36,190 nt of DNA from an uncultured Lachnospiraceae bacterium. Lineage in GTDB: Bacteria > Bacillota > Clostridia > Lachnospirales > Lachnospiraceae. The translations under genes and the position numbers were made by a program. This document shows, piece by piece, positions 1 through 36,190 of this stretch. Numbering within the stretch: the stretch's first letter is position 1; each line of letters begins with the position of its first letter. The notes beneath the pieces were generated by a model. The model was given only the letters and a program-made list of their open reading frames with translations, did not search any database and was not told the DNA's origin. Location: the NCBI GenBank assembly GCA_949740385.1, contig CATJJD010000212.1, forward strand, positions 1-36,190, in the 5' to 3' direction.

Positions 1-943
1 CCCCACCCCTCGCACCACACATACAACCCCCCCTATGACCCCCCCAAGCCCCACCCCCCCCCACCCCCACAACAACCCCAACCATCCACCCCTCTCCACG
101 GCCTTCCTTACGCCCCTCTTCACGGCCCTTTTCACGGCCTTCCCTACGGCCCTCTTCACGGCCCTTTTCACGGCCTTCCCTACGGCCCTCTTCACGGCCT
201 TCCTTACGGCCTTCCTCACGGCCCTTTTCACGGCCCTCCCTACGGCCCTCTTCACGGCCTTCCTTACGGCCTTCCTTACGGCCTTCTTCAATGTACTGTT
301 CCATCAGTTCGCACACAATATTGATCCCCCTTTCCTCTGTTTTCAGTTCTGCCATCCGTCTGGAAAATACGGGAAACTTTGGATTATCTACCATTTCCTT
401 TGTGAAGCATGACATGAGCGCCGCAATGTCTGTGCCGTCGTCACACACCGTATTTACAAAAATCCGGTGCAGTCCATCTTCTACAACATCTCCAGTCTCA
501 CGGATCACATTGTCAACATGATAAATCGTCTTTCCTTTCTTAAAAACATCGAACTCTGATATATATATCACATATACCTCTACAACATCTTTAAACGCCT
601 CTCCGGTCTGAGACTCTTTGACCGTGATACTCGAGGCGTTGAACCGAACTCTGCGTGCATGGTCATCACCTGGCGAGCGCTGAACCTCAATGTTACACTT
701 TACGCCATCTCCAAGCGTACATAGCGCATCCAGCCTTACGGAACGTCCGTACAGGTTCCGCCGGCTACTCTGGACAACCACATCCTCCACAATCAGTCCC
801 GGGTCTTCAAGAAGAACCCTGAGCATTTCCTGACAAAACTCTGTGCTGTCTGCCAGCGCTTCGAAAAATACGTCGTTGATCGGGCGGAACTGCCTGACCC
901 TCTCAAACTTCTCTTTCAATGACAACTCTTTCGTACTTACCAT
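1..943 (-). CDS. Rpn-family PD-(D/E)XK nuclease, partial at the left edge
   Basis: The reading frame runs from ATG at 943 leftwards with no stop, so the 3' end lies outside the window or is lost by a frameshift. The GGAAGG-type ribosome binding site sits just before the ATG. Residues 1-218 resemble the recombination-promoting nuclease/putative transposase family: an early FRPINDVFFEAL block, then an RLDAL segment (D72) and NIEVQR (E86, Q88), which fit the D-x13-E-x-Q core of PD-(D/E)XK nucleases. Residues 219-282 are sixteen tandem four-residue repeats of the type Gly-Arg-Glu-Glu/Lys-Glu, common at the C-terminus of this family. After the repeats the frame turns into an implausible Gly/Val/Trp-rich stretch coded by G-rich DNA. 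A frame change there would meet a TAG at 33-35, so the true end may be near position 33. Related proteins cleave DNA and promote RecA-independent recombination; that role here is inferred. Confidence 0.8.
   Translation of the reverse strand, partial: MVSTKELSLKEKFERVRQFRPINDVFFEALADSTEFCQEMLRVLLEDPGLIVEDVVVQSSRRNLYGRSVRLDALCTLGDGVKCNIEVQRSPGDDHARRVRFNASSITVKESQTGEAFKDVVEVYVIYISEFDVFKKGKTIYHVDNVIRETGDVVEDGLHRIFVNTVCDDGTDIAALMSCFTKEMVDNPKFPVFSRRMAELKTEERGINIVCELMEQYIEEGRKEGRKEGREEGRREGREKGREEGRKEGREEGRREGREKGREEGRREGREKGREEGRKEGRGEGWMVGVVVGVGGGGAWGGHRGGCMCGARGG
98..289 (-). repeat. Sixteen in-frame 12-bp tandem repeats
   Basis: Sixteen consecutive 12-bp units, each beginning acggcc on the plus strand, fill this interval without interruption; one unit carries acgccc instead. 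Read on the minus strand, each unit encodes four residues (Gly-Arg plus two charged residues, Glu/Lys/Arg). The unit is a multiple of three, so copy-number change would lengthen or shorten the nuclease tail without breaking the frame. Confidence 0.95.
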
Positions 944-982
944 TTCCTTCCCCGCTCTCATCTGACTGTTCTCTGTTACAAA

Positions 983-991
983 ATTATAGCA
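983..991 (-). promoter_or_regulatory. Candidate extended -10 promoter of the Rpn nuclease gene
   Basis: On the minus strand TGC-TATAAT gives a consensus extended -10 about 40 bp upstream of the ATG at 943. No good -35 box is visible at 17 bp, which is acceptable for an extended -10 promoter. Confidence 0.45.
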
Positions 992-1058
992 AAAGGGAAA
1001 GCACATAACAGCATCCCTCAAACTGTTTTTTTCGCCAGGCACAACTGTCCCCTCTTTG

Positions 1059-1091
1059 ATTATAGTATATCATAAATTTTGAAACTGACAA
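1059..1091 (-). promoter_or_regulatory. Second candidate promoter upstream of the nuclease gene
   Basis: The minus strand has TTGTCA (1086-1091), a 16-bp spacer and TATACT (1064-1069), overlapping a TATAAT at 1059-1064. It points towards the nuclease gene and would give a leader of about 110 nt. It overlaps the end of the degraded ATPase frame, so it may be a decay product. Confidence 0.35.
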
Positions 1092-1234
1092 TATCTTCGC
1101 ACTATCTTTTCCGTAACAGATTCCAGTACCACAGGCAATACATTCTCCGTCACATCTTCTGCGAGGATCGGCAGCAGAGTCGTCTTGCCGGAGCCGGACG
1201 GGCCGATGATGGCCGCCGTTTCTCCTGTTTTCTG
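1070..1234 (-). pseudogene. ABC transporter ATPase remnant (Walker A only)
   Basis: A short minus-strand frame, with a TAG just upstream of its first codon and a TGA at 1070-1072, encodes TGETAAIIGPSGSGKTTLL. This is the Walker A/P-loop region of a MacB/LolD-type ABC ATPase. After the P-loop the sequence becomes unrecognisable. The Q-loop, signature motif and Walker B are absent, and there is no start codon in frame. This looks like a deletion relic of an ABC exporter that also included the permease fragment directly upstream. Confidence 0.6.
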
Positions 1235-1250
1235 CTATGATCATCTGTTT

Positions 1251-1517
1251 TTATTCCTTCACCTGCAGTAATTCCAGCGGCCCTGCCTTCGTTACCACTG
1301 CACTTCCCACAATGGCAGCAATCACACTGCCTGCAAAGTACGAAGCCGCCGCAATCCCCATCGCAGGACTGACCGCTTCTGTTACCACATAAATCACAGC
1401 CAGCCCAAACAGAACGCAGGCCACATTTAATACCAGCAGCTCGAATGAGAGCGTCAGCCGGACCGGCATGACCCCGACGCCGAACACCCGCAGGATTGCC
1501 GCCTCACGCCGTCTCTA
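1251..1517 (-). pseudogene. FtsX-like permease C-terminal fragment
   Basis: About 85 codons follow an in-frame TAG near 1518 and read RRREAAILRVFGVG followed by two hydrophobic segments, ending in GPLELLQVKE. This matches the last transmembrane pair and C-terminus of FtsX/MacB-type permeases, where an RR-E-A-LR-GA-like loop precedes the final helices. The rest of the permease (several hundred residues) is missing. It abuts the ATPase remnant, so the two probably came from one exporter operon. Confidence 0.6.
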
Positions 1518-1539
1518 ATATTATTAACATATAAACAAC

Positions 1540-1574
1540 GGGTGCTTTAAAAGCTAAAAGCTCTTAAAGCACCC
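1540..1574 (-). terminator. Hairpin downstream of tgt, probable terminator
   Basis: A perfect 11-bp stem, GGGTGCTTTAA (1540-1550) with TTAAAGCACCC (1564-1574), encloses 13 nt. On the minus strand it is followed by GTTGTTTATA, a moderately T-rich run, so it could end tgt transcripts about 220 bp after the stop codon. The U tract is imperfect. Confidence 0.45.
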
Positions 1575-1792
1575 TCCCTTACATCTGACATTATCCTACA
1601 CTGCTATTACCGGAAGAATACGCCACGGAACTACCCGGATTCGGCTGATTCCAAACAGATGCAGCGTCCTTACCTGTCCCCCCGGCTTCCGGCATTGAAA
1701 TCAATTCCGTCAGCTGATATTAATTCTGCAATTCATGAAAATGTCTTACAAACGGAAGAGCCCCCTTTGGAACGGAAATAATGCTGCTGTTA
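1575..1792 (-). other. Non-coding stretch downstream of tgt
   Basis: No convincing gene is seen here. A 34-codon minus-strand frame (1591-1695, starting MPEAGGTGKDAASV) is low in complexity, has no clear ribosome binding site and resembles nothing I recognise. It may be a remnant of a small protein gene. Confidence 0.3.
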
Positions 1793-2965
1793 TCATGATT
1801 CTGGCTTCCCCCATTCTTCATCTAAGCGTATCTGTTCTTTTCCCTCATCCGCCTGCCCCATCCGATAAAGCTTCTCCTCCTTATACGAACGAAACCGCCC
1901 TTCATCCAGCGCCTCCCGGATCTCCGCCATCATCGTATTATAGAAATACAGATTGTGCAGCACGCAAAGCCGCATCCCCAGCATCTCCTTCGCCTTTAGC
2001 AGGTGGCGGATATACGCCCTGCCATACGTCCGGCACGCCGGGCAGCCGCAGCCCTCCTCGATGGGGCGCATGTCCTTCTCGAACTTCTGATTAAAGAGAT
2101 TTAACTTCCCCTCGTTCGTGTACACATGCCCGTGCCGCCCGTTGCGGCTCGGATACACACAGTCAAAAAAGTCGATTCCCCGCTCCACGCCCTCTAAAAT
2201 ATTGGCCGGCGTCCCCACCCCCATCAGGTAGGTTGGTTTGTCCGCCGGAAGGTGCGGCACCGTCTCGTCCAGTATATGGTACATCTGCTCGTGGGTCTCC
2301 CCCACCGCAAGTCCCCCAACCGCATAGCCGTCCAGCCCAAGCTCCGCGATGCGCTTCGCGTGGTCGATGCGGATGTCGGAAAAAATCGCCCCCTGGTTGA
2401 TGCCGAACAGAAGCTGATTTTGGTTAATGGTATCCGAAAGACCGTTTAACCTCGCCATCTCCTCCTTACAGCGCACAAGCCAGCGGGCCGTCCGGTCCAC
2501 CGAGGCCTGCACGTATGCCCGGTCCGCAAGGGCGTTGGGACACTCGTCAAAAGCCATTGCGATGGTGGAGCCGAGATTCGACTGAATCCGCATGCTCTCC
2601 TCCGGACCCATAAAAATCTTCGCCCCGTCGATGTGAGAGTTAAAATAGACACCCTCCTCCTTAATTTTCCGAAGCCCCGCCAGGGAAAACACCTGAAATC
2701 CTCCGGAATCCGTCAGAATCGGCCGGTCCCACACCATAAACCGGTGCAGCCCTCCCAGCTCACGGATCAGCTTATCCCCGGTGCGCACATGCAGATGGTA
2801 CGTGTTGGACAGCTCCACCTGACAGCCGATCTCCTTTAAATCCTCCGTGGACACCGCGCCCTTTATGGCCGCCACCGTCCCCACATTCATAAACACCGGC
2901 GTCTGAATATCCCCGTGCACCGTGTGGAAGCAGGCGCGCTTTGCGCGCCACTCCCTCTTTAACAA
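1793..2965 (-). CDS. tgt: Queuine/preQ1 tRNA-guanine transglycosylase
   Basis: The enzyme exchanges guanine-34 of GUN-anticodon tRNAs (Asp, Asn, His, Tyr) for preQ1 in bacterial queuosine synthesis. The 390-residue protein has the normal family length. The DSGGFQ motif carries the general acid/base (D86) and GIDFFDCVYPSRNGR carries the nucleophile (D268). The zinc ligands are in CGCPAC (C306, C308, C311) and H337. The start appears to be TTG at 2965: upstream in frame there is only QRAEYE before a TGA, with no ATG or GTG, and AAAGGG lies about 11 nt before the TTG. It has its own promoter, so it is probably independent of the preceding MATE gene. No other queuosine genes are in the window. 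Confidence 0.95.
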   Translation of the reverse strand: MLKREWRAKRACFHTVHGDIQTPVFMNVGTVAAIKGAVSTEDLKEIGCQVELSNTYHLHVRTGDKLIRELGGLHRFMVWDRPILTDSGGFQVFSLAGLRKIKEEGVYFNSHIDGAKIFMGPEESMRIQSNLGSTIAMAFDECPNALADRAYVQASVDRTARWLVRCKEEMARLNGLSDTINQNQLLFGINQGAIFSDIRIDHAKRIAELGLDGYAVGGLAVGETHEQMYHILDETVPHLPADKPTYLMGVGTPANILEGVERGIDFFDCVYPSRNGRHGHVYTNEGKLNLFNQKFEKDMRPIEEGCGCPACRTYGRAYIRHLLKAKEMLGMRLCVLHNLYFYNTMMAEIREALDEGRFRSYKEEKLYRMGQADEGKEQIRLDEEWGKPES

Positions 2966-3048
2966 CTCATACTCTGCCCTTTGTCATTCTCCGTATTTCT
3001 TTATGTCCTGTCATTCCGACAGCAGACACTCCCAATGGAAGTACAGAC

Positions 3049-3077
3049 AGTATAACAAACTTAACGCACATTTTCAA
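3049..3077 (-). promoter_or_regulatory. Promoter of tgt
   Basis: The minus strand carries TTGAAA (3072-3077), exactly 17 bp, then TATACT (3049-3054), a good SigA-type promoter about 80 bp upstream of the tgt start codon. It lies in the 153-bp gap after the MATE gene. Confidence 0.65.
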
Positions 3078-3118
3078 TCCGTACAGCAGAAAGTCTGTGC
3101 ACCGGAAAATACATATAT

Positions 3119-4510
3119 TCAAAGGAAAGATGCCTGCTGCAGCGCAGCCCGCACGGGATACGCATGCTCCCGCACATGCTTCCGCCACACCGCAATTCCC
3201 AAAAGCCCCCGAAACGCCAGATCCGCCGCGTACCCGGCCCATATGCCGTACAGCCCGTACCCCAGACGAATGCCAAGCAGCCAGGAGACGCCCACATTGA
3301 GTGCCGAGCCCGCGATCACCATAAAAAACGGAACCTGCACATCCCCGATGGCCTTTAAGCTGCTCACCATAAGGGCTGCCACGCTGCGGCACAGCTCCAC
3401 AGCCACGTCAAAGTACAAAAGTCTGACGCAGGCATCCAGCATCCCCTCGTCCTCCACATACAAAGAGAGAAACGACCGCCCGAACAGAATTGCAAAAAAG
3501 CACAGAACAAGCGTCGCGCCGAGCGTGAGCCGCATACATTTCCGGAAGCATAAAAGTGCCCGCTCCTCCTGCTGCATCCCGATGCTCATGCCGATTGCCG
3601 TGGCTGCTGCCAGCGGCACCGCAGAGGCCGGCAGCGTCAGGTAATTAAAAAGATTTCCGCAGTACCCCTTCACCATAAGCGCCCGGGTGCCAAGACCCGC
3701 GATCAGAGACATTACGGCCGTCTGGGAGATCAGATAGATCACCCCTTCCATCCCGCCGAAAAACCCCATCCCGAAAATTTTTCTCGAAATTTTTGGAAAG
3801 TCACCCCGGGAAAGAATACGAAAGCCGCTGCTTCGAAAATGCTCGTTTCGCCGCATCCGCTGGAAATAAAAGCAGACGCCGAGCAGCTGGGCCAGCACCC
3901 CTGCCAGTGCATACTGGTAAATGCGCTGCCGGTCAAAAGGAACGCACACCAGAATCAGCCCGTTCATCAGCACGCAGCTGCCGTTGATCAGCACATTTCC
4001 CATCATCGCCGTCTTCATATCCCCGACAGCGCGGAACGCCGCGGCGCTCGTCATGGCGATTCCCTGAAACACCGAAAGCCCAAGAGCCACCCCAAGATAC
4101 TCTCTCGCCATGGAAAAAAGCTCATCCGGCGTCTGCATGAGCGTCAGCACAAAGCCGCCTGCGAACACCCCAACCGCCCCGGGAATCAGGGCGAGAAGCA
4201 CATTGTCAAGGATGCTGACCACCCAGATCTTTCCCCCTGTGACATACTCCCTCTTCCCACTGCAGGCCGCCAGCAAAATTCCCTGTCCCACATAGGACAC
4301 CGCGTACAGATTCAGCATCAGCGAAAGAAAGCTCCCGGCTCCCGTTGTGGCCGCCACCGCATTTTCTGAAAAACGGTTCAGTATCAGCTGGTTGAGACTG
4401 CCGATCAGAAACGTTAAGAGCAGCTCGAACACAATCGGGACAAGCATCCGGTAAATCGAATCCCCGGACTCAGAAATCCATCTCTTTTGATTTATCCTCA
4501 TCACCTTCAT
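3119..4510 (-). CDS. MATE family multidrug/metabolite exporter
   Basis: This is a 463-residue polytopic membrane protein with about twelve hydrophobic segments in two repeated lobes, typical of MATE antiporters that use Na+ or H+ gradients to export organic compounds. Features consistent with the family are the early VPIVFELLLTFLIGSLNQ helix and the repeated AAAFRAVGDMKTAMMGN and ALMVSSLKAIGDVQVPF segments, one per lobe. Its 5' end overlaps the preceding DUF5722 gene by 41 bp (4470-4510), indicating translational coupling and membership in the glycoside operon. The ATG at 4510 has a poor ribosome binding site; the ATG at 4501 is preceded closely by GAAGG and could be used instead. Its substrate is unknown; export of an aglycone or toxic by-product released by the operon's glycosidases is an inference. 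Confidence 0.88.
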   Translation of the reverse strand: MKVMRINQKRWISESGDSIYRMLVPIVFELLLTFLIGSLNQLILNRFSENAVAATTGAGSFLSLMLNLYAVSYVGQGILLAACSGKREYVTGGKIWVVSILDNVLLALIPGAVGVFAGGFVLTLMQTPDELFSMAREYLGVALGLSVFQGIAMTSAAAFRAVGDMKTAMMGNVLINGSCVLMNGLILVCVPFDRQRIYQYALAGVLAQLLGVCFYFQRMRRNEHFRSSGFRILSRGDFPKISRKIFGMGFFGGMEGVIYLISQTAVMSLIAGLGTRALMVKGYCGNLFNYLTLPASAVPLAAATAIGMSIGMQQEERALLCFRKCMRLTLGATLVLCFFAILFGRSFLSLYVEDEGMLDACVRLLYFDVAVELCRSVAALMVSSLKAIGDVQVPFFMVIAGSALNVGVSWLLGIRLGYGLYGIWAGYAADLAFRGLLGIAVWRKHVREHAYPVRAALQQASFL

Positions 4511-5750
4511 GCACCACAGGGTGCAGCAGTCTGTCGTACAGCTCCTCCCCGATAAACTCCCTCGCCCAGCGGATGCACTCCTCCTCCCGATTCGTCCCCA
4601 TCGCCTTCATGGCCTCATAGACCGGCCGCCTTCTCCCCGGCGAACCGTCCATGCTTCGCTCCCGTATTCCAAGACGAAGCCCGAATTCCTTCGGGTTGTC
4701 CAGGTACGCGTGAACCGTCATCCAGAGAATGCCGGACAGCGCCGTCACCTTCTGATAAGCCAGAATGTACCCGGCCGCCCCCTGCTTCTCCGTAAACCCG
4801 TCGTATCCTGCGTGAAAGCCCTGCTCCGACAAAATAATCGGCCTGCGCTCCCCCTCGTACAGAAACGCCTCCTGCCCCATGTAGGCGTGCAGAACCTCGA
4901 TGTTTTTAAAGGTAATCTTTTTCGTGTCAAAGTAAAAGCCGGCGGTCCGGTCATTGTAAAAGTCCGGGAAATGCAGATCCTCCGGGTACGGATGGTACGC
5001 AATTCCCCACCCGAAATCCCCCTCCTCCTTCGCAAACCGGCACACCAGATCCACCACCTCACGCCCCGGATACGTGCCGAGCGGCCGGTCCGCATAAAAG
5101 CGCTCCCCCCAGCAGTGGTCCAGAGACAGAAACACCTGCGCGTGCTCCCAGTATACGCGGGCCGCCTCCCAGGTGAGCCGCAGCGCCTTCGTGTACTCCC
5201 TGCAGTACGCTTCCGCCGTCTTCTCCCCGGCATTTCCCCAGATGCAGCCGCTGTTCACCTCGTTGGACACGATAAAGCCGGTGATTCTGCCGTACCCTGC
5301 GTCGTCCGCCATATAGCGGCAGGCGAGAAACTCCACAAAGGCCCGGTAATAGCTTCGCCCCGTCTCCGTATCCATGGAAAAGGCGCTGATAAACGCATTC
5401 TCATCGCTGCTGTCGAAATCCGGGTGCAGCACCTTTTTAAGCAGCGCCTCCTCCCTGTGGCTTTCAAACCGCTCCGGCGCGTTCAAAAGAATGGCCGTGG
5501 CGGAAATCCCGTACTGCCAGGCAAAAAGGAGCTGCCGGTCGATGGCCGCCACCGCCTCCGCGTCAAACCAGTACTTTCGCCCTTCGCACACAAAAGAAAT
5601 CGCATCCGCCGGCGGCTCCTCCCACATAAGAGCCGGCAGATTGATGTTGATCAGCGTGTGCTCGATTCCAAGCTCTCTCAAATCCTCCGTACCGCAGCCG
5701 AGCGCCTTCTTCGCGGAAAACACCTCCCTGTCATGCGTATAGATCCCCAT
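4470..5750 (-). CDS. DUF5722 protein, putative clan GH-A glycosidase
   Basis: This 426-residue cytoplasmic protein (no signal peptide) resembles the DUF5722 family, whose activity I do not know to be established. It has the hallmarks of a TIM-barrel retaining glycosidase. GFIVSNEVNS carries Asn163-Glu164, the Asn-Glu pair of the acid/base in clan GH-A, and RPIILSEQGFH carries Glu309, placed like the nucleophile at the end of strand 7. LSLDHCWG, AYHPYPEDLHFPDF and GILWMTVHAY are also typical barrel segments. A GAGGAGG ribosome binding site precedes the ATG at 5750. It follows the PHP gene by 67 bp and overlaps the MATE gene. In this locus it probably cleaves a second sugar or linkage in the imported rhamnoside; the substrate is not deducible. 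Confidence 0.75.
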   Translation of the reverse strand: MGIYTHDREVFSAKKALGCGTEDLRELGIEHTLININLPALMWEEPPADAISFVCEGRKYWFDAEAVAAIDRQLLFAWQYGISATAILLNAPERFESHREEALLKKVLHPDFDSSDENAFISAFSMDTETGRSYYRAFVEFLACRYMADDAGYGRITGFIVSNEVNSGCIWGNAGEKTAEAYCREYTKALRLTWEAARVYWEHAQVFLSLDHCWGERFYADRPLGTYPGREVVDLVCRFAKEEGDFGWGIAYHPYPEDLHFPDFYNDRTAGFYFDTKKITFKNIEVLHAYMGQEAFLYEGERRPIILSEQGFHAGYDGFTEKQGAAGYILAYQKVTALSGILWMTVHAYLDNPKEFGLRLGIRERSMDGSPGRRRPVYEAMKAMGTNREEECIRWAREFIGEELYDRLLHPVVHEGDEDKSKEMDF

Positions 5751-5767
5751 AGCGCCTCCTCTCTAAA

Positions 5768-5801
5768 TTTAAATCCTGATATAATTATATTTCGATTTAA
5801 A
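5768..5801. repeat. AT-rich inverted repeat inside the glycoside operon
   Basis: TTTAAATC (5768-5775) and GATTTAAA (5794-5801) are perfect inverted arms around an 18-nt AT-rich loop containing TATAAT on the minus strand. It sits between the PHP and DUF5722 genes and could be a weak internal promoter, an operator or an mRNA processing hairpin. No good -35 box is visible. Confidence 0.4.
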
Positions 5802-5817
5802 ATCCACTTTCCCACAT

Positions 5818-6792
5818 TCAGAATCCCATCTCATCCAGATCCCAGGCGTTCGTCCAGGCCCGCTTTCCGTCTTTTCGCATCAGCACCGCCCGGACGGCCC
5901 CGCCGAACTCTCTTCGCACTGCGGAGAGGGGAATCTCGGCGTGCGTGATGCTGTCCGCCCCGTCGTATATCGCCCAGGCATTGTTGATGCCGCAGTCCTT
6001 CATCATCACGGAGCAGACCGGGCCGCAGTCAATGACAAGCCGGTCATTTTCCAGATATATCCCCTCAATCAGCGGGCCGTTTGACGCGTAGAGATGGCCG
6101 GCGCAGATGGCGTCCGTCACCGCCCGGTAAGTAAGCTCCCTCGCCTTTATCATCGTAAACCCGCCGCAGGAGTCAAAATCTGGCCCCGGCCCCCCGCCGG
6201 TCTCGTACACCGGCGGATTGTGGTTGTCGTCCGTCGCGATGGGAAAGGCTCTTCTGCCGCTCTTTACCCAGAGATCGTACTGCTGATCCCCGTAGCCGGC
6301 CCCGGTGGAAACCTCCGCGCCGTAGTTGAACACCTCAAAGCATGTGATGCCATGCAGCGCCAGAAAATCCTCCGTGTGCTCCAGCGACCAGGCCGGATGA
6401 TTGTAATTGACGATAAAGCCGGCTTCCCGCAGCCTTTGAATCATCTCATTGATCTTTTCACTGTCGTACACCACCGGTCTCTCCACCATCTGCGCCCTTT
6501 CCGGGTCGAGGGCCAGCGCGCACAGGTGGTCTGCAATCGGATGCCCGCCCTCGCCCTTCCTGCCGTCATTGTTGACCTCGTAGCCGGCCAGCGGAAGAAA
6601 ACGCTCCTCCGAAAGCTCCTTATGATACACATAGCGGTTGTGGTCCGTGAAGGCCACAATGCTGTATCCCCTCTCCATGTACAGCTCCTTCACCTGCTGC
6701 GGCGTCAGCATGCCGTCCGAGTAAGTCGTGTGGCAGTGAAGATTCGCCTTATAAAAATTTCCCTCTGCGGGAATCAGATCCGTCCGCCCCAT
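5818..6792 (-). CDS. PHP-domain (CehA/McbA-like) metallohydrolase
   Basis: This 324-residue protein has the polymerase-and-histidinol-phosphatase metal-binding fold. Likely metal ligands are NLHCHTTYSDG (H19, H21, D26), AFTDHN (D50, H51), E72, YNHPAW (H132) and ATDDNH (D188, H191). The family hydrolyses phosphoesters or related bonds with a di- or trinuclear metal site. Members close to CehA/McbA are often found in carbohydrate loci with unknown substrates. The C-terminal 100 residues (from about 230) look like a small beta-rich domain. There is no signal peptide, so it should act in the cytoplasm. GGAGGATAAGGCT precedes the ATG. It lies 17 bp after the ADP-ribosylglycohydrolase-family gene in the operon, suggesting it processes a sugar phosphate or ester from the imported glycoside. 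Confidence 0.8.
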   Translation of the reverse strand: MGRTDLIPAEGNFYKANLHCHTTYSDGMLTPQQVKELYMERGYSIVAFTDHNRYVYHKELSEERFLPLAGYEVNNDGRKGEGGHPIADHLCALALDPERAQMVERPVVYDSEKINEMIQRLREAGFIVNYNHPAWSLEHTEDFLALHGITCFEVFNYGAEVSTGAGYGDQQYDLWVKSGRRAFPIATDDNHNPPVYETGGGPGPDFDSCGGFTMIKARELTYRAVTDAICAGHLYASNGPLIEGIYLENDRLVIDCGPVCSVMMKDCGINNAWAIYDGADSITHAEIPLSAVRREFGGAVRAVLMRKDGKRAWTNAWDLDEMGF

Positions 6793-6809
6793 AGCCTTAT
6801 CCTCCTCTC

Positions 6810-8336
6810 TTACTCTGCGCTCCAGCCGGTCACAAGGGGAAGGCAGACAAACAGCTTCGTAAACCGCCCGTGGGACGAAAGCCGCATCACAATCTCATAC
6901 CTTCCCTCCGTCAGACCCTTCGGCACAACCGCAAAATCAAATTCCGTCACCTCTCGCCCCCCGTGATTCTGGTCAAGATTCACGTCAAAACCGTCCGCCG
7001 GAAGCCCCTGAAAGGACTCCGGAAGCAAAAGCTTCACCGAAAGCCACTGCTGGCTGTGAAGCCGGTTTCGGATTTTAACATGAAAGCGCTTTGTGATCTC
7101 CCTGTGCACCGACAGACTCCCGTCATAAAACACCTGCACGTCGAACAGACAGCAGGACGCCCTCACATGAACCGGAGAAACAGCCGCCTCCTCCGAGAAC
7201 ACCCGGACATTGCCAAAGCCTGCGTCCCTCCGGTTCCGGTAAATACTCTCCACCGGGTCAAGCTCCAGCACCCCGTCTTCGTTCAGCCTGCAGAATCCGT
7301 GCAGAAACACCGGCATCAGATTCACAACCCGCGCAGACAGCTCGCTCACGGTCTTCGGGATCGAAAGACAGCGCTTCGTCACATCGACGGAGCAGGTTTT
7401 GATCACATCCCCCACCGGCGCAAGCCACTTTTCGCCGATGGCTGCGCAGCCTCCGATAATCCCGAGAATCGCCCCGAGTGTCCCCGCCGTGCAGTCCGCA
7501 TCCTCGCAGCAGCCCGCGGCAATGCAGATGCTCTCTGCGAAATCGCCTTCCCCGTACACCCAGCCAATCATCATAAGCCCGATATTGGCCGGCGCGTCGT
7601 ACCCCAGCGGCCCCGCCGGCACATCCTCCTCGGGCACCGGATCGAGATATCCGTTCGCCATGCCAAAGGAGCAGGGAAAGCGCTGCAGCATGCGCTTTCT
7701 CGCCTGCTTCCAGTCAAGCCCTGACGCTTTGCACTCCTGCGCAAGGCCCACCGCCCGCGCGACGGCGCAGTCCTTCGGTATGTAGGTCATCGCCGCGTCC
7801 ACAAGCTTTTCCCTGTCCGTCTCCACAAAGGCCGCGCTCTCAAGCGCCGCGCAGAAGATCTCCGCGTACATCCCCTCGTCTGCGTGGTCGCAGACGGCGT
7901 CCTCGTAAGCATAGTGCACCGCAATTTCCGGATGCCCCGGCGCAAGGCAGGCCCAGAGCTCGCTGCGGATAAAGCAGCCGCAGCTGTCCTTATTCCGGTT
8001 GTTGTACCAGCCGGACAGAGGCGGAGTCAGCCCGTAGCGCATGTTGTTTTTCCCCGCCCCGTACTCCGACCAGTCCGCCGTCACAAAGGAGAGCCAGTAC
8101 TCTCCCAGTATGCCGGCGTCAAGGCTTCTCCCGTAGCGCTCCGCCGCATTCAGCCACACAAGCTGCAGATCCACGTCGTCGTTTGGCAGCACGCCGTCCG
8201 ACACATCGTGCAGGTACCAGGAGATGTCCCGGACGCCCCGAAAGCCCTCCAGCGGCGCCCCCAGCGTTCCGCCGATATTTTTCCCGAGCCAGCAGGCTCT
8301 CACCTTATCCCGGTACTCCGAAATCGTAAGCTGCAT
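6810..8336 (-). CDS. ADP-ribosylglycohydrolase-family protein
   Basis: This is a 508-residue protein starting at ATG 8336, chosen because GGGAGGG lies 7 nt upstream; the longer frame starting at 8384 has no such site. The N-terminal 350 residues match the DraG/ADP-ribosyl-hydrolase fold. GKNIGGTLGAP is the start of the fold, LPNDDVDLQ (N52, D53, D54, D56) is the first metal-binding block, and EDADCTAGTLGAILG (D279, D281, T283) is the second. The C-terminal 150 residues form an extra beta-rich domain not found in classical DraG. Family members in gut Firmicutes often sit beside glycosidases, and some may act on non-ADP-ribose N- or O-glycosides. Here it follows the rhamnosidase gene by 34 bp, so a carbohydrate role is more likely than removal of protein ADP-ribose, but this is inferred. 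Confidence 0.82.
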   Translation of the reverse strand: MQLTISEYRDKVRACWLGKNIGGTLGAPLEGFRGVRDISWYLHDVSDGVLPNDDVDLQLVWLNAAERYGRSLDAGILGEYWLSFVTADWSEYGAGKNNMRYGLTPPLSGWYNNRNKDSCGCFIRSELWACLAPGHPEIAVHYAYEDAVCDHADEGMYAEIFCAALESAAFVETDREKLVDAAMTYIPKDCAVARAVGLAQECKASGLDWKQARKRMLQRFPCSFGMANGYLDPVPEEDVPAGPLGYDAPANIGLMMIGWVYGEGDFAESICIAAGCCEDADCTAGTLGAILGIIGGCAAIGEKWLAPVGDVIKTCSVDVTKRCLSIPKTVSELSARVVNLMPVFLHGFCRLNEDGVLELDPVESIYRNRRDAGFGNVRVFSEEAAVSPVHVRASCCLFDVQVFYDGSLSVHREITKRFHVKIRNRLHSQQWLSVKLLLPESFQGLPADGFDVNLDQNHGGREVTEFDFAVVPKGLTEGRYEIVMRLSSHGRFTKLFVCLPLVTGWSAE

Positions 8337-8370
8337 CAAAAAGCCCTCCCTTCCTGTTTCCTGACAAGCC

Positions 8371-11025
8371 TCACAGCACCGCAAGAATCTCGTAATGTCC
8401 CTTCACAAGCCGCAGGCTGTCGCCCTTTTTCCCCCCGGTAACCGAAACGCCGTTGACAGACACACGGCTGCAGTCAAAGGTAAACACAAAGGACGCCTCC
8501 GCGTCGAAGGGAACCTCCACCTCAAAGAGATAGCCCTCCTCCGTCCGTCTCCAGCCCCCCGCAATTTTTCCGCTGGCGGAATCAAAGGTCATACAAACCT
8601 GAGAAAACCGGCTGTCCACGTAAGGCTTCACCACAAACCGCCGGAAGCCCGGCGCATCCTCGCACGGGTTCACGCCGCACATATACCGGTACATCCACTC
8701 CACAATGGCCCCGTAGGAGTAGTGGTTTAAGCTGTTCATGCCCGTGTCGCTGATTTTTCCGTCCGGCAGCACCGAGTTCCAGCGCTCCCACACCGTCGTC
8801 GCCCCCATGTTCACCTGGTACAGCCAGCTCGGGTAGTCCTCGTTCAAAAGCAGCGTGTAGGCTGCATCCGACAGGCCGTTTTGCGCCAGCGCGGCACAGA
8901 GAAACGCATTTCCCACAAATCCCGTAGTCAGATGCATCTCCTCCTCCTTAAGCTTTCGAAGCAGGTCAGAGGTCAGACGCTCCTTTGCCCCCTCCGGCGC
9001 AAGGTCAAAGAACAGCGCAAGGGCCAGCCCCGTCTGGGTGTCCGCCGCAAGCCTTCCGGTTGCGGTAAAGTACTCCTTTTGGATCGCAGCCTTCACATGG
9101 CCCGCAAGCTTTCCGTAGTAAGCCGCATCCTCCTCTTTTCCCAGCGCGGCCGCCGCCTTCGCCGTCAGTGAGGCGGAATAGTAATAGTAGACGCTGGCGA
9201 TAAAGTAGGGGTCCGTCGCCCCGAAGCTTGAGCCCTTATGGTAATTGTCCAGCGCCAGCCAGTCCGCGTAGTGAAAGCCGTCGGTCCACAGATAGCTGCC
9301 GCCGCACTTTTCCAGATCGATTTTTCGGATACAGTCGGTCCAGTCCTTCATGTTCCCGTACTGGCCCGCAAGCATTCCCTTATCCCCGTACATGATGTAC
9401 ATCGTCCAGGGGATAATGGTGGCCGCGTCCGACCAGGCGCAGGCGTTCACCGCCGTGTTCACCGACACATTGTCGGTCTGCTTGTCCCGCTCATGCAAAA
9501 GTCTGTGAATCTGCCCCAAAATATCCGGCACCACATGAGGCACGCCGCCATCCAGCGTATCCTGCTCCAGCTTCATATCGTAGAGATACTTGTCAAAAAA
9601 TGCCGGTGTGTACATATTAAAAGCGGCAGTGGCTGCAAACACCTGGGCGTCCCCCGTCCAGCCCATCCGCTCGTCACGCTGGGGGCAGTCCGTCGGCACA
9701 TCCAGAAAATTCCCCTTCTGTCCCCAGAGGGCGTTTAAGAAGAGCCGGTTGATCTTCCCGTTGTCCGTCACAATATTTCCGGTGCGCTCCATCTCGGAGT
9801 AGATCACGCACCCCTTAAAGTTTTCCGGCAAAACTGCGGACATGCCGGTAATTTTCATGTACCGGAAGCCGTAAAAGGTAAAATGCGGCCGCACCTTTGC
9901 CCTTTTTCCGTCGGAAATATAGCGAAACTCCTGCTTCGCCGTCCGCAGGTTCTCATTGTAGAAATTTCCGTCCTGCAGAATCTCTCCGAACTGAAGGAGG
10001 ATCTCTGTCCCCTCCGGCTCGCCGCACACAAATTCCACCCAGCCCGTCATATTCTGCCCGAAATCCAGTACCTGCTCCCCCGCCGGCGTAGCGATCAATT
10101 CTTTCGGGGAGACCACCTCCATAATTTTTACCGGAAGGCTCATCCTTGGCGTAAGCGGCGCAGCCGGCCCCTCCGTCTCAACCGCAGGAACGAAGCCGCT
10201 CTCCTCGCAGATCACGTCCGCCCAGCCTTCTGTCTCCCTTCCCGCATCCCAGACCTCGCCGTCGTAGATGCTGCTCTCGATAACCGGAGACTCTGCGCAC
10301 AGGAAGCTGCCGTCGCTTGTGATGACCTCCGTCCCCCCGTCCCGGTAGGTCACATCCAGCTTCATAATCAGAAAAAACTTATCCCCGTAGAGCCGGTCCA
10401 TGTGCTCCACAAAGCCGAAGCGACCCTTGTACCAGCCGTTTCCAAGCATAACGCCAAGGGCGTTCTCCCCCCGGTGCAAAAGCTCCGTCACATCGTAGGT
10501 CTGGTACTGAATCCAGAGATTGTAGTCGTTGTAAAAGGGAGCCAGATACTCGTCCCCCGCCTTTTTCCCGTTGATCCAGGCCTCGTAGACGCCAAGGCCG
10601 CTCACCGCAAGGCGCGCGCTTTTCACCTCGTCCCTTAGCGTGATGCGTTTTCGAAACAGCGGATGGATTTCCCCGGAAAAAGGAGCGGTAATCCATTTCG
10701 CCCCCGAAAGGTCCCCCGCCGTCTCAAACCACGCCGGATTGGACACCGCCGTATCCCCCGCGTCATCCCACACCCGAACCCGCCAGTAGTAGCGGGTCGC
10801 AGCAGCCAACTCTATCTTTGGATCATAGTGGAGACTGTCCAGATCCTCTCTCTCTCCGCTGTCGGACACGCAGTCCGCAAACTGCGCATCCCGGCTCACC
10901 TCCACCCTGGCTTTTTTTGTCCGAAGACCCTTCGCCTCCGTGACAACCCAGGAGAGGCTCACATGCTCCATCCGATATCCCAGCGGGTTTTTGATGTGAT
11001 TGGTTCTCAGTTTTTCTATTTTCAT
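8371..11025 (-). CDS. Alpha-L-rhamnosidase (GH78)
   Basis: The 884-residue enzyme hydrolyses terminal alpha-L-rhamnose from glycosides such as plant flavonoids or polysaccharide side chains. The family layout is visible: an N-terminal fibronectin-III-like domain (about 1-102), the carbohydrate-binding/N domain with WINGKKAGDEYLAPFYNDY (about 150-168), a beta-sandwich, and an (alpha/alpha)6 barrel from about 420. The hallmark DCPQRDERMGWTGDAQ is at 446-461, holding the catalytic acidic cluster (D446, D451, E452, D459). SLNHYSYGAIVEWMY near the end of the barrel is the region of the catalytic base. There is no signal peptide, so the rhamnoside must be imported first, consistent with the transporter genes upstream. 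GAGGAAAGC precedes the ATG. A C-terminal beta-domain closes the protein. Confidence 0.93.
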   Translation of the reverse strand: MKIEKLRTNHIKNPLGYRMEHVSLSWVVTEAKGLRTKKARVEVSRDAQFADCVSDSGEREDLDSLHYDPKIELAAATRYYWRVRVWDDAGDTAVSNPAWFETAGDLSGAKWITAPFSGEIHPLFRKRITLRDEVKSARLAVSGLGVYEAWINGKKAGDEYLAPFYNDYNLWIQYQTYDVTELLHRGENALGVMLGNGWYKGRFGFVEHMDRLYGDKFFLIMKLDVTYRDGGTEVITSDGSFLCAESPVIESSIYDGEVWDAGRETEGWADVICEESGFVPAVETEGPAAPLTPRMSLPVKIMEVVSPKELIATPAGEQVLDFGQNMTGWVEFVCGEPEGTEILLQFGEILQDGNFYNENLRTAKQEFRYISDGKRAKVRPHFTFYGFRYMKITGMSAVLPENFKGCVIYSEMERTGNIVTDNGKINRLFLNALWGQKGNFLDVPTDCPQRDERMGWTGDAQVFAATAAFNMYTPAFFDKYLYDMKLEQDTLDGGVPHVVPDILGQIHRLLHERDKQTDNVSVNTAVNACAWSDAATIIPWTMYIMYGDKGMLAGQYGNMKDWTDCIRKIDLEKCGGSYLWTDGFHYADWLALDNYHKGSSFGATDPYFIASVYYYYSASLTAKAAAALGKEEDAAYYGKLAGHVKAAIQKEYFTATGRLAADTQTGLALALFFDLAPEGAKERLTSDLLRKLKEEEMHLTTGFVGNAFLCAALAQNGLSDAAYTLLLNEDYPSWLYQVNMGATTVWERWNSVLPDGKISDTGMNSLNHYSYGAIVEWMYRYMCGVNPCEDAPGFRRFVVKPYVDSRFSQVCMTFDSASGKIAGGWRRTEEGYLFEVEVPFDAEASFVFTFDCSRVSVNGVSVTGGKKGDSLRLVKGHYEILAVL

Positions 11026-11040
11026 GCTTTCCTCATTTCT

Positions 11041-11056
11041 GCGCGGTCAATCGCGC
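11041..11056. repeat. Small GC hairpin between permease and rhamnosidase genes
   Basis: GCGCG (11041-11045) and CGCGC (11052-11056) can pair around a 6-nt loop in the 50-bp gap between the MalG-type permease and rhamnosidase genes. There is no T tract, so it is not a terminator; it could stabilise one mRNA segment. Confidence 0.3.
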
Positions 11057-11075
11057 GGATATTGCTGCTTTTGTA

Positions 11076-11921
11076 CTAGCCCTTCACCGCTCCGGCCGTC
11101 AGCCCCTCCATGTAGAGCCGGGACGTAAACAGGAACAGAATCAGGAGCGGAATCGTCGCAATGACATATCCGGCAAACATAATCCCGATGTTGGACACGT
11201 CCTGGGATGACGTAAACACCTTTAACACAACCGTCACCACCTGTTTGGCGTTAGATTCGATCACCATCATCGGCCAGATAAAGTCGTTGTAGTAGTCCAC
11301 AACCTTTAATACCGCAACCGTGGACAAAATGGGCTTCACAAGGGGCACCGTGATGCTTAACAGAAGCCGAAACTCCCCGCACCCCTCAATCCGCGCCGCC
11401 TCAAACAGATCCTGCGGCAGCGCCTCAATGGAGTTGCGGCAGAGAATAATTCCAAGCACCTGCCCCCCGGTGATCCAGCACAGAATCACCGCCCAGCGGG
11501 AATTTAACAGCCCGTATTCGATAATCAGCGTGTAGTTGGCCGCAAGGGACAAAACTCCCGGAATCATCATCACCGCCATAATCATGGCAAACAGCAGATT
11601 TTTTCCCGGAAAATTCCTGGTGGCAAAGGCGTAGCCCCCCAGCACCGAGAGCACCAGCGTAAGAACCACCGCAACCGCAACCATCATCAGCGTGTTCCAC
11701 ATATTGCCGGACAGGTAGTCAAAGGCCCCTCTGTAGTTGCTCCACTCCACATGCTGCGGCAGCCCGAAGAAATTGTTGAACACCTCCCAGGTGGACTTGA
11801 AGGACATGACGATCATGAGAAATATGGGCACAAAGGCCAGCACCAGAATCAGGACCATAATAATCTCAATAACTGTCTGAAAACGGATCTCTTTCTTTTC
11901 CCGGTCACTCAATTTTCTCAT
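11076..11921 (-). CDS. CUT1 sugar ABC transporter permease, MalG type
   Basis: This 281-residue inner permease subunit has six predicted transmembrane helices. The EAA loop, EAARIEGCGEFRLLLS followed by ITVPLVKPIL (about 190-215), binds the cytoplasmic ATPase. It ends with the EGLTAGAVKG tail typical of MalG/LacG homologues. Only 4 bp separate it from the upstream MalF-type gene, and AGGGAGTGATGGT precedes its ATG. No ATPase gene is present; as in many Firmicutes CUT1 systems, a shared MsmK/UgpC-type ATPase encoded elsewhere probably energises it. Confidence 0.93.
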   Translation of the reverse strand: MRKLSDREKKEIRFQTVIEIIMVLILVLAFVPIFLMIVMSFKSTWEVFNNFFGLPQHVEWSNYRGAFDYLSGNMWNTLMMVAVAVVLTLVLSVLGGYAFATRNFPGKNLLFAMIMAVMMIPGVLSLAANYTLIIEYGLLNSRWAVILCWITGGQVLGIILCRNSIEALPQDLFEAARIEGCGEFRLLLSITVPLVKPILSTVAVLKVVDYYNDFIWPMMVIESNAKQVVTVVLKVFTSSQDVSNIGIMFAGYVIATIPLLILFLFTSRLYMEGLTAGAVKG

Positions 11922-11925
11922 ACCA

Positions 11926-13896
11926 TCACTCCCTCTCCTTCGTCAGTTTATTGCTCACAAGCGTCACCGCCATCGTAAATACGAGAAGCACCACGCCAAG
12001 GGCCGACGCGTACCCGTAGCGGCCGTACTGGGCGGCGTTTAAGTACAGCTCAAGCGCCGGAACATACGTCGCCGTTCCAGGCCCTCCGCTTGTCAGAATA
12101 AAGATGCTGTTGAACTCCTGCATCGCGCCCAGCACCGTCAGCGTCATCATAATGCTGATCTGGGGGCGGATCATCGGAAGCTGCACCTTCCAGAAAATAT
12201 CCCACTTTGTACCGCCGTCGATTAAGGCGGATTCGATCACGTCGTTTCCGATATTAAGGAGGCCGCCGTAGTACACCAGAAGCGCCATTGCCCCCACAAA
12301 AGGAAATCCCATAAAGATGACGGCTCCCATGGCCGTGGAGGAGTCTCCCAGCCACACCCGCTGCATGGAGGTCAGTCCCACGGCTCCCAGAATCTGATTC
12401 AGAAGGCCGATGGACGGGTCATAGATTTTCTGCCATACCAGCGCCGTCACCACTCCCGGCACAACCATCGGCAGCACGAACAGAAAACGGTGCACGTACT
12501 TTCTCCTTGCGCCCGCAATGTTAAACAGCATCCAGGCGATGGCCATCGGCACGGTGAGCGTCTTTACGATGTTCGCTGCAAGCAGAAGAAGCAGGTTCTT
12601 AAGGCCGATCAGAAAGTATCCCTCCGTCAGCATTGTCCTGAAATTGTCCAGTCCGATGAAATTGAACTCCGCCACCGACCCTTTTTTCACCGACCAGTCG
12701 GTAAAGGCCCTTGTCAGCGCCGTAAAAATGCCCCGGTACGAAAACAGATACAACAGCACAAAGGTCGGAATAAGCATAACGTAGGCCATTCGCTGCTTCC
12801 ACATCTGCTTAAGCAGCCTAAGCGACGCCGCCTTAAGCTTTGGAACGCTTCCGATGACACAGATGAGAAATGCCGCGGCAATCACCCGCAACGCGGTCCG
12901 GAGAATGGAGTCAAGCTTCTGGTACAGCTCAATGTTCTGCAGATTTTTCGCGTGGGTGCAAAAAACCGCATCCCCGTATCCCGCAAGGAAAATGCGCCCC
13001 TCGTCGGAGGCGGAATCGGTGATCTTCATCTTCATGTCCGCCATGTAAATCTGCCGGCCGCCCGGGTCCATCACAAACAGATAGCCCTCTTCCGTCCCCA
13101 CAGCCACGTACTCGCCGCCTGTGTCGACGCCGATGCTGCTGATCTTCGCCTTTACCGTGTTGTCAATTTTGCCCTTTCGGATGCACTCCAGATTTTCGTC
13201 AAGCCCGAACCAGGACCCGTCCTTTGCCACGGCCCAGTAGCCGCCGGCGCAGGCCTTCATCTGGATAATCTCGTAGTTTGCGCCATAGGACGCCAGCACC
13301 TCTCCGCTCTCCGTCACATGCTCCACATCCCCCCGCTTGTTGGCGAGCATCAGTGTATCGCCGTCCTCACAGTACTCTGCGCCCCGCAGCGACAGCGTGT
13401 AAGGCGTATTTGCGAGCTCCGTCCCGTCGGCGGAAAAAATCATAAGGTTGGATTTGGATGAGCCGGTGTTTGTGATCACCGCAATTTTCGACTCGTCGGC
13501 ATTCACCGCGACGCCCACCGCTTTCCGCTGCACGTCAATGTCCAACAGCAGCTCCCCGTCCGAGGTCCGAAACACGTACACATGGTTGCTCTCGTTTGCC
13601 GCATACAGCCTGTCGCCGCCCGCTCCCAGAACAAGCTTTCTGTATGCGCCCTCCGTTTTTGTCTTCCACAGCTCTTTATCGTCCTGCCAGGCCGAGAGCA
13701 CGCCGCCGTGGGTCCCCACGTACATGACGCCCCGCATTCTGTCATACGCAAGGCTCTGATTCATGTCGCCCGTTGTAATGTCGGCGCTCTCGATTCCCTC
13801 CGAGCGGCTCTCGCAGAAGGCCTTTGTGCAAAATGCCGCTATGCCGAGCACCAGGAAGAGCGCTGCCGCAGCCGGCCACAGTATTTTCTTTTTCAT
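11926..13896 (-). CDS. Beta-propeller/MalF-type permease fusion
   Basis: This 656-residue protein is more than twice the usual 290-310 of a CUT1 MalF-type permease. Residues 6-25 form a hydrophobic signal anchor. Residues about 36-325 are a soluble beta-propeller-like domain with repeating blades of WD40/PQQ type: AYDRMRGVMYVGTHGGVLSAW, then LYAANESNHVYVFRTSDG, LMIFSADGTEL and YVAVGTEEGYLFVMDPGG. A second membrane helix (about 334-352) and a basic loop (KLKAASLRLLKQMWKQR) lead into the permease core (about 368-650). The core has six helices and an EAA-like loop, ESALIDGGTKWDIFWKVQL (555-573). The topology places the propeller outside the membrane beside the binding protein. One continuous frame and the AAAGGAG ribosome binding site before the ATG argue against an assembly artefact. 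The domain may sense or dock the binding protein; its ligand is unknown. Confidence 0.9.
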   Translation of the reverse strand: MKKKILWPAAAALFLVLGIAAFCTKAFCESRSEGIESADITTGDMNQSLAYDRMRGVMYVGTHGGVLSAWQDDKELWKTKTEGAYRKLVLGAGGDRLYAANESNHVYVFRTSDGELLLDIDVQRKAVGVAVNADESKIAVITNTGSSKSNLMIFSADGTELANTPYTLSLRGAEYCEDGDTLMLANKRGDVEHVTESGEVLASYGANYEIIQMKACAGGYWAVAKDGSWFGLDENLECIRKGKIDNTVKAKISSIGVDTGGEYVAVGTEEGYLFVMDPGGRQIYMADMKMKITDSASDEGRIFLAGYGDAVFCTHAKNLQNIELYQKLDSILRTALRVIAAAFLICVIGSVPKLKAASLRLLKQMWKQRMAYVMLIPTFVLLYLFSYRGIFTALTRAFTDWSVKKGSVAEFNFIGLDNFRTMLTEGYFLIGLKNLLLLLAANIVKTLTVPMAIAWMLFNIAGARRKYVHRFLFVLPMVVPGVVTALVWQKIYDPSIGLLNQILGAVGLTSMQRVWLGDSSTAMGAVIFMGFPFVGAMALLVYYGGLLNIGNDVIESALIDGGTKWDIFWKVQLPMIRPQISIMMTLTVLGAMQEFNSIFILTSGGPGTATYVPALELYLNAAQYGRYGYASALGVVLLVFTMAVTLVSNKLTKERE

Positions 13897-13935
13897 CGTC
13901 CACGCTCCTTTGTTCTGTCAATTGCAATCCGGTTT

Positions 13936-13970
13936 AAAAAGGAAGGGCCGGTTCCAAAGCCAGCCCCTCC
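13936..13970 (-). terminator. Attenuating terminator between binding-protein and permease genes
   Basis: On the minus strand an 11-bp stem, GGAGGGGCTGG with CCGGCCCTTCC (two G-T wobbles), and an 8-nt loop are followed directly by TTTTT. It sits about 40 bp after the binding-protein stop codon and 40 bp before the fusion-permease ATG. Partial termination here would make the binding protein more abundant than the permeases, as is usual for ABC importers. Confidence 0.78.
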
Positions 13971-14011
13971 CCCGTATTCTCTGAAATTGGTATCTGTCAC
14001 TGCGCTTTTTG

Positions 14012-15697
14012 CTATTTCAGTCCCGCAGGCTCCGCAGCCGGATTTGCCAGATCCTCCGCCGTGATGCCCTTGCTCTCCAGCGCCGCGTCAAAGTAGGCCT
14101 TAAAGTTCTCCACCTGCGTCTTCAGATACTCGTCCACCGTGATGGAGCCCGTCAGAAACGCGTGGGCGTTGTTGTAGTACTCTCTGGTGGATTCCGGCAG
14201 CTCGCACAGACCTCTGCTCAGCGCGTTGCCGTAATTCTTCTGGGCGTTGCCCACATATTTCACGTTGGCGAATGCGTTGGCAACCTCGTCCGGGTAGTCC
14301 ACATTGTATACCAGGGACGGGCCGCTCGGCGCAAACCCTGCCGCAATGGCCGCATCCAAAAATACGCTCATGCCCTCCGCGGAGGAGTAGTACATCACAA
14401 AGTCCGCCACAAGCTCGTCGTGCTCCTGCCCCTTGGACACCGCGCCGAGGAACCCTTCCGGAACCTCAATGGTTCTCACCGGAGCCTCAATGCCGTCGCC
14501 CTCCATCGTAGGCATGGAGAAGGTTCCAAGGGTGAACACCTTCGCATCCTCCACCACGCTGTCCTTGACGGAAATGCTCTCGCCGTTGTTAATCGCTTTC
14601 ATGTTGTTGGCAAATTCCATAATACCCCAGCCGCCGTTTACGGTCATGGCTGCCTTGCCCTGATAGAACAGCGTCTGAGCGCCGTCCTTGTTCGTTCCAA
14701 ACATCGTCTCGTTGCCGGCATACTTCGGGAACACCTTCGCAAAGTTGTTCCACACGGTCTTCATGCCTTCCGTATCCGGCGTGAAGGTGCCGTCCTGAAT
14801 CGACTGGAAGAAGCGGACCGGATTTCTTGTCACATACACCGTGTCGTCGTTCCACGGGTCCGTCGGGTCGTAGGTCCATGCCGCGTCCACATCCGGATCC
14901 CAGGTAAAGTCGCCCTCCTGGCTTCTCCAGTACTCGATGGAGGAGCGGGTGGTCTGATCCGCGTAGATCTGCGACAGCCATCCCATGGTGCCCGAGTAGA
15001 AGCTGTCGTAATCGCCCGGCATGGCGATGGCCTGATAGCCCGCCGCCTCGATCTTCTCGCACACATCAATCAGCTCGTCCCAGGTAGTCGGGATGCTGAC
15101 GCCCACCTCGTCGAAAATGTTCTGATTGTAGAACCACATAACCTGTGTGGACTGCAGACACAGCTGCTTCCACATGCCGGTTCCGGGCTCGATGGTCTGC
15201 ATGTCATACTGAAACTGATCCTTCCAGACGCCGTCGGAGTACGGACTGTCCATATCCGCGTAGTCGTTCCAGTCGATGTGCTTGCCGGTCTCGGAGCCGC
15301 CGCCGTAATTGATGGCCACAATGTCCACCGCCGTGGTGTCGCTTGTGGCAAACACGTTGTTCAGCCACTGGTCGTACCCCTCCTCCGCCTTTAAGTCCAC
15401 AACCACCTTCACGTCCGGGTGCAGATCCATATAGGCCGCCGCCACCGCGTCCCAGCCCTCCTGCACGCCGGTCTTCGCCGTCATGCTCACCGTGATGGTC
15501 TTATCGCCTCCGGAGGCCTGAGGTTCGTCCTCCCCCGCGCCGGTATCCGGCACGTCGGCATTGTCCGCCTGGGTATTCACCAGATTGTTTCCGCTGTCCT
15601 GGTTTTCGTCACCCGCCGCCGGTCCGCCGCAGCCCGCCAGAGCCGTCGCCGTCATTGCTGCGGTCAAAAGCATCGCCATGATTTTTCTCTTCTTCAT
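14012..15697 (-). CDS. Sugar ABC transporter substrate-binding lipoprotein
   Basis: This is a 561-residue extracytoplasmic solute-binding protein of CUT1 type. The N-terminus has a KKRK charge block, a hydrophobic core and a lipobox LAGC with Cys23 as the lipidated residue. An acidic, Asn/Asp-rich linker follows (about 28-66). The mature domain starts TITVSMTAKTGVQEGWDAVAAAY and contains TTWDELIDVCEKIEAAGYQAIA and a GKAAMTVNGGWG segment, both common in this family. At 561 residues it is longer than the usual 420-450, suggesting insertions for a large glycan ligand. GGAGGAAACGAAGTT precedes the ATG. As first gene of the operon it would capture the rhamnoside and deliver it to the propeller-fused permease. 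Confidence 0.93.
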   Translation of the reverse strand: MKKRKIMAMLLTAAMTATALAGCGGPAAGDENQDSGNNLVNTQADNADVPDTGAGEDEPQASGGDKTITVSMTAKTGVQEGWDAVAAAYMDLHPDVKVVVDLKAEEGYDQWLNNVFATSDTTAVDIVAINYGGGSETGKHIDWNDYADMDSPYSDGVWKDQFQYDMQTIEPGTGMWKQLCLQSTQVMWFYNQNIFDEVGVSIPTTWDELIDVCEKIEAAGYQAIAMPGDYDSFYSGTMGWLSQIYADQTTRSSIEYWRSQEGDFTWDPDVDAAWTYDPTDPWNDDTVYVTRNPVRFFQSIQDGTFTPDTEGMKTVWNNFAKVFPKYAGNETMFGTNKDGAQTLFYQGKAAMTVNGGWGIMEFANNMKAINNGESISVKDSVVEDAKVFTLGTFSMPTMEGDGIEAPVRTIEVPEGFLGAVSKGQEHDELVADFVMYYSSAEGMSVFLDAAIAAGFAPSGPSLVYNVDYPDEVANAFANVKYVGNAQKNYGNALSRGLCELPESTREYYNNAHAFLTGSITVDEYLKTQVENFKAYFDAALESKGITAEDLANPAAEPAGLK

Positions 15698-15780
15698 AAC
15701 TTCGTTTCCTCCAATCCTTTGTTTTCGTGATATTGTGCATACTGACTCTGTTTAGTGCTTTTGTACTATTTTAAGGAAAA

Positions 15781-15801
15781 GTTACCCCGGTCACCGGGTA
15801 G
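15781..15801. promoter_or_regulatory. Distal repressor-like operator
   Basis: The plus strand reads GTTACCCCGG, then TCACC, then GGGTAG, an imperfect palindrome with TACCC and GGGTA half-sites. It shares the GTTAC...GGGTAG outer halves with the proximal site near the promoter, in opposite orientation. It lies in the leader about +90 to +110, with its centre about 83 bp from the proximal site, which could permit DNA looping. Confidence 0.5.
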
Positions 15802-15867
15802 ATTTGACACTATTTTCTTTTGTTTTCCTCCCTGCCTATAGTCATTATGCATATTTTTCAGCTTTAG

Positions 15868-15880
15868 CTACCCGAGTAAC
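15868..15880. promoter_or_regulatory. Proximal repressor-like operator
   Basis: CTACCCGAGTAAC is a LacI-family-like imperfect palindrome with a central CpG. It lies about +9 to +21 from the start expected for the operon promoter, a classical place for repression by blocking transcription initiation. The adjacent LacI-family protein is the natural candidate to bind it. Confidence 0.55.
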
Positions 15881-15895
15881 CTTCGTTATATTTGT

Positions 15896-15924
15896 ATTAT
15901 ATTTTTCATTATCCGGTTTGTCAA
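15896..15924 (-). promoter_or_regulatory. Consensus promoter of the glycoside operon
   Basis: The minus strand carries a perfect TTGACA (15919-15924), a 17-bp spacer and a perfect TATAAT (15896-15901). It drives the binding-protein operon, with the start expected near 15889. Such a strong promoter suggests that control is by repression. Confidence 0.88.
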
Positions 15925-15956
15925 CCGCATTTTACGATATTTTTTGCATTTGGCTA

Positions 15957-15970
15957 ATATGTATACATAT
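15957..15970. promoter_or_regulatory. Perfect 14-bp palindrome, possible second operator
   Basis: ATATGTATACATAT is a perfect palindrome lying upstream of the operon -35 box and upstream of the regulator promoter. It does not resemble the two TACCC-type sites, so a different DNA-binding protein or chance in AT-rich DNA are both possible. Confidence 0.35.
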
Positions 15971-16020
15971 GACCGCCGATCCCCTTTGAAAAAGCGGAAT
16001 AATTAGTGGTTTTTCACATG

Positions 16021-16049
16021 TTGCACTTTTCTCCGTTTTATCTTACAAT
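16021..16049 (+). promoter_or_regulatory. Promoter of the LacI-family regulator gene
   Basis: TTGCAC (16021-16026), a 17-bp spacer and TACAAT (16044-16049) form a good SigA-type promoter. The expected start near 16056 coincides with an upstream ATG at 16056, which argues that translation begins at the later ATG at 16104. Confidence 0.72.
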
Positions 16050-16103
16050 ACTTAAATGGCGTACAGAAACAGTACTGATTTTATGCGCTTTTGGAGGATA
16101 AAA

Positions 16104-17132
16104 ATGGCAGTAACCCGCAAGGATGTGGCAAAAATGGCAAATGTATCCGTGGCCACCGTATCCTATGTCATCAACAACACAAAAAATGTAACCCCGGAGG
16201 TTCGAAAACGGGTGCTCGACGCGGTGGACGCCCTCAATTACCACCCGAATCTTCTGGCCAAGAGTCTGGCCACCAGGGAGACCAGACATGTGGCCATGCT
16301 GGTGGACAATATCCAGAATCCCCACTACGGGAGGCTGATGCGCGGCGTTCAGCACGCGGCCGAGCAGGAGGGCTACATCGTCTCCGTCCTCTCCATCAAC
16401 TACTCCACCAGGGAGGCGATGCGCGAGCTCGTCTCAAGGGGCGTAGACGGCGTGATTCTCGCCCTGGGCGGCTACAGCATCCGGGATTTTTCCGACATGA
16501 ACCTTCCGACGGTCTACGAGACGGCGACGCTTCAGACCAGCTACCGGAAAGCGATCTTTGACATGGTGCGTCTCTTTCGGGATCTGGGGCACCGGCGCAT
16601 CGCCTTCTTAAGCGGTCTTCCGCTGACGGAGAGGCCCCATGTCCGCTTCCGGGATTTCATGGACGCGCTGCAGAGCTTTCGTATTGAAATGTGTCCGGAG
16701 CTGTTTATCGACGGGGACGGCGCCACCGACGAGGCAGCCGGCTACGAGGCGGCAGACAGGCTCTTAAACTGCGGCAGCGAGTTCACGGCGGTCTTTACGG
16801 TCAACGACCTGATGGCCATCGGGGCCTTAAAGCGTCTCTGGGAGGCAGGACTTAAGGTTCCCGCGGACGTCTCCGTGGTGGGCTGTGACGGCATCAGCTC
16901 AAGCGCCTACACGATCCCGCCCCTCTCCACGATTCAGAGCCACTCCTTTAAGCTGGGGGAGGCGCTTATGCTCCAGCTCATCTCACAGATCCACCCGGAG
17001 CGGGAGCTGGCAATGCCGGTGCAGATCATCGAGGCGAAATTTGTGGAGCGGGAGAGCGTCGGGCCGGCCAGAAAGCTGTCCGGGGTCCCGCGATTTTTAC
17101 AGCAGCCGCATTCACCGAACCAGACAGGATGA
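16104..17132 (+). CDS. LacI-family transcriptional regulator
   Basis: This 342-residue repressor has the standard layout. An N-terminal helix-turn-helix TRKDVAKMANVSVATVSYVI (4-23) is followed by a hinge helix with NLLAKSLATR (49-58). A periplasmic-binding-protein-like sensor domain follows, including MLVDNIQNPHYGRLMRGV and GDGATDEAAGYEAA. I chose ATG 16104 because GGAGG lies 7 nt before it and it matches the family N-terminus MAVTRKDVAK; the upstream in-frame ATG at 16056 falls at the predicted transcription start. The gene is divergent from the glycoside operon, which has two candidate operators, so a local repressor induced by a rhamnoside-derived sugar is likely. Only 24 bp separate it from aroC, so both may be on one transcript. 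Confidence 0.92.
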   Translation: MAVTRKDVAKMANVSVATVSYVINNTKNVTPEVRKRVLDAVDALNYHPNLLAKSLATRETRHVAMLVDNIQNPHYGRLMRGVQHAAEQEGYIVSVLSINYSTREAMRELVSRGVDGVILALGGYSIRDFSDMNLPTVYETATLQTSYRKAIFDMVRLFRDLGHRRIAFLSGLPLTERPHVRFRDFMDALQSFRIEMCPELFIDGDGATDEAAGYEAADRLLNCGSEFTAVFTVNDLMAIGALKRLWEAGLKVPADVSVVGCDGISSSAYTIPPLSTIQSHSFKLGEALMLQLISQIHPERELAMPVQIIEAKFVERESVGPARKLSGVPRFLQQPHSPNQTG

Positions 17133-17156
17133 AGCATACAGGAAAGGAAAGCAGAT

Positions 17157-18260
17157 ATGGCAGCAGGCTCTACATACGGAACACTCTTTAAACTCACAAC
17201 CTGGGGGAAATCCCACGGAAAAGGCGTCGGCGTCGTCATTGACGGCTGCCCGGCGGGGCTTCCCCTTGACGAATCCGACATCCAGAAGTACCTGGACCGC
17301 AGAAAGCCCGGCCAGTCCCGCTTCACGACACAGAGAAACGAGGCGGATGCCGCAGAGATTCTCTCCGGCGTCTTCGAGGGAAGGACCACGGGAACACCCA
17401 TCTCCGTCCTGGTGCGCAACAGGGATCAGCGCTCAAAGGACTACAGCGAGATCGCCTCGTACTACCGCCCCGGCCACGCGGACTTCTGCTTCGACGCAAA
17501 ATACGGCTTCCGGGATTACCGGGGCGGCGGCCGCTCCTCGGGCCGGGAGACCATTGCAAGAGTGGCGGCGGGGGCTGTGGCGGCGAAGGTGCTCGCCAGT
17601 ATGGGCATTACCGTCACGGCGTACACGCTCTCCATCGGCCCCGTCACCGCCGACAGGGCCCGCTTTGACCAAAAGCAAATCGCAGAAAACGACCTCTGTA
17701 TGCCGGACGCCGCAGCAGCAGCCGCCGCTGCGGACTACCTGTCGGACTGCATGAAGCGCAGGGACTCCGCCGGCGGCATCTGCGAGTGCGTCGTGACCGG
17801 GCTTCCCGCGGGGCTTGGGGAGCCGGTCTTTGAGAAGATCGACGCCGCCCTCGCAAAGGCCATACTCTCCATCGGGGCCGTCAAAGGCTTTGAGATCGGA
17901 GACGGCTTTGGAGCCGCTGCGGCCACCGGACAGTCCAACAACGACAGCTTCTGCATGAAGGACGGCGCGGTAAAAAAGAGGACGAACCACTCCGGCGGAA
18001 CGCTCGGAGGGCTGACCGACGGGGCGCCCCTTGTATTCCGCGCCGCCATAAAGCCCACGCCGTCCGTCGCCGCAAAGCAGAACACCGTAAATCGAAACGG
18101 CGGGGAGATAAGCATAGAGATTAAGGGACGGCACGATCCGATTATCGTGCCGAGAGCCGTTGTCGTGGTGGAGTCCATGGCCGCCGTCACACTGCTGGAT
18201 GCGCTGCTCATGAACATGACCGCAAGGCTCGACCGCATTGTGGACTTTTACCGCAGATAA
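17157..18260 (+). CDS. aroC: Chorismate synthase
   Basis: The enzyme converts 5-enolpyruvylshikimate-3-phosphate to chorismate using reduced FMN, the last step of the shikimate pathway. The 367-residue protein has the signature blocks in order: WGKSHGKGVGVVIDG (H20 region; the family more often has GESHG), YRPGHADF (H107), GGGRSSGRETIARVAAGA (123-140) and a C-terminal KPTPSV block. AGGAAAGCAGAT precedes the ATG. It is 24 bp downstream of the LacI-family gene and 34 bp upstream of a hemerythrin gene, with no other shikimate genes nearby, so its transcription may be tied to the sugar regulator's promoter. Confidence 0.97.
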   Translation: MAAGSTYGTLFKLTTWGKSHGKGVGVVIDGCPAGLPLDESDIQKYLDRRKPGQSRFTTQRNEADAAEILSGVFEGRTTGTPISVLVRNRDQRSKDYSEIASYYRPGHADFCFDAKYGFRDYRGGGRSSGRETIARVAAGAVAAKVLASMGITVTAYTLSIGPVTADRARFDQKQIAENDLCMPDAAAAAAAADYLSDCMKRRDSAGGICECVVTGLPAGLGEPVFEKIDAALAKAILSIGAVKGFEIGDGFGAAAATGQSNNDSFCMKDGAVKKRTNHSGGTLGGLTDGAPLVFRAAIKPTPSVAAKQNTVNRNGGEISIEIKGRHDPIIVPRAVVVVESMAAVTLLDALLMNMTARLDRIVDFYRR

Positions 18261-18294
18261 TAACAGATACCGATTAAAAACAGGGGGAAATGAT

Positions 18295-19092
18295 ATGTAC
18301 CAGTTTACCGAAGACTGCATCATTGGAATCGAAGAAATCGACAGGGAGCACCGCAGGCTGTTTGACCTGATCAACGAGGCCGCGGAGCTTCTGGCCTTAC
18401 AGTCCGCCGCGGCGGCGCCGGTTTGCCGTATACTGGCGGAGCTAAAAGATTACGCAAACACTCACTTTGCCCACGAAGAGGCGTACATGGAAAAGACAAA
18501 AGACCCGGAGCTTGTGCTGCAGAGGAAGGAGCACGCGGCCTTCCGCGAAAAGCTTGCGGCCCTTCTGTCCGCTTCCGTGACAGAGGACAACGCCGCCGAA
18601 AAGCTGAATGAGATTCTCATCTTCCTGGTGCGCTGGCTCTACCGCCACATTTTAAGCAGCGACATGATGATCGGAAGGCAGCCGGCCGCAGAGGACCCGT
18701 TTGCTTTCACCGACCGATACCGCACCGGAATCGAGCTGATCGACAGGGAGCACATGCGCCTGTTTGAGATCATCCGCGACGTGAACGAAGTGATTCACAA
18801 CAACCTGCTCCACGACAAGTTCGACGAGATCATGCGCCTTTTGGATGAGCTGCGCTCCTACACCGAATTTCACTTCGCCGACGAGGAAAACTACATGCAA
18901 AAGATCAATTATCCGGACATCGAGGCCCAGAAGCGGGCTCACGCCGCCTTTGTGGCCCGCCTCACGGAGATCGACATCGACGACCTGGACTCGATTGACG
19001 ACAACCAGCAGGAATATCTGCAGGAGCTGATCCAGTTCCTGGGCGGCTGGCTCATCAACCACATTCTGAAGATGGACAAACAGATCGGGTAA
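18295..19092 (+). CDS. Tandem double-domain bacteriohemerythrin
   Basis: This 265-residue cytoplasmic protein is made of two hemerythrin domains, each able to carry an oxygen-binding di-iron centre. Domain 1 has H19, H57, E61, H80, H118 and D123; domain 2 has H153, H193, E197, H216, H256 and D261. These fit the order H, HxxxE, H, HxxxxD of bacteriohemerythrin. Single-domain proteins of about 135 residues are usual, so this is a duplication in one chain. The start at 18295 follows GGGGGAAATGAT; the frame extends upstream without a better site. In anaerobes such proteins bind O2 or iron and protect against oxidative stress. It probably shares a transcript with aroC and ends 3 bp from the convergent FlxA-like gene. 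Confidence 0.93.
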   Translation: MYQFTEDCIIGIEEIDREHRRLFDLINEAAELLALQSAAAAPVCRILAELKDYANTHFAHEEAYMEKTKDPELVLQRKEHAAFREKLAALLSASVTEDNAAEKLNEILIFLVRWLYRHILSSDMMIGRQPAAEDPFAFTDRYRTGIELIDREHMRLFEIIRDVNEVIHNNLLHDKFDEIMRLLDELRSYTEFHFADEENYMQKINYPDIEAQKRAHAAFVARLTEIDIDDLDSIDDNQQEYLQELIQFLGGWLINHILKMDKQIG

Positions 19093-19095
19093 ACA

Positions 19096-19761
19096 TCAGT
19101 TCTCCTTATCTTTCGTTTCCTCTTCCGCCTCCTCCGTTTTGGTCCTTCTGTCCTCCTCTTCGGCTCTGCGGATGTTCTCCATGCTCTCTTCGGCATCCGA
19201 GAGGGCCGAAGACCGGTATGCGCTCACATCCTCCATCCGCTCCTTCACATCCGACAGCTCCTCTCTCTTTCGCGTCGTATCCGTGCACCGTCTGCCCGCG
19301 TCCAGCTCAATCTCCGACGCCAGAACCCGCGCCCTGCCCTCCATGGAAATCTCCACGGTGTCGCAGGCCCTGGACTGCTTTAACGCAGTGTCCGCACCGA
19401 TCAGCGCCTGCTGGCTGCCGCCGGAGAGCCCGGTATCCGCTTTTTCAGTCCCCTCCTTTTGTCCGGTTCTCTGTTCGGACTGCTTCGTCTGCTCCATGCG
19501 CTCCTGCCGCTCTTTTGTCTTTACGTCGATCTGATGCTGCCTGAGCTCCTGATTCAGCCGCGCGATCTCCTGCTGAATCTCCTGCCTGCGCTTCATCTTC
19601 TCCTCCATGCTGATGTCGCCGTTGTTCGAGAGCTCCTTTAGCTTTTCCTGCTGGCTCATAATCTGTTTTTTCAGATTTCTGCTGACGGCATCCTCCCCCG
19701 CACCGACAGCCGGCTGCGCCGCCGGCATACTGTTCTCTGCGCCAATTCTGCCAATAACCAT
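19096..19761 (-). CDS. FlxA-like coiled-coil protein
   Basis: This 221-residue, highly charged protein resembles the FlxA-like family over about residues 28-78 (NLKKQIMSQQEKLKELSNN and then EIQQEIARLNQELRQHQ), a long predicted coiled coil. The rest is Glu/Lys/Arg-rich and probably helical or disordered. The N-terminus MVIGRIGAENSMPAAQP is short and non-cleaved. FlxA was found as a flagellar-regulon gene in Escherichia coli, but its function is unclear and no flagellar gene lies nearby. AAAGGAGAACGATT precedes the ATG. The two-component genes are upstream on the same strand (134-bp gap). Confidence 0.65.
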   Translation of the reverse strand: MVIGRIGAENSMPAAQPAVGAGEDAVSRNLKKQIMSQQEKLKELSNNGDISMEEKMKRRQEIQQEIARLNQELRQHQIDVKTKERQERMEQTKQSEQRTGQKEGTEKADTGLSGGSQQALIGADTALKQSRACDTVEISMEGRARVLASEIELDAGRRCTDTTRKREELSDVKERMEDVSAYRSSALSDAEESMENIRRAEEEDRRTKTEEAEEETKDKEN

Positions 19762-19895
19762 AATCGTTCTCCTTTCTTTCGCAAATCAATCGGGCAATAC
19801 TGCCGCTCCTGCCATGTATATCGAAAACGATGGAGGTCCGGTGAACCCATTTGCCGCAGAAAACACATTTTTTGCTGTAAAAGAACGAAAGAAGC

Positions 19896-21281
19896 TCACA
19901 GAAGCTGCATCATCACCCGCAGCACACAGCACGCCCCGCCGTCGCACTTTTCCGTGCCGATCTCCAGGTCCCCGTAATACTTTGCCGCCACCCGGCGGAT
20001 ATTCAAAAGCCCCACCCCGTGCCCGCAGGAGGCCTTTTCGGAGCGGGGCAGCCCCGTCCTTTTGTCCGGAAAAAGGCTGCCCGAAAAGCTGTTTGCCACC
20101 TCGATGATATACATATTTTTCACGCGCCGGGAGGACAGGCGCACAAAAGGGCAGTGCTCCTTTGACGCCGCTGCGGCTGCATTGTCCAATGCGTTGTTCA
20201 GTATAACGCTGATGTCAAAGGCGTCGATTCTCCCGCTCCCCGGAAAACTAAAATCGCACGCAAAGCGGATTCCCTTCTCCTGCATCTCCTTTTTTCGGCC
20301 GGACAAAATCACATCCGTCACCGGGCTTCCGGTTCCCTCCTCGAAAACAACGTCCAAAAGCTGCCGCTGAAACGCCGCCGCGTACTCTCTCGCCTCCTGA
20401 ATCGAGCCCTTTTCCCACAGCCGCTCCAGCGTGATAAAGTGGTTTTTCGCGTCGTGGCGCAGGCTCCTCATATCCTGCCAGAGAAGCTCCGTGTAAGCGA
20501 TGCTTCTCTTCATGTCCTCAATCTGCCGGGCCAAAACCTCCCGCTGCGTCTCACTGACACTCTCGTTTTTCCACCGGCGGAACACATACGTCCCCGCAAA
20601 TATGACAAGAAAGCAGAACAGGCTGTATAAAAGCATCAGAATATCGTAGCCGCCGTACAGCTCGAAGGGGCTTTTCCCCGTGTCCCTCCCATAGACATAA
20701 TTGAAATAGCGAAGCACGGCGTATGCCACAAGCCCCGACACCGACGGCATCACAAGAAGAAAAAATTCGCTGCCTGTCATGTGCTCCGGCTCGCTCCCGT
20801 AAGCTTTGCGCAGACAAAAAAATGCCCCGCACATGAGAAGGCTGCCAAGAAGCGCCTCCGATACAAGCTGAAGCACAAAAACATAAAACCAGAACCAGTC
20901 ATTTTCAGATGAAAACAGGCGTCCCGCCAGCAGATGACCGGCGTTTCCGATGCAGGCCACCACGCGGAAAGCCTGCCAGCGGACGCAAAAAAACGTAACC
21001 GCAAGAAAGAGCTTCTGGGCAAAATACGATCGGTCCCGCCAGATCATCACAAGAAACGAGGCAGACATGGCCGCTGCATACACGGCCATCACATTCACGT
21101 AAAAAGGGACCAGATCCGCCGCCAGCACAATACCAGCAAAGACAGCCCCCACAGCCCCCGCGCGCCTTCTCGCCGACAGAAAAGGCCTGACAAACACCGC
21201 AAAGCAGTACGCCGCAAACACCGTGGTGCACAGGGAATACACTGCCAGCGCAAATTCATAACAGAAATCAATCCGGCTCAA
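19896..21281 (-). CDS. GHKL sensor histidine kinase (LytS/AgrC-like)
   Basis: This 461-residue kinase has six to seven transmembrane helices in residues 1-235, resembling AgrC-type peptide sensors. A cytoplasmic dimerisation helix follows, with SLRHDAKNHF where H276 is the likely phosphorylation site. The GHKL ATPase domain shows the N-box LNNALDNA (362-369) and the G-box GHGVGLLNI. It starts at TTG 21281 directly after the regulator's TAG (TAGTTG), with AAAGGGG as ribosome binding site, so the pair is translationally coupled. The signal is unknown; there is no AgrD-like peptide or AgrB peptidase visible nearby. Confidence 0.9.
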   Translation of the reverse strand: MSRIDFCYEFALAVYSLCTTVFAAYCFAVFVRPFLSARRRAGAVGAVFAGIVLAADLVPFYVNVMAVYAAAMSASFLVMIWRDRSYFAQKLFLAVTFFCVRWQAFRVVACIGNAGHLLAGRLFSSENDWFWFYVFVLQLVSEALLGSLLMCGAFFCLRKAYGSEPEHMTGSEFFLLVMPSVSGLVAYAVLRYFNYVYGRDTGKSPFELYGGYDILMLLYSLFCFLVIFAGTYVFRRWKNESVSETQREVLARQIEDMKRSIAYTELLWQDMRSLRHDAKNHFITLERLWEKGSIQEAREYAAAFQRQLLDVVFEEGTGSPVTDVILSGRKKEMQEKGIRFACDFSFPGSGRIDAFDISVILNNALDNAAAAASKEHCPFVRLSSRRVKNMYIIEVANSFSGSLFPDKRTGLPRSEKASCGHGVGLLNIRRVAAKYYGDLEIGTEKCDGGACCVLRVMMQLL

Positions 21282-21992
21282 CTAATCGCCCCTTTTCCTG
21301 TTGATATAACCCATGTAACAGCGCACAAACTCCGCGAACTGTTTTCTGGCCACGGGAACCTCCCCCCGCTTCAGCCAGACGGTCGTCGCGTCGTAGCGCT
21401 CCACGTAATCCAGATTCACAAGATACCCCCGGTGGGTCCGGCAGAAATCCTCCCCCGCCTCCCGCTGCAGCTCCTTCATTCTCCCGTAGTACTCAATGTC
21501 CTCCGCCGCCGTGTGGAGCACAATCCTTCGGTCGTACACCTCCGCGTACTCAATGTCAGATAAGTACACGGTCCGATGCTTTCCCTTAGACATAACAAGA
21601 AGCGACGGCCGCCTCTGTCCGGGACCGCTCTCCCTTTTCCTGCACTGCTCCACCGCCCGGTTTAAAACCTGCGCGAACTTCTCGTCGGAAAACGGCTTCA
21701 GCAGATAGTGAAAGGCCCCCACGTCAAAGGCGTCGAACACATAATCCCGAAAAGCCGTCACAAAAATCAGCTCGGTCGAATCGCTTCGCTCCCGCAGCCT
21801 CCTGGCCGTCTCCATGCCGTCCGGCGGCGGCATTTTTATATCCAGAAAGAGAATGTCCAAAGGCTCATTTTCCGCAAGGAGCGCTGCTCCCGACTCGTAG
21901 ACCGTCACAGCCTCCGCCGGGTACAGTCCCCTCACCTTCCCAAAGATCAGCTCCCGAACCTCACGGTTGTCGTCACAGACACCGATTCTCAT
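21282..21992 (-). CDS. LytTR-family response regulator
   Basis: This 236-residue protein has an N-terminal receiver domain with the acidic pocket CDDN, phosphoacceptor Asp51 in FLDIKMP, and the switch residues FVTAF and LKPF. A C-terminal LytTR DNA-binding domain follows (about 130-230) with YLSDIEYAEVYDRRIVLHT and CRTHRGYLVNLDYV. It is the partner of the kinase immediately downstream. Good ribosome binding site GGGAGGAGCGATAT. It begins 27 bp after trhP, and a GGGGATTCCCC palindrome lies in that gap. LytTR regulators usually control surface, toxin or quorum-sensing genes; no target is obvious here. Confidence 0.93.
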   Translation of the reverse strand: MRIGVCDDNREVRELIFGKVRGLYPAEAVTVYESGAALLAENEPLDILFLDIKMPPPDGMETARRLRERSDSTELIFVTAFRDYVFDAFDVGAFHYLLKPFSDEKFAQVLNRAVEQCRKRESGPGQRRPSLLVMSKGKHRTVYLSDIEYAEVYDRRIVLHTAAEDIEYYGRMKELQREAGEDFCRTHRGYLVNLDYVERYDATTVWLKRGEVPVARKQFAEFVRCYMGYINRKRGD

Positions 21993-22019
21993 ATATCGCT
22001 CCTCCCATGGGGAATCCCC

Positions 22020-23273
22020 TCACAGATCCTGAAAAACCGGCGCAGCCTCCGGCCTTCGCAGCAGATCATACGCCTCCGCCTCCACGCCAGTATCCACATA
22101 GAACACCTGCCTGGAATGCGGACAGGAGGAAATGGGTTCACCCGACTCGTCTGTCATGGCGCGCACCGTCGCCTTCACGTTGCGCCCGTCTGGCTTCATA
22201 ATCTCGATCTCGTCTCCCACCGAAAACTTGTTGCGCTGCTCCACCCGGTACATGCCCCTCTCATTCCGCTCTCCCACAAGCCCAAGGTAGGTGTACCCCC
22301 TCTCGTAGGTGTTGCTGTCGTAGATCTGCGCCTCCTCCGTGGGCTTCCCGTAGAAAAAGCCGGTGGTAAACTGCCGGTACGTGCAGCTTCTGATCTGCTC
22401 CTCATACCAGGACATATTGGCCCGGTATGTTTCGGGGGACTTTCGATAATCGTCGATGGCTCTGCGGTACGTCCTTGCAACCGTCGCCACATAGAGCGCC
22501 GTCTTCATGCGCCCCTCAATCTTGAAGCTGTCGATTCCCGCCTCAATCAGATCCGGTATATGATCGATCATGCACAGATCCCGGGAATTAAAAATGTAGG
22601 TTCCCCGCTCGTTCTCGTACACCGGAAAATATTCCCGGGGCCGCTTCTCCTCCACCACCGCGTACTTCCAGCGGCACGGGTGCGTGCAGGCCCCCTGATT
22701 TGCATCCCTGCCGGTAAAATAGTTGGAGAGCAGGCATCTGCCCGAGTAGGAGATACACATGGCCCCGTGGACAAAGGTCTCAATCTGCAGCTCGTCCGGG
22801 ACGTTGGCGCGGATCTCCCGGATCTCCGCAAGGGAAAGCTCTCTTGCCGTCACCACCCTTGCGGCTCCCAGCCCGTGCCAGAACCGGAAGGTGCCGTAGT
22901 TGCAGTTGTTGGCCTGGGTGCTTATGTGCCGGTCAATATCGCAGACTCCCCCCGCCGTCACAAACACCGCAGGGTCTGCGATAATCAGCCCGTCGGGCCG
23001 CTCCGGCTTCATATTTCCAAGCTCCGTCAGGTACGCTCTCACCCCGTCAAGATCCCTGTTATGTGCTAAAATATTCACGGTCACATAGACCTTCACGCCC
23101 CTTTTGTGGGCAAACACGATCCCCTCGGCCATCTCCTCCATGGAAAAATTCTTCGCCTTCGCCCGAAGCCCGAAGGCCTCGCCGCCGATGTATACCGCGT
23201 CTGCGCCGTAGATTACGGCCACCTTTAACACCTCCAGGCTGCTGGCCGGGACAAGTAACTCAATCTCTCTCAT
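22020..23273 (-). CDS. trhP: U32 peptidase-family tRNA hydroxylase (TrhP-like)
   Basis: This 417-residue protein has the U32 signature ETFVHGAMCISYSGRC (165-180), followed by C196 and C200 in ACTHPC; these conserved cysteines probably bind an iron-sulfur cluster. In Escherichia coli and Bacillus subtilis, TrhP proteins hydroxylate U34 of certain tRNAs to 5-hydroxyuridine, using prephenate. The start codon overlaps the stop of the methyltransferase gene (ATGA, 23270-23273). That partner is TrmR-like, which would methylate ho5U, so the pair forms a two-step wobble-uridine modification unit as in Bacillus. The symbol is assigned by similarity and synteny. Confidence 0.85.
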   Translation of the reverse strand: MREIELLVPASSLEVLKVAVIYGADAVYIGGEAFGLRAKAKNFSMEEMAEGIVFAHKRGVKVYVTVNILAHNRDLDGVRAYLTELGNMKPERPDGLIIADPAVFVTAGGVCDIDRHISTQANNCNYGTFRFWHGLGAARVVTARELSLAEIREIRANVPDELQIETFVHGAMCISYSGRCLLSNYFTGRDANQGACTHPCRWKYAVVEEKRPREYFPVYENERGTYIFNSRDLCMIDHIPDLIEAGIDSFKIEGRMKTALYVATVARTYRRAIDDYRKSPETYRANMSWYEEQIRSCTYRQFTTGFFYGKPTEEAQIYDSNTYERGYTYLGLVGERNERGMYRVEQRNKFSVGDEIEIMKPDGRNVKATVRAMTDESGEPISSCPHSRQVFYVDTGVEAEAYDLLRRPEAAPVFQDL

Positions 23274-23947
23274 GCTTCCTCACTGCTCCCGTCATTTTTC
23301 GAAACTGCCACCCGCTCACTCACCGTGATGCCGTCCCCCACCGGAAGAACCGCCGTCACAAGCTCCTTGCTGTGGGTCAGCACGTACAGATACTCCCGCA
23401 TCCTTCTGTGGATCGTGCGCTTTCGCCTGGTCAGCAGGTAGTGGGACTCCACAATCTCCCCCTCCTGCAGCACGTTGTCGCTCACAAGCGTTCCGCCGAC
23501 GGAGAGCAGCCGAAGCACCTCCGGAAGAAAATTGATATACTGGGCCTTCGCCGCATCCATAAAGATCAGGTCAAAGGGCTCCGACAGCGTCTTAAGCACA
23601 TCTGCCGCATCCCCTGCAAGGAGCGTGATCTGCTCCTCTCTCCCGGCCTCCGCAAAATTCTCTCTCGCCAGCGGAATCCGCTTCCCGTAATTTTCGATGG
23701 TCACAATCCGGCAGTCTGCCGGGGCGTACTCCGCCATGAGAAGGGCGGAAAATCCAACCGCCGACCCAACCTCCAGTATCCGCTTCGGCTTTTTCATGGC
23801 CAGAAGAAGTCTTAAGAAGGTCTGCATGCTCTTTCGGATTACCGGCACGCCGCCTTCGACAGCCTTTTTCTCCAGCTCCTCTAAAAAAGGCGTCATGCCG
23901 GCGTCCAGCGAATTGATGTACGCATCCAGCCGCTCTCCGATAATCAT
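23270..23947 (-). CDS. trmR: tRNA 5-hydroxyuridine O-methyltransferase (TrmR-like)
   Basis: This 225-residue class I SAM-dependent O-methyltransferase is of the catechol-methyltransferase type. Motif I is ILEVGSAVGFSALLMAEY (57-74), the acidic end of strand 2 is IVTIENY, and the metal-binding region is DLIFMDAAKAQY (D131). In Bacillus subtilis TrmR methylates ho5U34 to 5-methoxyuridine, and its gene sits between mltG and the TrhP genes. The same order is seen here, which favours this over other small-molecule methyltransferases. It has 4-bp ATGA overlaps at both ends, indicating tight translational coupling. Confidence 0.85.
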   Translation of the reverse strand: MIIGERLDAYINSLDAGMTPFLEELEKKAVEGGVPVIRKSMQTFLRLLLAMKKPKRILEVGSAVGFSALLMAEYAPADCRIVTIENYGKRIPLARENFAEAGREEQITLLAGDAADVLKTLSEPFDLIFMDAAKAQYINFLPEVLRLLSVGGTLVSDNVLQEGEIVESHYLLTRRKRTIHRRMREYLYVLTHSKELVTAVLPVGDGITVSERVAVSKNDGSSEEA

Positions 23948-24399
23948 GCGCCCTCCTCCTTCGCATCCTGCGTATCCTCCGTCTCATCTTCTGCAGCTTT
24001 TTTTGTATTTTCGGTATCCTCGGTGCTCTCGGTCTCCTCCCTGGGCACCATTGCCGCCATCAGCTCCTTCGGCTTCATGGAGGTGTTTAACGTGTAGACG
24101 CCCGGCTTTATTTTTTTATCAAAGGAGGACAGCTTCATCTGGATGTAAAAGAGGCTGCTGTCTCTCACAAGCCCCTTCTCCTCCAGCGTCCTGGCAATAT
24201 CCGACGCCGACATGTCAGCCTTCACCTGCACCATCATATCCACTCCCGGAGCCTCGTCCACCGCAGGCTCCGTGAAGAGGCGGTAGCCGTAATCGTAGCC
24301 GACGCGGCACAGATTCACCGCGCCGTAGACAATCAGAAGCACAACCATTACGGAAAATGCAATTTTGATAAATGTAAACAAAGCCCTGTTGATGTTCAT
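23944..24399 (-). CDS. MltG/YceG-like membrane protein lacking the catalytic domain
   Basis: This 151-residue protein has an N-terminal membrane helix (about 10-30) and a small extracytoplasmic domain (about 52-117) resembling the LysM-like N-terminal domain of MltG: SASDIARTLEEKGLVRDSSL and KKIKPGVYTLNTSM. A Glu/Thr-rich C-terminus follows. The MltG catalytic domain with its active-site Glu, which cleaves nascent peptidoglycan, is absent, and the protein is less than half the usual length. The stop overlaps trmR. It sits where mltG is found in Bacillus (between DUF1292/ruvX and trmR), so it is a reduced orthologue rather than a chance match. It may act as a scaffold or regulator without lytic activity. 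Confidence 0.8.
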   Translation of the reverse strand: MNINRALFTFIKIAFSVMVVLLIVYGAVNLCRVGYDYGYRLFTEPAVDEAPGVDMMVQVKADMSASDIARTLEEKGLVRDSSLFYIQMKLSSFDKKIKPGVYTLNTSMKPKELMAAMVPREETESTEDTENTKKAAEDETEDTQDAKEEGA

Positions 24400-24414
24400 A
24401 GGTTACTCCTTACC

Positions 24415-26085
24415 CTACACCTCCATAATGATCGGCATGATCATCGGGCGGCGCTTAGTCTCCTTCCAGACGAAATCCCCCAGGGCGTCCTTCACCTCAT
24501 TCTTGATCTTGCCCCAGTCGGTGATGCCGTGGTCGCTGCACCAGGTCATTGTATCGTCCAGAATCATCTTCGCCTCGTCCATCAGACTCTCGGAGTTGCG
24601 CACGTAGACAAAGCCCCGGGATACAATATCCGGCCCGGCCAGCACCTGTCCGCTGCCCTCCTCCAGTGTCATGACAACGATGATAATACCGTCCTCCGCA
24701 AGGCGCTGGCGGTCTCTTAACACAATGTTTCCCACGTCGCCGACGCCGAGACCGTCCACCATAATATTGCCGACCGGCACATGTCCCGTGACCTTCGCGC
24801 CGTCGGCTCCGATCTCAAGCACATCCCCCGAGGAGAGAATCTTGATGTGCTCGCTGTCGTACCCGAGCTCCGCCGCGATCTTCGACTGGGCGATCAGATG
24901 CTTGTACTCTCCGTGCACCGGCACCGCGTACTCCGGATTCACCAGGGAGTAGATCAGCTTGATGTCCTCTCTGCAGGCATGTCCCGAAACGTGCACGTCC
25001 TCAAAGATCACGTCCGCTCCCTTTCGCATCAGGTCGTTGATAACGGAAGTGACCGACTTCTCGTTGCCCGGAATCGGGTGGGAGCTGAACACGATGGTGT
25101 CCGTCGGCTTGATCGTAACCTTCCGGTGCACGCCGCTGGCCATCCGGGAGAGGGCCGCCATGGACTCGCCCTGGCTTCCGGTGGTGATAATCACCGTCTT
25201 CTCGTCCGGGTAGCTCCGAAGCTGCTCCGCGTCGATCAGAATGTTCTTCGGCAGCGACAGGTAGCCGAGGCTCGAGGCGATGTCGATGATGTTGACCATG
25301 CTGCGCCCCTCAATGGCCACCTTTCTTCCGTAGCGGTCCGCAGAGTTGATAATCTGCTGCACCCGGTCCACGTTGGAGGCGAAGGTCGCGATGATAATCC
25401 GGGTGCTCTTATGCTCGGCGAAGATGTTGTCCAGCGTCTTTCCGACAGACTTCTCCGAGTTGGTAAAGCCCGGCCGCTCCGCGTTGGTGCTGTCGCATAA
25501 AAGTGCAAGCACCCCCTTCTTTCCGATCTCCCCGAAGCGCTGCAGGTCAATGGCGTCCCCGAACACCGGCGTGTAATCCACCTTGAAATCTCCGGTGTGG
25601 ATCACGATGCCCGCCGGGGAGTAGATCGCGAGAGCCGCAGCATCCTGAATGCTGTGGTTCGTCCGGATAAACTCCACGCGGAAGCATCCGATGTTGATGT
25701 GCTGCCCGTACTTTACCACCTTGCGTCTGGTGCTTCCAAGCATCCCGTGCTCCTCCAGCTTGTGCTCGATGATGGCAGTGGTCAGCCTTGTGGCATAGAT
25801 CGGCACGTTGATATCCCGCAGCACGTATGGAATCGCACCGATATGGTCCTCGTGTCCGTGGGTGATAAAAATCCCCTTCACCTTCTCGATGTTATCTCTC
25901 AGGTAAGTCACATCCGGGATGACCAGATCCACGCCGTACATGTCATCCTCCGGGAATGCCAGACCGCAGTCCACAACAATAATACTGTCTTCATACTCAA
26001 AGGCAGTAATATTCATTCCGATCTGCTCAAGCCCCCCGAGCGGGATAATCTTAAGCCTGCTATTTAGTTTTTCCTGTTTCTTCAT
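24415..26085 (-). CDS. rnj: Ribonuclease J
   Basis: This 556-residue metallo-beta-lactamase/beta-CASP ribonuclease acts in 5'-to-3' exonucleolytic and endonucleolytic mRNA decay and rRNA processing. The zinc-binding motif HGHEDH is at 76-81, GDFKVDYTPV carries a later metal ligand, and HVSGHACREDIK and PVHGEY are the beta-CASP motifs. The C-terminal domain (about 450-556) is of normal length. The start context is the GGAGGATTTATGAAG type. It lies between DUF1292 and the MltG-like gene; insertion of rnj there differs from the Bacillus order. Whether it is the J1 or J2 type cannot be told. Confidence 0.96.
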   Translation of the reverse strand: MKKQEKLNSRLKIIPLGGLEQIGMNITAFEYEDSIIVVDCGLAFPEDDMYGVDLVIPDVTYLRDNIEKVKGIFITHGHEDHIGAIPYVLRDINVPIYATRLTTAIIEHKLEEHGMLGSTRRKVVKYGQHINIGCFRVEFIRTNHSIQDAAALAIYSPAGIVIHTGDFKVDYTPVFGDAIDLQRFGEIGKKGVLALLCDSTNAERPGFTNSEKSVGKTLDNIFAEHKSTRIIIATFASNVDRVQQIINSADRYGRKVAIEGRSMVNIIDIASSLGYLSLPKNILIDAEQLRSYPDEKTVIITTGSQGESMAALSRMASGVHRKVTIKPTDTIVFSSHPIPGNEKSVTSVINDLMRKGADVIFEDVHVSGHACREDIKLIYSLVNPEYAVPVHGEYKHLIAQSKIAAELGYDSEHIKILSSGDVLEIGADGAKVTGHVPVGNIMVDGLGVGDVGNIVLRDRQRLAEDGIIIVVMTLEEGSGQVLAGPDIVSRGFVYVRNSESLMDEAKMILDDTMTWCSDHGITDWGKIKNEVKDALGDFVWKETKRRPMIMPIIMEV

Positions 26086-26112
26086 AAATCCTCCATTAAT
26101 ATTTTGTTTCTG

Positions 26113-26379
26113 CTACGATATAAGGACCTCCGTCTCCTCATCCGCCAGCTCGGAAAACACTTTGGCCAGTGCGGCAAACTCCACCTCGTCATCCACCGTC
26201 TGGTAAAGCACCTCTTCCCCCTGCGCGCCGATTTCCTTTAAAATGTACGCCTCGCTTTCGCCGGACTCCGCTCCGTCCGAGACAAGCAGATACTTTACGC
26301 CGTTAAGCTGTGTCTCCTCCTCAACCGCAAATTCCACCGTCTGCCCGGTCAGAGGGTCCGCAAACCGAATCTTCTCCAT
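26113..26379 (-). CDS. DUF1292 family protein (YrzB-like)
   Basis: This small acidic 88-residue protein starts MEKIRFADPLTGQTVEFAVEE and contains ETQLNGVKYLLVSDGAE, matching the DUF1292 pattern. Its function is unknown. Family members are almost always found with ruvX and ireB in Firmicutes, as here, 21 bp after ruvX. No catalytic motif is seen; the compact beta-rich profile suggests a regulatory or binding protein. Confidence 0.88.
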   Translation of the reverse strand: MEKIRFADPLTGQTVEFAVEEETQLNGVKYLLVSDGAESGESEAYILKEIGAQGEEVLYQTVDDEVEFAALAKVFSELADEETEVLIS

Positions 26380-26400
26380 AAAAGAATCCTTCCTGTACTG

Positions 26401-26874
26401 TCATTCCTGAATATGCAACATGTCCGGACGGGATATTTTCGCTCTCTCTGCTCGTCCGGCCCGGTAATCCAGATACCCCTGCAGAATGAAAATCGCCGCA
26501 ATCTCGTCCACGTATTCCCTGCGGTTCTCCCTGCGGATACCCATCTCCATCATGGACCGGTCCGCCGCCGCCGTGGACAGACGCTCGTCCCACAGCACCA
26601 CGGGCAGACCGGTGCGGCGCTCAAGCAGCTCCTTAAACTCCTTCGTTCTCTCGCAGCGCTCGCCCTCGGTGTTATTCATGTTTTTCGGGTAGCCCAGCAC
26701 AATCTCATTCACTCCGTAAGCCTCTGCCAGCTCCGCGATGCGCGCAAGCGTCTGTCTGAGCTTCGCGGGAGCTTTGCGCCGCACGATCTCAATTCCCTGC
26801 GCCGTGATAAGCAACTCGTCGCTGACTGCCACCCCCACCGTCTTCGACCCGAAGTCCAGCCCCATTATGCGCAT
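26401..26874 (-). CDS. ruvX: Holliday junction resolvase/pre-16S rRNA nuclease (RuvX/YqgF)
   Basis: The 157-residue RNase H-like fold starts with [19 protein letters not shown], where D7 is the first metal ligand. [15 protein letters not shown] carries the next acidic residue region, and [12 protein letters not shown] is the typical YqgF motif. The protein processes the 5' end of 16S rRNA in Escherichia coli and has been proposed as a Holliday junction resolvase. It lies 7 bp after ireB, with DUF1292 downstream, a conserved Firmicutes trio. Confidence 0.93.
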
Positions 26875-26881
26875 AAGCCCG

Positions 26882-27145
26882 TCACTCCCAGGAATGGTTC
26901 CGGATGTATGCCCGCAGAACCTCCTCCACCAGCTCGTCCCGTTCCACCTTCATAATCAGGCTCCGGGCGTTTTTGTGGCTCGTAATGTAAGTCGGAACTC
27001 CGGACATGATATAACCAACGATCTGGTTTACCGGATTGTACCCTTTCTCGCTGAGCGCCTGAAATACAATCCTTAGCACGTCGCCGACCGGCATCGGCTG
27101 TTCCTTCTGTACTGTGAAATATTGTGTGTTGTTTAAATTGTCCAT
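26882..27145 (-). CDS. ireB: IreB family regulatory phosphoprotein
   Basis: This 87-residue protein matches the IreB/YrzL family (formerly DUF965): [18 protein letters not shown]-like core and a [12 protein letters not shown] motif. In Enterococcus faecalis IreB is phosphorylated on N-terminal threonines by the Ser/Thr kinase IreK and modulates cephalosporin resistance. Thr7 here could be an equivalent site; this is inferred. It is the first gene of the ireB-ruvX-DUF1292-rnj block, preceded by a candidate promoter. Confidence 0.92.
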
Positions 27146-27219
27146 ATTAGCCGTCCTTTATCCGACGCCCCTTAAGGCGCCACCGATCCTGTCCGAATCG
27201 CATAGTAGTGTATTCTATT

Positions 27220-27248
27220 ATTTTAAACGAAAACGCAAAAAAATACAA
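27220..27248 (-). promoter_or_regulatory. Candidate promoter of the ireB-ruvX block
   Basis: The minus strand shows TTGTAT (27243-27248), a 17-bp spacer and TAAAAT (27220-27225), about 75 bp before ireB. The -35 match is weak. A short imperfect hairpin with AACTG/CAGTT arms and a T-run overlaps the -35 box and might terminate mtaB transcripts. Confidence 0.5.
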
Positions 27249-27275
27249 CTGTAAAAAATCAGTTACTTTGCACAC

Positions 27276-27347
27276 CCGCGCCAGTCACTGCGCCCGCCGG
27301 CGCGGAGTACGCCAGCCGCCGAAGGCGGCTTTCAACGGGCAGTCCCG
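27276..27347. repeat. Three successive GC-rich palindromes in the mtaB-ireB gap
   Basis: CCGCGCC/GGCGCGG (27276-27282 and 27299-27305), AGCCGCC/GGCGGCT around GAA (27314-27330) and CGGG/CCCG around CAGT (27336-27347) follow one another. None has a strong T tract. The block is far more GC-rich and structured than the flanking AT-rich DNA, and looks like a mobile or dispersed intergenic palindromic element. Confidence 0.45.
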
Positions 27348-27408
27348 GTTATTCGCACCTTTAAAAAAGCCTGACGGAATCTTGCGTGAGTGTGAATTGC
27401 AGCAATAA

Positions 27409-28719
27409 TCAGCACAGCTGCAGCCGGTAAATGCCCTCCTCCAGGGCATCGCAGACAACGCCGCTGACCGACCGGTTCAAAAGGGGCGCCTCCGACGGTG
27501 CGGCCACCCGGACGTACTCCCTGGTGTAGCCCACGTACATCGGCACGCCGCATACGGTCTGCAGCTCCTCCATAAGCGCCTCCTTCCTGACGCCTCTGTA
27601 GTAGCTTCGAAACTCCTCCGACATCCTCCGCTCCATGGCGAGCAGCTCGCCGCTTCTTGCCGCCTTAAGCTTCTCCGAAACCTGCCCCTCCATGGCATCC
27701 GCTCTCGTGCCCTTCCTTCTGCTGTAGCGGAAAATATGCATCTCGTAGAAGCGGACAGAGGAAAGAAACGCCTTCGTTTTCGCAAACTCCTCCTCCGTCT
27801 CACCCGGGAAGCCCACAATCACGTCGGTCGTGATGGCCGGATGGTCAAAGGCGGCCCGAAGGAGCGCAACGCTCTTTCGGTACTCTGCCGTCGTGTACTT
27901 CCGGTTCATCCTGGCGAGGGTATCGTCGCAGCCGCTCTGCAGCGACAGATGAAAGTGCGGACATATTTTATCAAGCCCGGCAAGCTGCGCCGCAAAGTCA
28001 GGCGTCACAATCTTCGGTTCCAGGGAGCCGAGCCGGATGCGCTCAATCCCTTCCGTCTCGTGAACGGACCGGATCAGCCCGATCAGGTCCTCCCCGCAGT
28101 CCGCTCCGTAGGAGCTTAAGTGGATGCCGGTGAGCACCACCTCCCTGTAGCCGTTTGCGGCCAGGGCGCGCACCTCCTCCTTTACGTCGGCTCTGCTGCG
28201 GCTTCGGATGCGCCCTCTGGCGTAGGGGATAATGCAGTAGCTGCAGAACTGATTGCAGCCGTCCTGCACCTTGATAAAGGCCCGGGTGTGCCCCGCCGGC
28301 TTATCCGACTTCAGATTCTCAAAGGCACACTCCGCGCCGATATCCGTCACGTCCGACAGCGCCTTTTTCCCTCTCTTCTCCTGCACCCCTGCAAGAAGCT
28401 TTAAAAGCTCGCCCTTTTTGTTGTTTCCCAGCAGAATGTCCGCCGTCCCCTCGAGAAGCGCCTCCTGCTCCTTCGTCTGCACGTAGCAGCCCGCGGCCAC
28501 CACGACGGCGTCCGGGTTTTTCGCCCGGGCACGGCGGATCATCTGACGGGACTTTCTGTCCGCCACGTTGGTGACCGAGCATGTGTTTATCACATACACG
28601 TCCGCCGTCTCGTCGAAGTCTACGATGGTGTAGCCGCCGTCTGAAAGGAGCTGTGCCATAGCCTCCGTCTCGTATGCATTTACCTTACAGCCCAGATTGT
28701 GCAGCGCCGCTCTTTTCAT
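27409..28719 (-). CDS. mtaB: tRNA t6A37 methylthiotransferase MtaB
   Basis: This 436-residue radical-SAM enzyme adds a methylthio group to t6A37, giving ms2t6A in ANN-decoding tRNAs. The N-terminal UPF0004 domain has three cluster cysteines: C11 in HNLGCKVN, C47 in TCSVTN and C78 in AAGCYV. The radical-SAM cluster is C155, C159 and C162 in CNQFCSYC. A C-terminal TRAM domain of about 60 residues is present. In Bacillus subtilis its orthologue yqeV ends the dnaK operon; here thiI, a desulfurase gene and an HPr-like gene lie between. AAGGAGAGA precedes the ATG. It is divergent from the HPr-like gene. Confidence 0.95.
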   Translation of the reverse strand: MKRAALHNLGCKVNAYETEAMAQLLSDGGYTIVDFDETADVYVINTCSVTNVADRKSRQMIRRARAKNPDAVVVAAGCYVQTKEQEALLEGTADILLGNNKKGELLKLLAGVQEKRGKKALSDVTDIGAECAFENLKSDKPAGHTRAFIKVQDGCNQFCSYCIIPYARGRIRSRSRADVKEEVRALAANGYREVVLTGIHLSSYGADCGEDLIGLIRSVHETEGIERIRLGSLEPKIVTPDFAAQLAGLDKICPHFHLSLQSGCDDTLARMNRKYTTAEYRKSVALLRAAFDHPAITTDVIVGFPGETEEEFAKTKAFLSSVRFYEMHIFRYSRRKGTRADAMEGQVSEKLKAARSGELLAMERRMSEEFRSYYRGVRKEALMEELQTVCGVPMYVGYTREYVRVAAPSEAPLLNRSVSGVVCDALEEGIYRLQLC

Positions 28720-28744
28720 TCTCTCTCCTTAAAAAATAATATCA

Positions 28745-28773
28745 TTGACTTTTCCTGCAAAAACCATTACTAT
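28745..28773 (+). promoter_or_regulatory. Promoter of the HPr-like gene
   Basis: TTGACT (28745-28750), a 17-bp spacer and TACTAT (28768-28773) form a good SigA-type promoter about 33 bp before the ATG at 28807. Confidence 0.75.
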
Positions 28774-28786
28774 ACAGATTATAGTA
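28768..28786. promoter_or_regulatory. Inverted repeat overlapping the -10 box, possible operator
   Basis: TACTATA-CAGAT-TATAGTA is a perfect 7-bp inverted repeat whose left arm contains the -10 box of the HPr-like gene and covers the expected start. A repressor binding here would block initiation. It also lies upstream of divergent mtaB. Confidence 0.45.
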
Positions 28787-28806
28787 TAAAGACAGGAGGT
28801 ATTTTT

Positions 28807-29040
28807 ATGAAGACGATACAGATCTCGCTCAATTCCATTGGGAAAGTAAAATCGTTTGTCAACGCGATCTCGCAGTTTGAGTACGATTTTGACCTGATTT
28901 CCGGAAGATATGTGATCGACGCCAAGTCCATTATGGGTATTTTCAGCCTGGATCTCTCCAAGCCGATTGATCTGGCGATCCACACGGAATCCGATCTCGA
29001 CGAAATCATGGAAGTGTTAAAGCCTTACATTATCGAGTAA
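28807..29040 (+). CDS. HPr-like protein lacking the phosphorylated histidine
   Basis: This 77-residue protein has the HPr fold pattern: ISLNSIGKVKSFVNAISQF in the place of the first strand and helix, FDLISGRYVIDAKSIMGIFSLDL in the place of the Ser46 region, and a C-terminal helix. The catalytic LHARPA motif is replaced by SIGKVKS, so no His15 equivalent exists. It cannot be a phosphocarrier of the sugar phosphotransferase system. The Ser46-like position is retained in AKSIMGIF. GACAGGAGG lies before the ATG at 28807; the longer upstream frame is not needed. Such HPr-like proteins are known in Clostridia; a regulatory role is inferred. Confidence 0.8.
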   Translation: MKTIQISLNSIGKVKSFVNAISQFEYDFDLISGRYVIDAKSIMGIFSLDLSKPIDLAIHTESDLDEIMEVLKPYIIE

Positions 29041-29059
29041 CGAGCCGATACATACCCCG

Positions 29060-29107
29060 AAAATATGCAAATGTATGCAGTTACCGGCATACATTTGCAT
29101 ATTTTTT
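29060..29107. terminator. Bidirectional terminator between HPr-like gene and thiI
   Basis: A perfect 19-bp stem (29060-29078 with 29087-29105) and an 8-nt loop agttaccg ends in a T run on the plus strand and in TTTT on the minus strand. The convergent genes end at 29040 (plus) and 29114 (minus), so it serves both. Short outer arms cgagccg (29041-29047) and cggctcg (29117-29123) also pair but overlap the thiI end. Confidence 0.88.
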
Positions 29108-29113
29108 CTCCCG

Positions 29114-30301
29114 TCACGGCTCGTTTGTCACAACAATCGTCTCCGCCGTATCGACCGCCTTTTTCACCAGCTCGTCCATCACCTCTTTCAGCCGCTTCTC
29201 GGAGCGCTCAATGCTTTTTAAGGTGGGCTTCGTCACCGGATGCTTTGCCACAAAAATCGTGCAGCAGTCCTCAAAGGGCAGGATGGAGGTCTCATACGTG
29301 TCAATTTTCTCTGCGATTTTTACAATTTCCTGCTTGTCCATGGCGATGAGGGGACGGTACACCGGCATATGGCAGACCTCGTTGGTCACCGCCAGAGACT
29401 GCATCGTCTGGCTTGCCACCTGCCCGATGCTCTCCCCTGTAATAAGCCCAAGACATTTCCCCTCCCCGGCAAAATGCTCCGCGATGGACATCATATAGCG
29501 GCGCATAATAATCGTAAGCTGCTCGTGGGGGCACTTCTCGTAGATGTCAAGCTGAATATCCGTAAAGTTCACCACATGAAGCTTAACGGGCCCCGCCCAG
29601 GCGGAGAGCTTCCTCGCCAGGTCCACCACCTTCTGCTTCGCCCGTTCGCTCGTGTAGGGCGGCGCGTGGAAATAGGTTGCCTCAAGGGCGACGCCACGCC
29701 TTGCCACCATGTAGCCCGCCACCGGGCTGTCGATCCCGCCGGAGAGCAGAAGCATCCCCCGCCCCGCCGTGCCCAGCGGCATGCCTCCCGGCCCCGGAAT
29801 CTCCGTTGCGTATATGTTGATGAGCGGGCGGATCTCCACCGAGATCATCACCTGCGGGTGATGGACGTCCACCTTCGTCTCCGGAAACGCCATAAGGATG
29901 CGCTCTCCCAGGGCAGCGTTAATTTCCATGGACGTCATCGGGTAATTTTTGCGGGCGCGCCTTGCGTCCACCTTAAAGGTAAAGCTCCGGTCGGGGAAAG
30001 AGGCTGCCACAAAATCCGTAACCGTCTCCGCAAGGCGTTCAAAGCCCTCGTCCTCCGTCAGCACCACCGGGCATATGCCGGTGATTCCGAACACCCCCTG
30101 CAGCGCCTCCACGGTTCCGTCGTAGTCGTAAGCCCCGTCCGCCTCCACGTAGACGCGGCCGTTCTCCCTGCGGACCGAAAAGCTGCCCTCCACGTTTTTC
30201 AGCTGGTAAGAAATGTTTCTCACAAGCGCCTCCTCAAAGAGATAACGGTTCTTTCCCTTGAGGACGATCTCGGCGTATTTGATTAAAAAAGCTCTGTACA
30301 T
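29114..30301 (-). CDS. thiI: tRNA 4-thiouridine synthetase ThiI
   Basis: The 395-residue enzyme adenylates U8 of tRNA and transfers sulfur to form 4-thiouridine. It has an N-terminal ferredoxin-like/THUMP RNA-binding region (about 1-165) and a PP-loop ATPase with LLSGGIDSPVAGYM (S187-S192). The C-terminal rhodanese domain of the Escherichia coli protein is absent, as in Bacillus. EDCCTIFVAKHPVTKP near the end carries the cysteine used with persulfide. It lies 11 bp after a cysteine desulfurase gene, the usual sulfur donor partner in Firmicutes. Confidence 0.95.
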   Translation of the reverse strand: MYRAFLIKYAEIVLKGKNRYLFEEALVRNISYQLKNVEGSFSVRRENGRVYVEADGAYDYDGTVEALQGVFGITGICPVVLTEDEGFERLAETVTDFVAASFPDRSFTFKVDARRARKNYPMTSMEINAALGERILMAFPETKVDVHHPQVMISVEIRPLINIYATEIPGPGGMPLGTAGRGMLLLSGGIDSPVAGYMVARRGVALEATYFHAPPYTSERAKQKVVDLARKLSAWAGPVKLHVVNFTDIQLDIYEKCPHEQLTIIMRRYMMSIAEHFAGEGKCLGLITGESIGQVASQTMQSLAVTNEVCHMPVYRPLIAMDKQEIVKIAEKIDTYETSILPFEDCCTIFVAKHPVTKPTLKSIERSEKRLKEVMDELVKKAVDTAETIVVTNEP

Positions 30302-30312
30302 GTCATTGTCCT

Positions 30313-31467
30313 CTAATGTCTTTTATATTTCTGCAGCATGGGAATCAGCTCTGCGAACACCCCGAGCGCATAGTCGATCTCCTCTCTCGTGTTGTCGGCG
30401 CAAAAGCTGACCCGCACCGTGGAATCCAAAAGTGTCCGCGGCAGGCCGATGGCCGAAAGGGTTGCGCTGACTGCCGGCCTGTTGGAGGAGCAGGCGCTCC
30501 CCGCAGACACGTAGACGCCCCGCTCCTCCAGGGCGTGGAGCAGCACCTCGGCCCGCACCCCCTCGGCGCTTACGCTCACAATGTGGGGGGCGCACTGCCG
30601 GTCCCTTCTCCCGTTCACAGAGACTCCCGCAATCTCTGTAACCGTTTCGATAAAATGCTCCCGCAGCGCAAACATATGCCCGACCTTGTCCTCGAGCCCG
30701 TCCCAGGCGGCGGCAGCGGCGGCTCCAAGCCCCGCGATGGCCGGCACGTTCTCGGTGCCCGAGCGCACGCCCCGCTGCTGGCCTCCCCCGCAAAGGAGCG
30801 GCTTAAGCTTCGTCCTGTCTCTGACATAGAGAAAGCCCGCCCCCTTGGGGCCGTGGAACTTGTGCCCGCTCACCGACAAAAGGTCGATGCCCATACGCCC
30901 CGGAAAAATACGCATTTTCCCGTAGGACTGAATGGCGTCCACATGAAAGAGCGTATCGGGGTTCACCGACTTCACCGCAGAAGCCGCCTCCTCTGTGGGG
31001 CAGAGGGCGCCGATCTCGTTGTTCATCTGCATAAGGGATACGAGAATCGTATCCGGCCGCACGGCCTCCTTAAGCTCCTCCACCGAGATCTCGCCAAAGC
31101 GGTTCACCGGCAGATACGTCACCTCAAAGCCCTGCTCCGAAAGCCGCTCCATGGTCCGAAGCACCGACGGGTGCTCCACGGCCGAGGTGATCAGATGCCG
31201 GCCTCTGCGCCGGTTCGCCTCCGCCGCGCCGCATATGGCCAGATTGTTGGACTCGGTGCCGCCGGATGTAAACACCAGCTCCTTTTCCTGACATCGGAGT
31301 GTGCCGGCAATCTGCTCCGCCGCGCGGCGCATGCGGTTCTCCGCAGCCATTCCCATCCGGTGCATGGACGACGGGTTCCCGTAGTCCGTTGTCAATACAG
31401 ACGCCATAACAGCCGCAGCCTCTCTGCTGCAGCGGGTTGTGGCCGAATTGTCCAGATATACTTCCAT
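30313..31467 (-). CDS. Cysteine desulfurase, ThiI partner (NifS/IscS-type)
   Basis: The 384-residue PLP enzyme removes sulfur from cysteine as an enzyme persulfide. The family N-terminus is MEVYLDNSATT, the PLP lysine is K203 in VSGHKFHGPKG, and the persulfide cysteine is C326 in SAGSACSSNRP. ATG 31467 was chosen because GAGAGGTATCGG precedes it and the family starts there; the upstream frame overlaps rsmE. It is 11 bp upstream of thiI, like nifZ-thiI in Bacillus subtilis, so it probably provides sulfur for 4-thiouridine rather than being the general IscS. Confidence 0.92.
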   Translation of the reverse strand: MEVYLDNSATTRCSREAAAVMASVLTTDYGNPSSMHRMGMAAENRMRRAAEQIAGTLRCQEKELVFTSGGTESNNLAICGAAEANRRRGRHLITSAVEHPSVLRTMERLSEQGFEVTYLPVNRFGEISVEELKEAVRPDTILVSLMQMNNEIGALCPTEEAASAVKSVNPDTLFHVDAIQSYGKMRIFPGRMGIDLLSVSGHKFHGPKGAGFLYVRDRTKLKPLLCGGGQQRGVRSGTENVPAIAGLGAAAAAAWDGLEDKVGHMFALREHFIETVTEIAGVSVNGRRDRQCAPHIVSVSAEGVRAEVLLHALEERGVYVSAGSACSSNRPAVSATLSAIGLPRTLLDSTVRVSFCADNTREEIDYALGVFAELIPMLQKYKRH

Positions 31468-31522
31468 CCGATACCTCTCTTTTTGCTTCCTGCCGTATTT
31501 TTCGTCCCGTATTTCGCCGCAG

Positions 31523-32260
31523 CTACTCGTCCAGCTCATAGATTAACATGGAAAGCGCCGCAGCCCCCGCCGTCTCCGTCCGAAGAATCCGCCGTCCCAG
31601 GGATATGCGGCAAAAGCCGCTCCGGTCGCATTCTTCGATCTCCTCCGGAGAAAAGCCGCCCTCCGGCCCCACAAACAGACCGATGCTGCTCTTCTCCGGA
31701 ATTGAGCGAATCCGCTCTCTCGTGGCAGAAAGCCCTCTCTCGTTCTCATAGGCCACGAGCACCGCATCAAGCCCCGACGCAAAAGAGACGGCCTCCCGAA
31801 AGGAGACCGGAAGCGACACCTCCGGGATTACCGTGCGGCCCGACTGCTTTGCGGCGCTGCCTGCAATGGCCTGCCAGCGGTCTCTCCTGCTGCCTGCCCG
31901 CTTTTCCTCCAGCTTCACAACGCAGTTTTTCATGGCGACCGGGACTATGGAATGTGCGCCGAGCTCCACCGCCTTCTGAACGATCCACTCCATCTTCCCG
32001 CTCTTTGGCAGCCCCTGAAACAGGACGACCCGGTGGGCAAATTCCGTGCCGCACAGATCCTCCTCCTCGACGGCCGCCACCACCTGATCCTTCAGGAGAG
32101 CGTCGATTCTGCAAAACCAGGCATGCCCGGAGGCGTCGCTGACACGAATCCGCTCCCCCGGCTTCATGCGCAGAGCATTTCGGATATGGTTCACATCCGG
32201 CCCCACGATCACAACCCGATCCTTCGTCACCTGCCCGTCCTCCACAAAAAAATGCCTCAT
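31523..32260 (-). CDS. rsmE: 16S rRNA m3U1498 methyltransferase RsmE
   Basis: This 245-residue SPOUT methyltransferase modifies U1498 of 16S rRNA. An N-terminal PUA-like region begins MRHFFVEDGQVTKDRV. The C-terminal knot has GLFVGPEGGFSPEEIEE and SLGRRILRTETA, both diagnostic. ATG 32260 follows AAAGGAGCGGCG; the longer frame is unlikely. It lies 11 bp after prmA, the Bacillus yqeT-yqeU order. Confidence 0.95.
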   Translation of the reverse strand: MRHFFVEDGQVTKDRVVIVGPDVNHIRNALRMKPGERIRVSDASGHAWFCRIDALLKDQVVAAVEEEDLCGTEFAHRVVLFQGLPKSGKMEWIVQKAVELGAHSIVPVAMKNCVVKLEEKRAGSRRDRWQAIAGSAAKQSGRTVIPEVSLPVSFREAVSFASGLDAVLVAYENERGLSATRERIRSIPEKSSIGLFVGPEGGFSPEEIEECDRSGFCRISLGRRILRTETAGAAALSMLIYELDE

Positions 32261-32271
32261 CGCCGCTCCTT

Positions 32272-33255
32272 TCAGCGCTTTTGCGCCGTAATGTTCACCC
32301 ACTCCCCGTCGCGGTTGATCTCTGTAATCAAAAAGCCCGCTTTTTCAAGGGCAGCCCTTGTCTCTTCCTCCTTGAAGTCGATGATGCCCGAAGTGATAAA
32401 GTAGCCGCCGCTCTTTAAGCAGCCCATGACAACCGGCGCCATGGCCATGATAACCGGCGCAAGAATGTTCGCCACGACAATGTCGTAGACGCCGGTCCCC
32501 ACTTTCGAGAGCAGCTCCTCGTCGTCGATAAGATTTCCCACGTAAAAGTGTTCGTCCATGCCCGAAAGGCCGTTTATCCGCATGTTTTCCCGGGTACTCT
32601 CCATGCAGGCATCATCCAGGTCCGTCCCGGCCACGGCGCAGGCCCCAAGCTTAAGGGCCGCAATCGAGAGAATTCCGCTGCCGCAGCCCACGTCCAGCAC
32701 ACGCGGCGCGGCGTTTTCGGGCCGGAAGCCTTCATCTCCTCTGATATACTTCATGAGCTGGCGGATGCACAGCCGGGTGGTCTCGTGCTTTCCCGTGCCG
32801 AAGGAGATGCCCGGATCGATCTCGATTAACGTACGGCAGGCGTCCGCCTCCTTAAGCTCCTCCCAGGTGGGCTTGATCAGAATGTCTCCGATGGTGAAGG
32901 AGGTAAAATACTTTTTCCAGTTGTTGATCCAGTCCAGGTCCTCGGTCTCGGAGGCTGTGATGACGCAGCTCCCCGCATCCACCGTCCTCTGAACCGCCTC
33001 AAGGCGCCGCTTCACCTGAAGGAGAAGCCCTCTGTGGTCGCTGCCGTCCTCCTCCAGGTAAAAGCTCACCTGGCCTGTCCCGTCGTCCGGCCCCGTCTCC
33101 GGCAGAAAGTCGATAAACATCCTGGCCTGGTCCGCCGCCGTAAGGGGCACGTTGTCTGTGATCTCGATGCCTTCAATCCCAAGCTCCGACAGCTCCGCGC
33201 TGATAAAGTCAAAAGCGGCGGTCGTCGTCTCAATCGTATATTTGTTCCATTTCAT
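32272..33255 (-). CDS. prmA: Ribosomal protein L11 methyltransferase PrmA
   Basis: The 327-residue enzyme methylates L11 on several amino groups. An N-terminal substrate-binding domain (about 1-100) is followed by the class I methyltransferase domain with PGISFGTGKHETTRL (148-162), VLDVGCGSGILSIAALKLGA (187-206) and VVANILAPVI, the NPPY-like site of this family. Length is normal. It is the member of the dnaK operon known as yqeT in Bacillus subtilis. Confidence 0.95.
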   Translation of the reverse strand: MKWNKYTIETTTAAFDFISAELSELGIEGIEITDNVPLTAADQARMFIDFLPETGPDDGTGQVSFYLEEDGSDHRGLLLQVKRRLEAVQRTVDAGSCVITASETEDLDWINNWKKYFTSFTIGDILIKPTWEELKEADACRTLIEIDPGISFGTGKHETTRLCIRQLMKYIRGDEGFRPENAAPRVLDVGCGSGILSIAALKLGACAVAGTDLDDACMESTRENMRINGLSGMDEHFYVGNLIDDEELLSKVGTGVYDIVVANILAPVIMAMAPVVMGCLKSGGYFITSGIIDFKEEETRAALEKAGFLITEINRDGEWVNITAQKR

Positions 33256-33275
33256 GCCCGCTTCCCCCTCGTCTG

Positions 33276-33497
33276 CTATTTCTGCTGTCTGCGGTCCCTG
33301 AGCAGGCGCTCGAAAACCTCTTCCTCGCTCATCTTCTTCTCCTGGGGCTCGCTGTTCATCTGATACACCCGGTCGCTCTTTACAACAAGCGTGTTGGTAT
33401 TCTCCCGAAATTCCACGTCGGTGTCCTCTGCCCCGCCGTCCTCCTGTCCGTTGGAAAACGCCTTCTTTAGCTCCTCCACAAGATTCTGCCTGTCCAT
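33276..33497 (-). CDS. Small acidic protein of unknown function
   Basis: This 73-residue protein starts at ATG 33497, where AGGAGGAAGGGAT gives an excellent ribosome binding site. The sequence is charged, with helical ends (LVEELKKAFSNG and EEEVFERLLRDRRQQK) and a short middle strand (NTLVVKSDRVYQM). I do not recognise the family. It is 20 bp upstream of prmA and probably co-transcribed with it. Confidence 0.7.
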   Translation of the reverse strand: MDRQNLVEELKKAFSNGQEDGGAEDTDVEFRENTNTLVVKSDRVYQMNSEPQEKKMSEEEVFERLLRDRRQQK

Positions 33498-33578
33498 ATC
33501 CCTTCCTCCTGTTTTATAGATATCTGACCGGATTGCGCTCCGTTCTTTCACACTTTACCGCAGCAGCGTCTTTTCTGT

Positions 33579-33614
33579 GAAACAAAAACAACGCATAGTC
33601 TCCTACACGTTGTT
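33579..33614 (-). terminator. Terminator after the J-domain protein gene
   Basis: The minus strand forms a 12-bp stem, AACAACGTGTAG with CTATGCGTTGTT (two G-T wobbles), closed by a GAGA (GNRA) tetraloop and followed by TTTGTTTC. It lies 6 bp after the J-domain gene's stop and separates dnaK-dnaJ-J-domain transcription from the prmA block. Confidence 0.82.
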
Positions 33615-33620
33615 CTGCCG

Positions 33621-34043
33621 CTATATTCCATACAATGCACACAGCTTGCTGTACTCACTGTTGATCTCCTGGATCGTGTCCGTGTCGCCGTCCACATTAT
33701 CCGGGTGATAGATCCTGACCAGATCCTTATACCGCTTCTTCAAGGACTGTCTGCTGCCCACGCCCGAAAAAAACAGCTCGCCCTTTACAATGGAATCCGC
33801 GCCCCCGCCGGACCTGGAATCCGACAGGCTGCTGTAGTAAGCCTTCTGCCTCTGTATCTTCTCCTTCTCGCTGGCCAGCTTCCGAAGCTCCTCCTCGAGA
33901 ATCTTAAATTTCATGTCAAAAAGCTGCTGCTGTTGTTCCAGTCTGCGGTCCTCGCTCTCCACCCAGCGGGAAAACTCTTTCCGCTCCCGCTCCAGAGAAC
34001 GCCGCTGCTCTTCTACTTTTCTGCGCTCCTCATTCAGCGTCAT
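33621..34043 (-). CDS. Coiled-coil protein with a C-terminal J-domain
   Basis: This 140-residue protein starts at ATG 34043, preceded by GAGGGAG at 8 nt; a longer frame starting at 34088 has no clear site. The N-terminal two thirds are a predicted coiled coil (RRKVEEQRRSLERERKEF through LRKLASEKEKIQRQ). The last 45 residues form the core of a J-domain: SLKKRYKDLVRIYHPDN with the HPD tripeptide that stimulates Hsp70 ATPase, and IQEINSEYSKLCALYG. A J-domain at the C-terminus behind a coiled coil is unlike DnaJ. The gene lies next to dnaJ and dnaK, so it probably recruits DnaK to a specific partner. A weak -10 (TATGAT, 34121-34126) lies upstream. Confidence 0.8.
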   Translation of the reverse strand: MTLNEERRKVEEQRRSLERERKEFSRWVESEDRRLEQQQQLFDMKFKILEEELRKLASEKEKIQRQKAYYSSLSDSRSGGGADSIVKGELFFSGVGSRQSLKKRYKDLVRIYHPDNVDGDTDTIQEINSEYSKLCALYGI

Positions 34044-34193
34044 GACGCAACTCCCTCGATCCATCTCTTTCGTGTCTGGCTCTGACATGGGCCAGAGTCT
34101 GTAACGGACTACCAGAGAACATCATACCTCATTTAAAAATAGAAATCTATAGTCGAATTGCACTAAAAGAGAGCGCATTTCCCCCGGACGGCT

Positions 34194-35360
34194 CTACAGA
34201 TCATCCAGAGATTCCTTGAGTTTGTCCATAAAACCCTTTTTCTTTTCTTTTCCGGCGGTGGGCGCGCCGCCCTCCTTCGTGAGCGACCCTCCCGTCAGCT
34301 CGTCAAAATGCCGAAGCGCTTCCTTCGCCTCCCGGTTCAGTCCCGTCGGCGTCTGTACAATGAGCGTCACGTAATGGTCGCCCCGCACCTCCCGGTTGCG
34401 GATGGAAGGGACGCCCCTGCCCTTTAAGCGGATTCTCGTGCCGGTCTGAGTGCCCGCCGCCACGCTGTATATAATGTCGCCGTCCACGGTCTTAATGCGG
34501 ATGTCGCCGCCCAGTGCCGCGATGCCGAAGGAGATGGACGCGTTGGAGAAAATATTCATATCCTGTCTCTCAAACGCACTGTTTTTGCCGACGATCACCT
34601 CCACAAGAAGGTCGCCTCTCGGACCGCCGTTTTTCCCCGGCTCCCCGTAGTCCCGCACCCGCACGCACTGGCCGTTGTCGATGCCCGCAGGGATGTCCAC
34701 CTTCTTTCGGATGCGCTTTGCGATGTAGCCGCTTCCCCGGCAGTCCGCGCACTTCTCCTTTACCACCTTGCCGCTTCCCTGGCAGTCCGGACATGTCTGG
34801 ACGTTTTGCATCATGCCGAACAGTGACTGGGTGGAGTAGACCACCTTGCCCTTGCCCCCGCACCTGGTACAGGTCTCAGGGGATGTACCCGGCCTTGCCC
34901 CGGTTCCCTTACAGGTGGCGCAGGTCTCCTTGTAGGTAAATTCCAGCTCCTTCTCGCAGCCGAACACCGCCTCCTCGAAGGTAATGCGCACACTCATGCG
35001 CACATTGGCCCCTCTCGCCGGGCCGTTGCTGTTTGCTCTCCTTCCGCCGCCGAAGAAGTCGCCGAATATATCGCCGAATATGTCGCTCATATCCATGCCG
35101 GAGAAATCGAAGCCGCCTCCCCCCGCAGAACCGTCAAAGGCAGCATGGCCGAACTGGTCATACTGTCTCCTCTTGTCCGCGTCGGAGAGAACCGCGTAGG
35201 CCTCCTGGGCCTCCTTGAATTTCTCCTCACACTCAGCATCACCCGGATGCATATCCGGGTGATACTTCTTTGCAGTCTGGCGGAACGCTTTTTTTATCTC
35301 GTCCTCCGTCGCCGTCTTTGAGACGCCGAGGACCTCGTAATAGTCTCTCTTCTCTGCCAT
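34194..35360 (-). CDS. dnaJ: Chaperone DnaJ (Hsp40)
   Basis: This 388-residue co-chaperone has the full class A layout. The N-terminal J-domain has HPD at 34-36, and a Gly/Phe-rich linker follows (about 76-110). The zinc domain has four CxxCxGxG repeats ([32 protein letters not shown]), then two C-terminal substrate-binding barrels. It stimulates DnaK ATPase and binds unfolded clients. It lies 37 bp after dnaK. Confidence 0.98.
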
Positions 35361-35397
35361 ACCTGATTACTTTATCCTTTCAGACAAATCTGTTTTC

Positions 35398-36190
35398 TCA
35401 GACATCCTTGAAGTCCGCGTCGATCACATCGTCGTCCGCCGAAGTCTGGCCTGCCGCTCCCGCGCCTGTAAAGCCGCTCATATCCGGGCCCGCATTCGGC
35501 TGCCCCTGTGCGGACTGCGCCTGCTCGTACATTTTCGCAAACACCTTCTGCGCGCTTGCCGTCAGCTTCTCCTGCGCCGCCTTAAGCTCCGCCACGTCGG
35601 CGTCTGTCATCTGCTCCGCCTCCGGGTGCGCGTCGAGAATAGCCCTGACTGCGCTGATGTCCGCCTCAACCGCCGTTTTGTCCGCCGGATCGATCTGTGC
35701 GCCCACCTGATCCAGCGCCTGCTGCGTCTGGAATACGAAGGAGTCCGCATCGTTTCTCGCGTCGATGGCTTCCTTTCTCTTCTTATCCTGCGCCTCGAAC
35801 TCGGCCGCCTCCTTCACCGCTCTGTTGATCTCGTCGTCGGACATGTTGGAGCCCGCCGTGATGGTGATGTGCTGCTCCTTGCCTGTTCCAAGATCCTTTG
35901 CGGACACGTTCACGATGCCGTTTGCATCGATGTCGAAGGTTACCTCAATCTGCGGAACGCCCCGGCGTGCAGGCGGAATTCCGTCGAGACGGAACTGTCC
36001 GAGGGACTTGTTGTCTCTTGCAAACTGTCTTTCGCCCTGCACCACGTTGATGTCAACGGCCGTCTGGTTGTCTGCCGCCGTGGAGAAGATCTGGCTCTTC
36101 TTCGTCGGGATCGTGGTGTTTCTCTCAATCAGCTTTGTAGCAACGCCGCCCATGGTCTCGATGGACAGAGACAGCGGCGTTACATCCAGA
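35398..36190 (-). CDS. dnaK: Chaperone DnaK (Hsp70), C-terminal part, 5' end outside the window
   Basis: The frame is open to the right edge and starts within the linker/substrate-binding domain ([20 protein letters not shown]). About 260 residues are present: the beta-sandwich peptide-binding subdomain with [17 protein letters not shown] and the [19 protein letters not shown] segment, then the helical lid. The acidic tail ends [12 protein letters not shown], as in Firmicutes DnaK. The nucleotide-binding domain is outside the window. Probably preceded by hrcA and grpE. Confidence 0.97.

Follow-up and report, generated by a model that had tools for sequence, protein, structure and literature searches.

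A MalF-type sugar permease fused to a predicted seven-bladed beta-propeller, and an acidic insert in its partner binding protein

The window analysed here, a whole stretch of 36,190 nucleotides from an uncultured Lachnospiraceae bacterium, codes for a MalF-type permease subunit of a CUT1 sugar importer joined in frame to a predicted beta-propeller (11926–13896, minus strand). CUT1 importers are a main sugar-uptake route in many bacteria. To our knowledge, it is not well understood how the binding protein stays close to the permease in bacteria that have no periplasm. The binding protein encoded beside the fusion carries an acidic insert, which we saw only where the partner permease is fused. 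Computation showed the fusion in a single frame and its recurrence, a propeller fold by prediction, the pattern of hydropathy, a common group of the fused permeases, a conserved order of genes and, in the binding protein, the insert that goes with the propeller. We propose, giving the idea about an even chance, that the propeller on the MalF-type subunit is a platform on which the binding protein docks.

The fusion gene was a single open reading frame from ATG to stop, coding for 656 aa. From the N-terminus it contained an extra transmembrane helix (residues 5–23, 13828–13884; Kyte-Doolittle 2.34 over 19 residues, residues 3–32 in the model), the propeller (residues 30–325, 12922–13809), a second extra helix (residues 331–349, 12850–12906; Kyte-Doolittle 2.12), a basic and presumably cytoplasmic linker (residues 350–369, 12790–12849) with six K/R and no D/E, and the permease core (residues 370–656, 11929–12789), all on the minus strand. 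Pfam placed PQQ_2 at residues 68–201 and BPD_transp_1 at 460–647, both above their curated cut-offs; the latter scored 47.2 bits against a cut-off of 26.4, as expected of a CUT1 permease. Among solved structures the core was nearest to AlgM1 (79.6 bits), with MalF and SugA next (54–55 bits). We take the core to have six helices, as is usual in the family; the hydropathy scan passed five of them in the window protein, and for the missing one the model had a helix at 577–597, with low pLDDT. With the two extra helices this gives eight in total, including the core helix that only the family pattern and the model supply. From residue 361 on, where the model covers the permease, pLDDT was low (32–78 per block), and its geometry there was left unused. 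An EAA-type loop was recognized by eye at residues 555–575 (12172–12234, minus strand), the ATPase contact in such permeases according to PMC3150292.

A hydrophobic helix flanked the propeller on each side in all ten fused homologues (19-residue hydropathy scan). The linker between helix 2 and the first core helix held 5–8 K/R in every homologue and was free of D/E in nine of the ten, and the N-terminus of the window fusion was also basic (three K/R in residues 1–5). By the positive-inside rule, both basic segments should lie in the cytoplasm, so that the propeller should be outside. Since it sits between the two extra helices, the extra domain would occupy loop 1, between helices 1 and 2. The earlier note, made from the letters alone, had described the fusion of a MalF-type permease with a propeller outside the membrane; Pfam, hydropathy and fold prediction agree with this description, the outside location resting on the topology argument.

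The structure prediction contained 28 strands arranged in seven blades and matched solved seven-bladed propellers, the best structural matches listed being mostly eukaryotic WD40 domains. The alternative outcome, a prediction with no propeller, did not occur. The PQQ_2/BamB-like family (PF13360) scored 30.1 bits (cut-off 27.6), a match spanning just 134 residues of the window protein. In six other fused proteins scanned whole, three passed and three missed by 0.6–1.1 bits.

The fusion was present in one frame in each of the ten assemblies where it was found (the window and nine others), which bore out the recurrence in related genomes that the earlier note had named as support; two separate genes, its alternative for the homologues, were found in none of the ten systems. 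A homologue from a metagenome-assembled genome (L001) was 60% identical to the window protein over the whole length, and two single-contig genomes, G056 and G166, also held the fusion (46% and 42%). Matches to propeller profiles numbered 3 in 392 genomes of the order, 6 in 391 of the class, 2 in 398 of the phylum and 2 in 22 of the family of G056, these samples overlapping. The six class-level matches were five fusions, including the window, and one free propeller; the latter, a lipoprotein-like protein of 384 aa in G433, was rejected as a fusion. The two phylum-level matches were the window and G1111. The five further fusions from class and phylum formed clade II, with 25–27% identity to the window protein. 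Searches that used only the binding protein reached yet another fused clade, the third (G507), which was absent from the class-level propeller matches. The fused design is rare in the sampled genomes, yet spread across several families. In a whole-protein search of plasmids 2474 records matched, none with one place covering 80%, a search that a divergent fusion could escape.

When 33 permease cores were placed in a tree, one branch separated the ten fused from the 23 unfused ones, with a support of 100/97.8 and in 100% of 200 bootstrap trees. The unfused rows comprised 14 loci from the genome search and nine picked as nearest relatives; L005, L011, L012 and L017 were left out because of stop codons in the matches, and many matches without loci were unused. 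An earlier tree of 27 rows, one of them MalG, had supported the fused clade at just 63/41; the larger tree gained nearer unfused rows and lost the MalG row. The fusion likely arose once, and it was probably on this same stem that the binding protein gained its insert. With one likely origin shared by both, the ten joint occurrences of insert and propeller amount to roughly a single event. Compared with L001, G056 and G166, identity was 55, 35 and 31% in the propeller and 71, 63 and 57% in the core. Each of six comparisons showed the most change at third codon positions; no dN/dS is claimed, as five of them had a saturated dS. The unfused sister CUT1 permeases, from Deinococcus plasmids (L041, L042) and from L068–L072, were at best 39–43% identical to the fused cores. 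Unlike the fusion, they measured 295–332 aa and had no propeller, and their binding proteins lacked the insert.

The solute-binding protein (14012–15697, minus strand; 561 aa, SBP_bac_1) is encoded next to the fusion, as the earlier note had it, and began with a lipobox-like N-terminus recognized by eye. With the MalG-type gene (11076–11921, minus strand; 281 aa) on the other side, the fusion is flanked by importer genes. The acidic insert covered residues 261–291 approximately (14825–14917, minus strand). It was found in the binding proteins of ten of ten fused systems and in none of ten near relatives from unfused systems: 56–58 residues separated two conserved anchors in the former against 17–41 in the latter. 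Four aspartates of the insert (D267, D271, D277 and D284) were invariant in the ten proteins, and nine had the stretch DP[DE]xD[GA]. From its sequence, the insert looks able to bind metal. The insert was missing from the three solved relatives with alignments listed, and AlgQ2, the binding protein of the Sphingomonas alginate importer, was not among the best 60 of the 73 solved matches. The calcium loop of AlgQ2 is presumably placed elsewhere in the binding protein than the acidic insert. An EF-hand-like calcium motif, DPNGNG, is described for cluster G binding proteins in PMC12710961.

On the minus strand from 15697 to 4470, the binding protein, the fusion and the MalG-type subunit were followed by a GH78-type alpha-L-rhamnosidase (8371–11025, 884 aa), an ADP-ribosylglycohydrolase-family protein (6810–8384, 524 aa from the longest possible start), a CehA/McbA-type PHP metallohydrolase (5818–6792, 324 aa) and a DUF5722 protein (4470–5750, 426 aa). 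Strand and spacing suggest that these genes are co-transcribed. A DUF5722 gene also stood ahead of a clade II system (L036 5135–6688); a search of open-licence papers gave none on DUF5722. A divergent LacI-family regulator (16056–17132, plus strand) was preceded by two operator-like palindromes on the plus strand, at 15781–15794 and 15867–15880, with two mismatches and one mismatch, respectively, to GTTACYCGRGTAAC; the window had no further site within two mismatches. In all four clade I loci this palindrome adjoined the gene of the regulator, the best site having 0–1 mismatches, and it occurred at L001 3061, L026 9023 and L025 12345 and 12377; none was present within three mismatches in three clade II stretches (L038, L039, L040). 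The set of LacI regulator, binding protein, fusion, MalG-type subunit and rhamnosidase was also kept in L001, G056 and G166.

Because of the GH78 neighbour, the substrate in the window is likely a rhamnose-containing oligosaccharide. Behind the clade III importer, the place of GH78 was taken by a protein (L052 12225–14195) in which GH42M scored above its cut-off, and GHL6 and fucosidase families matched more weakly. In clade II, the importer was followed in G765 and G1111 by a protein of about 965 aa, for which a Pfam scan of two copies gave no match. Its gene also started behind the importer in G684 and in G649, where the contig end truncates it (L038 2889–5780, L040 11654–14575, L081 for G684, G649:C118 and C79). 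It is possibly a new glycoside hydrolase family. A relative in L001 (360–1559), 60% identical over 343 residues, had a length of just 399 aa and is thus truncated or interrupted there; no relative was found in G000 (the window genome), G056, G166 or G507. For the energiser, no UgpC-type ATPase exceeded the 432-bit cut-off in the window genome, and three matches reached 275–296 bits: C75 (beside a PotB-like gene, named by eye), C196 (model positions 3–236) and C267:3–506. The last, an ATPase fragment near the UgpC type, cut by the contig end and scoring 286 bits over model positions 1–168 only, is a candidate energiser of the importer.

Several known systems resemble parts of this arrangement. 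According to PMC2246101 and PMC3150292, E. coli MalF is likewise a CUT1 permease that exceeds the usual six helices by two and has a large domain outside the membrane, where in MalF it contacts the binding protein. It has eight helices, and its P2 domain of 180 residues lies between helices 3 and 4 (PMC2246101), so the place is different, as the earlier note had stated. In the fusion, a propeller of about 300 residues is located between helices 1 and 2. The site that would correspond to P2, between the core helices 373–391 and 435–453, measured about 43 residues and held no large domain, and the NCBIfam MalF model, with a cut-off of 392 bits, gave just 49.8, which sets the protein apart from E. 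coli-type MalF. The fold also appears to differ as proposed, a propeller by prediction here against another fold in P2. AlgM1, of the AlgM1M2SS/AlgQ2 system of Sphingomonas, is the best solved match of the core; its chain of 301 residues leaves no room for a propeller, unlike the fusion. The related permeases MalF1 and MalG1 of the Thermotogales also contain large additional hydrophilic regions, that of MalF1 lying between helices 3 and 4, unlike in the fusion (PMC2246101). No permease-propeller architecture was found in the open-licence literature, weak evidence of novelty.

In the model that we propose, the MalF-type subunit would have gained, most likely once, an extra helix pair holding the seven-bladed propeller on the outer face. 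The propeller would stand next to the importer's mouth, where it would hold or orient the lipid-anchored binding protein by means of the acidic, possibly metal-binding insert, and the binding protein held in this way would hand over its sugar efficiently. On the propeller, a basic residue was present at position 125 in all ten proteins and K148 in nine; both could meet the acidic loop. Contacts of this kind are described in PMC3150292, where MalF P2 contacts MalE, and in PMC5717064, where the EF-hand-like calcium loop of AlgQ2 meets the transporter. The stronger version, in which propeller and acidic insert arose jointly as a two-part docking module and the lipoprotein is captured by a metal-stabilised acidic loop, seems to us somewhat short of an even chance. 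Such holding of the donor protein on an ABC importer was not found in the open-licence literature, again weak evidence of novelty. Some observations speak against docking. The propeller is acidic overall (30 K/R against 46 D/E in residues 27–330), a composition that would not favour an acidic partner. It is also more variable than the core, with a mean entropy of 1.84 against 1.11 and only two residues, G158 and G271, invariant in the ten proteins. Unfused relatives manage with neither the propeller nor the insert.

The main rival, to which we assign roughly one chance in four, is that the propeller is a carbohydrate-binding domain: at the membrane it would capture poly- or oligosaccharide, which would thereby be concentrated for the binding protein. 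The GH78 rhamnosidase of the same operon and the glycoside-hydrolase-like gene behind the clade III importer agree with it, and the basic positions 125 and 148 could bind uronates. With 24.2 bits, the clade III protein also came close to the cut-off of 26.8 for the lambda-carrageenase beta-propeller family (PF25292). Six propeller positions were aromatic in at least eight of the ten proteins, but five are in strands and only Y208 is in a loop, so that no aromatic sugar platform is evident; the best structural matches listed, mostly eukaryotic WD40 domains, also speak against sugar binding, although a fold tells little of function.

It is rather improbable that the propeller is a structural element for assembly or stability, touching neither sugar nor binding protein and derived from a membrane-anchored propeller such as DUF5711 (PF18975). 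Proteins of this family are propeller-like, but have no permease. Of 21 related genomes, 17 had a match above the cut-off, in open frames of 388–460 aa, and those inspected began with a hydrophobic helix (by eye). The clade II protein L028 passed DUF5711 at 44.6 bits (cut-off 26.3), and a profile comparison with the family gave 92.6% (E 4.7e-7), which makes descent from DUF5711 possible. However, L028 was the sole passer among the ten fused proteins, scanned whole or in part, the window protein was below the family cut-off and unlisted at E 0.01, and propellers cross-match easily; this explanation also leaves the insert of the binding protein aside. Examples of DUF5711 are L073 1279–2535 and 2547–3260, between LysM-like and CvpA-like genes (names by eye), and G000:C452:690–1718; the literature search for the family turned up one paper, on Acinetobacter.

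Slightly less probable still is the role suggested in the earlier note, that of sensing or gating the delivery of glycans, by reporting on it or controlling it, which gained no positive evidence. The two helices anchor the propeller directly ahead of the permease core, and motion could pass on through them; Pfam and NCBIfam scans, however, gave no cytoplasmic signalling domain in the fusion, and the LacI gene with its operator-like sites accounts for regulation in the four clade I loci. The correlated insert fits docking better than sensing or gating. That two genes were joined by an assembly or annotation artefact or a sequencing error can practically be dismissed: the window genome is a draft broken into 481 contigs, but nine other assemblies, including the single-contig G056 and G166, have the uninterrupted fusion, and the propeller codon changes relative to L001 fall mostly on third positions (99, 80 and 183 at positions 1, 2 and 3).

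Extra outside domains on CUT1 permeases are already known from MalF P2 and the Thermotogales; new here are a different fold, a different site and a matching change in the partner protein. As near relatives with neither part exist, the propeller permease and its matching insert constitute a natural experiment. If the docking platform is real, the solution found in MalF P2 would have an independent counterpart, built with another fold in another loop.
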